Source: Faecalibacterium sp. An122
Lineage (GTDB): Bacteria > Bacillota > Clostridia > Oscillospirales > Ruminococcaceae
Direction of reading: 5' to 3'
Assembly: GCF_002160895.1 (NCBI RefSeq)
Contig: NZ_NFLL01000017.1
Coordinates: 1 to 51,006 of the forward strand
DNA length: 51,006 nucleotides
Shown here: piece by piece, positions 1-51,006 of the stretch
Position numbering within the stretch: position 1 is the first letter of the stretch
Layout of the letters: each line of letters begins with the position of its first letter
Notes under the pieces: generated by a model
What the model saw: only the letters and a program-made list of their open reading frames with translations
The model's database searches: none
Told to the model about the DNA's origin: nothing
Made by a program: the position numbers and the translations under genes

Positions 1-129
1 GGCCGGTGCGGCAGCGGGAGCGGGTGCAGGTGCGGGGGCAGCGGCGGGAGCAGGAGCTGCGCCTGCGGCGGTCTCCTCCACGCTGACACTGTATGCGACG
101 CCGTTGACGGTAATGGTATAGTACTTCAT
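1..129 (-). CDS. Biotin carboxyl carrier protein, N-terminal fragment
   Basis: The first 43 codons of a minus-strand gene that runs off the left edge. The protein starts MKYYTITVNGVAY, then continues into an Ala/Pro-rich linker (alternating AP and AAP). This layout, a short beta-strand start followed by a long flexible Ala-Pro linker, is typical of the biotin carrier subunit of acyl-CoA carboxylases and sodium-pumping decarboxylases; the biotinyl domain with its AMKM motif would lie outside the window. It follows a carboxyltransferase gene on the same strand, 246 bases upstream, which supports the assignment. The carrier would move CO2 on biotin between subunits. Whether the complex is a carboxylase or a membrane decarboxylase cannot be told here. 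Confidence 0.72.
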   Translation of the reverse strand, partial: MKYYTITVNGVAYSVSVEETAAGAAPAPAAAPAPAPAPAAAPA

Positions 130-177
130 CGAAAAACCCTCCTGAAAAATCAGCTTATGCGGAGCCATTTCAATTCC

Positions 178-377
178 GTCCAATCGGAGGACATGTGCGT
201 CCGATTGGACACATCCAGGGAAATTGACCGGCGAGAGTGTGCGGGCCGCCCTTGGCGGCGCGTGCGCGGTTCGCCGGGAAATTTTGTCGGAAAGGGGGAT
301 ACCAGGGGGAAAACATTTCTGTTCTGCGTATGCAGGCAGAAATGGGTCCCCCCTGGAGCGCGCCCCGCGCGCTTTTT
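178..377 (+). repeat. Structured dispersed repeat A, copy 1
   Basis: A non-coding block with four successive helices: arms 178-188/200-210 (11 bp, perfect); a long stem 221-234/271-284; 314-321/337-344 with inner CTGC/GCAG; and AGCGCGC/GCGCGCT at 357-373 followed by a T run, like an intrinsic terminator. A second copy lies at 38985-39296 on the opposite strand. Loop and linker sequences are shared (for example GACATGTGCGT in the first loop), whereas the helix bases differ but still pair. The element sits antisense between the carboxyltransferase and biotin carrier genes and overlaps the last bases of the former. Function unknown. Confidence 0.8.
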
Positions 378-1695
378 ACAGCGCCATGTTGCCGTGCTTC
401 TTGGGCAGGCGGGAGGCGCGCTTGGTGCGCAGGATATCCAGAGCGGCCACCACGGCGGAGCGGGCCCCCGCTGCGGCGCAGGTCATGTCGGCGGCGCCGG
501 CGGCCACAGCGGCCTGGGCGCTGCACACGTCCTTGGCGTAGGCGGCAGCCTTGGCCTGGGTGGCGGCGGGGATGCTGGCCGAAGCGTCCAGCTCCTCCTT
601 ATACAGCACCGAGACGGCGGCCGAGGGCTCCAGCGGGCTGACCACGCAGCCCTCCACCGCGATCTTCAGGTCGGCGGCGGCCAGAGCGATGTAGACGGGG
701 CCCACGGCCTTGCCGGCCAGCAGGCAGACCCGGGCGGTGGTGGCGTCGGCATAGGTAGCGGACAGGCGGGCAGCCTCACGCATGCCGCCGGCGATATCGT
801 CGGCAGCGCTGGGGACAAAGCCCTCGGTATCCACCACCGTCACCACCGGGATGCTGAAGGCATCGCACAGGCGGACAAAGCGGGATGCCTTGGAGGTGCA
901 GCTGTGGCACAGCTTTTCGCCGGTGACCACAACGCCCACCGCCTCGCCGGCGATGGTGGCCAGGGCGGTATAGACGTTCTTGCCGAAGCCGGCGTACAGC
1001 TCCACGGCGCTGCCTGCGTCCACCAGGGCGGCGGCAGCCTTTTCGGGAGCCAGGCCGTCCTTGAAGGCGGCAGCCGGGGCCTCGAAGTCAAAGCAGGCGG
1101 GGCCGGCCAGGTTGTTGGAGGGCAGCATCCCCACGATGCGGGCGGCCTTGGCGGCAGCCTCGGCGGCGTCGGGGGCCACGATGGCGGCCACGCCGGCCTT
1201 GGCGGCGGCGGCAGCGGTGCCGGCGCCTTCCACCTTATCCCCCTTGGCGGCGGAGGTGAAGGGCGGGGTGAAGAACAGCTCGGCCCCCTCGGCCATGATG
1301 CAGACGTCGGCGTTGGCGGCAGCCAGCGCGCTGGAACCGCCGCAGACGCCCAGGACCACGGCCACCTGAGGGATGACGCCCGACACCTTGGCGATGGCGG
1401 CGTTCAGCTTGGCGCTGGCGGTCAGGGCGTCCAGGCCCTCGGCCAGTTTGGCGCCCGCAGCCTGGTAAAAGGTCACCACCGGGCAGCCGGTCTCAGCCGC
1501 CAGGTCCAGCAGGCGGACCATACGGTCCACGTCCTTTGCGCCCAGCGCGTCGCCGTTCTGCCAGAGGGTGTACACCTGCTGGCCCCCGGCGCAGCCATAG
1601 GCGGCGCTCACCGCGCCCTGCTCAAACAGAGCCGTGGAAACACCGTCATCGTAAAACCGGGCAAGAATATCTTTTTGGTTCATCTTTGAAGCCAT
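376..1695 (-). CDS. Acyl-CoA carboxyltransferase subunit (biotin-dependent)
   Basis: 439 residues, Ala-rich, with two crotonase-like halves as in propionyl-CoA carboxylase beta / methylmalonyl-CoA decarboxylase alpha. Family patterns include GVIPQVAVVLGVCGG in the N half and a C half with SKASRFVRLCDAFSIPVVTVVD followed by a region resembling the Gly-rich AYIAM segment (here GPVYIALAA). It is shorter than the usual ~510-520 residues, mainly at the N end, and quite diverged. It should transfer a carboxyl group between an acyl-CoA and biotin on the carrier encoded next door. The ATG at 1695 is chosen for the GGGAGGTC site just upstream; an ATG further upstream at 1746 lacks one. Exact substrate uncertain. 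Confidence 0.75.
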   Translation of the reverse strand: MASKMNQKDILARFYDDGVSTALFEQGAVSAAYGCAGGQQVYTLWQNGDALGAKDVDRMVRLLDLAAETGCPVVTFYQAAGAKLAEGLDALTASAKLNAAIAKVSGVIPQVAVVLGVCGGSSALAAANADVCIMAEGAELFFTPPFTSAAKGDKVEGAGTAAAAAKAGVAAIVAPDAAEAAAKAARIVGMLPSNNLAGPACFDFEAPAAAFKDGLAPEKAAAALVDAGSAVELYAGFGKNVYTALATIAGEAVGVVVTGEKLCHSCTSKASRFVRLCDAFSIPVVTVVDTEGFVPSAADDIAGGMREAARLSATYADATTARVCLLAGKAVGPVYIALAAADLKIAVEGCVVSPLEPSAAVSVLYKEELDASASIPAATQAKAAAYAKDVCSAQAAVAAGAADMTCAAAGARSAVVAALDILRTKRASRLPKKHGNMAL

Positions 1696-1756
1696 GATCG
1701 GACCTCCCTGTTCCCTCGGGCGGCACAAGGCCGCCATATCTTTCACAATTGCCCTT

Positions 1757-1785
1757 ATTATACTATTTTGTCAGCTTCTTCACAA
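1757..1785 (-). promoter_or_regulatory. Sigma-A-like promoter for carboxyltransferase gene
   Basis: On the minus strand TTGTGA (1780-1785), a 17-bp spacer and TATAAT (1757-1762). A small dyad, GTAC-AAAA-GTAC (1787-1798), touches the upstream edge of the -35 box and could be a regulator site. It separates this gene from the rluB block upstream, for which no clear terminator is seen. Confidence 0.65.
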
Positions 1786-1829
1786 GTACTTTTGTACCAT
1801 TTTTCCCTCTTTCCAGGGAAAACCCCGCC

Positions 1830-2669
1830 TCAGCCCCGGCGTTTGGGCCCGGCGGCACGGTTTTTCACCGGGCCGTCGGTCCGGCGCGCCGGTTTGGCGG
1901 CTTTGGCGGCCGCGGCGGCGCTGCGGGTCTGGGCCCGGCCCTTGGCGGCGGCTGCACGCAGGCCGGTCAGCTCCTGCTTGGTCAGCTCCCGGTACTTGCC
2001 CGGCTGCAGCATGCCCAGCTTGACCACGCCCTCGGCGTTCCGCTTGAGGCGCACCACCTGCAGGCCCACCGCCTCGCACATCCGGCGGATTTCCCGGTTT
2101 TTGCCCTCCCGCAGGGTGATCTCCATGACGGTGCGGCCCGGCTCATCCACCACCACGTTGATGGTGCAGGGCAGGGTCTTGGTGCCGTCGTCCAGCACCA
2201 CGCCCGAGCTGAGCTGGAGAATCTGGCTCTCCTCCGCCCGGGGCTGCACCGTCACACGGTACAGCTTGGAGATGCCCCCCGAGGGGTGCATCATGGCGTT
2301 GGCAAAGGTGCCGTCGTTGGTCATCAGCAGCAGGCCTTCGCTGTCCTTGTCCAGCCGGCCCACCGGGTACAGCCGGGCCGGAATATCCGACACCAGGTCC
2401 ATCACCGTCTTGCGGCCCAGCTCGTCGCTGGCGGTGGTCACATAGCCGCGGGGCTTATACAGGGCCAGGTAATACAGCTTCTGTTCCTTATCAATATAAA
2501 TCCGCTCGTCATCCACGTGGAGGACGTCCCGGTCGGGGTCCATCTTGTCCCCCACGCTCACCACCCGGCCATTGACCTTGACCCGGCCCTCGGCGATGAT
2601 CTGTTCGGCGGCGCGGCGGGAGCACAGCCCCTGCTCGCTCATAATCTTCTGAATGCGTTCCAATGCCAT
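1830..2669 (-). CDS. rluB: 23S rRNA pseudouridine synthase, RluB/RsuA family
   Basis: 279 residues. An S4 RNA-binding domain occupies about residues 3-50 (ERIQKIMSEQGLCSRRAAEQII), followed by the RsuA/RluB catalytic domain with the signature GRLDKDSEGLLLMTNDG, whose Asp attacks uridine, and REGKNREIRRMCE. The C-terminal ~40 residues are a basic Ala/Arg/Lys tail, common in this family and probably disordered. It converts a specific uridine in large-subunit rRNA to pseudouridine. In Firmicutes the gene often follows scpA-scpB and ytfJ, exactly as here. The start has an AAGGAG site 10 bases upstream. RluB is preferred over RsuA because of the context and length; a second RsuA-like paralogue is at 39860. 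Confidence 0.9.
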   Translation of the reverse strand: MALERIQKIMSEQGLCSRRAAEQIIAEGRVKVNGRVVSVGDKMDPDRDVLHVDDERIYIDKEQKLYYLALYKPRGYVTTASDELGRKTVMDLVSDIPARLYPVGRLDKDSEGLLLMTNDGTFANAMMHPSGGISKLYRVTVQPRAEESQILQLSSGVVLDDGTKTLPCTINVVVDEPGRTVMEITLREGKNREIRRMCEAVGLQVVRLKRNAEGVVKLGMLQPGKYRELTKQELTGLRAAAAKGRAQTRSAAAAAKAAKPARRTDGPVKNRAAGPKRRG

Positions 2670-2721
2670 AATGTTCTACTCCTTGTGCGCCTCCCGGCGC
2701 TCAAAACCTGTGGGAATGTTT

Positions 2722-3144
2722 TTACATTTCGTTGTCGGCGGGAGCCGGGGCGGCCTCCGCTTTTTCGGCCTTGTCGGCCTTGTCGGGCAGCATGGACAGG
2801 ATCTTGTCCACCAGCTCGGGCAGCATATTCAGGGCCCGGTCCACGCTGTTGGAGGGATCGGACAGCTGGATGGTGCGCACCAGGCCGTCCTTGATGACCA
2901 GGAAGGCCACCGGCCGGATGCTGACGCCGGCGCCCGACCCGCCGAACAGGTCGCCGTTGGCGGGGTTTTTGCCGGCGCCGTCGGCGCCGCCGGTGCCGAA
3001 GCCCAGGGAAATGCGGGATACCGGGATGATGGTGGTGCCGTCGTCGGTCTTGATGGGCTTGCCGATGATGGTGTTGGCGTCGGCCATCTGGCGCACCTTA
3101 TCCATCGTTGCGCCCATGAGCCCCTGAATCGGATGTTCAGCCAT
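2722..3144 (-). CDS. ytfJ: YtfJ/GerW family sporulation-associated protein
   Basis: 140 residues beginning MAEHPIQGLM with the family pattern: GKPIKTDDGTTIIPVSRISLGFG, then a Gly-rich loop (GGSGAGVSIRPVAFLVI) and a C-terminal Ala/Lys/Asp tail. GerW (YtfJ) of Bacillus is a forespore-expressed protein needed for normal germination, but family members are widespread in Clostridia, including genera thought not to sporulate. The ATG at 3144 has an AAGGAGG site; an earlier in-frame ATG at 3168 does not. It follows the DUF2953 gene (ytfI position), the same order as in Bacillus. Molecular function unknown. Confidence 0.9.
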   Translation of the reverse strand: MAEHPIQGLMGATMDKVRQMADANTIIGKPIKTDDGTTIIPVSRISLGFGTGGADGAGKNPANGDLFGGSGAGVSIRPVAFLVIKDGLVRTIQLSDPSNSVDRALNMLPELVDKILSMLPDKADKAEKAEAAPAPADNEM

Positions 3145-3238
3145 AGATTTTGGCCTCCTTACAATCAATCAAACAGTGAAAACGCGGGCGGGGCCGAAAG
3201 CCGTTCCGGCCCCTGCCCTGTGAATGCCTCTACCGGTC

Positions 3239-3268
3239 AGTATAACACATATTAAAGGAATACGTCCA
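3239..3268 (-). promoter_or_regulatory. Possible ytfJ promoter
   Basis: Minus-strand TGGACG (3263-3268), an 18-bp spacer and TATACT (3239-3244), placed inside the last codons and just after the stop of the DUF2953 gene. The -35 match is partial, so this is tentative; it would allow ytfJ and rluB to be expressed apart from scpAB. Confidence 0.4.
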
Positions 3269-4010
3269 GTACCTTTTCCCGATAGAATTCGATGAGAACC
3301 CGCACCGCCGCTATAAAAACGAACAGTGCCCGGGCCGACACCCGGAAGGACACCCGTCCCGCCGGGACGGGGGCGTCCGCCTCCACGCAGGGCACCAGCC
3401 GCAGCTCCTCAAAATCCAGGTAGACGAACCGGTTGACCAGCCCCAGCGCCGGGTACAGCCAGGCGCAGGCCGCGCCATAGTCCCGGGCGGCCTGGTCCGG
3501 CTCGGCGCCGGCCCCCACCGGCCACACCACATGAATCCGGGTGATGCGCAGTGCGTCAAACACGGCCCGGGTCATCCGGCCCGCACCCCGCAGGATGGTG
3601 CAGAGGGTCCCGAGGGTGAAGCGGGCCTTTTCCCGGGGTTTGGCGGGGGCTTTCTGCTTTTTGGGGCGGGGAGGCTTGTTCGCCGCCCGCTTCTGACGCC
3701 AGGCGGTCCACTTCTCTTTCAGTTTAGACCAGGCGCGGGCAAAAAAACCAGGTTTTGCCGGCGGACCGGAAGCGGCTTCCTCCGCGGGGGGCGCGGGATA
3801 CCGCCAGACCGGAAAGGTCAGGCCCAGCGCGCCCGCCCGGACTTCCAGGGTGCCGTCGGTCTCCCCTTCCGGGTCGCCCTCCCACGCCACATCGGCGCAA
3901 AAGGGAATCACCAGACCCAGCACAGCCAGGGCCAGCACCACCCCCAGCAGAATCAGCACCGCCCGCAGCACAAACAGCACGGCGGCCGCCACGGCTCCCA
4001 GAATGCTCAT
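3252..4010 (-). CDS. DUF2953 family membrane-anchored protein (YtfI-like)
   Basis: 252 residues. A hydrophobic N-terminal segment (about residues 7-37) anchors it in the membrane; a middle Lys/Arg/Pro-rich stretch (about 80-128) follows, and the C half contains ARDYGAACAWLYPALGLVNRF, typical of DUF2953. A second hydrophobic segment lies near the C end. The gene sits between scpB and ytfJ, the usual DUF2953 (ytfI) position beside ytfJ. Its ATG overlaps the scpB stop by 4 bases, showing translational coupling. Biochemical role unknown; context links it to YtfJ. Confidence 0.8.
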   Translation of the reverse strand: MSILGAVAAAVLFVLRAVLILLGVVLALAVLGLVIPFCADVAWEGDPEGETDGTLEVRAGALGLTFPVWRYPAPPAEEAASGPPAKPGFFARAWSKLKEKWTAWRQKRAANKPPRPKKQKAPAKPREKARFTLGTLCTILRGAGRMTRAVFDALRITRIHVVWPVGAGAEPDQAARDYGAACAWLYPALGLVNRFVYLDFEELRLVPCVEADAPVPAGRVSFRVSARALFVFIAAVRVLIEFYREKVLDVFL

Positions 4011-4546
4011 GCGGGGCCCTCCTTTCCTTCCTCCGCCTCGGCGCGGATGGGCGGCAGGTCTTCCAGGCTGGACAGCCCGAACACCCGCAGAAAATGGTCG
4101 GTGGTGCGGAAACTCACCGGCCGGCCCGGCAGGTCCAGCCGGCCCGCCTCCTCGATGAGGCCCTTTTCCAGCAGGCCCGCCACGCTGGAGGAGGAGTCCA
4201 CCCCCCGCACCTGTTCAATGAAGGCCCGGGACACCGGCTGATTGTAGGCGATGACGGTCAATGTCTCCAGCGCCGCCGGGGACAAAGGGACCGCCCGGCG
4301 GGTTTCCAGCGCCTTGCGCACCCAGTAGCCATACTGGTTTTTGGTGGCCAGCTGCCAGTGGTCCCCCAGATGCAGCAGGGTCAGGCCGCTGGACGGGGCC
4401 TCGTACCGCTTTTGGAGGGCGGCCAGGCCGGCGGTGATTTTGGCCTCGGGCAGTTCCAGGGCGGCGGCCAGCTTGTCCGCCCCCACCGGCTCCCCGTGGG
4501 CAAAGAGGACCGCTTCCAGCAGGGCCTCCAGTTCCATATGCTCCAT
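4007..4546 (-). CDS. scpB: Segregation and condensation protein B
   Basis: 179 residues with two winged-helix domains. Recognisable segments are ELEALLEAVLFAHGEPV at the start and LSPAALETLTVIAYNQPVSRAFIEQVRGVDSS in the middle, the strongest ScpB signature, then GRPVSFRTTDHFLRVFGL. ScpB dimers bind the ScpA linker and together with SMC form the condensin that organises and helps segregate the chromosome. The gene follows scpA with 3 bases between them and overlaps the next gene by 4. The start at 4546 has an AGGAGG site; a second Met three codons later is also possible. Length is normal for the family. Confidence 0.93.
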   Translation of the reverse strand: MEHMELEALLEAVLFAHGEPVGADKLAAALELPEAKITAGLAALQKRYEAPSSGLTLLHLGDHWQLATKNQYGYWVRKALETRRAVPLSPAALETLTVIAYNQPVSRAFIEQVRGVDSSSSVAGLLEKGLIEEAGRLDLPGRPVSFRTTDHFLRVFGLSSLEDLPPIRAEAEEGKEGPA

Positions 4547-4549
4547 GGT

Positions 4550-5287
4550 TTATCCTTCCTCCTTTTCCGCCGGGGGCGGGGCCGGACGGGCCAGGCGGCC
4601 CCGGCGGATGGTCAAACCCCCGTCCCCGGCGATTTCCAGGCGGCCCGCCCGCACCAGTTCCAGCACCGCCAGAAAGGTGGCCACCGTGGCGGACACCTCC
4701 TGATCCGGCGGGAACAGCTGGTCCAGGCGGCGGGCTTTGCCGGCCGCCAGACGGCGCAGAATGTGCACCACCCGGCTCTCCACCGACACAAAGGGGGCCG
4801 CCACCAGGGGTTCAAAGGTCTCCTGGCTCACCGGCGTGGGCTTGACCCGGCCCGCCATGGCCTGCCAGCTGTCGGCCAGAATCTGGGCCGAATGGTGCAG
4901 CGGGTACAGCGGGTCGGCCTCCAGCCGGGCCGGGGGCCGCACATACACCGTCACCTCCGCCGCCCGGGCCCCCAGCTGGGCCGCCAGACGCCGGCACCGG
5001 TCGTACTCAATCAGGCGGCCGGTCAGCTCCTGCTTGAGCTGTTCGGCCTCCTTGCTGCGGGGCAGCAGCAGCCAGCTCTTCATCTCCACCAGCCGGGCCG
5101 CCATCTCGATGAAGCTGCTGGACACGTCCGGCTCCTGGATCCGGGCCTCGGTGACCACCGCGGTGTACTGGTCGATGAGGGCCAGAATCGGGATGTTGTG
5201 CAGGTCCATCTTGTGGGCCTGTACCAGGGTCAGCAGCAATTCCAGGGGGCCGTCGAAGTCCTCCAGATGGAACGTCAGTTCTGCCAT
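4550..5287 (-). CDS. scpA: Segregation and condensation protein A
   Basis: 245 residues. The N-terminal kleisin region reads LTFHLEDFDGPLELLLTLVQAHKMDLHNIPI, a diagnostic ScpA sequence; the middle has SSSFIEMAARLVEMKSWLLLP; the C-terminal winged helix ends in ATVATFLAVLELVRAGRL, which contacts the SMC head. ScpA bridges the two SMC heads and carries ScpB. The start ATG at 5287 with an AAGG-containing site gives a protein beginning MAELTFH as expected; upstream in-frame codons lie inside the protease gene, whose stop is 4 bases upstream. Same transcript as scpB. Confidence 0.93.
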   Translation of the reverse strand: MAELTFHLEDFDGPLELLLTLVQAHKMDLHNIPILALIDQYTAVVTEARIQEPDVSSSFIEMAARLVEMKSWLLLPRSKEAEQLKQELTGRLIEYDRCRRLAAQLGARAAEVTVYVRPPARLEADPLYPLHHSAQILADSWQAMAGRVKPTPVSQETFEPLVAAPFVSVESRVVHILRRLAAGKARRLDQLFPPDQEVSATVATFLAVLELVRAGRLEIAGDGGLTIRRGRLARPAPPPAEKEEG

Positions 5288-5291
5288 CCCG

Positions 5292-5963
5292 TCACACCTT
5301 CGTCCCGATGAGGCTATAGTAAGCGGTATAGGCCAGCTGGTCCACCCAGCCGGTGCCCTCATACAGCAGGCCCCACACCGCGTTGGACATCAGGGCGATG
5401 GGCCCGTTGAGGGCGCCGTACCACACCACTGCCAACAGGATGGCCAGAATCACCTTTTCGTAACGCATCACCCCGAAATACAGCCGCTGGGGCAAAAACA
5501 CCAGCAGCACCCGGCTGCCGTCCAGGGGCGGAACCGGGATCAGGTTGAACACCGCCAGGCCCACATTCATCAGCACCATATAGCGTAAAAAGTAGGTGGC
5601 GTACAGGGTCAGGTCATTTTCGGGGGCCCAGTAATAGACAGCCTTCCACACCGCCATGGACAGATAGGCCAGAATCAGGTTGGCCGCCGGGCCCGCCAGG
5701 GCGGTGATGGCCATGCCGGCCTTGGGATGCTTGAACCGGCGGGCGTCGGTGGGGACCGGCTTTGCCCAGCCTACCCCCGCCACCACCATGCAGATGGTGC
5801 CCAGCAGGTCAAAGTGGCGCAGAGGGTTCAGGGACAGCCGCCCGTGCTGGCGGGCGGTGGGGTCGCCCAGCAGCCAGCTGGCCAGCGCATGGCCCGCCTC
5901 ATGGCAGGGGATGGCCACCAGCGCCACCAGCAGCCGGGTGAGATAATAGATACCCATGGTCAT
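5292..5963 (-). CDS. Site-2 protease family (M50) membrane metalloprotease
   Basis: 223 residues, five or six hydrophobic segments. The zinc motif HEAGH lies at residues 21-25 inside the first helix, and NLIPVPPLDGSRV (about 140-152) supplies the third ligand Asp, so the active site looks intact. It belongs to the short, single-domain M50B group (YwhC-like) found next to scpA in many Firmicutes. It should cleave substrates within the membrane; the substrate is unknown. The gene is the first of the minus-strand block leading to rluB. The ATG at 5963 has a GGAGG site 11 bases upstream; an ATG two codons later is an alternative. Confidence 0.88.
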   Translation of the reverse strand: MTMGIYYLTRLLVALVAIPCHEAGHALASWLLGDPTARQHGRLSLNPLRHFDLLGTICMVVAGVGWAKPVPTDARRFKHPKAGMAITALAGPAANLILAYLSMAVWKAVYYWAPENDLTLYATYFLRYMVLMNVGLAVFNLIPVPPLDGSRVLLVFLPQRLYFGVMRYEKVILAILLAVVWYGALNGPIALMSNAVWGLLYEGTGWVDQLAYTAYYSLIGTKV

Positions 5964-6113
5964 AGGGTTGGGTTCCTCCGTTGTTCCTTAAACTCTCCCC
6001 CCGGGGGCCTGCGCCCGCCGCGGGGATGGTTCCATGATACTATTTTTTCCACCGCCGCACAAGGCCTCACATCCTCTCTTTGCAAAAAACCGCGATCTTT
6101 TTTGAAAAGGTAC

Positions 6114-6142
6114 TTGCATTTTTCCGCCGCGTCTGGTAAAAT
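6114..6142 (+). promoter_or_regulatory. Strong sigma-A-like promoter for rpmB
   Basis: TTGCAT (6114-6119), a 17-bp spacer and TAAAAT (6137-6142), about 70 bases before the rpmB start. The AT-rich stretch upstream (runs of A and T at 6080-6110) could act as an UP element. The rest of the 249-base divergent spacer shows no other clear signal. Confidence 0.82.
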
Positions 6143-6212
6143 GATAGGGCTGATTACACTGTATTGTTTTGAATTCCCTTTCTGATTTCACTTCATAGGA
6201 GGTGCGAAAATC

Positions 6213-6401
6213 ATGGCTAAGTGTGAATGCTGCGGCAAGGGCGTGACCTTTGGTATCAAGGTCTCCCACTCTCATCGCCGCTCCAACCGTACCTGGAAGC
6301 CCAATGTCCGCCGCGTCAAGGCGGTCGTCGACGGCTCCCCCAAGTACGTCTATGCATGCTCCCGTTGCCTGCGCGCTGGCAAGATTACCCGCGCTGTCTA
6401 A
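6213..6401 (+). CDS. rpmB: 50S ribosomal protein L28
   Basis: 62 residues, normal L28 length, beginning MAKCECCGKGVTFG and containing VSHSHRRSNRTWKPN and VKAVVDG, the conserved rRNA-contacting core. Cysteines at the N end (CECC) and in CSRC near the C end form the zinc-ribbon type of L28 (the Cys-containing paralogue rather than the zinc-free one). It is a structural protein of the large ribosomal subunit. It has its own promoter upstream, a TAGGAGGTG ribosome site 10 bases before the ATG, and a terminator right after the stop, so it is a single-gene unit. Confidence 0.97.
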   Translation: MAKCECCGKGVTFGIKVSHSHRRSNRTWKPNVRRVKAVVDGSPKYVYACSRCLRAGKITRAV

Positions 6402-6417
6402 GTCTGTGGTGTATGTT

Positions 6418-6452
6418 GCCGGTCACGTTTGGCGTGGCCGGCTTTTTGTTTT
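6418..6452 (+). terminator. rpmB intrinsic terminator
   Basis: GCCGGTCACG-TTTGG-CGTGGCCGGC followed by TTTTTGTTTT; stem of 10 bp with one G-T pair. Confidence 0.92.
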
Positions 6453-6476
6453 ATTGTGCAGAAAGAGGTGTTTTCT

Positions 6477-6653
6477 ATGGCGCTGCCCGGCGATCCCGTC
6501 ATGCTGCTGAGCGTTGTGAACCTGAAGCTCCGGGACTACTACCCCACCCTGGACGCCCTGTGCGAGGACCTGGACGTGGACCAGGCCGATCTGTGTGCCA
6601 AACTGGCCGCGGCCGGCTACCAGTACGACCCCCAGCAAAATCAGTTCAAATAA
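6477..6653 (+). CDS. DUF4250 domain protein
   Basis: 58 residues: MALPGDPVMLLSVVNLKLRD at the start, followed by YPTLDALCEDLDVDQADLCAKLAAAGYQYD. This matches the small DUF4250 family of Clostridia, predicted as a single helical domain with a helix-turn-helix-like C half. Function unknown. The ATG at 6477 is preceded by AAAGAGGTG at the right distance; an in-frame ATG at 6429 falls inside the rpmB terminator and is unlikely. It is followed after 22 bases by the esterase-like gene, so the two may be co-transcribed. Confidence 0.82.
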   Translation: MALPGDPVMLLSVVNLKLRDYYPTLDALCEDLDVDQADLCAKLAAAGYQYDPQQNQFK

Positions 6654-6675
6654 CGACGCAAGGAGGCTCTGCATC

Positions 6676-7491
6676 ATGATGGAAGGCATCTATTATAAGG
6701 AATGGAGCGCGGCCCTGGGCCGGGACATGGAGTTCAAGGTCTACGGCACGGCGGGCGTGCCGGTGCTGGCGTTCCCCTGCGAGGGGGGCCGGTTCTACGA
6801 CTGGGAGAACAACGCCATGCCCGACGCCGCCGCCTGGCTGATCCAGAACGGCCGGATTCAGCTGTTCTGCGCCGACAGCATCGACGCCGAGGGCCTGCTG
6901 AACGGGAGCCTGTCTCCCCGCCGCCGGGCCGAAATGCAGGAGAAGTACTTCTGCTACATCACCGGGGAGCTGGTTCCCCGGGTCCTTGCCCTGAACGCCG
7001 CCGGCAACGCTGCCAAAGCCGCCTCTGCGGCCGAGGCGGACAAGCCGGCCGAAAAGGCCGCCGCCCCCAAGCCGGTGCTGTGGGTGACGGGCGCCGACCT
7101 GGGCGCCTACCAGGCGGTGAACTGCCTGCTGCGGCGGCCCGAACTGTTCTGCGGCGCCATCGGCCTGTCGGGCCGGTACGACGTGGCCGGCCGGATGGGC
7201 GGCGCCGAGGACGATCTGGCCCTGCGCAACAGTCCCCTGGCCGCTCTGGCGGTGGGCCTGCTGGACAGCGCCGACAAGGCCGCCCTCCAGGGCCGGCAGA
7301 TTCTCCTGTACGCCGGCCAGGCCCAGGACGGCCGGGAGCCGGAAGCTCTGGCCTCCACCCTGGCCCTGGACGAGGCCCTCAAGGCCGCCGGCATCCCGGT
7401 ATCCACCGAGATCTGGGGCCAGGACGTGACCCACGAGTGGCACTGGTGGGCCCGGGCCTTTGACGTGTTCACCAACCGGCTGTTCAGCTGA
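6676..7491 (+). CDS. Esterase-like alpha/beta hydrolase, altered nucleophile
   Basis: 271 residues of the esterase D / PF00756-like group: N end YYKEWSAALGRDMEFKVYGTAG and FPCEGGRFYDWENN, then IQLFCADSIDAE, all family hallmarks. The nucleophile elbow, usually GCSxGAYH, reads GADLGAYQA, so the catalytic Ser is Asp141 (codon at 7096-7098). The downstream ALSGLYD-like segment (GLSGRYDV) and the C-terminal His (THEWHWW, His253) are kept. An Ala/Lys/Glu-rich insert (about 113-133) precedes the elbow. Start: AAGGAGG nine bases before ATG 6676; ATG 6679 is next. It may be a non-catalytic or re-purposed hydrolase fold. Substrate unknown. Confidence 0.75.
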   Translation: MMEGIYYKEWSAALGRDMEFKVYGTAGVPVLAFPCEGGRFYDWENNAMPDAAAWLIQNGRIQLFCADSIDAEGLLNGSLSPRRRAEMQEKYFCYITGELVPRVLALNAAGNAAKAASAAEADKPAEKAAAPKPVLWVTGADLGAYQAVNCLLRRPELFCGAIGLSGRYDVAGRMGGAEDDLALRNSPLAALAVGLLDSADKAALQGRQILLYAGQAQDGREPEALASTLALDEALKAAGIPVSTEIWGQDVTHEWHWWARAFDVFTNRLFS

Positions 7492-7505
7492 GGGAGGGAA
7501 AAACC

Positions 7506-8342
7506 ATGCCTGCATTCATCACCGGCGCCCGGGGCCACGACTTCGGCCGCCATACCCCCGCCGACCTGCTGGGAGCCATCGGGCAGGCAGGCTTCGCCTG
7601 CACCCAGCTGGCCTACACCAAAGCGGTGGAAGGGGTGTCCAGCTACAGCGACGTCACCCCCCAGCTGGTGGAAGCCACCCGTCAGGCCGTCCAGGACACC
7701 GGGGTCTCCATCGCCGTCTACGGCACCTATGTGGAGCTGAGCTATGTGGATGAGGACCGCCGCAAGGCCGAAGTGGCCAAGGTCCTGAGCCAGATCGGCA
7801 ACGCCAGGATTCTGGGGGCCCGCTGCATGGGCAGCGAGACCACCCCCATGGCCAAGCAGCCCGGCGTCCGCCGTCAGGATGCCCAGGAGGCCCTGCTGCG
7901 GAGTCTGGGCGAGATTCTGCCCGCCTGCGAGGAAGCAGGGGTGCTGTTCGGCATCGAGTGCGTCTACCACCACGCCATGAACACCCCCGAGGCCACCCGG
8001 ATGGTGCTGGACACCATGGCCAGCCCCAACCTGAAAATCATCTGCGATCTGGCCAACTACATCGGCGCCGAAAACGCCGCTCTGGACGACCAGCGCCGCA
8101 TCTGGGACAAGGTGGGCAGCTGGTACGGCGACAAGATCGCCGCCGTCCATTTCAAGGGCCAGGCCTTTAAACCCGACGGCAGCCACTATTCCACCAGCCT
8201 GGAGGATTCCGCCATCGACTATGCCGGCGGCTTCGCCATGCTGCGCCAGCTGCCTCAGGCCAGCCTGCCCGTCCTGCGGGAGGAGGCTGTCCCTGCCCGG
8301 GCCGCCAGCGACATCGCTTTCATGGAGCAGTTCTACAAATAA
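7506..8342 (+). CDS. Sugar phosphate isomerase/epimerase (AP endonuclease 2-like TIM barrel)
   Basis: 278 residues with the xylose-isomerase-like TIM barrel pattern: strand-end acidic and His residues in GIECVYHHAMNTPE (Glu and His metal ligands), LKIICDLANY (Asp) and IAAVHFKGQAF (His). These ligand positions suit a divalent metal such as Mn or Mg. The C end has LPQASLPVLREEAVP, the usual final Glu-containing strand. Members act on sugars, sugar phosphates or inositols, or are uncharacterised; no substrate can be named here. GAGGGAGG precedes the ATG, and the gene begins 14 bases after the esterase-like gene, so they probably share a transcript. Confidence 0.82.
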   Translation: MPAFITGARGHDFGRHTPADLLGAIGQAGFACTQLAYTKAVEGVSSYSDVTPQLVEATRQAVQDTGVSIAVYGTYVELSYVDEDRRKAEVAKVLSQIGNARILGARCMGSETTPMAKQPGVRRQDAQEALLRSLGEILPACEEAGVLFGIECVYHHAMNTPEATRMVLDTMASPNLKIICDLANYIGAENAALDDQRRIWDKVGSWYGDKIAAVHFKGQAFKPDGSHYSTSLEDSAIDYAGGFAMLRQLPQASLPVLREEAVPARAASDIAFMEQFYK

Positions 8343-8368
8343 ATACCGCGGGGACCTCTCCCCTGTTT

Positions 8369-8418
8369 GCGCCCTGACCGGACGATGCACTCGAACGGTC
8401 GGGGCGCTTTTGTTTTTT
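8369..8418 (+). terminator. Intrinsic terminator after sugar isomerase gene
   Basis: GCGCCCTGACCG at 8369 pairs with CGGTCGGGGCGC (one G-T pair), loop of about 15 bases, followed by TTTTGTTTTTT. Confidence 0.88.
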
Positions 8419-8419
8419 G

Positions 8420-8830
8420 GATGGCGGGAGCAACCTGGAGTCCGGAGGGATGGTTTTCTTGTGCTTTGCTGCCCTACCTTTAACACTTCTTTTCTTTTTC
8501 GTCTTTGTTCGCTCCGCTGGGGCCAGAGGGCCAGGGAGGGGGTTTCGACTCCCCCTCCCTAGGCCCTCTGGACTCCCTACCCACCCTAACGACCAGGGTC
8601 TGAACCCTGGACCCAAAAGAAGTGGTCGCTCTGGGCAAAAGCCTAAAAAAACGCGACGGCCTTGGCCCGTTAAAACTTCGAGCGCTTACAAAAGACGGCC
8701 CGGTTTTTTCTTAACGGCTTTTGCCCGCCGCTCCGATTGGTACCATATGCTCGCCCGGGCGGGCTGGTGGTGCTATGTTTTCAGGTATAAGAAAAGACCC
8801 CGGTTCCTGATGGAAACGGGGTCTTTTTTG
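8420..8830. repeat. Hairpin-rich intergenic block (type D)
   Basis: No credible gene in 8343-8842. After the terminator come: an AT/pyrimidine-rich run; a very long hairpin with arms near 8523-8542 and 8551-8571 (CCAGAGGGCC and GGGAGGGGG against their complements); CCAGGGT-CTGA-ACCCTGG (8593-8610); and perfect 11-bp inverted repeats GGGCAAAAGCC (8633-8643) and GGCTTTTGCCC (8716-8726) enclosing 72 bases. This stacking of hairpins resembles the other dispersed repeats of the window, though only short words are shared (GGTACCATA, GCGCTT-CAAAA). Confidence 0.6.
8791..8830. terminator. Bidirectional terminator
   Basis: AAAAGACCCCGGTTCC-TGAT-GGAAACGGGGTCTTTTTT. T-runs on both strands; on the minus strand it ends the EamA gene, whose stop is 13 bases away. 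Confidence 0.88.
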
Positions 8831-8842
8831 TGGTTTTGGGGA

Positions 8843-9700
8843 TCAGGCCGTCTTTTGGCTTTGGGCGGTCTTGTCCTGCATGCCTTTCAGGACGTTGTAG
8901 CCCACCACGCCGCAGATGACCACCGCCGCGCCGACGAAGGCGAACCGGCCGATGGTCTCGCCGTAAAACAGCGCCACCAGCAGGGGATTGAGCACCGGCT
9001 CAATGCCGGACACCAGGCTGGCGGTGACGGCGGGGGTGGTGCGCAGGCCGATGGTCAGCAGGATGTAGGCCACCGCCACCTGGAAGACGCCCAGAATCAC
9101 CAGGCTGAACAGGGCGGTGGGGGCCAGAGGCTGTTCCTGCAGCAGGAAGGGCAGGCCGGTCACCGCCGACAGCACGTCACCCCAGAAGACCGCCGAGATG
9201 GCGTCGCTGTCGGGGAAATCGTTCAGCAGGAAGACGCCGCCGTAGGCCGCGCCGGACAGGATGGCCAGCACATTGCCCAGGGCGCCGCCGGCCTCCAGAC
9301 TGTCCACAAAGAAGAACAGCACCCCGCCGAACACCACCACGCAGGCGGCGATGTCCAGTTTCTGGGGCCGGCGCTTCCAGAACAGGGCCGAAAAGACAAT
9401 GACAAAGATGGGGGCGGTGAACTGGAGGACGATGGTGTTGGCGGCGGTGGTCAGCTTGTTGGCCACGGAATAGAGGGCGTTGGTGCCGAAGATGCATAGC
9501 GAGCCCAGGAAGATCCACCGGTTGAACCGGGGTTTGTGGCGGATGATGGCCAGATAGATGCCGATGACCACCAGGGCGATGAGGGTGCGTGCGCCGTTGA
9601 TGGACATGCCGTTCCAGGGGATGACCTTGATGCACAGACCGCCGATGCTGTACAGCAGCGCCGCCAGAAAGACGCATAAGGTGCCGGTGTGTTTGTTCAT
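8843..9700 (-). CDS. EamA-family (DMT) transporter
   Basis: 285 residues with ten predicted membrane helices in two EamA repeats. The first repeat starts GTLCVFLAALLYSIGGLCIK and includes GARTLIALVVIG; the second starts GNVLAILSGAAYGGVFLL and ends with ALFYGETIGRFAFVGAAVVICGVV, the conserved end of the family. Drug/metabolite transporter members export amino acids, nucleotide precursors or other small metabolites; the substrate here is not predictable. The ATG at 9700 has GGAGG upstream. It lies 62 bases after the alpha/beta hydrolase gene on the same strand and shares its promoter, ending at the terminator at 8791-8830. Confidence 0.9.
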   Translation of the reverse strand: MNKHTGTLCVFLAALLYSIGGLCIKVIPWNGMSINGARTLIALVVIGIYLAIIRHKPRFNRWIFLGSLCIFGTNALYSVANKLTTAANTIVLQFTAPIFVIVFSALFWKRRPQKLDIAACVVVFGGVLFFFVDSLEAGGALGNVLAILSGAAYGGVFLLNDFPDSDAISAVFWGDVLSAVTGLPFLLQEQPLAPTALFSLVILGVFQVAVAYILLTIGLRTTPAVTASLVSGIEPVLNPLLVALFYGETIGRFAFVGAAVVICGVVGYNVLKGMQDKTAQSQKTA

Positions 9701-9762
9701 GGGATGATGCCTCCGTTTCTCCGTCCCAAAAAGGTGATTTCGTGTTGCAGCAGGGCCCGGCG

Positions 9763-10581
9763 TCACAGCAGCGGGGAGAGCTTGCGGACAAAGAGGTCGA
9801 TCTGCCGGTTGACAAAGACCGGGTTGTCGGTGTTGGAGTTGTGGCCGGCGGCGGGCACCCAGACCAGAGGCAGGCCCTCGCCCTGGGCCCAGGCCCGGTT
9901 ATAGCGCTGGGTGGAGGCGGCGTGGTCCCGGATGCCGCACAGCAGCAGGGCGGGACAGTCGATCCGGTAGGGGAGGTTGGCGGCCATGGCGTCGGCCAGA
10001 ATGCGGAAGCCGTGCCCGGACAGGGCGGCGTATTCCGCATGGCCGTAGCAGTCCATCATCTGGCGCATCAGGGCCTGGCCGTAGGGGGTCTCGGCGCAGC
10101 CGATGGGACCGGCGCTCCGCAGCAGGTCCCAGGGGATGGCCTGGTACACCGGTTCGCAGTGGCGCAGCATCCAGATTTCGGCGCTGGTGGTGTAGGGCCG
10201 CTTGAGGGGGGCCGAATCAATGGAGATGAAGCCGGCGGCCTCGTCGGGATAGGTCTGGAGGAAGCTCTGGGCCACATATCCGCCCATGGACTGGCCGATC
10301 AGGCAGAAGGTGTCCACCTGTTCCTGCTGGAGGATTTTGTGGAGCCAGTCGGCCATGTCCCGCAGGGTGAAGTCCAGATGGAAGGGCCGGGATGCCCCGT
10401 GGCCGGGCGCGTCCCAGACCAGCAGGCGATACCGGCCCTCAAAGGATTCGATTTGTTTTTGGAACAGACGGTGGTCGGCGGTGAGGCCGGGCAAAAAGAC
10501 CAAAGTCATAGTCTCCGGTGCGCTGAAATCGGTCCAGTAATGAATATCCCCGCTGAGGGTAGAGAAGATGTGCTCCTGCAT
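9763..10581 (-). CDS. Alpha/beta-fold hydrolase
   Basis: 272 residues with a complete classical hydrolase core: oxyanion-side LVFLPGLTADHRLF, the cap-proximal LLVWDAPGHGASRP, the nucleophile elbow IGQSMGGYVAQ (Ser), a likely acid in LLLCGIRDH, and the catalytic His in AAGHNSNTDNP near the C end. Soluble, no signal peptide. Substrates of this broad family (esters, lactones, peptides, haloalkanes) cannot be assigned from sequence. AGGAGG precedes the ATG at 10581 and a good promoter lies just upstream; the EamA gene follows in the same transcript, hinting that product release and export could be linked (inference). Confidence 0.88.
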   Translation of the reverse strand: MQEHIFSTLSGDIHYWTDFSAPETMTLVFLPGLTADHRLFQKQIESFEGRYRLLVWDAPGHGASRPFHLDFTLRDMADWLHKILQQEQVDTFCLIGQSMGGYVAQSFLQTYPDEAAGFISIDSAPLKRPYTTSAEIWMLRHCEPVYQAIPWDLLRSAGPIGCAETPYGQALMRQMMDCYGHAEYAALSGHGFRILADAMAANLPYRIDCPALLLCGIRDHAASTQRYNRAWAQGEGLPLVWVPAAGHNSNTDNPVFVNRQIDLFVRKLSPLL

Positions 10582-10610
10582 GAAGCTGCCTCCTGGAATG
10601 TTTTTGACCG

Positions 10611-10639
10611 ATTATATCAGGTTTTGCATCCGGCTTCAA
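10611..10639 (-). promoter_or_regulatory. Promoter of hydrolase-EamA unit
   Basis: Minus-strand TTGAAG (10634-10639), 17-bp spacer, TATAAT (10611-10616), 30 bases before the start codon. Confidence 0.82.
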
Positions 10640-10648
10640 TCCAAACCT

Positions 10649-10794
10649 GCCTACTTTTTCGAGAAAAAGTAGGCAAAAAGCTTTTCACTGGGTACCATAC
10701 ACTTTCCGGGTCTCCGGCCGTTCCGCGGAACATTTACGCTCCGGCTCGCTCCCGGCGTTTGCGCCTGCGGCGCGGTGCGATGCAAGGTTTTGCG
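10649..10794 (+). repeat. Dispersed repeat B, copy 1
   Basis: Begins with a hairpin GCCTACTTTTT-CGAG-AAAAAGTAGGC (10649-10674), then a block (10681-10794) closely matching the minus strand of 24099-24214: shared words include TACCATACA, TTTCCGGGTCTCC, CGGAACATTTACGCTCCGG and CGATGCAA. The rest of the 414-base spacer (10795-10995) has no gene; it contains a perfect dyad GCACCGCA-GGAG-TGCGGTGC (10947-10966) near the end of the MerR gene, without a clear T-run. Confidence 0.75.
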
Positions 10795-10995
10795 TGGCCT
10801 GGCTTCCCGTCACGTCCGGACAGCTCCCTATATTTGCCCTGCGATAAACACCACGGCCATGTCCGTTGCAGAGAATTCGGGCAGCGGCAGCCCGGAGCTG
10901 TACCTCGGTTTTGCGCGCCCCCGCCTTGATGCACCGAACATGCAGGGCACCGCAGGAGTGCGGTGCTCCGGCCTCTTTATCAGCTGTTGGCCCTC

Positions 10996-11754
10996 TTACT
11001 CCGCCCAGCGGGCCACGGCCTCGGACAAAAACCGGGCGCAGCCGGGGAGATTGCGGTCGTAGTAGGCGGTGAAGCGGGGGTCTGCCACATAGAGGGCGGC
11101 GATGCCCCGGTGCTGGGCCGCGTCGCAGGTGGGAATGGTAAAGGCCAGCCACCGGCGGTGGAGCCGGGTCAGGGCCTGGCCTTCCGGCCCGTCAGGGGAG
11201 GCCCCGGACCGGACGGCGTCTTCCAGCCGGGCGAGGATTTCCTGGTCCAGGCTGGTCCATTCCTGATAGGCCGCAGGGGTCATCCCCCGGATGGCCTTGT
11301 GGGCGGCGTCCACTGGGCCGGACCCGTAGCGGCGGCGTGCCTCCGGGCCGTAGTCGGCCTCGTTGCGCCGGATGGTTTCCTCTTTGAAGGCTTCAAATTT
11401 CTCGTGGTCGTTCATGATCTCGTTCCTTTCCTGGGCGTCGATGGTCCGCTGGACCGAATCAATCAGCCGGTCCAGCTGGCGGCGCCGGGTTTCCAGGGCG
11501 GCCAGATGGCTTTTCAGGGCCGCCCGGCGGTCAAAGGAGGGGTCGTCCAGGTACGCCTTGATCCGGGCCAGCTCCACCCCGAGGGCCCGGTAATAGAGAA
11601 TGTCCTGCAGCCGGTCCACCTGGGCCGGGCCGTAGCAGCGGTAGCCGTTGGCCGCGATGCGGCTGGGCTTCAGCAGGCCGATCTGGTCGTACCAGCGCAG
11701 GGTGCGGGTGGTCACCCCCGACAGGCGCGACAGTTCCTGAATGGTGTATTCCAT
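10996..11754 (-). CDS. MerR-family regulator with TipAS-type ligand domain
   Basis: 252 residues. Residues 1-70 form the MerR winged helix (YTIQELSRLSGVTTRTLRWYDQIGLLKPSR, then GYRCYGPAQVDRLQDILYYRALG), followed by a dimerising coiled coil (LAALETRRRQLDRLIDSVQRTI). The C-terminal ~140 residues match the TipAS antibiotic-binding fold (FKEETIRRNEADYGPEARRRYG; YVADPRFTAYYDRNLPGCARFLSEAV). TipA-like proteins bind thiopeptides and other toxic compounds and activate promoters with overlong spacers. ATG 11754 has an AAGGAGGG site. Its own promoter has such a spacer with a centred dyad, indicating autoregulation. No efflux gene lies next to it. Confidence 0.92.
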   Translation of the reverse strand: MEYTIQELSRLSGVTTRTLRWYDQIGLLKPSRIAANGYRCYGPAQVDRLQDILYYRALGVELARIKAYLDDPSFDRRAALKSHLAALETRRRQLDRLIDSVQRTIDAQERNEIMNDHEKFEAFKEETIRRNEADYGPEARRRYGSGPVDAAHKAIRGMTPAAYQEWTSLDQEILARLEDAVRSGASPDGPEGQALTRLHRRWLAFTIPTCDAAQHRGIAALYVADPRFTAYYDRNLPGCARFLSEAVARWAE

Positions 11755-11777
11755 GGTGTGGTTCCCTCCTTGAGGCC

Positions 11778-11808
11778 AGTATAGCCGTTGACGCCGCGTC
11801 AATGTCAA
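11778..11808 (-). promoter_or_regulatory. MerR-type promoter with 19-bp spacer and operator
   Basis: Minus strand TTGACA (11803-11808) and TATACT (11778-11783), both near-consensus but 19 bp apart, the overlong spacing that MerR activators correct by twisting DNA. The dyad TTGACGC-C-GCGTCAA (11788-11802) lies within the spacer. This fits self-activation by the adjacent MerR/TipAS gene. Confidence 0.87.
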
Positions 11809-11847
11809 GCCCCCAGCGGGAAAAAAGCCCGGCTGTGCCCCGGACAA

Positions 11848-11880
11848 CAAAAACCGCCGGCCCCGGCGGGGGCTGGCGGT
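11848..11880 (-). terminator. Terminator after GH13 gene
   Basis: On the minus strand ACCGCCAGCCCC-CGCC-GGGGCCGGCGGT then TTTTTG; it closes the GH36-GH13 transcript. Confidence 0.85.
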
Positions 11881-11925
11881 GTATGGGGGAAACGCTGCCT
11901 GTGCAGAAAGCTGAAATTGCGTGTG

Positions 11926-13761
11926 TCAGCCCTGCTGCTGCAGCCAGAAGAAGCCGTAGGGCGGCAGGGTCACCGAGCCGGAGAAGGTCTTTTTCTTGCG
12001 TCCGGCGGCGGTCATGTCGCGGTAGGTGCCGGCGGGCAGGGCCACCTCGTGGGTGTCGCCGCCGAAGTTGAACAGGCCCACCAGGGTCTGGTCCCCGCCG
12101 GTGCGCACCAGGCCCAGAACGGCCACGTCCCCGGTGTCCAGGGTGCGGACCTGAGCCGACGCCTCAAAGGCAGGAATGGTGCGGCGGAGGGTTTCCAGCT
12201 GATGGAGGCCCTGGAAGATCCGGCCGGCCGGTGCGGTCTTGTCGGTGCGCTGGGCTGCCCGGGTCCAGGGCAGGGCGCCGCGATGGACGTAGCGGCTGTC
12301 GGCGGCCTTGGCGGGGTCGTCCTTGTAGGTGTAGTCGTTCAGCTGGCCGATCTCGTCGCCGCTGTACAGCATGGGGATGCCCGACTGGAACAGCATCATG
12401 GCGTGGAGGGTCAGGTCAAAGCCGATGGCGGTGTCCACCTGGGCGGGAGTCTGGGCCGACTCCAGGCCGCACATGCTGGCGGTGGTGCCGCAGAACCGGG
12501 CGTCGCCGGTGGTGGGGTCGTCGTTGTACAGCTCGCCCCGGCTGACACTGCCCTCGGTGCGGCCCTGGAAGAAGTCGTTCAGGTACTTCTTGTGGGGTAC
12601 CTCGTCCATGCCCCAGGTCTTGAGGGTGTCGTAGTCCAGGCCCCAGCCGATGTCGTCGTGGCACCGCAGATAGTTCAGGAACACATATTCCTTGGGCAGG
12701 GTGCTGACGCTGTCCAGCTGCTTGCGCAGCAGGCGGGTGTCGCGGGTGGCCACCGTGTGCCAGGTGGTGCACATGGTGGTGACGTTGTACAGCAGATGGC
12801 ATTCGGGCTTGTCCACCGTGCCGAAGTAGGGAACCACCTTCACCGGCTCCATCACCACTTCGCCCAGCAGGATGACGCTGGGGCAGACGATTTCGCCGAT
12901 CATCCGCATCATCCGGACGATGGTGTGGACCCGGGGCAGGTTGCGGCAGCTGGTGCCCAGCTCCTTCCAGATGTAGGGCACCGCGTCGATCCGGATGATG
13001 TCCATGCCCTGGTTGGCCAGGAACAGGAAATTGTACATCATCTCGTTGAACACCCGGGGATTGCGGTAGTTCAGGTCCCACTGGTAGGGGTAGAAGGTGG
13101 TCATCACATAGCGGCCGTCCTCCAGGCGGGTGAAGTTGCCGGGGGCGGTGGTGGGGAACACCTGGGGCACCGTCTTTTCGTACTCGGCGGGGATTTCGGG
13201 GTTGTCAAAGAAGAAATACCGGCTCATGTACTCGCCGTCCCCCGCCAGGGCCCGCTGGGCCCACTCGTGGTCGCAGCTGGTGTGGTTCATGACAAAGTCC
13301 ATGCAGACGTTGATCCCCTTGTCATGGCAGGCGGAGGTGAGGGCTTCCAGGTCCTCCATGGTGCCCAGGTCGGGCCGCACCGTGCGGAAGTCCGCCACGG
13401 CGTAGCCGCCGTCGTCCCGGCCCTTCACCGTGTTCAGGAAGGGCATCAGGTGCAGGCAGTTGACCCCGGCCTCCTGCAGGTAGTCCAGCTTGCCGCGGAC
13501 GCCGTTCAGGTTGCCGGCGAAGTTGTCGATGTAGAGCATCATGCCCAGCAGGTCACGGTGCTTGTACCACTCGGGCTCGGCCTCGCGGGCGGCGTCCCGG
13601 GCCTTGAGGGCGGCGCTGCGCATCTCGGCAAAGCGGTACATCTGGTTGCACAGCTCGGCGAACATGGAGCCATTGTCGTACAGCTCCATGTACAGCCACC
13701 GCAGTTCGTCGTGGTGGCGGGCCAAACGGGCCCGAAAGAGTGCGTCTTCCTGTTCGGTCAT
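11926..13761 (-). CDS. Amylosucrase-like glycoside hydrolase (GH13_4)
   Basis: 611 residues. The N-terminal helical region (RLARHHDELRWLYMELY) and the (beta/alpha)8 barrel follow amylosucrase closely. Catalytic residues are all visible: nucleophile Asp259 in IIRIDAV, acid/base Glu301 in ILLGEVV, and the HDD triad at 368-370 (RCHDDIGWG); NHTSCDHEWAQR and RGELYNDDPTTGDARFCGT match the sucrose-binding loops. Known members make alpha-1,4-glucan from sucrose and release fructose; some mainly hydrolyse sucrose. Beside an alpha-galactosidase, it would act on sucrose freed from raffinose (inference). The start overlaps the GH36 stop by 4 bases; no signal peptide, so cytoplasmic. Confidence 0.9.
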   Translation of the reverse strand: MTEQEDALFRARLARHHDELRWLYMELYDNGSMFAELCNQMYRFAEMRSAALKARDAAREAEPEWYKHRDLLGMMLYIDNFAGNLNGVRGKLDYLQEAGVNCLHLMPFLNTVKGRDDGGYAVADFRTVRPDLGTMEDLEALTSACHDKGINVCMDFVMNHTSCDHEWAQRALAGDGEYMSRYFFFDNPEIPAEYEKTVPQVFPTTAPGNFTRLEDGRYVMTTFYPYQWDLNYRNPRVFNEMMYNFLFLANQGMDIIRIDAVPYIWKELGTSCRNLPRVHTIVRMMRMIGEIVCPSVILLGEVVMEPVKVVPYFGTVDKPECHLLYNVTTMCTTWHTVATRDTRLLRKQLDSVSTLPKEYVFLNYLRCHDDIGWGLDYDTLKTWGMDEVPHKKYLNDFFQGRTEGSVSRGELYNDDPTTGDARFCGTTASMCGLESAQTPAQVDTAIGFDLTLHAMMLFQSGIPMLYSGDEIGQLNDYTYKDDPAKAADSRYVHRGALPWTRAAQRTDKTAPAGRIFQGLHQLETLRRTIPAFEASAQVRTLDTGDVAVLGLVRTGGDQTLVGLFNFGGDTHEVALPAGTYRDMTAAGRKKKTFSGSVTLPPYGFFWLQQQG

Positions 13762-15959
13762 ACGGCATCGATCCTTTCAATCATGATCTGGACGGCGGGG
13801 TAGTCTCCCTGCATGATGGGCAGTGTCAGCCCGGCATGGCACAGGGCGGCGCCGGTGTAGGTGTGGTCGGTGAGGGTCTCATGGTAGAGGGCGCTGGGGT
13901 CCAGGCCCTTGAGGCGGACATGGATGGGCCAGGGGTTGGCCTGGGGGTCGATGACCACCACGCTGACCATGGCGCGGCTCTGGTCCTGGGCGGTGAACTG
14001 CCAGGCGGTGAAGCAGGTGTCGGTCATGGCGTCGGTCAGGCGGTCGTAGCGGCCGTTCAGCACCAGGGGCTGCATCTCCTTGCACTGCTGGATGTGGCAG
14101 CGGACCTCGTCCTTTTCGTCCTCGGTCAGGCGCTGCAGGTCCAGCTCATAGCCGAAGGTGCCGGCCATGGCCACGGTGGACCGGGTGGACAGCAGGGTGC
14201 TGCGTCCGGTCTGGTGGTTGGGGGAAGCCGAAACATGGCTGCCCATGGCGGCGGGAGGATAGCCGAAGGAGGTGCCGTACTGGATCTTGATGCGGTGGAT
14301 GGGGTCGGTGTCGTCGCTGCACCAGATCTGGGGGCAGTAGGCCAGCATGCCGGCGTCAAACCGTCCGCCGCCGCCGGCGCAGCCCTCGAACAGAACTTCG
14401 GGGAAGTCCCGGGTCAGGCGGCCCAGCAGGTCGTACAGGCCCAGCATATAGCGGTGGGCGGCCTCGCCCTGGCGCTCGGTGGGCAGCAGCCGGCTGAACA
14501 CGTCGGTCATGTTGCGGTTCATGTCCCACTTGATGTAGGAGATGTCGTGGTCGGCCAGCAGCTGGTGGAACAGCCCGTACAGGTAGTCCACCACGTCGGG
14601 ACGGCCCATGTCCAGCACCAGCTGGCTGCGGCCGGTGGTGGGGGCCCGGCCGGGAATGGTCAGTGCCCATTCGGGGTGAGCCTTGTACAGTTCGGCGCTG
14701 GGGCTGACCATTTCGGGCTCGATCCACAGGCCGAACAGCAGGCCCATCTCCCGGATCTTGCCGATCAGCTCGTTGAAGGTGCAGCCCAGCTTTTTCTCGT
14801 TGAACTGCCAGTCGCCCAGGCCGCTGCGGTCGTCCACCCGGCTGCCGAACCATCCGTCGTCCAGCACCAGCATCTCCACGCCCAGCTCCTTGGCCTGGCG
14901 GGCGATGTCCCAGATGCGCTGGGCGTCAAAGTCCATGTAGGTGGCTTCCCAGTTGTTGATGAGGATGGGGCGGGGACGGTCCCGCCAGACGCTGCGGATG
15001 ATGTTGTGCTGGAGGAAGTGGTGATACTGCCAGGACAGCTGGCTCAGACCCTTTGCGCTGTAGCTGAACAGCACTTCCGGCGTCACGAACTGCTCGCCCG
15101 GGGCCAGGGTCCAGCGGAAATCGTCGTCGCTGATGCCTGCCACCAGACGGGTGGAGTGCATCTGGCTGACCTCGCACTCGATCTTGAAGTTGCCCGAGTA
15201 GACCAGCATGGCCCCCAGACATTCGCCGGCGTCCTCGGTGGTGTGGGGGGCGGCCAGGATGGCGAAGGGATTGTGCTGGTGGCTGCTGGCGCCGCGGGCC
15301 GACCGCAGGGTCTGGATGGCGTGGGCCAGCGGGGTGCGCTCAGGCTGACGCTCCATGCAGTGGCGCCCGTGGAAGTGGATCAGCTCCCACTCGCCGAAGG
15401 GCAGGTCCAGGCAGGCCGAAGCGGCCTTGTCCAGCTGGATGGCGGCGGAGCCGCCGTTTTCCACCAGGGCGGCCCGGGTGATGACGTCGGCGTCGTGGTA
15501 GACGCCGTACAGCAGCACCACCGTCAGGCCGGTCACCGGGTCCTTCAGGGTGAGGCGGAGGGTCTCGCACTCGCCGCCGTTGTCAAAAGCGGCGGGCAGG
15601 CCGGGCAGCTCGTACTTGCCGGGCAGGATCTCCGCCCCGGCAAACCGCAGGTCGGCGGCACGGCTGCCGTCGGCGGCGGTGAGGCGCAGGCAGCCGATGC
15701 GGTAGTCGCCCACCCCGCTGCCGGTGTATTCCTGGCAGAGGGTGTCCAGGGAGTAGTCGCGCTGGGCGTCCAGCCCGGCGGGCTGGGGCGAAAAACCGCA
15801 GTCGGAGCGGAACTCCAGACCGCGCAGGTCGGCCTCGCCGATGGAGGGACCGTAGTACAGATGATGCACAATGCCCAGCTCATCGGCCCACAGCTGATAG
15901 CTGGTATGGGCGGTGTGGAGGGTGATCAGGCCGGTTTCGGGGTCTTTACGGATACTCAT
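13758..15959 (-). CDS. Alpha-galactosidase, GH36
   Basis: 733 residues, normal for bacterial GH36. The N-terminal beta-sandwich is followed by the barrel: VLDDGWFGSRVDD (about 365-377), LWIEPEMVSP, nucleophile Asp479 in YIKWDMNRN, and acid/base Asp549 in WCSDDTDPIHR. PPAAMGSHVSASPNHQTGR is a further family hallmark. It removes terminal alpha-1,6-galactose from melibiose, raffinose and stachyose in the cytoplasm (no signal peptide). An AAGGAGGA site precedes ATG 15959. It is the first gene of its transcript, with a promoter that overlaps the upstream terminator, and it is translationally coupled to the GH13 gene. Confidence 0.95.
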   Translation of the reverse strand: MSIRKDPETGLITLHTAHTSYQLWADELGIVHHLYYGPSIGEADLRGLEFRSDCGFSPQPAGLDAQRDYSLDTLCQEYTGSGVGDYRIGCLRLTAADGSRAADLRFAGAEILPGKYELPGLPAAFDNGGECETLRLTLKDPVTGLTVVLLYGVYHDADVITRAALVENGGSAAIQLDKAASACLDLPFGEWELIHFHGRHCMERQPERTPLAHAIQTLRSARGASSHQHNPFAILAAPHTTEDAGECLGAMLVYSGNFKIECEVSQMHSTRLVAGISDDDFRWTLAPGEQFVTPEVLFSYSAKGLSQLSWQYHHFLQHNIIRSVWRDRPRPILINNWEATYMDFDAQRIWDIARQAKELGVEMLVLDDGWFGSRVDDRSGLGDWQFNEKKLGCTFNELIGKIREMGLLFGLWIEPEMVSPSAELYKAHPEWALTIPGRAPTTGRSQLVLDMGRPDVVDYLYGLFHQLLADHDISYIKWDMNRNMTDVFSRLLPTERQGEAAHRYMLGLYDLLGRLTRDFPEVLFEGCAGGGGRFDAGMLAYCPQIWCSDDTDPIHRIKIQYGTSFGYPPAAMGSHVSASPNHQTGRSTLLSTRSTVAMAGTFGYELDLQRLTEDEKDEVRCHIQQCKEMQPLVLNGRYDRLTDAMTDTCFTAWQFTAQDQSRAMVSVVVIDPQANPWPIHVRLKGLDPSALYHETLTDHTYTGAALCHAGLTLPIMQGDYPAVQIMIERIDAV

Positions 15960-15983
15960 AGACAGTATCCTCCTTCTTTCAGC

Positions 15984-16013
15984 ATTATAACCTGAAAAAT
16001 GGCGCCCAGCCAA
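15984..16013 (-). promoter_or_regulatory. GH36 promoter overlapping ABC-operon terminator
   Basis: Minus-strand TTGGCT (16008-16013), 18-bp spacer, TATAAT (15984-15989). The -35 box lies in the loop and 3' arm of the terminator hairpin at 15994-16032, so termination and initiation signals are nested. Confidence 0.62.
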
Positions 16014-16032
16014 TCTGGGGGCCGGGCACCAT
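15994..16032 (-). terminator. Terminator of the sugar ABC operon
   Basis: Minus strand GGTGCCCGGCC / GGCTGGGCGCC (11 pairs, two G-T) followed by ATTTTTC. It lies between the distal permease gene and the GH36 gene; leak-through would still reach the glycosidases. The preceding 16033-16132 is GC-rich without a gene. Confidence 0.8.
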
Positions 16033-16132
16033 TGCGGCAAATGGGGTGGCAGGCCGCCGCCTGCGCCCGCGGGGGGCAGGGCAGGCGGGCCGGACGCTGC
16101 CGGTCAAACAGTGCAGAGGGTGACGCGCCGGC

Positions 16133-16981
16133 TTACTTGCCGCCGGTCATGGCAATGCCCTGGATGAACTGCTTCTGGAACAGCAGGTAGATGATGACCA
16201 TGGGGACCATAGCCAGCAGGCTGCCTGCCATCAGGACGGGGAAGTTGGTGGTGAACTGGCCGTTCAGGGTGGACAGGCCGGCGGACAGGGTCATCATGTT
16301 CAGGTCGGTGTTGCAGATCAGAGGCCACATCAGGTCGGAGTAAGCAAACACCGCGGTGAAGATGGCCAGAGCGGCCATGCTGGGCCCGGTCAGGGGCAGC
16401 ATGACTTTATAGAAAGCCTGCCACTTGTTGCAGCCGTCCAGATAGGCGGCCTCAGCGATGTCGTTGGGGATGGCAAGATACGCCTGCCGCAGGAAGAAGG
16501 TGCCGAAGGCGGAGACCAGGCCCGGGAACACCAGGGCGAAGATGGAGTTGGTCATGCCCACCTTGGCCAGCATCAGGTACTGGGGAGTGATGAAGATCTG
16601 GCTGGGCAGCATCATCTGAACCAGGATGATGGCGAACAGGGCGTTCTTGAAGGGGAAGTGGAGCTTGGCGAAAGCGTAGCCGGCCATCGAGCTGAAGATC
16701 ACAGCACACACCACGCGGAAGAAGATCAGCAGGGCGGTGTTGATGTACAGGTTGACGAAGGGCAGGCTTTCGAGGGCGGTGACGAAGTTGTCAAAGTTCC
16801 ACTGGGAGGGCAGGATCTGGGGCGGAATGGCCATGCTCTCGGCCTGGGTCTTGAAGCAGGTCAGGACCATCCACACAAAGGGGAAGATCATGAGGATGCT
16901 GCCCAGGATCAGGACTGCATAAGTGAGAGCCTTGGTAACCCGCTTGGAGTTTTTCATGCTTTTGGTTGCAGTAGTATCCAT
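16133..16981 (-). CDS. Carbohydrate ABC transporter permease (MalG type)
   Basis: 282 residues with six membrane helices. The ATPase-contact EAA loop reads EAAYLDGCNKWQAFYKVMLPLTGP, and the N-terminal region has FPFVWMVLTCFKTQAE, typical of the MalG/MsmG subunit. The C end shows the family LFQKQFIQGIAMTGGK. With its MalF partner it forms the channel for an oligosaccharide delivered by the binding protein encoded upstream. No ATPase gene is in the cluster, so a shared MsmK-like ATPase elsewhere is likely (inference). It starts 3 bases after the upstream permease gene, with GAGGTG as ribosome site. Confidence 0.93.
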   Translation of the reverse strand: MDTTATKSMKNSKRVTKALTYAVLILGSILMIFPFVWMVLTCFKTQAESMAIPPQILPSQWNFDNFVTALESLPFVNLYINTALLIFFRVVCAVIFSSMAGYAFAKLHFPFKNALFAIILVQMMLPSQIFITPQYLMLAKVGMTNSIFALVFPGLVSAFGTFFLRQAYLAIPNDIAEAAYLDGCNKWQAFYKVMLPLTGPSMAALAIFTAVFAYSDLMWPLICNTDLNMMTLSAGLSTLNGQFTTNFPVLMAGSLLAMVPMVIIYLLFQKQFIQGIAMTGGK

Positions 16982-16984
16982 CTT

Positions 16985-17869
16985 TTACACCTCGTAATTG
17001 ACCCACTTCTTCTGGCCGATGAACTGGATGAGGGTCACGGCGCCGATCAGCAGGACGGTCCAGACGACGATGGCGGAGGCATAGCCCTTGTCACCGGCGA
17101 TGAAGCTCTCGCGGTAGAACAGGCTCATCAGGGTCTGGGTGTCGTTCAGGGCGGGGTTGGCGTCGTCCACCATCATGTAGATCAGGTCAAAGACCTTCAG
17201 CGAACTCATCAGACGCATAATCAGCACGACGAACAACGTGGGGGAGACCATGGGCAGGGTGATGCTGAAGAACTGGCGCACCTTGGAAGCGCCGTCCAGA
17301 TCCGCTGCCTCGTACAGGCTGACCGAGATGTTCTGCAGGCCAGCCAGCAGCAGGACCGCGTCGTAGCCGATGTTGCTCCAGATCTGGACGATGGAGCAGG
17401 TAATCAGCACGATGTGGGAATCCGTCAGCCAGCCGATGTCAAGGCCCAGCAGTGTATTAATAATACCATATTGTGAGTTAAAAATCCACTTCCAAACCAT
17501 GGCCACGGCGGCGGGAGCGACGACCATGGGCAGGAAAAAGATGGCGCGGAAGGTGGTGCGGCCGCGGATCTTGCTGTTCAGCAGGACGGCCACGATCAGG
17601 GACAGGAAGATGCCCACGGGCACCGTCATAATGCAGAAGAAGATGGTGTTGCCGGTGGCCTTCCAGAACTCGGCGTTCTGGAACATCTCGATGTAGTTGT
17701 CGATGCCCTCAAACTCGAACTCGCCGAAGGGCAGGGACTTGGAAAAGCTCATGTAAATGGTCTCGATGAAGGGCCAGATGTTCAGCACGATCAGACCGAT
17801 GATGGTGGGGGCCACCATGATCAGACCCCAGACGGCTCCGTCGCGGCCCAGTTTGGACGTTTTTTCCAT
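16985..17869 (-). CDS. Carbohydrate ABC transporter permease (MalF type)
   Basis: 294 residues, six membrane helices (first about 14-36). The start WGLIMVAPTIIGLIVLNIWPFIETIYMSF and the EAA motif YEAADLDGASKVRQFFSITLPMVSPT are characteristic of MsmF/MalF-type permeases. It pairs with the MalG-type protein to form the membrane channel. AAAGGAGG precedes ATG 17869, and the gene begins 12 bases after the binding-protein stop, all in one transcript. Specificity is inferred as alpha-galactosides from the GH36 and GH13 genes downstream, not from the permease itself. Confidence 0.93.
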   Translation of the reverse strand: MEKTSKLGRDGAVWGLIMVAPTIIGLIVLNIWPFIETIYMSFSKSLPFGEFEFEGIDNYIEMFQNAEFWKATGNTIFFCIMTVPVGIFLSLIVAVLLNSKIRGRTTFRAIFFLPMVVAPAAVAMVWKWIFNSQYGIINTLLGLDIGWLTDSHIVLITCSIVQIWSNIGYDAVLLLAGLQNISVSLYEAADLDGASKVRQFFSITLPMVSPTLFVVLIMRLMSSLKVFDLIYMMVDDANPALNDTQTLMSLFYRESFIAGDKGYASAIVVWTVLLIGAVTLIQFIGQKKWVNYEV

Positions 17870-17881
17870 GATGTGCCTCCT

Positions 17882-19156
17882 TTATTCTTCGTAGTACTCG
17901 GCGCTGGCCTGGTCCACAATCTGCTGCATCTGGTTCAGGCCGTCGTCCAGGGAGAGGGCGCCGGTGTAGATCTTCAGCAGGGTGTCGCTGACCGGGGTTT
18001 TCCACTCGGGACGGGCGGCGTTGTTGACACTCTGGACGCAGTAGTCGAACATATCAATGAAGCAGGTGATGTTGATGGGGTACTGCTCGAAGCAGCTGAC
18101 CCAGCTGTCCTCCATGCCGATGTAGGCCGGGATGGCGGCGCCGCTCTCGCCCTGGATGCGCTGGCCCTCGGCGCTGCCGAAGAACTTGAGCACGTCCATG
18201 ACCACATCCAGATGCTTGTTGGTCTTGGTGGTGGCGTAGGACAGGCCGTTGGAAATGGTGGCCCGGCCGTCGCCGCTCATGGGGTTGGGGCACTTGGGCA
18301 GGACGGCCACGTCCCACTTGCCCACCATGTCGGGATAGTTCTGCAGCTCAGGCAGGATGTTCCAGTCGCCCTCCAGGAACATGGCGCCCTTCTCGGAGAA
18401 GAAGGCGGTGCCGGGGGCGGTCTCGGCGAAGTAGGTCTGGGTGGGGCACCAGTCGTACTTCTGCAGGCCGATGTAGAAATCCATGGCCATCTTGGTGGCG
18501 GGATCGGTGAAGTTGCCGCGGGTCTTGTCCTCGGTCAGGATGCTGCCGCCGGCCTGATAGACGAAGTTCCAGTAACCCAGCTGGTCGTCGCCGTAGGCCA
18601 TGTAGCCGTAGTAGCCGGTGGCGTCGTAGATCTTCTGGGAGGCTTCCACCAGGGTGTCCCAGGTCCAGGTCTCGTCGGGGTAGCTGACGCCGGCGGCGTC
18701 AAACATCTCTTTGTTGTAGACCAGGCCCACGGTGTCCTTGTCCTTGGGCACGGCGTAGAGGACGCCGTCCGAGCCGCTGGCGTTGGCCAGCGAGATCTCC
18801 GAGAAGTGCTCGGTCTCCACAATGCTGGAGCAGTCCACCAGCTTGTCGTTGTCGGCGTATTTCAGGATCTCGTTGGTGTGCATCCAGAAAATGTCGGGGG
18901 CCTGTTTGGCCATGGTGGCCGCCTCCAGCTTGGTCCAGTACTCGTCCCAGCTGGTGACCTGCACTTCGATGGTGACCTCGGGATGCTGGGCGGTGTAGGC
19001 ATCGCACATGGCCTGCATGCCGTCCCGCTGGAAGACGTCCCAGATCTGGAAGGTCAGGTTGACGGTGCCATCGTCCGAACCGCCGCAGCCGGCCAGACCC
19101 ATGGCCGCCAGCGCAGCGGTAGCCGCAAGGAACGAACGGCGAGAAATCTTCTTCAT
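17882..19156 (-). CDS. Extracellular solute-binding lipoprotein (family 1)
   Basis: 424 residues. The N end has KKISRRSFLAATAALAAMGLAGC: a lipobox with Cys24 and a twin-arginine-like SRRSFL, so export by Tat is conceivable. The mature part shows LTFQIWDVFQRDGM, PDIFWMHTNEIL, YAVPKDKDTVGLVYNKEMFDAAG and AMFLEGDWNI, all usual in family 1 sugar-binding proteins. It captures the oligosaccharide outside the membrane and delivers it to the two permeases. First gene of the operon, with an AAAGGAG site. The leader upstream carries several dyads that may bind the divergent AraC regulator. Confidence 0.94.
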   Translation of the reverse strand: MKKISRRSFLAATAALAAMGLAGCGGSDDGTVNLTFQIWDVFQRDGMQAMCDAYTAQHPEVTIEVQVTSWDEYWTKLEAATMAKQAPDIFWMHTNEILKYADNDKLVDCSSIVETEHFSEISLANASGSDGVLYAVPKDKDTVGLVYNKEMFDAAGVSYPDETWTWDTLVEASQKIYDATGYYGYMAYGDDQLGYWNFVYQAGGSILTEDKTRGNFTDPATKMAMDFYIGLQKYDWCPTQTYFAETAPGTAFFSEKGAMFLEGDWNILPELQNYPDMVGKWDVAVLPKCPNPMSGDGRATISNGLSYATTKTNKHLDVVMDVLKFFGSAEGQRIQGESGAAIPAYIGMEDSWVSCFEQYPINITCFIDMFDYCVQSVNNAARPEWKTPVSDTLLKIYTGALSLDDGLNQMQQIVDQASAEYYEE

Positions 19157-19243
19157 AAGCCATCTCCTTTGATTTGCTTGGGTAAGGGGTTGAAGGATGG
19201 GAATGCGCTTGTCCGGACAGCTGGTCAGACAGGACTGTTCCTA

Positions 19244-19262
19244 TTTCGTCATTGTGACGAAA
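19244..19262. promoter_or_regulatory. Inverted repeat in ABC-operon leader
   Basis: TTTCGTCA-TTG-TGACGAAA, perfect 8-bp arms, within the untranslated leader. Possible operator or RNA hairpin. Confidence 0.5.
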
Positions 19263-19272
19263 ATATGAACAG

Positions 19273-19304
19273 AAAATTATGCGTTGTGCACATTGCATAA
19301 TTTT
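19273..19304. promoter_or_regulatory. 32-bp palindrome, probable operator
   Basis: AAAATTATGC, two bases, TGTGCACA, two bases, GCATAATTTT: 28 of 32 positions are symmetrical. It lies about 20-50 bases downstream of the ABC-operon -10 box. A repressor or the AraC protein could bind here. Confidence 0.6.
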
Positions 19305-19324
19305 TACTCCACTCTTGTGGAAAT

Positions 19325-19353
19325 ATTATACATTGTATGGAGGGGATTTTGAA
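19325..19353 (-). promoter_or_regulatory. ABC operon promoter
   Basis: Minus-strand TTCAAA (19348-19353), 17-bp spacer, TATAAT (19325-19330). The weak -35 suits an activated promoter. The leader to the start codon is about 160 bases. Confidence 0.6.
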
Positions 19354-19405
19354 TGCCACAATGCAGTTTTTTATATTCCATTTTCTAGGAAATATAGCTT
19401 TTTAG

Positions 19406-19435
19406 TTGAAATGGGGACGCATTATGGTATATAAT
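19406..19435 (+). promoter_or_regulatory. AraC-type regulator gene promoter
   Basis: TTGAAA (19406-19411), 18-bp spacer, TATAAT (19430-19435), back to back with the ABC-operon promoter. Confidence 0.7.
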
Positions 19436-19455
19436 AAACCCGGGAGGTGTTTGTC

Positions 19456-20331
19456 GTGGATCAAGAGATGAAAGACCCCGAAAAACTGAAGTTTCATGTA
19501 TTCAAGGACGAGCGTTTCATTGATCTGAACCTGTATCAGTTCGGCTGGGAGCGCACCAGTCCCACCCATTCCTATGGGCCCTACGCCCGCAACCATTACC
19601 TGTTTCACTACGCCATTGCGGGCCGGGGGGTGCTGCTGGCCAACGGCAACGAATACGAAATCCCGGCGGGACACGGGTTTTTGATTGTGCCGGGCCAGAT
19701 CACCACCTACCGTTCCGACCCGGAGGACCCCTGGGAATACACCTGGCTGGAATTTGACGGCCTGCGCGCCCACGAGAGCCTCCATCTGGCGGGAATCAGC
19801 GGCAGCCAGCCGGTCTATACCCCCCGCACCGCCGAGGCGGGCCGCCAGGTGCAGGAGCAGATGCTGTACATCGTCAACCACGCCGACGCCAGCCCGGTGC
19901 ACCTGATCGCCCACGGCTTTTTGTTTCTGGACAGCCTGGTCCAGTGCTCGGCGGGCCGCCGGTGCGGCGGCGAGCGCCGGGTCCGGGACTTTTACGTCAA
20001 GGAGGCCCTGACCTTCATCGAGCAGAACTATCAGCGTGACATCTCGGTGGAGGAAATCGCGGCGGTCAGCGGCCTCAACCGCAGCTATTTCGGCAAAGTG
20101 TTCCGGGACGCCGTGGGCGAAAGCCCCCAGGCCTACCTGCTCCACTACCGGATGGCCCGGGCCGCCCAGCTGCTGAAGGAGACCCGCCTGTCCATCGGGG
20201 AAATTGCGGCCCAGGTCAGCTACGACAACCAGCTGCATTTTTCCCGCGCCTTTAAGAATGTACACGGCATCTCCCCCCGGGAGTACCGTTCCACCCACCT
20301 GCTGGAGCCGCCCCAGAAGCTCCAGCCCTGA
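19456..20331 (+). CDS. AraC-family transcriptional regulator of the galactoside cassette
   Basis: 291 residues. The N half is an AraC-type cupin sugar-sensing domain (GPYARNHYLFHYAIAGRGVLLANGNEYEIPAGHGFLIVPGQITTY). The C half has two helix-turn-helix motifs: ISVEEIAAVSGLNRSYFGKVFRDAVGESP and SIGEIAAQVSYDNQLHFSRAFKNVHGISPREYR. This is the MsmR/RafR-like architecture that activates sugar uptake genes. It is divergent from the ABC operon, so that operon is the likely target (inference). A GTG start at 19456 is chosen because GGGAGG lies 8 bases upstream; the in-frame ATG at 19468 would be too far from it. Confidence 0.9.
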   Translation: MDQEMKDPEKLKFHVFKDERFIDLNLYQFGWERTSPTHSYGPYARNHYLFHYAIAGRGVLLANGNEYEIPAGHGFLIVPGQITTYRSDPEDPWEYTWLEFDGLRAHESLHLAGISGSQPVYTPRTAEAGRQVQEQMLYIVNHADASPVHLIAHGFLFLDSLVQCSAGRRCGGERRVRDFYVKEALTFIEQNYQRDISVEEIAAVSGLNRSYFGKVFRDAVGESPQAYLLHYRMARAAQLLKETRLSIGEIAAQVSYDNQLHFSRAFKNVHGISPREYRSTHLLEPPQKLQP

Positions 20332-20381
20332 CCGCCCGACGGCTGTATCTCTATATTGTATTGCGCCGCGCGCATAAAAAT

Positions 20382-20425
20382 GCCCGCCCCTGCCGGGAGC
20401 TGACGCTCCGGAAGGGCGGGCTTTT
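20382..20425 (+). terminator. Terminator after AraC gene
   Basis: GCCCGCCCCT pairs with AAGGGCGGGC, with an inner GGGAGC-TGA-CGCTCC hairpin, followed by TTTT. Confidence 0.8.
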
Positions 20426-20456
20426 GGCATAGATGGGATGTTTTTTCGCTTTTTGC

Positions 20457-20485
20457 TTGCACATTTTGCCAGAAACAAGTATACT
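20457..20485 (+). promoter_or_regulatory. Promoter of the DUF4230 pair
   Basis: TTGCAC (20457-20462), 17-bp spacer, TATACT (20480-20485). Leader of about 110 bases to the first ATG. Confidence 0.8.
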
Positions 20486-20603
20486 GGACACGCTGTGTGA
20501 CAGAATCAGAGGAAAATATTTTGGGTGCAAATCGCGAAAATTACAGCGTATATTGCGGCGCTGTGCGCTGAACATCCACGAATATACAAAAGGAGGAACC
20601 GAT

Positions 20604-21212
20604 ATGAACAAAGAAGAGGTAAAAACATGGCTCAGCTGGACCAAAATTCCCAGGCGTGTGCCTCTGGTGATGGGGGCGGTGGCGCTGATTGCCGCCATCG
20701 GCATTTTTCTGGGGCTTCAGATCGGAGAAAGCAAAGATCACGAAGCGCAGGTCACCGCCCTTTCCACGCTGGAAAGGATTGTGAACGTGAGCGACCTGTC
20801 CACCTTTACCGCGGTATACAATGGAATTGCTGAGGTAACCAACGAAAAGAACCCGGACAAAGTGGATTTTTATGTGTCTTATGAAGCTCAGGTGGAAGCC
20901 GGCATTGACTTTTCGGCCATTGAAATCCATATGGAAGGAAAGACCATTACGGTGGATCTGCCGGAGGCGAGAATCAATGATGTGAGCGTAGATATTTCGT
21001 CCATGGATTTCATGTTCTTCAATGACAGAGCCAATACGTCCACTGTGTCGGAGCGAGCCTATAAAGCATGTGAAAAGGATGTGCAGGCCGAGAGTGAAAA
21101 CCAGGGAGCTATCCTTGAGCTGGCGCATCAGAATGCGCAGAATGTGATACGGGCACTGGTTCAGCCGGTGATCGAGCCGATGGGTGAGGAATACGAACTG
21201 GTGGTAAACTGA
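20604..21212 (+). CDS. DUF4230 domain membrane protein
   Basis: 202 residues with one N-terminal membrane segment (about 20-38, RVPLVMGAVALIAAIGIFLGLQI), the bulk of the protein predicted outside. The domain shows ALSTLERIVNVSDLSTFTAVYNGIAEV, VDFYVSYEAQVEAGIDFSAIEIHMEGKTITVDLPEARI, the DUF4230 pattern of a beta-rich fold. Function unknown; membrane attachment and tandem arrangement with a lipoprotein paralogue suggest an envelope role. AAGGAGG sits six bases before the ATG. Its GC content is lower than that of neighbours, which may mark a less codon-biased or acquired segment. Confidence 0.8.
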   Translation: MNKEEVKTWLSWTKIPRRVPLVMGAVALIAAIGIFLGLQIGESKDHEAQVTALSTLERIVNVSDLSTFTAVYNGIAEVTNEKNPDKVDFYVSYEAQVEAGIDFSAIEIHMEGKTITVDLPEARINDVSVDISSMDFMFFNDRANTSTVSERAYKACEKDVQAESENQGAILELAHQNAQNVIRALVQPVIEPMGEEYELVVN

Positions 21213-21224
21213 GGGGTGAAGAAG

Positions 21225-21869
21225 ATGAAAAAAGCAAAACGTGCGGCATGTTTCCTGCTGGCAGCTGTGCTGTGCCTGACGACAGGATGCGGCCAGAAGA
21301 AAGAACTGGATGCCGAGCCAAGCATTTCCGAGATGCGGGCCATCTGTGACCTGGCGGTAATGGAATGCTACTATCATAATGTGGCAAAATTCCAGCAGGA
21401 GGTGGACGGCATCCTCTGGATGGGCGGCGAAAAGAACTTCTGGGTGGAATACAGCGGCGTGGTGGAATTCGGCATCGACGCTTCCTATGTAAACATTGAA
21501 GCAGATGACACCCGCCTTACTGTCACCATTCCCGCGGCGACAGTGCAGGACTGCCGGGTGGAATCTTCCTCTCTGAATGAGGATTCCTACATCGTGGCCA
21601 AAGATTCCAAAGACATCACCGCCGAAGATGAAGTGTATGCGTTCAGCCAGGCCCAGGCGATTTTAGAAGAACAGGCCAGCCAGGATGAGACACTGCTTTT
21701 GCAGGCTCAGCAGCGGGCCCAGACCCTGCTGGAAAATTACATTAAAAACCTGGGTGAAGCCGTGGGCAAGCAGTATACCATCCAATGGGTGTACCTGGAT
21801 GCAGAGGGGAACCCTGTTCGTTCCAACAACTCGACCACCGCGAACTCCGCCGAGAGCGGCGAAAAATAA
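21225..21869 (+). CDS. DUF4230 domain lipoprotein
   Basis: 214 residues; signal peptide with lipobox CLTTGC (Cys22), then a DUF4230 domain: MRAICDLAVMECYYHNVAKFQQEVDG, FWVEYSGVVEFGIDASYVNIEADDTRLTVTIPAATV. It is a paralogue of the preceding gene, from which it is separated by 12 bases. The C-terminal tail is Ser/Asn/Ala-rich. ATG 21225 is chosen from GAGGGG 8 bases upstream; a GTG at 21216 lies within that site. Predicted as a lipid-anchored extracytoplasmic protein, perhaps working with the membrane-anchored paralogue. Function unknown. Confidence 0.8.
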   Translation: MKKAKRAACFLLAAVLCLTTGCGQKKELDAEPSISEMRAICDLAVMECYYHNVAKFQQEVDGILWMGGEKNFWVEYSGVVEFGIDASYVNIEADDTRLTVTIPAATVQDCRVESSSLNEDSYIVAKDSKDITAEDEVYAFSQAQAILEEQASQDETLLLQAQQRAQTLLENYIKNLGEAVGKQYTIQWVYLDAEGNPVRSNNSTTANSAESGEK

Positions 21870-21880
21870 AGGATAAAAAG

Positions 21881-21940
21881 AAAGACAGCCTCATCCCGGT
21901 TGGCAGGTGCCGACCTGTGGGATGAGGCTGTTTCTTTTGG
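21881..21940. terminator. Bidirectional terminator between convergent genes
   Basis: AAAGACAGCCTCATCCC pairs with GGGATGAGGCTGTTTCTTT; the loop has its own GGTTGGCA/TGCCGACC hairpin. Serves the DUF4230 pair (plus) and apbE (minus). Confidence 0.88.
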
Positions 21941-21944
21941 TTTT

Positions 21945-23048
21945 TTATTCCTCCAGCGGGCTCTCGTAGGCGGCAAAGCCGCTGGACTTGTAGATCTGGC
22001 CGTCCTTGGTGCACCAGAGGGCCTCGACGCCGTCCAGGCTCTCGATGAGCTCCATGCCTTCCTCCAGCGGCATGCAGAAGATGCCGGTGGACAGGCAGTC
22101 GGCCAGGCCCGAGTCGGGGCAGAGGATGGTGACCGCCGTGAAGTAATCGGCGGGCCAGAGGGTGTCGGGGTCGATGATGTGGTGATACCGCACCCCGTCC
22201 ACCGTGTAGTAGCGCTGGTAGTCGCCGCTGGTGACCAGGGCCATGTCGTTGGACTGGACCACCGCAATCAGGGAGGAGGAGCTGTCGTACAGCATGGAGT
22301 CATCCCAGGGGCTGACTACGCCGCTCTCCCAGGGCTGGCCCTTGGGCTTGGAGCCGATGGACCGCAGGTTTCCGCCCACGCTCACCGAGGCGCTGACCAG
22401 GCCCCGGGCCTGGGCGGCCTGACATACCTGCTCCACGGCGTAGCCCTTGCCCACGCTGCCCACGTCCAGACGCATCTCGGGGTCGGCCAGATAGACGGTG
22501 CCGGCCTCGTGGTCGATGATGATGTCGTTGATGTCGCAGTGCTGGGCGGCGGCTTCCAGTTCCTCCTGGGTGGGCAGGGCGTTGTCGGCGTCCGAGGGAT
22601 CGGCCTCGGCGGCCTCGCGGTAGTCGTGCCAGATGGCCAGCACGCTGCCCATGGCCACGTTCAGCTGGCCGTTGGTGGTGTCGTACAGCTCCAGGGCCTC
22701 GTCCAGCATGTCGATGATTTTCTGATCCACCTTCACCGGGGCCACGCCGGCGTTGTCGTTGATGGTCTTGATGTTGTTGACGCCCTCGTAATCATTATAA
22801 ATGTCATAGAGCTGGTGATACTCCACCAGATCGGCGTGGAGGGCCTCCATCTGCTTGTCGAATTCGGCCTGGCTGTCGCAGTAGGCGATGACCTGGGTCA
22901 TGGTGTCAAAGACATCAAAATAGTAGGCGTTGAACCGCTGGGCGTTGTCGCTGACGGTGGTCTTGGGGCTGCGGCTGCAGCCCGCCAGCATGGCCATCGT
23001 CAGGGCCAGACAGGCCCCCAGGGCAAAAAGGCGCTGGATGGTTTTCAC
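21945..23048 (-). CDS. apbE: FAD:protein FMN transferase (ApbE), lipoprotein
   Basis: 367 residues from a GTG start. The N end has a signal peptide and lipobox MLAGC (Cys24). The ApbE core is present: FDVFDTMTQVIAYC, FVGKGYAVEQV-like DVGSVGKGYAVEQVC, SVGGNLRSIGSKPKGQPW, and the metal-binding HHIIDPDTLWPADYFTAVTILCPDSGLADCLST. ApbE attaches FMN to a Thr or Ser of extracytoplasmic redox subunits such as RnfG/RnfD or NqrC. No Rnf gene is nearby, so the target is elsewhere. The GTG overlaps the stop of the upstream DUF3783 gene (GTGA), so this start is secure and translation is coupled. Confidence 0.93.
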   Translation of the reverse strand: MKTIQRLFALGACLALTMAMLAGCSRSPKTTVSDNAQRFNAYYFDVFDTMTQVIAYCDSQAEFDKQMEALHADLVEYHQLYDIYNDYEGVNNIKTINDNAGVAPVKVDQKIIDMLDEALELYDTTNGQLNVAMGSVLAIWHDYREAAEADPSDADNALPTQEELEAAAQHCDINDIIIDHEAGTVYLADPEMRLDVGSVGKGYAVEQVCQAAQARGLVSASVSVGGNLRSIGSKPKGQPWESGVVSPWDDSMLYDSSSSLIAVVQSNDMALVTSGDYQRYYTVDGVRYHHIIDPDTLWPADYFTAVTILCPDSGLADCLSTGIFCMPLEEGMELIESLDGVEALWCTKDGQIYKSSGFAAYESPLEE

Positions 23049-23449
23049 GGGGCGGTTACCTGTCCTTTCTCGGCCAGCATCTGGGCCAGCAGGTCCCCAA
23101 AGACCCACTGCCGGGTGGCCGGCGTCACGGTGGCCCGCAGGGGAATCTGGGCCTTGGCCTGGTCCAGCAGGTCAAACAGGGTGGCGGCGTCCCGCGGGCG
23201 GAAGTTGGCCAGCACGATGGCCGGCGGACAGGCTCCCGGCTCCAGAGCCAGGGTGCGGCCGGCGTTCACCGGCACCTCTCCCAGCAGCTGGGCCACCGTC
23301 TGGCCGGCCTGGGCCGGAGCGACCACCTGTACCTTCATCCCGAAGGCGTCGGCCATCCCGTCCAGGATGCCCCGGTCCCCGGGGGCCAGATTCCAGGCCA
23401 GGACCATGGGAACCCCGGCGTTCTGGTTGCGGGCAATATGAGCTTTCAT
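23045..23449 (-). CDS. DUF3783 domain protein
   Basis: 134 residues, soluble, no signal. It reads like a small alpha/beta protein: GVPMVLAWNLAPGDRGILDGMADAFGMKVQVV, a Pro/Ala-rich middle, and PPAIVLANFRPRDAATLFDLLDQAKAQIPLRATVTPATRQWVFGDLLAQML. This matches DUF3783, a small family of Clostridia with no known activity. It is co-transcribed with and coupled to apbE by a 4-base overlap. GAAAGAGG precedes the ATG. A weak promoter-like TATACT lies just upstream (around 23485) without a good -35 box. Confidence 0.72.
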   Translation of the reverse strand: MKAHIARNQNAGVPMVLAWNLAPGDRGILDGMADAFGMKVQVVAPAQAGQTVAQLLGEVPVNAGRTLALEPGACPPAIVLANFRPRDAATLFDLLDQAKAQIPLRATVTPATRQWVFGDLLAQMLAEKGQVTAP

Positions 23450-23524
23450 AGGGTGTACCTCTTTCCGATGATGAATCGTTCAGAGTATACCACAAACCCC
23501 GCTGAAAGAAAACACCGCCGCATC

Positions 23525-23552
23525 AAAAAAGCCCCGGGCGGACCCGGGGCAC
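23525..23552 (-). terminator. Terminator at end of the aroF 3' region
   Basis: Minus strand GCCCCGGG-TCCG-CCCGGGGC followed by TTTTTT. It is the first strong terminator after aroF, more than 800 bases downstream of its stop, so the repeat array between may be transcribed. Confidence 0.82.
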
Positions 23553-23596
23553 AGGGGAGGATTGCAGGAAGAATATAAACATGTGCAGACCAAACC

Positions 23597-24060
23597 CGCC
23601 GGCAGGACTTCGTGAAGCAGACAGCAGTCAGCGGTACCAGGTAAAGCTTTTTGCCAAGCTTTTTCACGAAAAAGCGGGCCGCAGGCAGGGAGCCTCATAA
23701 AGCGGCTGAAAGCTTGCCGCCGGCAGGGCCTTGTGAAGCCCACAGCAGTTAGCGGTACCAGGTAAAGTTTTTTTGCCAAGCTTTTTCACGAAAAAGCGGG
23801 CCGCAGGCCGGGAACCTTATAAAGCGGCTGAAAGTCTGCCGCTGGCAGGACTTCGTGAAGCAGACAACGGTCAGCGGTACCGTATGAAAAACAGGCTGCA
23901 TAAAGCCTTGGACTCACAGGGCCGCAGGCCGGGAGCCTCATAAAGCGGCTGAAAGTCTGCCGCCGGCAGGGCCTTGTGAAGCCCACAGCAGTTAGCGGTA
24001 CCAGGTAAAGCTTTTTGCCAAGCTTTTTCACGAAAAAGCGGGCCGCAGGCCGGGAGCCTG
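23597..24060 (-). repeat. Tandem repeat C, four units of 121-122 bp
   Basis: Aligned on the GTACC word, units fall at 23634, 23755, 23877 and 23998, so the period is 121, 122 and 121. Each has (minus strand) a hairpin GCTTTTT-CGTG-AAAAAGC, then GGCAAAAAGCTTT, CTGGTACCGCTGACTG and a TTCACGAAG/TCCTGCCGGC segment. Unit 3 keeps its flanks but has a different ~50-base centre without the hairpin. Open frames here are repetitive by-products and are not annotated. The hairpin plus GGCAAAAAGCTTT plus GGTACC order matches repeat B copy 1. Confidence 0.88.
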
Positions 24061-24092
24061 ATCAAGAGGGTGGCCATGCTTGACGCAATAAA

Positions 24093-24358
24093 CCAGGTTT
24101 TGAACCGGTTTGCATCGTACCGCGTCGCAGACGCAAACGAAACGAACGAGCCGGAGCGTAAATGTTCCGTGGAAGTTTTGGAGACCCGGAAACTGTATGG
24201 TACACAGTGAAACCTCTTGCGCTTAGCCGATTTTTGCGGCGCGCCGCGGAGGGCGCTTGCAAAAACCGGAGCGCTGCGCCAGCTTCGGCCCGGCTGTTTC
24301 GTCCACTGGACGCGCCGGGCCAAAGCTGCCTTTTCCTACTTTTCTTCAGAAAAGTAGG
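24093..24358 (-). repeat. Dispersed repeat B, copy 2
   Basis: Starts at the aroF stop with hairpin arms CCTACTTTTCT / AGAAAAGTAGG (24335-24358), followed on the minus strand by an extra module (24230-24300) and then the block 24099-24214 shared with 10681-10794. Relative to copy 1 the hairpin bases differ but pair. The extra module is also found in repeat A copy 2 (39069-39140). Confidence 0.75.
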
Positions 24359-25372
24359 TTAGTTCCAGGTTTTGCCGAAGAAGGTGACTTCTTCCTTTAA
24401 GAAGGCGGTCAGCTCGTCGAACTGGTCGGGGGTCAGGCTCTGGGCCCCGTCGCACTTGGCCTTGGCCGGGTCGTTGTGCACCTCGATCATCAACCCGTCG
24501 GCCCCCGCCGCCACCGCCGCCTTGGCCAGCTGGGGCACCATCCAGGCCTGGCCGCAGGCATGGCTGGGATCCACCACCACCGGCAGATGGGTCATCTTGT
24601 GCAGCATCACCACCGCCGCCAGGTCCAGCGTGTTGCGCATGCTGGTCTCAAAGGTCCGGACGCCCCGCTCGCAGAGAATCACATTTTCGTTGCCCTCGGC
24701 CATGATGTATTCGGCACTCATCACCAGCTCTTCCAGGGTGTTGGCCAGGCCTCGCTTGAGCAGCACCGGCTTGTTCTGGCGCCCTACCGCCTTCAGCAGC
24801 TCGAAATTCTGCATGTTCCGGGCCCCGATCTGGATCAGGTCCACGTTTTCAAACAGGGGCAGGTGCTCGGTGTTCATGATTTCGGTGACGATGGGGCTGC
24901 CGGTGGCCCGGCGGGCCAGCTTGAGCAGGTCCAGACCCTCGCTGCGCATCCCCTGGAACGAGTAGGGAGACGTGCGGGGCTTGAATGCCCCGCCCCGCAG
25001 CAGGCTGGCTCCCGCCGCCTTCACACGCTGGGCACAGTAGGTGATCTGCTCCTCGCTCTCGATGCTGCAGGGACCCGCAATCATGGCAAAGTTCCCGCCG
25101 CCGATCTTGACCCCTTCGATGTCCACCACCGTGTCATCGGGATGAAACTTCCGGTTGGCCTTCTTGTAGGGCTCCGACACCCGGCGCACCGTCTCTACGA
25201 CGGGGTTGGCCAGCACCCAGCTCTCGGCTATGGCCTTGGTGTCGCCGATCAGGCCCAGAATGTGGGTGTCGCGGCCCTTCGAGTCGTTGATCTCAAAGCC
25301 CATGGTGGTCAGTTCGTGGCAGAATTCACGGACCTGCGCCTCCGGCGCGTCCTGCTTGAGAATGATAATCAT
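24359..25372 (-). CDS. aroF: 3-deoxy-7-phosphoheptulonate synthase (DAHP synthase)
   Basis: 337 residues: an N-terminal ferredoxin-like regulatory domain (about 1-75, MIIILKQDAPEAQVREFCHEL) and the type I-beta barrel with MIAGPCSIESEEQI, LLRGGAFKPRTSPYSFQG, IQIGARNMQN, KPVLLKRGL, ILCERGVRTFE and PVVVDPSHACG. It condenses phosphoenolpyruvate and erythrose 4-phosphate, the first step of the shikimate pathway. The N-terminal domain resembles that of Thermotoga DAHP synthase, where it mediates aromatic amino acid feedback. A strong promoter with two similar dyads lies upstream, so transcription is likely controlled by a repressor. AAAGGAG precedes the ATG. Confidence 0.96.
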   Translation of the reverse strand: MIIILKQDAPEAQVREFCHELTTMGFEINDSKGRDTHILGLIGDTKAIAESWVLANPVVETVRRVSEPYKKANRKFHPDDTVVDIEGVKIGGGNFAMIAGPCSIESEEQITYCAQRVKAAGASLLRGGAFKPRTSPYSFQGMRSEGLDLLKLARRATGSPIVTEIMNTEHLPLFENVDLIQIGARNMQNFELLKAVGRQNKPVLLKRGLANTLEELVMSAEYIMAEGNENVILCERGVRTFETSMRNTLDLAAVVMLHKMTHLPVVVDPSHACGQAWMVPQLAKAAVAAGADGLMIEVHNDPAKAKCDGAQSLTPDQFDELTAFLKEEVTFFGKTWN

Positions 25373-25415
25373 AGGTTCCCTCTCCTTTGCTTGGCCGTGT
25401 GTGAAATGCGTTTGA

Positions 25416-25429
25416 TTCAGTACAGTGAA
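25416..25429. promoter_or_regulatory. aroF operator-like site 2
   Basis: Minus strand TTCACTGTACTGAA, in the leader. Nearly identical to site 1 (25451-25464), centre-to-centre distance 35 bp. Confidence 0.55.
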
Positions 25430-25440
25430 TTGTTGAGGAT

Positions 25441-25469
25441 ACTATAACACTTCATGACAGTGAAGTCAA
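25441..25469 (-). promoter_or_regulatory. aroF: aroF promoter with internal operator-like site
   Basis: Minus strand TTGACT (25464-25469), 17-bp spacer, TATAGT (25441-25446). The spacer carries TTCACTGTCATGAA (25451-25464), flanked to ACTTCA...TGAAGT, so a bound protein would block the polymerase. Confidence 0.82.
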
Positions 25470-25535
25470 GAGGGAAAACGGAAAAATTTTCCCCCGGTTG
25501 GCCCGCGCCGGGTGTTCTTTATAAGAAAAGTGTGG

Positions 25536-25541
25536 TAAAAT
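25536..25541 (+). promoter_or_regulatory. Possible ybaK promoter (-10)
   Basis: TAAAAT at 25536-25541 about 55 bases before ybaK; the -35 region (GTTCTT) is poor. Confidence 0.4.
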
Positions 25542-25595
25542 AAAATCAACCGGCGAAGTCCGGCGCAAAAACGAGATAGAGGGAAGTATCAAACA

Positions 25596-26090
25596 ATGGC
25601 AAAGGAAGCCAAAACCAACGCCATGCGGATGCTGGAAAAGGCCAAGGTGGCCTATACCGCCCACGAGTACCCCCACGAAGAAGGGGTGGCTGTGGACGGG
25701 GCGACGGTAGCCCGCAGCATGGGGCAAGACCCGGCCTGTGTGTTCAAGACCCTGGTGACCCAGGGCGCCAGCCGGAATTATTTCGTGTTCGTCATCCCGG
25801 TGGAGGCCGAGCTGGACCTGAAGGCCGCGGCCCGCAGCGTAGGGGAGAAGAGCGTGGCCATGATCCATGTGGCCGACATCAACAAGGTCACCGGCTACAT
25901 CCGGGGCGGATGCAGCCCGGTGGGGATGAAAAAACAATACGTCACGGTGTTTGACGACAGCGTCCTGACCCAGGAGAAAGTGTATGTGTCGGCGGGACGG
26001 ATCGGCCTGCAGATTTGCTGCGCCCCGGCCGATCTGATCCGGGCGGCCAAGGCCAAAACCGCTGCCATCACCCACCGTGCGGCGGAATAA
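25596..26090 (+). CDS. ybaK: Cys-tRNA(Pro)/Cys-tRNA(Cys) deacylase, YbaK/EbsC family
   Basis: 164 residues, a single YbaK domain: KTNAMRMLEKAKVAYTAHEYPHEEG at the N end, PACVFKTLVTQG with the conserved Lys, FVIPVEAELDLKAAARSVGEKSVAMI, and GCSPVGMKKQYVTVFDDSVL. YbaK hydrolyses mischarged Cys-tRNA(Pro), a trans-editing proofreading reaction in the cytoplasm. Length and motifs are normal. It has a short leader with AGAGGGAAG and is divergent from aroF. Downstream comes a long non-coding stretch, so it is likely a single-gene unit. Confidence 0.94.
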   Translation: MAKEAKTNAMRMLEKAKVAYTAHEYPHEEGVAVDGATVARSMGQDPACVFKTLVTQGASRNYFVFVIPVEAELDLKAAARSVGEKSVAMIHVADINKVTGYIRGGCSPVGMKKQYVTVFDDSVLTQEKVYVSAGRIGLQICCAPADLIRAAKAKTAAITHRAAE

Positions 26091-26208
26091 ATGCGGTTTT
26101 ATTTGACGGCAGTTTGTTTAAAAAAAGAAAGCCCGCACCCCGCCTGACCCTTTGTAAAAAAGAAGTCGTACTATTGTAAGTTTACGTGGGGAAATTGCAC
26201 AAAACTTT

Positions 26209-26225
26209 CCGAATGTGCTCCGAAC
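26209..26225 (+). promoter_or_regulatory. Direct CCGAAY repeat, possible PurR-like site
   Basis: CCGAAT (26209) and CCGAAC (26220), 11 bp apart, upstream of the RNA promoter. CCGAAC is the core of the Bacillus PurBox, but there the boxes are inverted, so this is weak. Confidence 0.25.
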
Positions 26226-26261
26226 AGGTAAAACACAAGGGAGAATTTGTGTAAAATCCCT

Positions 26262-26289
26262 TTGCAAAGGCGTCGGTTTGCCGTACACT
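26262..26289 (+). promoter_or_regulatory. Promoter for leader/ncRNA upstream of purE
   Basis: TTGCAA (26262-26267), 16-bp spacer, TACACT (26284-26289). The -35 box is inside a perfect dyad CCTTTGCAAAGG (26259-26270). No other promoter is seen before purE. Confidence 0.6.
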
Positions 26290-26295
26290 GTAGAT

Positions 26296-26533
26296 GAGAA
26301 GGGGCGCCGCCCGGCGCTCCCTACAGCAAAAAACAGGCGTCCCGCGGGGCGCCGGGGATGGACGGTGCAATGGGCTTGCAGACAAAGAGCTTGGTTGAGC
26401 CGCAGGGCGCGCAGGCGCTGCTGTTCTGGCTCAAGGGATTCAGCCGGCGGACGCCGAATGCTCCCGCCGTGCTTTGCCGTACCGTCCTGGTTGCAGAATA
26501 AGGCCGTGGTGTAGCCGCATCACAGCCTTTTTT
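26296..26533 (+). ncRNA. Candidate structured RNA upstream of purE (6S-like or leader)
   Basis: A stretch of about 238 bases with its own promoter and a terminator, and no gene. Strong local helices: GGGGCGCC/GGCGCTCC (26301-26320) and TTGAGCC/GGCTCAA (26395-26401/26428-26434). Two longer-range pairings, GGCGTCC/GGACGCC (26336/26449) and GGACGGT/ACCGTCC (26360/26481), cross each other and so are alternatives or a pseudoknot. TCAAGGGATTCAGCC (26431-26445) resembles, from memory, the 3' part of E. coli 6S RNA. Either a 6S RNA or a purine-operon attenuation leader is possible; no guanine or ZTP riboswitch core is visible. Confidence 0.5.
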
Positions 26534-26535
26534 TG
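26500..26535 (+). terminator. Terminator of the candidate RNA
   Basis: AAGGC-C-GTGGTG / CATCAC-A-GCCTT with loop TAGCCG, then seven T. Located 54 bases before purE. Confidence 0.85.
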
Positions 26536-26542
26536 TTTTGCT

Positions 26543-26562
26543 GGGGGCTTCGGCCCGTTTTT
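26543..26562 (+). terminator. Second terminator-like hairpin before purE
   Basis: GGGC-TTCG-GCCC then GTTTTT. With the preceding one it forms a tandem pair; purE has no evident promoter after them, so regulated read-through is possible. Confidence 0.6.
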
Positions 26563-26588
26563 CAGGAAAAGGATGGAGGATAAAGAGT

Positions 26589-27089
26589 ATGATTCGTAAA
26601 GTAGCCGTTATCATGGGTTCGGACAGTGACTGGCCGGTGGTCAAGGGTGCCTGCAGCCAGCTGAAGGCGCTGGGCATTCCCTTTGAGGCCCACATCCTGT
26701 CGGCCCACCGCACTCCGGCCGAGGCCGCAGCCTTTGCCCGGCAGGCGCGGGAGGCGGGCTTTGGTGTGATCCTCTGCGCAGCCGGCATGGCTGCCCACCT
26801 GGCCGGCGCCTTTGCCGCCAACACCACCCTGCCGGTCATCGGCATCCCCATGAAGGGCGGCGCCATGGACGGCCTGGACGCCCTGCTGGCCACCGTCCAG
26901 ATGCCCAGCGGCATCCCCGTGGCCACGGTGGCCCTGAACGGCGCCAAGAACGCCGCCTGGCTGGCAGCCCAGATCCTGGCTCTGTCGGACGAGGGCCTGG
27001 CCGCACGGCTGGAGGAGGAGCGGGCCAAGATGGGCCGCGAGATCGCCGCCAAGGAAGAGAAGCTTCAGCAGGAGCTGGCCGCCCTGTAA
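26589..27089 (+). CDS. purE: N5-carboxyaminoimidazole ribonucleotide mutase
   Basis: 166 residues. MGSDSDWPVV (9-18), SAHRTP (38-43) with the active-site His, AAGMAAHLAGAFAANTTLPVIGIPM and GLDALLATVQMPSGIPVATVALNGAKNAAWLAAQI are the PurE signatures; the residues suit class I (mutase working with PurK) rather than class II. PurK is not in this window. It rearranges N5-CAIR to CAIR in purine synthesis. First gene of the operon; GGAGG lies before ATG 26589. It is preceded by two terminator-like hairpins, so expression may depend on read-through. Confidence 0.95.
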   Translation: MIRKVAVIMGSDSDWPVVKGACSQLKALGIPFEAHILSAHRTPAEAAAFARQAREAGFGVILCAAGMAAHLAGAFAANTTLPVIGIPMKGGAMDGLDALLATVQMPSGIPVATVALNGAKNAAWLAAQILALSDEGLAARLEEERAKMGREIAAKEEKLQQELAAL

Positions 27090-27134
27090 GCGCCGCCCCC
27101 GACCGGAATATTACGGAACAGCAAAGGAGCCAGA

Positions 27135-28607
27135 ATGTCTGATTTTGCATACCCCCTCCACGAGGAGTGCGGTGTTTTTGGTATTTACGATAAGGCCGGC
27201 ACCGAGGACGTGTCGGTGGCGGTGTACTCCGCCCTGTATGCTCTGCAGCACCGCGGCCAGGAGAGCTGCGGCATGGCCGTCAACGAGGACGGCGTCATCA
27301 CCGGCCACCGGGACCTGGGCCTGGTGAACGAAGTGTTCACCCCCCAGGTGATGGCCTCCCTCCACAAGCCCGAAGCCCACATGGCCACCGGCCATGTCCG
27401 CTACGCCACCGCCGGCAGCCGTGTGCGGGCCAACGCCCAGCCCATGATTGTCCGCCATGGCCGCGGCACCATGGCCCTGTGCCACAACGGCAACCTGACC
27501 AATGCGGTCCAGCTGCGCAACGCCCTGGAGAACGACGGCGCCATCTTCCATGGTTCCTCCGACACCGAGGTCATCTGCTACCTGCTCACCCGCAACCGCC
27601 TCAAGCACCAGAGCATCGAGCAGGCCGTGGCCGCCACCATGGACCAGCTGGACGGCGCCTACAGCCTGGTGATCATGTCGGCCACCAAGCTGATCGCCGT
27701 CCGTGACCCCCGGGGCTACCGGCCCCTGTGCATCGGCACCCTGCCGGGGGGCGGCTACGTCTTTGCCAGCGAGAGCTGCGCCCTGGACGCCGTGGGCGCC
27801 ACCTATCTGCGGGACATCGAGCCGGGCGAGATCGTGGTGGCAGACCCCGACGGCCTGCGCAGCAACCGGGAACACTGCGGCAAACAGCCCCGCCAGATGT
27901 GCGTCTTTGAGTATATTTACTTTGCCCGGCCCGACAGCGTCATCGAGGGCTGCTCGGTCCACGAGGCCCGGATGCAGGCCGGCCGGTTCCTGGCCCAGGA
28001 ACACCCGGTGGAGGCCGACGTGGTCATCGGCGTGCCCGACTCGGGCCTGGACGCCGCTCTGGGCTACGCCGAGGCCAGCGGCATCCCCTACGGCATCGGC
28101 TTCATCAAGAACAAGTACATCGGCCGTACCTTCATCCAGGGCAACCAGAAACAGCGGGAGAACAGCGTCCGCATCAAACTGAACGTCATTGCCAGCACCG
28201 TCCGGGACAAGCGGGTGGTCCTGATCGACGACTCCATCGTCCGCGGCACCACCTCCGCCCGCATCATCAAGCTGCTGCGGGATGCCGGCGCCAAGGAAGT
28301 GCACTTCCGGGTTTCGGCCCCGCCCTTCAAGTACCCCTGCTACTTCGGCACCGATATCCCCGACCAGAAGATGCTGGTGGCCACCGGCCGCAGCGTCGAC
28401 CAGATCAATGAGATCATCGGCGCCGACACCCTGGGGTACCTGTCCACCGAACACGTTGTCCAGCTGGCCAAAGGGGCCGGCTGCGGCTTCTGCACCGCCT
28501 GCTTCACCGGCGAGTACGCCGTCAAGCCCGAGGTGGTGCTCTCGACCGACATCCACGACCGTCCCCTGCGCCAGCGGCCCAAGGGGGAGAAAAAGTTAGG
28601 AGAGTAA
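27135..28607 (+). CDS. purF: Amidophosphoribosyltransferase
   Basis: 490 residues. An 11-residue propeptide precedes Cys12 (HEECGVFGIYD), which becomes the N-terminal nucleophile after self-cleavage, as in the Bacillus type. The glutaminase half has GHVRYATAG and LCHNGNLTN; the transferase half has the PRPP loop VVLIDDSIVRGTTS (361-374). Cys256, Cys402, Cys453 and Cys456 fit the 4Fe-4S cluster that makes Bacillus-type PurF oxygen-sensitive. It makes 5-phosphoribosylamine from PRPP and glutamine, the committed step. Begins 45 bases after purE and ends 3 bases before purM. Confidence 0.97.
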   Translation: MSDFAYPLHEECGVFGIYDKAGTEDVSVAVYSALYALQHRGQESCGMAVNEDGVITGHRDLGLVNEVFTPQVMASLHKPEAHMATGHVRYATAGSRVRANAQPMIVRHGRGTMALCHNGNLTNAVQLRNALENDGAIFHGSSDTEVICYLLTRNRLKHQSIEQAVAATMDQLDGAYSLVIMSATKLIAVRDPRGYRPLCIGTLPGGGYVFASESCALDAVGATYLRDIEPGEIVVADPDGLRSNREHCGKQPRQMCVFEYIYFARPDSVIEGCSVHEARMQAGRFLAQEHPVEADVVIGVPDSGLDAALGYAEASGIPYGIGFIKNKYIGRTFIQGNQKQRENSVRIKLNVIASTVRDKRVVLIDDSIVRGTTSARIIKLLRDAGAKEVHFRVSAPPFKYPCYFGTDIPDQKMLVATGRSVDQINEIIGADTLGYLSTEHVVQLAKGAGCGFCTACFTGEYAVKPEVVLSTDIHDRPLRQRPKGEKKLGE

Positions 28608-28610
28608 ATC

Positions 28611-29650
28611 ATGGAAAAGAGCTATTCGGAAAGCTATAAGGCAGCCGGCGTTGACATCACCGCAGGCTATCGCTCGGTCGAGCTGATGAAGCAGTACGTC
28701 AGCCGCACCATGAATGAACACTGCATCGGCGGTCTGGGCGGCTTCGGCGGCCTGTTCGAGCTGGACTGCACCGGCATCCAGCACCCGGTGCTGATCTCGG
28801 GCACCGACGGCGTGGGCACCAAGCTGCGCATCGCCATGCTGATGGACAAGCACGACACGGTGGGCATTGACTGCGTGGCCATGTGCGTCAACGACGTCAT
28901 CTGCGCCGGCGCCAAGCCCCTGGTGTTCCTGGACTACATCGCCTGCGGCAAGAACGTCCCCGAGAAGATCGCCGACCTGGTCAAGGGCGTGGCCGAGGGC
29001 TGCGTCCAGGCAGGCGCTGCCCTGGTGGGCGGCGAGACCGCCGAAATGCCCGGCTTCTACCCCGAGGACGAGTACGACCTGGCCGGCTTCACGGTGGGCG
29101 TGGTGGACAAGAGCAAGATCCTGGACAACAACACCATGGTTCCGGGGGATGTGATTCTGGCTCTGCCCTCCTCGGGCGTCCACTCCAACGGCTTCTCCCT
29201 GGTGCGCAAGGTCTTTGACCTGGAGAACCACCCCGAAGTCCTGAAAGAGACCCCCGCCGAGCTGGAGGGCCGCACCCTGGGCGAGGCCCTGCTGGCCCCC
29301 ACCAAGATTTACGTCAAGCCGGTTCTGGCCGTTCTGGAGCAGGTGGCCGTCCGCGGCATCTCCCACATCACCGGCGGCGGCTTCTACGAGAATATCCCCC
29401 GCAGCCTGAAGAAGGGCTGCTGCGCCAAGATCAAGAAATCCGACGTGCGCACCCCCGGCCTGTTCGCCCTGCTGCAGAAGGCCGGCAACATCCCCGAGCG
29501 TGATATGTTCAACACCTTCAACATGGGCGTGGGCATGATCCTCACCGTTCCCGCCGATCAGGCAGACAAGGCCCTGGAGATCCTCCACGCCAACGGCGAG
29601 CCGGAGGCCTACCGCCTGGGCGTCATCGCAGAGGGCGAGGGGGTTGAACT

Positions 29651-29657
<7 letters not shown>
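28611..29657 (+). CDS. purM: Phosphoribosylformylglycinamidine cyclo-ligase (AIR synthetase)
   Basis: 348 residues. [19 protein letters not shown] at the N end, [38 protein letters not shown] and [16 protein letters not shown] are invariant PurM segments of the ATP-binding PurM/PurL superfamily. It closes the imidazole ring: FGAM plus ATP gives AIR. AGGAGAG precedes the ATG; the 3' end overlaps the purN start by 7 bases, so the two are coupled. Length is normal and all motifs are intact. Confidence 0.97.
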
Positions 29658-30247
<590 letters not shown>

Positions 30248-30266
30248 TGACAGGAGGAATCTGCAA

Positions 30267-31037
30267 ATGGAAAAGATCGACCTGAACGCCTACCTGGCGA
30301 ACAACGAATATCCCGGCCGGGGCATTGCCGTGGCCATGGCCCCCGACGGACGCCAGATGTTCATCGGCTACTTTATCATGGGCCGCAGCGCCAACAGCCG
30401 CAACCGCGTCTTTGATCCGCTGCCCGAGCGGGGCGGCATCTGCACCATGGCTGCCGACCCCGCCAAGCTGGAGGACCCCAGCCTCATCATCTATAACCCG
30501 GTGCTGACCCTGGGCTCCACCCATATCGTCACCAACGGCGACCAGACCGACACCATCTACGACGGCATGTGCCGCGGCCAGAGCTTTGCGGATGCTTTGC
30601 GCACCCGCACCTTTGAGCCGGACGGCCCCAACTGGACCCCCCGCATCTCGGCGGTGGTCTACGCCGACGGCAGCTACCAGATGAGCATCCTCAAGTCCGC
30701 CGACGGCAACGGGGACAGCGTCCAGCGCTATTTCTTTGATTATCCCCAGCCGGTGGCAGGGGAGGGCCACTTCATCAGCACCTACAAGTGCAACGGCAAC
30801 CCCATCCCCAGCTTTGAGGGCGAGCCTTTGCGGTTTGCCTGCCCCCGCACGGTGGGCGACTTTGCCAAGGGCCTGTGGGAGAACCTGAACCCGGACAACA
30901 AGGTCAGCCTGTTCGCCCGGGTCATCGACCTGGAGAGCGGCGAGAGCGGCGATCTGATCTACAACAAGTACGAAGCCGTGGACAGCTCGATGGACGACCC
31001 CGAGGAGCCCGCCCTCCTGCCCGAGGAAATGGAATAA
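30267..31037 (+). CDS. purO: IMP cyclohydrolase, archaeal PurO type
   Basis: 256 residues. NNEYPGRGIAVAMAPDGRQMFIGYFIMGRSANSRNR, IIYNPVLTLGSTHIVTNGDQTDTIYD, and WTPRISAVVYADGSYQMSILKS match the PurO-type cyclohydrolase family (an Ntn-hydrolase-like fold), unrelated to the cyclohydrolase domain of PurH. It closes the second ring: FAICAR to IMP. The next gene encodes an AICAR transformylase without the usual cyclohydrolase domain, so the pair replaces bifunctional PurH. A GGAGGAATC site lies before ATG 30267, 19 bases after purN. The acidic C-terminal tail is probably flexible. Confidence 0.9.
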   Translation: MEKIDLNAYLANNEYPGRGIAVAMAPDGRQMFIGYFIMGRSANSRNRVFDPLPERGGICTMAADPAKLEDPSLIIYNPVLTLGSTHIVTNGDQTDTIYDGMCRGQSFADALRTRTFEPDGPNWTPRISAVVYADGSYQMSILKSADGNGDSVQRYFFDYPQPVAGEGHFISTYKCNGNPIPSFEGEPLRFACPRTVGDFAKGLWENLNPDNKVSLFARVIDLESGESGDLIYNKYEAVDSSMDDPEEPALLPEEME

Positions 31038-31083
31038 CCCGTCCTTTCAACCGGATGACTTATTTGAACGCGGAGGTATTGCA

Positions 31084-32265
31084 ATGAACGAACTTGCTCT
31101 GAAATACGGCTGCAACCCCAACCAGAAGCCCAGCCGCATCTATATGGAGAACGGCGGGGACCTGCCCGTCACCGTCCTGAACGGCCGCCCGGGCTACATC
31201 AACTTCCTGGACGCCCTCAACTCGATCCAGCTGGTGTTTGAGCTGAAAAAGGCTCTGGGGATGCCGGCGGCTGCCTCCTTCAAGCACGTCTCCCCGGCGG
31301 GCGCGGCCCTGGGCCTGCCCCTGACCGAGGTGGAGCGGAAGATGTACCACATTGACCCCGCCATGGAGCTGTCCCCCCTGGCCTGCGCCTACGCCCGGGC
31401 CCGCGGCGCCGACCGCATGTCCTCCTTCGGCGACTGGATCGCCCTGAGCGACGTCTGCGACGTGCCCACCGCCAAGTTGATTCAGCACGAGGTGTCGGAC
31501 GGCATCATCGCTCCGGGCTATGAGCCCGAGGCCCTGGCCATCCTGGCCGGCAAGAAGAAGGGCAACTACAACGTGGTGGCCATTGATCCGGCCTACCGCC
31601 CCGCCCCCATCGAGCGCAAGCAGGTCTACGGCATCACCTTTGAGCAGGGCCGCAACGAGCTGGAGATCAACGCCGACACCATGCTGAACAACTTCGTCAC
31701 CGAGAACAAAGAGGTGACCGAGGAGCAGAAGCGGGATCTGATCATCAGCCTCATCACCCTGAAGTACACCCAGTCCAACAGCGTCTGCTACGTCTCGGGC
31801 GGCCAGACCATCGGCGTGGGCGCCGGCCAGCAGAGCCGCATCCACTGCACCCGCCTGGCCGGCCAGAAGGCCGACAACTGGCAGCTGCGCCACATGGACA
31901 AAGTGCTGAACCTGCCTTTCCGGGACGACGTCTCCAAGCCCAACCGTGACAACGCCATCGACGTCTACATCGGTGACACTCCCGAGGACGTCATCGGCGA
32001 TGACGTGTGGGCCGAGACCTTCACCCGCCAGCCCGAGCCCCTGACCGCCGAGGAAAAGAAAGAGTACCTCAGCCACGTCACCGGCGTCTGCCTGGGCTCG
32101 GATGCCTTCTTCCCCTTCGGCGACAACATCGAGCGGGCCCGCCGCAGCGGCGTCACCGCCATTGTCCAGCCCGGCGGCTCCATCCGCGACCAGCAGGTCA
32201 TTGACACCTGCAACAAGTACGGCATCGCCATGGCCTTCTGCGGCCTGCGGCTGTTCCATCACTGA
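31084..32265 (+). CDS. purH: AICAR transformylase, stand-alone (PurH C-domain type)
   Basis: 393 residues. LALKYGCNPNQKPSRIY at the N end and FKHVSPAGAALG with the catalytic Lys67-His68 pair identify the transformylase half of PurH; SDGIIAPGYEPEALAIL, SNSVCYVSGGQTIGVGAGQQSR and DAFFPFGDNIERARRSGVTAIVQPGGSIRDQ are further signatures. The N-terminal MGS-like cyclohydrolase domain of ordinary PurH (about 200 residues) is absent. It formylates AICAR with 10-formyl-tetrahydrofolate to give FAICAR, the substrate of the neighbouring PurO-type enzyme. GGAGG precedes the ATG. Confidence 0.95.
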   Translation: MNELALKYGCNPNQKPSRIYMENGGDLPVTVLNGRPGYINFLDALNSIQLVFELKKALGMPAAASFKHVSPAGAALGLPLTEVERKMYHIDPAMELSPLACAYARARGADRMSSFGDWIALSDVCDVPTAKLIQHEVSDGIIAPGYEPEALAILAGKKKGNYNVVAIDPAYRPAPIERKQVYGITFEQGRNELEINADTMLNNFVTENKEVTEEQKRDLIISLITLKYTQSNSVCYVSGGQTIGVGAGQQSRIHCTRLAGQKADNWQLRHMDKVLNLPFRDDVSKPNRDNAIDVYIGDTPEDVIGDDVWAETFTRQPEPLTAEEKKEYLSHVTGVCLGSDAFFPFGDNIERARRSGVTAIVQPGGSIRDQQVIDTCNKYGIAMAFCGLRLFHH

Positions 32266-32289
32266 TCCGGAAAGGGGAGGGATACTGCG

Positions 32290-33585
<1,296 letters not shown>

Positions 33586-33711
33586 CCCCGGCGGCAGGGA
33601 AGACAAAAAGCAAAAAAGGACCCCTTGCGGGCCGCCCGGCATGGAGACCGGGCTGCCCCGGCGGGGGCCGGACGGATAAAAAGCTGTATCCAGTACAGAG
33701 GAGATGAGCCT

Positions 33712-36700
33712 ATGGTTTACAGAATTTATGTGGAAAAAAAGCCGGGCTTCGACGGCGAGGTCCGTCAGCTCCAGAATGAGCTGACCACCCTGCTGGGCAT
33801 CCGCAGCCTGATCGGCCTGCGGCTGCTCAACCGCTACGACGTCGAGGATATTTCGGAGGAGCTGTTCCGCCAGTGCGCCAACACCGTGTTCAGCGAGCCC
33901 CCGGTGGACAATACCTATGATACCCTGCCCGCCCACGAGGGCGCAGCCTTTGCGGTGGAGTACCTGCCCGGCCAGTTTGACCAGCGGGCTGATTCGGCCG
34001 CTGAGTGCATCCAGCTCATCAGCCAGGGCGAGCGCCCGCTGGTGCGGTCGGCCCGGGTCTACCTGCTGGAAGGCAGCCTGACCGAGGCCGAGCTGGCCGA
34101 GATCAAGAAGTACGTCATCAACCCGGTGGAGGCCCGGGAGGCCTCTCTGGATGTGCGGGAAACCCTCAAGATGACCTACGCCGTGCCCCAGGCCGTGGCC
34201 ACCCTCACCGGCTTTGGTGAGCTGGATGAGGCCGGCCTCAAGGCCTTCATCGCCGAAAAGGGCCTGGCCATGGACTATGGCGACATCAAGTTCTGCCAGG
34301 AGTATTTCCGCAGCGAGCACCGTGACCCCACCATCACCGAGATCAAGATGATCGACACCTATTGGTCGGATCACTGCCGCCACACCACCTTCGGTACCAT
34401 CCTGGACGACGTCCAGATCGACGACGAAGTGGTCCAGGCCGCCTTTGACCGCTACATGGCCCTGCGCCAGGAGACCGGCCGGGACAAAAAGCCCCGCTGC
34501 CTGATGGATATGGCCACCATCGGCGCCAAGACCCTGAAACAGCGCGGCATCCTGAAGAACCTGGACGAGAGCGAAGAGATCAACGCCTGCACCGTCAAGA
34601 TCAAGTGCGACGTGGACGGCGAGGAGCAGGACTGGCTGTTCCTGTTCAAGAACGAGACCCATAACCACCCCACCGAGATCGAGCCCTTCGGCGGCGCAGC
34701 CACCTGCATCGGCGGCGCCATCCGTGACCCCCTGTCCGGCCGCAGCTACGTCTATCAGGCCATGCGCGTCACCGGCGCAGGGGACCCCCTGGTTCCGGTC
34801 AGCGAGACCCTGCCCGGCAAGCTGCCCCAGCGCAAGCTGGTGACCACCGCAGCCGCCGGCTATTCCTCCTACGGCAACCAGATCGGCCTGGCCACCGGCC
34901 AGGTGGATGAGATCTACCATCCCGGCTATGTGGCCAAGCGGATGGAGATCGGCGCGGTGGTGGGCGCCACCCCCGCCAGCCATGTCCGCCGCGAGTGCCC
35001 CGCCCCCGGCGACAAGATCGTCCTGCTGGGCGGCCGCACCGGTCGCGACGGCATCGGCGGCGCCACCGGTTCCTCCAAGGCCCACAACCATGAGAGCCTG
35101 GAGAGCTGCGGCGCAGAGGTCCAGAAGGGCAACGCCCCCATCGAGCGCAAGCTCCAGCGTCTGTTCCGCCGTGAGGACGCCTGCCGGATGATCAAGCGCT
35201 GCAACGACTTCGGCGCCGGCGGCGTGTCGGTGGCCATCGGCGAGCTGGCCGACGGCCTGTTCATCGACCTGAACAAGGTCACCAAGAAGTATGAGGGCCT
35301 GGACGGCACCGAGCTGGCCATCAGCGAGAGCCAGGAGCGGATGGCCGTGGCCCTGGCTCCCGAGGATGTGGATAAGTTCATCGCCCTGGCCTCGGAGGAG
35401 AACCTGGAGGCCACCGTGGTGGCCACCGTCACCGAGGAAAAGCGCCTCAAGATGGTGTGGAACGGCGTGTCCATCGTGGACATCAGCCGCGAGTTCCTGA
35501 ACTCCAACGGCGCCGAAAAGCACCAGAAGGTCCATGTGGAGCGGGGCACCGTCTGGCAGCCCCAGTGGGCCGGCGAGACCTTCGGCGAGAAGATGAAGTC
35601 CATGGTAGGCGACCTGAACGTCTGCAGCAAGAAGGGCCTCAGCGAGCGGTTTGACTCCACCATCGGCGCCGCTACCGTCCTGATGCCCTTCGGCGGCACG
35701 TACCAGCTGACCCCCCAGATGGCCATGGTGGCCAAGCTGCCGGTGGATGGCGAGACCACCACCTGCTCGGGCATGGCCTGGGGCTATAACCCCTACCTCA
35801 TGAGCGCCGACCAGTACAAGGGCGCCATGCTGTCGGTGGTGGACAGCGTCACCAGGCTGGTGGCCGCCGGCTTCCGGTATGAGGACGCCTACCTGACCTT
35901 CCAGGAGTACTTTGAGCGCCTGGGCGACAAGCCCGAGCGCTGGGGCAAGCCGCTGGCCGCCCTGCTGGGCGCTCTGGACGCCCAGATCGGCCTGGGCATC
36001 GGCGCCATCGGCGGCAAGGACAGCATGTCCGGCTCCTTCGAGGACCTGGATGTGCCTCCCACGCTGGTGTCCTTCGCCACCGCCATCGGCAAGACCAACC
36101 ATGTGGTCTCCACCGAGTTCAAGAAGAGCCACAGCTCGGTGGTGCTGCTGCGCCCCTTCTACAAGGAGGACGGCATCACCCCCAACTTTGAATCCCTCAA
36201 GTCCAACTACTTCATCGTTGCCCAGATGATGGAGAAGGGCATTGTCCTGTCCGCCTCCGCCGTGGGCTACGGCGGCATCGCCGAGGCCCTGTTCAAGATG
36301 GGCCTGGGCAACCATGTGGGCTTTGAGATGATCGCCGACATGTCCATGGAGGAGCTGTTCGAGCCCGCCTATGGTTCTCTGGTGCTGGAGATTGCCACCG
36401 GCGCCCCCGCCGGCAAGCTGCTGGGCGTCACCGTCCACGACTACACCTTCACCGCCTGCGGCGAGACCCTGGATATGGCCGCCCTGCAGGAGATCTGGGA
36501 GTCCAAGCTGGAGCCCGTCTACCCCTACCGGAAGGCCGGCCCCGCCGTGGAGCCCATCTCGGGCAGGATCACCCCGCCCGCCGCACCCAAGATCGGCGTG
36601 GCCAAGCCCAAGGTCATCATCCCGGTGTTCCCCGGCACCAACTGCGAGTATGACACCGCCAAGGCCTTCCGTGCCGCCGGCGCAGACCCCGAGATCCTGG

Positions 36701-37404
36701 TCATCCGCAACCTGACCCCCGCCGACGTCACCGCCAGCTGCGAGGCCCTGGTCAAGGCCATCGACGCCTCCCAGATCGTCATGCTGCCCGGCGGCTTCTC
36801 GGGCGGCGACGAGCCGGACGGCAGCGCCAAGTTCATCGCCTCCTTCTTCCGGTCTCCGGCCGTCACCGAGGCGGTCCGCCGCCTGCTGTTCCAGCGGGAC
36901 GGCCTGATGCTGGGCATCTGCAACGGCTTCCAGGCCCTCATCAAGCTGGGCCTGGTGCCCTACGGCGATATCCGGCCCATCACGGCGGAGGACCCCACCC
37001 TGACCTTCAACACCATCGGCCGCCACCAGAGCATGCTGGTGCGCACCCGCATCGCTTCCACCGGCAGCCCCTGGCTGAGCCGGTGCCAGCTGGGCGAGGA
37101 GTTCCTGGTGCCCATCAGCCACGGCGAGGGCCGTTTTGTGGCGCCCCAGGCGGTTCTGGATCAGCTGGTGGCCAACGGCCAGGTGGCCACCCAGTACATC
37201 GGCCTGAACGGCCAGCCCACCATGGACCAGCGCTACAACCCCAACGGCTCGCTGCTGGCCATCGAGGGCATCACCAGCCCCGACGGCCGTATCCTGGGCA
37301 AGATGGGTCATTCGGAGCGCCGCGGCGACCGTCTGTGTGAGAACGTCACCGGCGATAAGTTCCAGCCCATCTTTGAGGGCGGCGTGGATTACTTCCGCCT
37401 GTAA
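33712..37404 (+). CDS. purL: Phosphoribosylformylglycinamidine synthase, large single-chain form
   Basis: 1230 residues. An N-terminal PurS-like domain (MVYRIYVEKKPGFDGEVRQLQNEL) is fused to two PurM-like halves (TYWSDHCRHTTF, FKNETHNHPTEIEPFGGAATCIGG, GIGAIGGKDSMSGSF) and a C-terminal class I glutaminase (PVFPGTNCEYDTAKAF, LGICNGFQALIKLGL with the nucleophilic Cys, SHGEGRF with the His and Glu). Thus PurS, PurL and PurQ functions are in one chain, converting FGAR and glutamine to FGAM. GAGGAGAT precedes ATG 33712; an upstream in-frame ATG at 33625 has no such site. Confidence 0.97.
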   Translation: MVYRIYVEKKPGFDGEVRQLQNELTTLLGIRSLIGLRLLNRYDVEDISEELFRQCANTVFSEPPVDNTYDTLPAHEGAAFAVEYLPGQFDQRADSAAECIQLISQGERPLVRSARVYLLEGSLTEAELAEIKKYVINPVEAREASLDVRETLKMTYAVPQAVATLTGFGELDEAGLKAFIAEKGLAMDYGDIKFCQEYFRSEHRDPTITEIKMIDTYWSDHCRHTTFGTILDDVQIDDEVVQAAFDRYMALRQETGRDKKPRCLMDMATIGAKTLKQRGILKNLDESEEINACTVKIKCDVDGEEQDWLFLFKNETHNHPTEIEPFGGAATCIGGAIRDPLSGRSYVYQAMRVTGAGDPLVPVSETLPGKLPQRKLVTTAAAGYSSYGNQIGLATGQVDEIYHPGYVAKRMEIGAVVGATPASHVRRECPAPGDKIVLLGGRTGRDGIGGATGSSKAHNHESLESCGAEVQKGNAPIERKLQRLFRREDACRMIKRCNDFGAGGVSVAIGELADGLFIDLNKVTKKYEGLDGTELAISESQERMAVALAPEDVDKFIALASEENLEATVVATVTEEKRLKMVWNGVSIVDISREFLNSNGAEKHQKVHVERGTVWQPQWAGETFGEKMKSMVGDLNVCSKKGLSERFDSTIGAATVLMPFGGTYQLTPQMAMVAKLPVDGETTTCSGMAWGYNPYLMSADQYKGAMLSVVDSVTRLVAAGFRYEDAYLTFQEYFERLGDKPERWGKPLAALLGALDAQIGLGIGAIGGKDSMSGSFEDLDVPPTLVSFATAIGKTNHVVSTEFKKSHSSVVLLRPFYKEDGITPNFESLKSNYFIVAQMMEKGIVLSASAVGYGGIAEALFKMGLGNHVGFEMIADMSMEELFEPAYGSLVLEIATGAPAGKLLGVTVHDYTFTACGETLDMAALQEIWESKLEPVYPYRKAGPAVEPISGRITPPAAPKIGVAKPKVIIPVFPGTNCEYDTAKAFRAAGADPEILVIRNLTPADVTASCEALVKAIDASQIVMLPGGFSGGDEPDGSAKFIASFFRSPAVTEAVRRLLFQRDGLMLGICNGFQALIKLGLVPYGDIRPITAEDPTLTFNTIGRHQSMLVRTRIASTGSPWLSRCQLGEEFLVPISHGEGRFVAPQAVLDQLVANGQVATQYIGLNGQPTMDQRYNPNGSLLAIEGITSPDGRILGKMGHSERRGDRLCENVTGDKFQPIFEGGVDYFRL

Positions 37405-37460
37405 GGTTCGACGTTGCAGGGCCCGGCCCCAGCCGGCCGGGCCAGATAGGAGAGAAACCA

Positions 37461-38906
37461 ATGTCTCAGCATGACCGCTATATCAGTCCTTTTTCCACCC
37501 GCTATGCCTCGGACGAGATGCAGTATATCTTCTCGGACGACAATAAGTTCCGCACCTGGCGCCGCCTGTGGGTGGCCCTGGCCCGGGCCGAGATGAACCA
37601 GGGCCTGGACAACATCACCCCCGCCATGATCGCCGAGCTGGAGTCCCACCTGGACGACATCAACTACGATGTGGCCTCCGCCCGGGAGAAGCTGGTCCGC
37701 CACGACGTCATGAGCCACGTCTACGCCTATGGCCAGCAGTGCCCCCAGGCCGCCGGCATCATCCATCTGGGCGCCACCAGCTGCTATGTGGGCGACAACA
37801 CCGATATCATCGTGATGCGCCAGGGCCTGGAACTGGTGCGCACCAAGCTGGTGGGCGTGCTGGCCAAGCTGGCCCGCTTCGCCAGGGAATACAAGGATAT
37901 GCCCTGCCTGGCCTACACCCACGGCCAGCCCGCCCAGCCCACCACCGTGGGCAAGCGCGCCACCCTGTGGGCCAATGAGCTGGTGATGGACCTGGGCGAG
38001 ATCGAGCATCGCCTGGAGACCCTGCAGCTGCGGGGCGTCAAGGGCACCACCGGCACCCAGGCCAGCTTTATGGAGCTGTTCAAGGGCGACGCCGACAAGA
38101 TCCGCGCCGTGGACGCCGAGATCGCCAAAGAGATGGGCTTTGATCCCAGCGCCGTCATCCCGGTGTCGGGCCAGACCTACAGCCGCAAGGTGGACGCCTT
38201 CATCCTCAACGCCCTGGCCGGCATCGGCCAGAGCTGCATGAAGTTTGCCACCGACCTGCGTCTGCTGGCCAACTTCAAGGAGATGGAGGAGCCCTTCGAG
38301 AAGAACCAGATCGGTTCCTCGGCCATGCCCTATAAGCGCAACCCCATGCGCTGCGAGCGCATCTGCGCCCTGTCCCGCTACCTGATGGCGGATGTGCTGA
38401 ACCCCAGCTTCACCGCCGGCACCCAGTGGTTTGAGCGGACCCTGGACGACAGCGCCAACAAGCGCGTCGCCATGGCGGAAGGCTTCCTGGCCACCGACGC
38501 CATCCTGAACATCATGCTGAACGTCACCGACGGCCTGGTGGTCTACCCCAAGGTGGTCCGCAGCCGTCTGATGGCCGAGCTGCCCTTCATGGCCAGCGAG
38601 AACATCATGATGCAGGCGGTGGAGAAGGGCGGCAACCGTCAGGAGCTCCACGAGCGCCTGCGCCAGCACGCCATCGCCGCCGGCAAGCAGGTCAAGGAAG
38701 AGGGCCTGCCCAACGACATGGTGGAGCGGATTGCGGGAGATCCGGCCTTTGGCCTGACCCGCGAGGAGATCGAGGCCGGCTTCATCCCCGAGAACTTTGT
38801 GGGCCGCGCTCCCCAGCAGGTGGAGGAGTTCCTGGCCAATATCCTGCAGCCCATCTTTGCCCGGTACCCCGAGGCCCTGGACCAGAACGCCGACCTGAGC
38901 GTCTGA
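37461..38906 (+). CDS. purB: Adenylosuccinate lyase
   Basis: 481 residues. SPFSTRYASDEMQYIFSD at the start, HLGATSCYVGDNTD, TYTHGQPAQPTTVGKR-like segment with its catalytic His (YTHGQPAQPTT), and the lyase signature GSSAMPYKRNPMRCERI with the catalytic Ser loop. It releases fumarate at two steps: SAICAR to AICAR, and adenylosuccinate to AMP. Last gene of the purine operon, 56 bases after purL, with AGGAGAG as ribosome site. purC, which makes SAICAR, is not in the window and must be elsewhere. Confidence 0.97.
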   Translation: MSQHDRYISPFSTRYASDEMQYIFSDDNKFRTWRRLWVALARAEMNQGLDNITPAMIAELESHLDDINYDVASAREKLVRHDVMSHVYAYGQQCPQAAGIIHLGATSCYVGDNTDIIVMRQGLELVRTKLVGVLAKLARFAREYKDMPCLAYTHGQPAQPTTVGKRATLWANELVMDLGEIEHRLETLQLRGVKGTTGTQASFMELFKGDADKIRAVDAEIAKEMGFDPSAVIPVSGQTYSRKVDAFILNALAGIGQSCMKFATDLRLLANFKEMEEPFEKNQIGSSAMPYKRNPMRCERICALSRYLMADVLNPSFTAGTQWFERTLDDSANKRVAMAEGFLATDAILNIMLNVTDGLVVYPKVVRSRLMAELPFMASENIMMQAVEKGGNRQELHERLRQHAIAAGKQVKEEGLPNDMVERIAGDPAFGLTREEIEAGFIPENFVGRAPQQVEEFLANILQPIFARYPEALDQNADLSV

Positions 38907-38945
38907 TCCCGCCCGCCTGAAACGGCCTGAAACGGTATAAATAAA

Positions 38946-38983
38946 AAAACACCCTCTGCCCTGGATTGGGGCGGGGGGTGTTT
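38946..38983. terminator. Terminator hairpin downstream of purB
   Basis: AAACACCC...GCCC / GGGGC..GGGGTGTTT. On the plus strand only TTT follows; on the minus strand seven T follow, so it is stronger as an end of the minus-strand repeat A copy 2. Confidence 0.72.
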
Positions 38984-38984
38984 G

Positions 38985-39296
38985 AGCGTGTCGAAAAACG
39001 ACACGCTTTAGGGGGAACCCATTTCTGCACGCATGCGCGTGACAGAAATTCCTTGGTTGCGGTTCCCTGCTTTTGCGGCGGGCGTCGCGGCGCCCTTGCA
39101 AAAGACAGACCGCGGCCCCTGCTCCGCTTCGCCTGTTTCTGCCGCAGGCAGCGGCTCAGCTCCGCAGTCCCTAATATCCCCCTGGGGACAAAATTTGCCG
39201 CAGAACCGCGCACGCGGCCTTGCGGCCTCGCACACTCTCTGCGGCAAATTTCCCTGTAGGTGTCCCAGCCGTACGCACATGTCGTCCGGCTGGGAC
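38985..39296 (-). repeat. Structured dispersed repeat A, copy 2
   Basis: Minus-strand homologue of 178-377. Helices: 287-296/262-271 of the 39 kb block (CGGCTGGGAC arms, 10 bp) around the conserved loop GACATGTGCGT; a perfect 14-bp stem 39191-39204/39238-39251; ATTTCTG/CAGAAAT with inner CACGC/GCGTG (39021-39049); and AGCGTGTCG/CGACACGCT (38985-39007). It has an extra ~110 bases between the second and third helices, including the module 39069-39140 shared with repeat B copy 2. It occupies most of the 531-base spacer after purB. Confidence 0.8.
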
Positions 39297-39336
39297 TTTT
39301 TTTGGTTTCATCAGATGTTGCACAGCCCGGCTGTCC

Positions 39337-39362
39337 GTTCAAAAAAGTATACCTTTTTGAAC
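39337..39362. promoter_or_regulatory. 26-bp palindrome
   Basis: GTTCAAAAA-A-GTATAC-C-TTTTTGAAC; only the two flanking centre positions break symmetry. It lies upstream of the 5' end of repeat A copy 2 and about 35 bases before the small-gene promoter. Operator or hairpin. Confidence 0.5.
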
Positions 39363-39396
39363 ACCCCAAAGGGGCCGGTTTATTGCTTTAAATGAA

Positions 39397-39425
39397 TTGA
39401 TGCCCGGCGTTTTTTCTGGTATAAT
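39397..39425 (+). promoter_or_regulatory. Promoter of small surface-protein remnant
   Basis: TTGATG (39397-39402), 17-bp spacer, TATAAT (39420-39425). The ATG at 39438 would be only about 6 bases into the transcript. Confidence 0.6.
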
Positions 39426-39437
39426 TTTACATAACAG

Positions 39438-39668
39438 ATGTCCGACAAAGTCTGCTACTGGAGCGGTAACCAGACCAAGGGCATCGGCGACGGCTACCAG
39501 GCCACTGACCCCGAATATAGCCCGAGTGGTAACAACGGCGAGATTCCCCCCAAGAACAAAGTGCCTGATGGTACCACCTGGGAGGCTGCCGTTGAGGCCA
39601 TGAACGCTCAAGGCACAGGCTACACCTTTGGCGGCGACATGAATAACCCCACCCTGACAAAGAACTAA
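39438..39668 (+). pseudogene. C-terminal remnant of a GLUG-type surface protein, or small ORF
   Basis: 76 residues: VCYWSGNQTKGIGDGYQATD, a Pro/Asn-rich stretch, and TTWEAAVEAMNAQGTGYTFGG near NPTL. The pattern (NCYW-x-GIG-G near start, TWEEAVxxMN then a final PTL) resembles the C-terminal end of GLUG-motif surface proteins of gut bacteria. No signal peptide or other repeats are present. An in-frame stop lies two codons before the ATG, so it cannot extend upstream, and no ribosome binding site is seen. It may be a decayed fragment or a leaderless small gene with its own promoter and terminator. Confidence 0.45.
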
Positions 39669-39679
39669 CCCTATACCCG

Positions 39680-39714
39680 CCCCCGCTCTCCCACCCCGGG
39701 AAGGCGGGGGTTTT
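39680..39714 (+). terminator. Terminator after small ORF
   Basis: CCCCCGC at 39680 pairs with GCGGGGG at 39704, followed by TTTT. Confidence 0.72.
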
Positions 39715-39755
39715 GGCTGGCGGCGGGGTTTTGGCCCGAAAGAAAAATGTATTCA

Positions 39756-39784
39756 TTCCCAAACGCCCCAAAATATGATACAAT
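39756..39784 (+). promoter_or_regulatory. Promoter of the pseudouridine synthase gene
   Basis: TTCCCA (39756-39761), 17-bp spacer, TACAAT (39779-39784). Confidence 0.6.
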
Positions 39785-39859
39785 AAGAGGCACAATACAC
39801 CCCGCCGCACCGCCGGCGGGTCCGGGCCTGCCGCCCGGGAGAGGAGGGGAACAGATCCC

Positions 39860-40564
39860 ATGCGTTTGGATAAGTACATTGCCGAGGCCGCCCAGTGCAC
39901 CCGCAGCGAGAGCCGGGAGATGATTCGCGCCGGACGGGTCAGCGTCAACGGGGCCGTCTGCAGGCGGCCCGACCAGCAGGTCAGCGAGGTGGACGAGATC
40001 GGCCTGGACGGCCAGAGCCGCACCCATCAGGACTTTGTCTACATCATGCTGAACAAGCCCGAGGGGGTGGTCAGCGCCTCCAGCGACCGGCGGGACACCA
40101 CCGTGGTGGACCTGGTGCGCAGCGCCTACCCCCGGCGGGAGCTGTTCCCCGCCGGCCGCCTGGACAAAACCAGCACAGGCTTTGTCCTGCTCACCGACGA
40201 CGGGGCCTTTGCCCACGACATCCTGGCCCCCAAGCGCCATGTGCCCAAGACCTACCGGGTCACCCTGGACACCCCCCTTACCCGGGAGATGGCCGAGGGC
40301 TTTGCCGCCGGGGTCACCCTGGCCGACGGGCTGGAACTGTCCCCGGCCCAGGTGACGCCGCTGACAGCGGACGGCCTGACGGTGCGGGTGGTGCTGCGCC
40401 AGGGGGTGTACCACCAGATCAAGCGGATGTTCGGGGTCTATGGGGCCGGCGTGAACGCCCTTCACCGCGAGGCCATCGGCAGCGTCTGGCTGGATGACGC
40501 CCTGGCCCCCGGCCAGTGGCGGGAGCTGACCGCCGCCGAAGTGGCGGAAATTGCCGTCCGGTGA
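39860..40564 (+). CDS. rsuA: 16S rRNA pseudouridine synthase, RsuA family
   Basis: 234 residues. An S4 domain (MRLDKYIAEAAQCTRSESREMIRAGRVSVNG) is followed by the catalytic domain: YIMLNKPEGVVSAS, GRLDKTSTGFVLLTDDG with the nucleophilic Asp, and LRQGVYHQIKRMFGVYGAGV. The short form and sequence fit RsuA, which modifies U516 in 16S rRNA, rather than RluB (encoded at 1830 here). GAGGAGGGG lies before the ATG. It stands alone between a promoter and the regulator gene; no terminator is obvious in the 100 bases after its stop. Confidence 0.9.
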   Translation: MRLDKYIAEAAQCTRSESREMIRAGRVSVNGAVCRRPDQQVSEVDEIGLDGQSRTHQDFVYIMLNKPEGVVSASSDRRDTTVVDLVRSAYPRRELFPAGRLDKTSTGFVLLTDDGAFAHDILAPKRHVPKTYRVTLDTPLTREMAEGFAAGVTLADGLELSPAQVTPLTADGLTVRVVLRQGVYHQIKRMFGVYGAGVNALHREAIGSVWLDDALAPGQWRELTAAEVAEIAVR

Positions 40565-40673
40565 GGGCCGGCTTTCACCAGACTTTCAAACAAGCATCAC
40601 ATTTTCAAGATAAAATAGAGGTCAGAATCACGCTTTCAAGTGGTTTTTGGCCCGAAAAATGCCCTGGGAGATA

Positions 40674-40709
40674 ATTTCACCAAGAGAAACCAATCTTTTT
40701 TGGTGAAAT
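40674..40709. promoter_or_regulatory. Inverted repeat next to the regulator promoter
   Basis: ATTTCACCAA (40674-40683) and TTGGTGAAAT (40700-40709), perfect 10-bp arms, ending 4 bases before the -35 box. Candidate operator for the downstream regulator. Confidence 0.5.
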
Positions 40710-40712
40710 ATG

Positions 40713-40741
40713 TTGCAAAAGTAAATTCTTTTGTGTAAAAT
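40713..40741 (+). promoter_or_regulatory. Promoter of the CdaR/PucR-type gene
   Basis: TTGCAA (40713-40718), 17-bp spacer, TAAAAT (40736-40741). Confidence 0.8.
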
Positions 40742-40826
40742 ATAGATTGTAGTGCGGCGAAATTGTGGAAATATGCCAATCGGAGCTTCCCGGGCCCGCA
40801 CAATCGAGGAAAAGGGGTATGCGTTT

Positions 40827-41912
40827 ATGGCCAACAGAGTATTTCAGAGCGTGATCTACCAGATGAAGGACGCGATCGACCGTGTGGTCGGTGTGGTGGA
40901 TGAGACCGGCGCCGTGATCGCCTGCTCTGAGCTGAATTTGATCGGCGAGGTGCAGGAGGACTTTGTGGCCGAGCGTGTGTCCGGTAAGGACTGCTTTGCC
41001 CGGGGCGGTTACAGCTATCAGCAGTTCTCCAGCGCCAAGCACAATGACTATGCGGTCTTTGTGGAGGGCGCCGATGAAGTGGCGGCTCAGTTTGCGGCGG
41101 TGCTTGCCATCAGCCTGCAGAGCATCAAGCAGTATCACGACGAAAAGTTCGACAAAGCCAATTTCATCAAGAATGTGGTCCTGGACAACATCCTGCCCGG
41201 CGATATCTACGCCAAGGCGCGGGAGCTTCACTTTGCCACCGATGTGTCCCGGGTAGTGTTCATCGTGCGTGTGGTGTCGGGCGGCGATATCTCGGCCTAC
41301 GACGTGGTGAGCAGCCTGTTCCCGGACAAGCAGAAGGACTTCGTCTTTAACATCAGCGAGACCGACACCGTCCTGGTCAAGGAGATCCGCAAAGGCATCG
41401 ACCGCTCCGACATGGAGAAGCTGGCCGCCAGCATTGTGGACACCCTGTCGGGTGAGCACTACATCAAGGCTGTGGTGGGCATCGGCACCCCCATCTCCAA
41501 CGTCAAGGATCTGGCCACCAGCTTCAAGGAGGCCCAGATCGCCATGGAGGTCAGCAAGGTCTTTGATACCGAGAAGCAGATCATCCGCTACGACAACCTG
41601 GGCATTGCCCGCCTGATTTATCAGCTGCCCACCACCGTGTGTGAGATGTTCCTGAAGGAAGTCTTCAAGCAGGGCAGCATCGAGAGCCTGGACCAGGAGA
41701 CCCTGTTCACCATCCAGCGCTTCTTTGAAAACAACCTGAACGTGTCCGAGACCAGCCGCGGCCTGTTTGTCCACCGCAACACCCTGGTCTACCGCCTGGA
41801 AAAAATCAAAAAGCTGACCGGCCTGGACCTGCGGGAATTTGACGACGCCATCGTCTTCAAGGTGGCGCTGATGGTCAAGAAGTACCTGTCCAACAACCCG
41901 GCCAAATATTAA
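40827..41912 (+). CDS. CdaR/PucR-family transcriptional regulator
   Basis: 361 residues. The N half starts with VIYQMKDAIDRVVGVVDETGAVIACSE, a sugar-diacid-recognition/PAS-like sensory region. The middle is a GGDEF-like CdaR domain (VFIVRVVSGGDISAYDVV... VVGIGTPISNVKDLATSFKEAQIAMEV). The C end is the PucR helix-turn-helix: FFENNLNVSETSRGLFVHRNTLVYRLEKIKKLTGLDLREFDDAI. Family members sense small metabolites such as glycerate or purine catabolites. ATG 40827 is preceded by AAGGGG. It lies upstream of ftsE but separated by a terminator, so a regulatory link is unproven. Confidence 0.85.
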   Translation: MANRVFQSVIYQMKDAIDRVVGVVDETGAVIACSELNLIGEVQEDFVAERVSGKDCFARGGYSYQQFSSAKHNDYAVFVEGADEVAAQFAAVLAISLQSIKQYHDEKFDKANFIKNVVLDNILPGDIYAKARELHFATDVSRVVFIVRVVSGGDISAYDVVSSLFPDKQKDFVFNISETDTVLVKEIRKGIDRSDMEKLAASIVDTLSGEHYIKAVVGIGTPISNVKDLATSFKEAQIAMEVSKVFDTEKQIIRYDNLGIARLIYQLPTTVCEMFLKEVFKQGSIESLDQETLFTIQRFFENNLNVSETSRGLFVHRNTLVYRLEKIKKLTGLDLREFDDAIVFKVALMVKKYLSNNPAKY

Positions 41913-42065
41913 GGCGCCCGGCGGCGCCCGTGGGGGCGGGACCTCATGCCCTGAGTGCGGGGCAGGGGGTTTCCGCCTTTTGCGGCCTGGCCCCTGCCCG
42001 GCCCGCAGGCCGGCGGGGACCCAGCTCAACCAAAGACGTACCCCGGCGCCCGGCGCGCCGGTGCG

Positions 42066-42104
42066 GACCGGCCGGCGGCCACCGTGGGGCCGGTCTTGTT
42101 TTTG
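42066..42104 (+). terminator. Terminator before ftsE
   Basis: GACCGGCC / GGCCGGTC (8 bp) then TTGTTTTT. No clear promoter is visible between it and ftsE, though only 43 bases remain; the 235-base spacer is otherwise GC-rich without a gene. Confidence 0.82.
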
Positions 42105-42147
42105 ACTGCCTCAGGGCAAAAAATCTGAAAAACGGAGACGTATACCC

Positions 42148-42852
42148 ATGCCAGATATACCAATGGTGAATTTTGAACACGTATCCATGGAATACAAAAA
42201 GGGCGGCCGCCTGGCGCTGGAGGACATCAACTTCCGCGCCGACCCGGGTGAGTTCGTCTTTCTGCTGGGTCACTCGGGCGCGGGCAAATCCACCCTGCTC
42301 AAGCTGATTCTGCGGGAGATTGTCCCCACCGAGGGCAAGGTGTATGTGAACGGCAACGACATCGCCGCCCTGCGCCGCCACAAGATCCCCTACATACGCC
42401 GTCAGATGGGGATTATCTTCCAGGACTTCCGCCTCATTCCCAGCATGACGGTCTATGAGAACGTGGCCTTCGCCATGCACGTCACCAACATCGCCAAAAA
42501 GGAGATCGACGAGCGGGTGCCCTATATGCTGGAGCTGGTGCACCTGGAGGACAAGGCCAACTGCTACCCCGACTACCTGTCGGGCGGCGAGCAGCAGCGC
42601 GTGGCGGTGGCCCGGGCCCTGGTTCATGCGCCCAAGCTGGTCATCGCGGACGAGCCCACCGGCAACATCGACCCCGAGCTGAGCCTCGAGATGATGGAGC
42701 TGCTGGAGCAGGTGAGCAAAACCGGCATCACCGTCCTGGTGGTCACCCATGAGCACGAGCTGGTCCACCGGTTCCATCAGCGTGTTGTTACATTGAATCA
42801 TGGCAGGATCGTCTCGGATGTGCCTGCTGCGCGTGAGGAGGCAGTCCTGTGA
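42148..42852 (+). CDS. ftsE: Cell division ATP-binding protein FtsE
   Basis: 234 residues. Walker A GHSGAGKST (41-49), Q-loop FQDFRLIP, signature LSGGEQQ (144-150), Walker B LVIADEPTGNID (164-175) and H-switch VVTHEHEL are intact. The FtsE-specific start is MVNFEHVSMEYKKGG. FtsE is the ATPase of the FtsEX complex, which drives a peptidoglycan hydrolase on the outer face rather than moving a substrate. It is followed by ftsX with a 4-base GTGA overlap, then an M23 hydrolase that is the likely effector. ACGGAG lies before the ATG. Confidence 0.96.
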   Translation: MPDIPMVNFEHVSMEYKKGGRLALEDINFRADPGEFVFLLGHSGAGKSTLLKLILREIVPTEGKVYVNGNDIAALRRHKIPYIRRQMGIIFQDFRLIPSMTVYENVAFAMHVTNIAKKEIDERVPYMLELVHLEDKANCYPDYLSGGEQQRVAVARALVHAPKLVIADEPTGNIDPELSLEMMELLEQVSKTGITVLVVTHEHELVHRFHQRVVTLNHGRIVSDVPAAREEAVL

Positions 42853-43754
42853 AACTTTCAACTTTTGGATTTCTGACCGGGCGCGGCCTGCGCAACCTGG
42901 GGACCCATTGGGCCATGACCATCGCCTGTGTGGCGTCCCTGGCGGTCTGTATGAGCCTGAACACCATGGCCAGCCTGGTGGAGGTCAACGTGGACAGCAT
43001 GATCGGCTACCTGGGCCGCCAGAACGAGACGGTGGTCTTCCTGGACCCCGCCTGCGACGACGCCACCGCCGCGGCGGTGGGGGAGCAGATTTCCGCCATC
43101 AGCGGCGTGACCAACGTCAGCTATATGTCCAAACAGGACGTCCTCAACACCTACGAGAGCTACATGGAGGAATATGCAGCCCTCTGGGACGAGTTTGAAA
43201 ACGACAACCCCTTCAAGGCCAACTACCGCGTGACGGTGGCGGACCTGAGCCAGCTGAACCAGATCAGCAGCCAGATGGAGACGATACCCGGCGTGGTGAA
43301 AGTCACCGCCCCGGTGGAGATGGGCAGCATCTTTGTCCAGATCCAGGAGGGCGTCACCCGGATGGGCCGGGCCTTCGTGCTGGTGCTGATGGTGGTCAGC
43401 GTCATCACGGTGGGCAGCACCATTCGCCTGAGCGTCTTTGCCCGCCGCCGTGAGATCGAGATTATGAAGTACGTGGGCGCCACCAACTGGCTGGTGACCC
43501 TGCCCTTTTTGATGGAGGGACTGGCCATCGGCCTGATCGCCGGCGTGCTGTCGGCCAGCAGCGTGCTGGGTCTGTACTACTACCTCATCAGCGCCGCCAG
43601 CGGCCTGAGCGGCGTGTGGGAGATCCTGCTGGGCACCTCGCTGGTGCCGGTGGACGCTGTCTGGTCCACCGTGCTCACCAGCAGCGTGGCCGGCGGCGCC
43701 GTGGTGGGCGGCCTGGGCAGCCTGTTCTCGATCCGCAAGCACCTGAACGTCTGA
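42849..43754 (+). CDS. ftsX: Cell division protein FtsX
   Basis: 301 residues from a GTG start overlapping the ftsE stop. Four membrane helices are expected: the first near 20-42, then, after a ~130-residue extracytoplasmic loop (SMIGYLGRQNETVVFLDPACDD... PVEMGSIFVQIQEGVTRM), three more in the C half. IRLSVFARRREIEIMKYVGATNWLVTLPFLMEGLAIGLIAGVLS is the FtsX signature. FtsX relays FtsE ATP turnover through the loop to a hydrolase partner. GAGGAGG sits just before the GTG. Normal length. Confidence 0.95.
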   Translation: MKLSTFGFLTGRGLRNLGTHWAMTIACVASLAVCMSLNTMASLVEVNVDSMIGYLGRQNETVVFLDPACDDATAAAVGEQISAISGVTNVSYMSKQDVLNTYESYMEEYAALWDEFENDNPFKANYRVTVADLSQLNQISSQMETIPGVVKVTAPVEMGSIFVQIQEGVTRMGRAFVLVLMVVSVITVGSTIRLSVFARRREIEIMKYVGATNWLVTLPFLMEGLAIGLIAGVLSASSVLGLYYYLISAASGLSGVWEILLGTSLVPVDAVWSTVLTSSVAGGAVVGGLGSLFSIRKHLNV

Positions 43755-43798
43755 TGACCGGGTGCGACAACGTGTTGACAACAAAAGGAGGGGCATTG

Positions 43799-45064
43799 GT
43801 GAAGACGGCGAAGCATGGAAAGAGAATCCGGCTGAAGGAGCGGCTGCTGCGGACGGTCAGTCTGCTGACGGCGGCCTTCTGCCTGATGACGGCCCTCAGC
43901 GCCGTGCCGCAGGCATCCTCGGCCACCAGCGTGTCCGACCTGCAGAAACAGCTGGAACAGATCCAGTCCAGCATGGCCCAGCACCGTCAGGAGCTGGCCG
44001 ACGCCAAAAAGCGGGAGAGCGCCGCCGCCGCTCTGGAGGAGGAGCTGCGCCAGCAGGTCACCGTGATCCAGAGCCAGATTTCGGTGCTGAAGGGTGAGAT
44101 CGCCCAGGTCCAGAACGCCATCGGCCAGAAGGAACAGGAGATCATCGCCAAACAGGCCGAGATCGACCAGAAGGAAATCGACATTGATAACCAGTGGGCC
44201 GACTTCAAGACCTTTATGGGTGCCATGCAGGAGCTGCGGGAAGGCGGCAGCGTGGCCATGCTGTCGGCGGTCACCGACCTGTATCAGCTGCTGACCTTCA
44301 GCGAGATGATGCAGGATATCTCGGTCAAGGAGACCCAGATGCTGGACGACCTGGAGGCCGCCAAGCTGGATCTGGAGAACGACTATAAGCAGCTGGAGGC
44401 TGAAAAGGCCGCCCTGGAAACCCAGAAGGCCAATCTGGACGCCAAAAACTACCAGATGCAGGCCAAGCAGAGCGAGCTGAACGCCAGCATCTCCCAGGCC
44501 CAGCTGACCCAGGACGAGGCCGCGGCCGCCCAGAAGGAGGCCCAGGATGCCATCGAGTCGGATGAAATGGACTATGAGGCTGTGCAGCAGCAGATTCAGT
44601 CCATCATTTCGTCGGCGGCCGCCAGCCAGAGCCAGCTGAGCTTCACCGGGTTCATCTGCCCCCTCAAGACCTACAGCCGCATTTCCAGTGAGTACGGCTA
44701 CCGCACCAACCCCGTCACCGGCGTGTATAAGCTCCATGGCGGCATCGACTTTGCCGCCCCGGGCGGTACGCCCATCTATGCGGCCGCCGGCGGCTATGTG
44801 TCGGTGGCAGGCTGGAGCACCGGCGGCTACGGCAACTACGTGGTCATCTACCACGGCACCATGAGCGACGGCAAGGCCTATTCCACCCTGTACGGCCATA
44901 TGAGCCGGATTGCCGCCAAGCAGGGAACCTATGTCAGCCAGGGCGAAGTCATTGGCTATGTGGGCTCCACCGGCAACTCCACCGGCAACCACCTCCACCT
45001 GGAGGTCTGGCAGGGCAAGACCAACGCCGGACGGGTGAACCCCCGCAGTTACATTCCCATTTAA
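43799..45064 (+). CDS. M23 peptidoglycan endopeptidase with coiled coil (FtsEX effector)
   Basis: 421 residues from GTG. A signal peptide (about 14-42, ending AVPQASSA) leads to a long coiled coil (about 45-270, heptads rich in Gln, Glu, Lys) and a C-terminal LytM domain. Zinc-site residues are complete: His313 and Asp317 in LHGGIDF, His367 in YGHMS, His400 in NHLHLEVW. This EnvC/PcsB-like layout, directly after ftsEX, marks the hydrolase switched on by FtsX during division or elongation. The ribosome site AGGAGGGG is 5 bases before the GTG; TTG just before it is less likely. Confidence 0.92.
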   Translation: MKTAKHGKRIRLKERLLRTVSLLTAAFCLMTALSAVPQASSATSVSDLQKQLEQIQSSMAQHRQELADAKKRESAAAALEEELRQQVTVIQSQISVLKGEIAQVQNAIGQKEQEIIAKQAEIDQKEIDIDNQWADFKTFMGAMQELREGGSVAMLSAVTDLYQLLTFSEMMQDISVKETQMLDDLEAAKLDLENDYKQLEAEKAALETQKANLDAKNYQMQAKQSELNASISQAQLTQDEAAAAQKEAQDAIESDEMDYEAVQQQIQSIISSAAASQSQLSFTGFICPLKTYSRISSEYGYRTNPVTGVYKLHGGIDFAAPGGTPIYAAAGGYVSVAGWSTGGYGNYVVIYHGTMSDGKAYSTLYGHMSRIAAKQGTYVSQGEVIGYVGSTGNSTGNHLHLEVWQGKTNAGRVNPRSYIPI

Positions 45065-45099
45065 ATTGATCCCAAAACGCAGAGAGGCGGTATGAAAGT

Positions 45100-45207
45100 A
45101 TGAAAACCGATAAACACAAGCGCTTTCAGCGCGTCGCGTGCATCATCCTGGCAGGGCTGCTGGCACTGTCGCTGCTGGGCAGCACCGTTGCGATGCTGCT
45201 GGGCTGA
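45100..45207 (+). CDS. Small single-pass membrane protein
   Basis: 35 residues: MKTDKHKRFQRVAC, then a hydrophobic helix IILAGLLALSLLGSTVAMLLG to the end. Basic N end inside, helix in the membrane. AGAGAGG lies about 12 bases upstream. It is tightly placed between the M23 peptidase gene (35 bases) and the S41 protease gene (12 bases), all on one strand, so it is probably translated and could be a small accessory of the envelope machinery (inference). No family recognised with certainty; there is a loose resemblance in size and layout to DUF4044 proteins. Confidence 0.7.
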   Translation: MKTDKHKRFQRVACIILAGLLALSLLGSTVAMLLG

Positions 45208-45219
45208 TAGGAGGCGCCG

Positions 45220-46605
45220 ATGAATAAGAAAATCTCGGTGGGGATGATGCTGACCATCGTCATCCTGGCCATGACCGTGACCTTCTCGGTCACCATGCTG
45301 CTGGCCATGCGGCTGTTTGACAGCACCGTCAGCAACGTGAAGGAAAAAGAGAACATGTACAGCAAGATTGCTGAGCTGGACCGCTACGTCCGCAGCAATG
45401 ACTACTACACCATTGACGAGACCCTGCTGTATGACACCATCGCGGCGGGCTACCTGGTGGGCACCGGCGACCGTTACGCCCGGTACTACACCGCCGAGGC
45501 CTATACCGAGCTGCTGGACATCCAGAACGGCGTCCTGATGGGCATTGGTGTGGAGCTGGCCCAGGACCAGACCGGCTACGCCAAGGTCCTGAAGGTCTAC
45601 GACGGTTCCCCGGCCCAGGAGGCCGGCATCACCGCCGGCAACTATATCATCTCCATTGACGGCGAGGATGTAAAGACCTTCAGCAGCGCCGACGCCATCC
45701 AGGCCCGGCTCCGGGGTGAGGCGGGCACCACGGTGCATATCGCCTGGCTGGACTCCACATCCACTGAACAGGCGGTGGACCTGACCCGTTCGGGCTATAT
45801 CGCCACCACCGTGGACTATCAGATGACGGCGGGCAACGTGGGCTATATCAAGATCCGCCAGTTTGACGCCACCACCCTCAGCGAGCTGGATTACGCCATC
45901 CGCAGCCTGCGCAGCGCCGGCGCGGCCAGCCTGATCTTTGACCTGCGGGACAATGCCGGCGGCCTGCTGGACGCCGCCCTCAACTGCATCGACCTGGTCT
46001 GCCCCGAGGGGGTCATGGCCTGGGCCGAGGCAAAGGACGGCACCCGTGAGGCCCTGGGCAGCAGCAGCGGGGACAGCGTGGTGGAGCTGCCCATGGTCTG
46101 CCTGGTGAACGGCAACACCGCCAGCGCGGCGGAACTGTTCGCCAGCTGCCTGCGGGATATGAGCGGCGCCCGCCTGGTGGGCACCACCACCTACGGCAAG
46201 GGCACCATCCAGAGCAGCCCCCAGCGCCTGAGCGACGGCAGCGCCGTGGTGGTCACGGTGGCCAAGCTGGTGGCCCCCAACGGCGAGAGCTTTGACGGCA
46301 CCGGCCTGACGGTGGACGTGGAGCGGGCCCTAAACAGCGATGAACAGGGCGCCTTCTACGACTTCACCCTGGATACCGATCCCCAGGTCCAGCGCGCGGT
46401 CAGCACCGCCCAGACCATGACCGGCAGCGCCACCGTCAGCGGCATGATCGCTGCCAGCGAGGCCGCCTCCAGTGAGGCCGTCCCCGAGGACGCAGCATCC
46501 GAGACTCCTGCGGAGGACGCCGGCGCCGATTCGGCCGCCTCCACCGAGGCCGCATCCAGTGAGGCTGCTTCCAGTGAAGCTGCCTCCGGCGATGAAGCCG
46601 CCTGA
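45220..46605 (+). CDS. C-terminal processing peptidase (S41), membrane anchored
   Basis: 461 residues. One N-terminal membrane helix (about 8-30) anchors it; a PDZ domain spans about 103-195 (GVLMGIGVELAQ... GITAGNYIISIDGEDV); the S41 protease follows with DLRDNAGG (241-248), Ser302 in GNTASAAEL and Lys327 in TYGKGTIQ, the Ser-Lys dyad. The last ~70 residues are a low-complexity Ala/Ser/Glu tail with repeated AASSEAAS. CtpA/B-type proteases trim envelope proteins and, in several species, regulate peptidoglycan hydrolases, consistent with its place after the M23 gene. GGAGGC precedes ATG 45220. Confidence 0.93.
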   Translation: MNKKISVGMMLTIVILAMTVTFSVTMLLAMRLFDSTVSNVKEKENMYSKIAELDRYVRSNDYYTIDETLLYDTIAAGYLVGTGDRYARYYTAEAYTELLDIQNGVLMGIGVELAQDQTGYAKVLKVYDGSPAQEAGITAGNYIISIDGEDVKTFSSADAIQARLRGEAGTTVHIAWLDSTSTEQAVDLTRSGYIATTVDYQMTAGNVGYIKIRQFDATTLSELDYAIRSLRSAGAASLIFDLRDNAGGLLDAALNCIDLVCPEGVMAWAEAKDGTREALGSSSGDSVVELPMVCLVNGNTASAAELFASCLRDMSGARLVGTTTYGKGTIQSSPQRLSDGSAVVVTVAKLVAPNGESFDGTGLTVDVERALNSDEQGAFYDFTLDTDPQVQRAVSTAQTMTGSATVSGMIAASEAASSEAVPEDAASETPAEDAGADSAASTEAASSEAASSEAASGDEAA

Positions 46606-46622
46606 GAAGAATTTGTTTTTGC

Positions 46623-46654
46623 AAAAGACCCCCGGCCCGCGCCGGAGGTCTTTT
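46623..46654 (+). terminator. Terminator after S41 protease gene
   Basis: AAAAGACC..CCGGC / GCCGG.GGTCTTTT with loop CCGC; a short T-run. Confidence 0.72.
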
Positions 46655-46682
46655 GTGGGTTTGAGAGAGAGGAGAACCCCCT

Positions 46683-47546
46683 ATGGAGCTGACCGACCTT
46701 GCCACCATCCGCGCCCTGTGTGAAAAATACGACTTCGCCCTGTCCAAGGGCTTTGGGCAGAACTTCATCGTCAACCCGGGGGTTCCGCCCAAGATTGTGG
46801 ACGCCGCCGGCATCGACCGCAGCTGCGGCGTCATCGAGATCGGCCCCGGCATCGGTGTTTTGACCAAGGAGATGGCCCGCCGCGCCGGCAAGGTGGTGGC
46901 GGTGGAGGTGGACAAGCGGCTGCCCCCGGTGCTGGAGGAAACCCTGGCCGGCTTTGACAACGTGAAGGTGGTCCTGCAGGACGTTCTCAAGACCGACCTG
47001 AAGGCCCTGGCCGCCCAGGAGTTCCCCGGGATGAAGGTGGTGGTCTGCGCCAACCTGCCCTACTATATCACCAGCCCCATCATCATGAAGCTGCTGGAGG
47101 ACAAGCTCCCCATCGACAACATCACCGTCATGGTCCAGAAAGAGGCCGCCGAGCGGCTGGCGGCCCTGCCCGGCACCCGGGAGAGCGGCGCGGTCAGCTG
47201 CGCCGTCCGGTATTTTGCCCAGCCCCGGATGATGTTCAGCGTCCAGGCCGGCAGCTTCTATCCCGCCCCCAAGGTCACCAGTGCGGTGGTGCGGATGGAT
47301 ATCCGCCCCACCCCCGCCGTGTCGGTGCCGGACGAAAAAGCCTATTTCGCCCTGGTGCGGGCGGCCTTTGGCCAGCGCCGCAAGACCGCCGCCAACTCCA
47401 TCGCCGCCGGCCTGGGGATTCCCCGGCCCCAGGTGACCGCGGCCCTGGAAGCCGCCGGCCTGGACCCCCGGGTCCGCCCCGAACAGCTGACGCTGGAGGA
47501 CTTTGCGGCGGTGGACGCCGCCCTCCGGGCCGGAGCCGGGAAATAA
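46683..47546 (+). CDS. rsmA: 16S rRNA dimethyladenosine transferase
   Basis: 287 residues. FALSKGFGQNFIVNPG at the N end, SAM motif I IEIGPGIGVLT (51-61), ANLPYYITSPI (123-133, the NLPY catalytic motif), VMVQKEAAERLAA and the C-terminal helical domain (AFGQRRKTAANSIAAGLGI). RsmA (KsgA) dimethylates A1518 and A1519 in the 3' end of 16S rRNA, a late step in small-subunit assembly. GAGAGGAG precedes ATG 46683. It follows the S41 terminator, so it likely has its own promoter or limited read-through; none is obvious in the short gap. Confidence 0.96.
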   Translation: MELTDLATIRALCEKYDFALSKGFGQNFIVNPGVPPKIVDAAGIDRSCGVIEIGPGIGVLTKEMARRAGKVVAVEVDKRLPPVLEETLAGFDNVKVVLQDVLKTDLKALAAQEFPGMKVVVCANLPYYITSPIIMKLLEDKLPIDNITVMVQKEAAERLAALPGTRESGAVSCAVRYFAQPRMMFSVQAGSFYPAPKVTSAVVRMDIRPTPAVSVPDEKAYFALVRAAFGQRRKTAANSIAAGLGIPRPQVTAALEAAGLDPRVRPEQLTLEDFAAVDAALRAGAGK

Positions 47547-47553
47547 GTTTGCC

Positions 47554-47582
47554 TTGCCAAAACGCCGGCAAAGTGGTATACT
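47554..47582 (+). promoter_or_regulatory. tRNA-Thr promoter
   Basis: TTGCCA (47554-47559), 17-bp spacer, TATACT (47577-47582), 18 bases before the mature tRNA. Confidence 0.85.
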
Positions 47583-47600
47583 ATCTGCGTATTCACTTCT

Positions 47601-47675
47601 GCTGGTGTGGCGCAATGGCAGCGCAACTGATTTGTAATCAGTGGGTTGCAGGTTCAACTCCTGTCACCAGCTCCA
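47601..47675 (+). tRNA. tRNA-Thr (anticodon UGU)
   Basis: Acceptor GCTGGTG pairs with CACCAGC; D arm GCGC/GCGC; anticodon arm ACTGA-TTTGTAA-TCAGT with anticodon TGT, reading ACA and other ACN threonine codons; T arm GCAGG-TTCAACT-CCTGT. U73 discriminator and an encoded CCA end. All four arms pair normally. Confidence 0.97.
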
Positions 47676-47680
47676 AGAGG

Positions 47681-47714
47681 AGGCCTCACAACGAGCACGT
47701 TGTGGGGCCTTTTC
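47681..47714 (+). terminator. tRNA terminator
   Basis: AGGCC-T-CACAACG / CGTTGTG-G-GGCCT with loop AGCA, then TTTTCGCGTTTT, starting six bases after CCA. Confidence 0.83.
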
Positions 47715-47747
47715 GCGTTTTAGAGAACAAGCAGGAGGTAGCGCATC

Positions 47748-48851
47748 ATGCAGAAAATCCGGTATGCCGTCATCGGCTCGGGCTGGCGGTCCCTGTTTTA
47801 CGGGCGGATCGCCCAGGCCCTGCCCCAGCAGTTTGAGCTCACCGCCCTCTATTGCCGCACCGAGGAAAGGGCGGCCCGTCTCCGGCAGGAATACGGCCTG
47901 CCCGCCACCTCCCGGGAGGCGGACGTGGCCGACAGCCGCCCCGACTTTGTGGTGTCGGCGGTGAGCAAGCAGAATATGGCCCCGGTGGTCCGCCAGTGGC
48001 TGGACCGTGGGTTCGGGGTGCTGTCCGAGACCCCCGCCGCCCTCACCCGGGAGGAGCTGGACACCCTGTGGCGGATGCAGCAGGCGGGGGCCAGGGTCCA
48101 GGTAGCGGAACAGTACCGCTTCTACCCCTACTATACCGCGGTGCTGCGGCTGATGGACAGCGGCCTGCTGGGGGAGCCGGTGTCGGCGTACCTGTCGGCC
48201 ATGCATGACTACCACGCCGCCGGCATGCTGCGGGGCCTGCTGGGCCTGGGCCGGGAGGAGTTCCGCGTCACCGGAAATACCTTCCGGGTGCCGGTCACCG
48301 ACACCCGCACCCGCACCGAGGTCCTCACCGAGGGCCGGGTGGTGATGAAGGAACAGCGCCAGACCCTGTTTGAGTATGAGAGCGGCCGTACCGGGTCCTA
48401 TGACTTCATGTCCGACCAGTACCGAAGCCCCATCCGGCCCCGGACCCTCCGCCTGCGGGGCACCCGGGGCGAGCTGGACGGCCGGGAGGTCTGCTGGCTC
48501 AACCAGGCCAACCTGCCCGAATGGGACACCCTGGACATCCGCCAGGACCCCGGCGGGGAGGTGCTGGGCATCACCTTCCGGGACCGGGAACTGTATGCGC
48601 CGCCCTTCGGCCGGTGCGGCCTGCCGGAGGACGAAACCGCCATCGCCCGGATGCTGGTGGGGATGAAGCGGTACATGGAGACAGGGGAGGAGATCTACCC
48701 CCTGGCCGACGCGCTGGAGGACGCCTATACGGCTTTGCTGATGACGTCCCCGGCGGTGACCCCCGGGACGGGACTGGAACAGGAAACCACAGGGCAGGGG
48801 CTGTCCGGCGGCTGGTATCAGCGCCAGAGCGGCCCCCGCATCTGGAAGTAA
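47748..48851 (+). CDS. Gfo/Idh/MocA oxidoreductase with altered EKP motif
   Basis: 367 residues. N-terminal Rossmann fold IRYAVIGSGWRSLFYGRIAQAL, then FELTALYCRTEERAA. The usual EKP motif, whose Lys helps catalysis and cofactor binding, reads GVLSETPAAL (Glu94-Thr95-Pro96), so the Lys is Thr. The C-terminal alpha/beta domain continues with VAEQYRFYPYYTAVLRLMDSG. Length is typical. Family members reduce or oxidise sugars, inositols or related compounds with NAD(P). Because the Lys is missing, chemistry or role may differ. AGGAGG precedes the ATG; 18 bases separate it from the second family member downstream. Confidence 0.83.
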   Translation: MQKIRYAVIGSGWRSLFYGRIAQALPQQFELTALYCRTEERAARLRQEYGLPATSREADVADSRPDFVVSAVSKQNMAPVVRQWLDRGFGVLSETPAALTREELDTLWRMQQAGARVQVAEQYRFYPYYTAVLRLMDSGLLGEPVSAYLSAMHDYHAAGMLRGLLGLGREEFRVTGNTFRVPVTDTRTRTEVLTEGRVVMKEQRQTLFEYESGRTGSYDFMSDQYRSPIRPRTLRLRGTRGELDGREVCWLNQANLPEWDTLDIRQDPGGEVLGITFRDRELYAPPFGRCGLPEDETAIARMLVGMKRYMETGEEIYPLADALEDAYTALLMTSPAVTPGTGLEQETTGQGLSGGWYQRQSGPRIWK

Positions 48852-48869
48852 AAGGGAGGCGTTTGCACC

Positions 48870-50018
48870 ATGAAAGAACAAGAAATCCTTCGCGCCGCCG
48901 TCATCGGCATGGGAAATATGGGCAGTCAGTATGCGGGCCTGCTGCTGGCGGGGAAGGTGCCTGGGATGGCTCTGGCGGCGGTCACCCGGGTGAAGCCCGA
49001 GATGCTGGCGGCCCGGGGCCTGACGTTGCCAGAGGATCTGCCGGTGTACCCCACGGCGGACGCCCTGTTTGGGGCGGTGGACGCCGGACAGCTGGCGCTG
49101 GATGCGGTCATCATCGCCACCCCTCACCGGCTCCATCAGGAGCAGGCGGAGGCCGCCATGCAGCGGGGGCTGTGCGTGCTGAGCGATAAGCCCGCCGGCA
49201 TCCGCAGCAGCCAGGCCCGCCAGATGGAACAGGCCCGCCCCGAGGGGCTGGTGTGCGGGTATATCTTCCAGCAGCGGACCTTCCCGTCCTACCGTATGAT
49301 TCATCAGCTGGTGCACAGCGGCCAGCTGGGCAAGGTGAAGCGGGTGAGCTGGACGGTAACCGACTGGTACCGGTCCAACGCCTACTATGCCGGCAGCGGC
49401 TGGCGGGGCAGCTGGGAGAAGGACGGCGGCGGCACCCTGCTGAACCAGTGCCCCCACAATCTGGATATGCTTCAGTGGATTTGCGGCATGCCGGCCCGGA
49501 CCCGGGCCTTCTGCCACAACGGCAAATACCATCCCATCCCGGTGGAGGACGAGGTCACCGCCTATCTGGAATGGCCCGGCGGCGCCACCGGCGTGTTCAC
49601 CGCCTCCACCGGCGAGGCCCCGGGGGTCAACCGGCTGGAAATCGCCCTGGACGACGGCCTCATCGTCTGCGAGCCGGACGGGGTCAAGATTGCCCGCCTG
49701 GACCGCCCCGAGCTGGAGTACCGCAACGCCCCCGGCACCGGCTTTGAGAAGCCCTCCGCCCACTGGGAGACCCATCCCATGGAGAAGGACCCCGACGCCT
49801 ACGCGGATGTGCTGCGGAACTTTGCAGACTGCGTCCGCACCGGCCGCAGCGGGGACCTGCTGGCCCCCTGGGAGGAGGGCCGCAAGAGCCTGACCCTCTC
49901 CAATGCCATCTACCTGTCCTCCTGGACGGGGGAGACGGTGGAGATTCCGGCCCCCGACACCCCCGCCGAACGGGCCTTCGAGGAGGCCTTTGAGGCGGGC
50001 TGGCGGTCCCAGTTCTGA
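48870..50018 (+). CDS. Gfo/Idh/MocA oxidoreductase
   Basis: 382 residues. Rossmann motif AAVIGMGNMGSQYA (9-22); ALDAVIIATPHRLHQEQAEAAM; the EKP-type motif is VLSDKPAGI (Asp106-Lys107-Pro108), with Lys kept; the C domain has SWTVTDWYRSNAYYAGSGWRGSWEKDGGGTLLNQCPHNLDMLQWICG, whose Asp and His are the usual catalytic pair. This is a canonical NAD(P)-dependent sugar/inositol dehydrogenase-like enzyme. It is co-transcribed with the altered paralogue upstream; they may form a pair acting on one compound (inference). GGGAGG lies before the ATG and a strong terminator follows. Confidence 0.88.
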   Translation: MKEQEILRAAVIGMGNMGSQYAGLLLAGKVPGMALAAVTRVKPEMLAARGLTLPEDLPVYPTADALFGAVDAGQLALDAVIIATPHRLHQEQAEAAMQRGLCVLSDKPAGIRSSQARQMEQARPEGLVCGYIFQQRTFPSYRMIHQLVHSGQLGKVKRVSWTVTDWYRSNAYYAGSGWRGSWEKDGGGTLLNQCPHNLDMLQWICGMPARTRAFCHNGKYHPIPVEDEVTAYLEWPGGATGVFTASTGEAPGVNRLEIALDDGLIVCEPDGVKIARLDRPELEYRNAPGTGFEKPSAHWETHPMEKDPDAYADVLRNFADCVRTGRSGDLLAPWEEGRKSLTLSNAIYLSSWTGETVEIPAPDTPAERAFEEAFEAGWRSQF

Positions 50019-50035
50019 TAATTTTGCATCGGCAC

Positions 50036-50067
50036 AGCCAGACCCGGCCCCCGGGCCTGGCTTTTTT
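50036..50067 (+). terminator. Terminator of the oxidoreductase pair
   Basis: AGCCAGACCCGG-CCC-CCGGGCCTGGCT then TTTTT; one mismatch in the stem. Confidence 0.93.
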
Positions 50068-50139
50068 GCAGGCAGGGGCTGGCTGGGCTGGCAGTTCTTT
50101 TCAGGGAGCGGGGACCTTTTGTTTTGGGCCGGGCCATGG

Positions 50140-50287
50140 TATAATAGCTGCAAAAGATAGCTGCGAAAGCAGCTATTTGACCCAGAGGTGCGCGCATTGC
50201 GCGGACTGGCTTTGGTATAATGTCCAAAGGATATGGATGCAAAATCGGCGCAAAGCGCCTGCTCTGTACCACAGGAGATGGTACAAT
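50140..50287 (+). promoter_or_regulatory. Three promoter-like -10 boxes with hairpins upstream of the sigma gene
   Basis: TATAAT at 50140-50145 and 50216-50221, TACAAT at 50282-50287, each preceded by TGG but with poor -35 boxes. Between them: ATAGCTGC-GAAA-GCAGCTAT (50157-50176, GNRA loop), GGCGC-AAA-GCGCC (about 50248-50260), and TGTACCA/TGGTACA (50265-50285) overlapping the third box. The 360-base spacer 50068-50427 has no gene. Confidence 0.45.
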
Positions 50288-50427
50288 AGAGCCGGATTCA
50301 AGCGAACAGCCTGCCCGGACCCGCCCGGGCGGTCACCATAAAAAACACCGGCGGTTGGATGCAATATTTGCCAGGGGCAAAACGTATCTCAGGTGAAAGG
50401 GCCTGCAAAGCCGGTAAAGGAGCGACT

Positions 50428-50916
50428 ATGTGGCGTATCAGTCAGGAAGAATTGTTCCGCCTTGCGGTGGAGAAATACAGTGACACGGTGTACCGTGCAG
50501 CAGTGCATCACTGCAGCAGTACCGCCGATGCAGAGGACGTGGTTCAGGATGTGTTTGAGAAGCTGTTGAGGTACCGCGGCGGCTTTTCCAGCGAAGAACA
50601 CCTGAAAGCATGGCTTCTGCGGGTAACCATCAACCGCTGCCATGATCTGACCCGCGCGGCCAGCCAGAAGGATGTCCCTCTGGATGAGACCATGCCGGCG
50701 CCGGCGGCTGCCGACGGCAGCGTGCTGGACGCGGTGCGCGCCCTGCCCGAACATTACCGAAATGCCGTTTATCTGCACTACTACGAGGGGTATACGGCGG
50801 CGGAGATCGGGCGGCTGGTGGGCGCACCCACCAATACGGTGCTCAGCTGGCTGCACCGGGCGCGGGCCCTTCTACATACCATGCTGGAGGAGGAAATCGA
50901 GGATGAAATGGTTTGA
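50428..50916 (+). CDS. RNA polymerase sigma factor, ECF type
   Basis: 162 residues. Region 2: EELFRLAVEKYSDTVYRAAVHHCSSTADAEDVVQDVFEKLLRYRGGFSSEEHLKAWLLRVTINRCHDL, which contains the -10 recognition helix. Region 4: VRALPEHYRNAVYLHYYEGYTAAEIGRLVGAPTNTVLSWLHRARALLHTML, the -35 recognition helix-turn-helix. No extra domains. ECF factors direct transcription of a small stress or envelope regulon when freed from an anti-sigma factor. The gene that overlaps its end is the likely anti-sigma. TAAAGGAG precedes ATG 50428; a Met 23 codons earlier (50359) lacks such a site. Confidence 0.92.
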   Translation: MWRISQEELFRLAVEKYSDTVYRAAVHHCSSTADAEDVVQDVFEKLLRYRGGFSSEEHLKAWLLRVTINRCHDLTRAASQKDVPLDETMPAPAAADGSVLDAVRALPEHYRNAVYLHYYEGYTAAEIGRLVGAPTNTVLSWLHRARALLHTMLEEEIEDEMV

Positions 50917-51006
50917 ATATCAAATGGAGGTGGACGAGCTGAAGGCCCCCGATGAGCTGAAAGCCCGGCTGCTGGCCATGCAGACCCAACCCCAGCGCCC
51001 CAGTAC
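50903..51006 (+). CDS. Probable anti-sigma factor, N-terminal fragment
   Basis: The first 34 codons of a gene cut by the window edge: MKWFEYQMEVDELKAPDELKARLLAMQ, then Thr/Pro/Gln-rich. Overlaps the sigma gene by 14 bases in another frame, with GGAGG about 8 bases before the ATG. The cytoplasmic start and position right after an ECF sigma gene suggest an anti-sigma factor, usually followed by a membrane helix further on, which is not visible here. Similar short PDELKAR-type N ends occur in such proteins of Clostridia. The assignment rests mainly on context. Confidence 0.6.
   Translation, partial: MKWFEYQMEVDELKAPDELKARLLAMQTQPQRPS

Follow-up and report, generated by a model that had tools for sequence, protein, structure and literature searches.

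Repeat A, a structured mobile element of Faecalibacterium that targets terminator hairpins

MITEs and other small bacterial repeats, such as the BOX/RUP, ERIC, bcr1 and RU elements, are short, non-coding, structured sequences which are found in multiple copies between genes and are presumed to be mobilised in trans. REP and REPIN sequences are hairpin repeats present in many copies outside genes and are linked to RAYT (Y1) transposases. Group IIC introns insert beside intrinsic terminators in a fixed orientation. Among insertion sequences, ISfinder gives duplications of 0–60 bp for the IS1182 family.

One member of the IS1182 family, IS1272, has stem-loops as its target, which are replaced with no duplication, as described in the part of Wan et al. 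2017 (PMC5678879) drawn on here. The model in the same part of that paper has further branches, in which the whole stem-loop or only the loop is duplicated, and of the IS1272 insertions reported there as lying very close to genes, all four were immediately downstream (PMC5678879). Siguier et al., as cited in that text, describe IS1182 members which target palindromes. An IS1182 of another organism has 4-bp direct repeats according to the section of PMC3196728 consulted, which counts against an IS1182 origin for the longer repeats reported below. IStrons, which combine an insertion sequence with a group I intron, are an example of mobile DNA carrying a conserved structured RNA (excerpt of PMC4227781).

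Here we describe Repeat A, a non-coding sequence of about 180–215 nt with three hairpins (H1 to H3) and a variable terminal hairpin (H4), found in the window, by which we mean the whole 51,006-nucleotide stretch of Faecalibacterium sp. An122 DNA that was analysed. The source genome consists of 80 contigs, of which the window is contig 9, and is labelled G000. Repeat A shares the MITE-type traits of the BOX/RUP, ERIC, bcr1 and RU elements and differs from them in its hairpin duplications of variable length, its fixed orientation to genes and its three compensating helices. Unlike REP/REPIN sequences it is a 180-nt multi-hairpin unit with target duplications, and three genomes rich in it (G004, G007 and G011) have no Y1_Tnp match; unlike group IIC introns it shows hairpin duplications and has no Rfam group II match, and the same three genomes have no RVT_1 match. 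It differs from IStrons in having neither an Rfam ribozyme match nor an internal transposase. The likeness to IS1272 and the IS1182 family lies in a stem-loop target chosen by structure, with both whole-hairpin duplication and replacement falling within the IS1272 model as drawn in the cited part of PMC5678879. In contrast to IS1272, Repeat A (about 0.2 kb) lacks a transposase, has a conserved fold and shows duplication or flush insertion besides replacement, whereas the new IS1272 copies described in that part gave no duplications.

Repeat A in the window and its covarying fold

An earlier note on this DNA had described two copies of the repeat, at 178–377 on the plus strand and at 38985–39296 on the minus strand, together with their helices, and we confirmed both at those positions (Table 1). 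The 5′ arm of H3 in copy 2 holds a copy of a second structured repeat, Repeat B (113 nt), and this accounts for the greater length of copy 2. At −123 kcal/mol, the predicted fold of copy 1 is better than that of each of 200 shuffles (mean −84.2, z = −7.6); its reverse strand also folds better than any of its shuffles (z = −5.7), and copy 2 folds better than all 100 of its shuffles (z = −8.6). Both copies had been said to end in a terminator-like hairpin with a T-run. This holds for copy 1, whose H4 was called by the terminator scan, but in copy 2 the T-run lies within the loop of H4 and the terminator-like hairpin only follows after it. Neither that hairpin nor H1 of copy 2 with its opposite-strand T-run was called by the scan. 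No reading frame was open across all 32 Repeat A cores which we aligned (173–180 nt, with lengths in all three residues modulo 3).

Table 1 Coordinates of the two Repeat A copies and the features adjoining them in the window
Feature	Position	Strand	Remarks
Start of next gene, biotin-carrier-type look by eye	1..129	-	Continues beyond window edge
Repeat A copy 1, H1	178..210	+	Conserved loop GACATGYGC
Repeat A copy 1, H2	221..284	+	Core GUGUGC/GUGCGC, whose G-U wobble pairs hardly vary, between a variable outer and a variable apical stem
Repeat A copy 1, H2-H3 linker	285..301	+	
Repeat A copy 1, H3	302..356	+	Two stacked helices
Repeat A copy 1, terminal hairpin H4	357..373	+	Followed by T-run; adjoins stop codon of gene 376-1746
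Carboxyltransferase gene (Pfam Carboxyl_trans)	376..1746	-	3′ end towards copy 1
Adenylosuccinate-lyase-like gene (Pfam Lyase_1, ADSL_C)	37461..38906	+	3′ end towards copy 2
Terminator-like hairpin immediately right of copy 2	38943..38983	-	By eye; not called by terminator scan
Repeat A copy 2, H4 (terminal hairpin)	38985..39007	-	
Repeat A copy 2, remainder of H3	39008..39055	-	
Nested insert in copy 2, a copy of Repeat B (113 nt)	39056..39168	-	
Repeat A copy 2, H3 outer 5′ arm, left of nested insert	39169..39174	-	
Repeat A copy 2, H2-H3 linker	39175..39190	-	
Repeat A copy 2, H2	39191..39251	-	
Repeat A copy 2, H1	39262..39296	-	
A-run at left end of copy 2	39297..39303	-	T-run after H1 on the opposite strand

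Several other repeats were seen in the same DNA. Repeat B (~113 nt) occurs both outside Repeat A and within it, in the latter case frequently in the H2–H3 linker or close to it; besides the insert in copy 2, it was found at L085, L128, L022, L072, L356, L361, L363, L211 and L214. A third hairpin-rich repeat, of the GCGCAGCGCTCCG...TCGGCTAAGCGCAAG type, was recognised by eye at 24215–24330 of the window and as the insert of Repeat A copy L011. The window also contains four tandem copies of a ~121-nt repeat (23596–24072), adjoining which is the sole Rfam match at E ≤ 1 in 23500–24300, far below threshold, and a pair of 103-nt inverted repeats with 84% complementarity (10683–10785 and 24110–24212).

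Two copies alone prove little, and the evidence for compensatory change was therefore taken from an alignment of 32 copies, from which H4 was left out. The consensus contained 57 pairs, of which 29 showed changes on both sides, and 97.6% of cells were paired. Covariation was 0.312, compared to 0.117 in shuffled alignments and at most 0.064 when partners were slid; none of 500 shuffles attained any of five measures, and sliding the partners abolished the signal. As the 57-pair structure had been derived from these 32 copies, a more independent test was provided by 17 further copies, 16 of them from genera g55 and g19 and one from a viral contig. Here 33 of the 57 pairs showed two-sided changes, 96.8% of cells were paired and covariation was 0.365 (0.108 shuffled, at most 0.086 slid), in an alignment which was fitted to the model and hence leans towards the structure. 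The paired changes which had been proposed for four stems were thus found to be compensatory in H1 to H3, but this finding does not extend to H4, which is variable, lies outside the alignment and could be recognised by its pattern in 45 of 77 copies.

Cells with G·U outnumbered those with A·C by 224:11 in the 32 copies and by 113:5 in the 17 further copies, which favours the plus strand. The bulk of this excess comes from the H2 core, where the wobble pairs barely change; after subtraction of the nearly fixed wobble pairs the ratios were 44:11 and 29:5, still in favour of the plus strand. It should be noted that the arms of the H2 core are also near direct repeats at the DNA level, so they may be fixed for another reason. 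The two alignments show that compensatory change has preserved a predicted three-hairpin fold in Repeat A, with a bias towards the plus strand.

A search of the whole window against Rfam at the gathering score returned tRNA only, with no match to Repeat A. The best sub-threshold matches near copy 1 had E values of 0.76 and 8, and a known RNA family was ruled out for Repeat A. We also rejected group II intron domain V as an identity for H2: the likeness is by eye only, Rfam gives it no support, and RVT_1 is absent from the three element-rich genomes. In open-licence literature on Faecalibacterium repeats or structured RNAs, searched by title and start of abstract, we found no element like Repeat A, and it has apparently not been catalogued before.

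Distribution between genomes and phages

The earlier note had proposed a covariance-model search for further copies, and many were found. Model R1 gave 13 matches in the source genome (E ≤ 1e−5; 150 of 1081 candidates scored), 98 in G007 and 81 in G011, both Faecalibacterium relatives, and 7 in G248, which belongs to another genus; in each genome 150 of about 1000–1280 candidates were scored, so the counts, which include fragments at contig ends, may miss weak copies. A blastn search with copy 1 as the query found 16 matching stretches in the source genome (E 3e−109 to 0.6). The same query matched 11 of 31 Faecalibacterium genomes at E ≤ 1e−6, and the remaining 20 had no match. When R1 was used to sample the whole family, with 6 candidates scored per genome, 9 of 396 genomes and 3 of 126 genera were matched, the single match in G180 being weak. 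Identity between copies was 73–99.4% within G007 (median 86%, 22 copies) and 68–93% within G011 (median 78%, 19 copies), a spread which indicates that a few copies are recent and most are older. Fifteen of the 16 partial matches fetched from G007 lay no more than about 110 nt from the end of a contig, and this clustering means that Repeat A helps to explain the fragmented assembly of that genome.

The nearest relatives of the carboxyltransferase gene beside copy 1 are from Faecalibacterium genomes, several of which have chicken-derived names. We compared 19 of 41 related loci and found the element at one (L019); it was absent from 16, and the other two (L018 and L024) have longer, degraded-looking spacers. 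The L019 element differs from copy 1 at 1 position despite a coding flank which is only about 87% identical, and the simplest reading of these sequences is that the element was transferred laterally through recombination. L023, which is near L019 by eye, is without the element.

Named phages and plasmids had no blastn match to Repeat A. Scanning viral contigs for the pattern yielded 20 stretches, two of which were matched by the profile at E 4e−27, one at 0.0095 and the others not at all. In two IMG/VR contigs which look like the same phage type (L216, at 2416–2594, and L233), Repeat A lies 3′ of a phage gene, in a cluster which encodes head, adaptor and tape-measure proteins of a tailed phage. 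Phages are a possible vehicle of Repeat A between hosts.

Insertion at hairpins

We examined the flanks of the 82 copies, among 87 distinct full copies, which had enough flanking sequence. Local flanking direct repeats of 18–43 nt, above the 97th percentile of mismatched flanks, were found in 15 copies, representing 13 loci (L005 and L059 are one locus, as are L076 and L084), and two additional cases were found in other genera (L192 and L199). In 10 of the 15 the repeat folds as a whole hairpin and in five it covers only part of one (L076, L084, L103, L110 and L124). The left repeat ended 14–17 nt before H1 in 9 of the 15 and the right repeat started 20–26 nt after H3 in 10 of the 15, with the others varying. 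In 67 of the 82 testable copies no flanking direct repeat was detected. Some of the copies without one were placed differently with respect to a hairpin: L113 lies between an A-run and a hairpin, L119 and L122 lie immediately left of a hairpin, the left flank of L120 is rearranged, and at L123 the hairpin has been lost. Of the copies with H4, 26 of 45 had a hairpin (z ≤ −2) immediately to their right, compared to 7 of 32 copies without H4 and to 8/77 and 5/77 control windows.

For five of the duplicated loci orthologues were inspected, and at four of these an element-free relative has a single hairpin. At L005 this is the leader hairpin of a MATE-transporter-like gene, present once in G021 and G023 and twice, around the element, in G000 and G022. 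At L012 a terminator is single in 8 of 12 relatives examined and double in G000, the other 4 relatives having different spacers. The hairpin is single in G025 at L116, where G004 differs, and single in G004 at L069. The fifth locus, L124 of G007, was not counted as having an empty site, since the G004 site (L264) holds a truncated copy; this copy shares its gene end with L124 but has the reverse orientation, which makes independent insertions probable. These before-and-after comparisons show that predicted hairpins are the target of Repeat A and that the hairpin can be duplicated around it.

The hairpin pairs might instead be local tandem duplications which arose independently of insertion, with the element tracking terminators by selection. 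The 67 copies without a direct repeat would agree with this, as would the five repeats which span only part of a hairpin. However, it would not account for the single hairpin in an element-free relative at four of the five inspected loci or for the regular spacing of the repeats from H1 and H3, and we regard it as very improbable.

The window copies had been described as pointing against the neighbouring gene, and this pattern is general: for 67 of the 79 copies with a gene call on the right, the plus strand of the element points at the 3′ end of that gene (P = 2e−10; orthologous copies included, the other 8 of the 87 having no call). There was no orientation preference for the left-hand gene (44 vs 38, 5 without a call). 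Some copies, such as copy 1, directly adjoin a stop codon. Such a fixed antisense orientation beside stop codons, together with the strong covariation, the conserved loops and the plus-strand bias, could point to a primarily regulatory or small-RNA family (a 3′-UTR element, an antisense RNA or a stabiliser of operon mRNA), spread mainly by recombination in the way that copy 1 seems to have been moved laterally. We find this unlikely, as transposition is favoured by the patchy distribution, by match counts which reach 98 in a single genome, by the empty sites and by the duplicated hairpins. A small RNA family, a mobile hairpin element and an antisense 3′-end regulator had all been put forward at the outset, and it is the mobile hairpin element which is supported, by the empty sites, the hairpin target-site duplications and the differences in copy number between genomes. 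We conclude that Repeat A is a real structured mobile element which targets terminator hairpins.

Candidate transposases and biological meaning

Among Faecalibacterium genomes, IS1182 transposases scoring over the NCBIfam cut-off were found in 5 of 11 which carry the element and 1 of 20 which do not (Fisher P = 0.013, ignoring phylogeny); with E ≤ 0.001 in place of the cut-off, the difference shrank (11/11 and 7/20). Of the Faecalibacterium genomes tested for DDE_Tnp_1, 6 of the 9 with the element had it, as did 1 of the 13 without. When ten proteins from DDE loci were typed, eight were IS1182 (one of them a fragment below the cut-off) and two had no transposase match. The source genome has an IS1182 transposase gene at G000:C1:367866-369173. 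One IS1182 copy, L291, sits in a terminator-like loop with the loop sequence AAAAC on both sides (by eye). At L289 and L290 a different palindromic repeat seemingly surrounds IS1182; it is of the form GTGTCGTG...CACGACAC and has additional CGTACATACGTAC arms (by eye).

The best-preserved copies of Repeat A begin with CAGACTGTC and end with GACACGCTG. The first was found exactly at the left end in 10 of 85 copies, or 15 of 85 with up to one mismatch, compared to 0/85 in control windows, and the second exactly at the right end in 15 of 84 copies, or 38 of 84 with up to one mismatch. The ends form a putative short imperfect terminal inverted repeat, noticed post hoc, in which CAGACTGTC corresponds to CAGCGTGTC at 7 of 9 positions. 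In G003, a genome without Repeat A, the terminal repeats of IS1182 are CAGACTGTCTAAC; this IS1182 has the left 9 nt of Repeat A, and its ends are the best match to those of Repeat A. The IS1182 at L293 in the element-rich G007 has GACAGTCT downstream of its gene, beside a terminator-like hairpin (by eye), a likeness of 8 nt on one side. No IS1182 with both Repeat A ends was found. Repeat A was also absent from the IS1182 loci examined, the best match having an E value of 0.07, and a location inside these loci was ruled out.

The explanation towards which we lean is that Repeat A is a structured, non-autonomous, MITE-like element moved in trans by a hairpin-seeking IS1182-type DDE transposase. 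The link to IS1182 is likely, not proven, and we infer the enzyme and the strand chemistry. In this mechanism the target would be a hairpin palindrome, either of a terminator or of a leader, and the 3′ ends of the element would join the 5′ feet of the extruded stem-loop, after which repair would copy the whole hairpin on both sides; insertion flush with the hairpin, or loss of the hairpin, would be alternative outcomes. Spread between species would probably occur via recombination of flanking DNA and via phages. It should be noted that a palindromic target leaves the fixed orientation unexplained, which is a point against an IS1182-type enzyme.

A mobile hairpin element with the same anatomy and target but another enzyme (an IS5-type DDE transposase, HUH/Y1, a reverse transcriptase, or a transposase which is extinct or missing from the assemblies) is less probable, although several genomes give it weight. 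IS1182 had no match in the closed element-bearing genomes G248 and G344, nor in the element-bearing G084, and in G011, with its 81 Repeat A matches, the match was weak and partial only. Y1 and reverse-transcriptase genes are present in G248 and G344, and G004 has a short transposase of the IS5_3 type, with similar 229-aa frames in G001 and G011. Completeness is 84% for G004, 93% for G007 and 92% for G011, and an enzyme might lie in the unassembled parts. Y1 genes were further found in G301 and, with an internal stop, in G000, and RVT_1 in G000, G001, G163 and G084. Against these candidates, the element-rich G004, G007 and G011 lack both Y1_Tnp and RVT_1, which several element-free genomes do have, and duplication of the hairpin is an outcome proposed for an IS1272-type enzyme.

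Two more specific candidates were set aside. An HUH/REP system is disfavoured by the distribution of Y1, though G248, G344 and G301 carry Y1 genes. For IS1634-type long duplications, the duplications given in the part of PMC8024623 consulted are of 4–9 bp, and the long DDE genes which we tested were IS1182.

The conserved fold is probably in use, and in the simplest case it would serve to leave terminator-like hairpins in both directions when the element lands beside a gene end. A more speculative idea, which we hold to be doubtful, is that the plus-strand fold, above all the H2 core, in which the wobble pairs barely change, is a putative working RNA of the transposition system, which would either choose or dock at terminator hairpins or protect the ends of host genes. 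If true, this would add a new kind of non-coding RNA, borne by a transposon and tied to a DDE transposase system, and protection of gene ends would let the element be tolerated at dozens of terminators.

Repeat A offers natural before-and-after cases for duplication of a whole stem-loop, which in the part of PMC5678879 cited here appears only as a branch of the model. It also links structure-dependent transposition with a short element whose RNA-like fold covaries strongly, and it suggests how terminators can provide numerous insertion sites which are tolerated.
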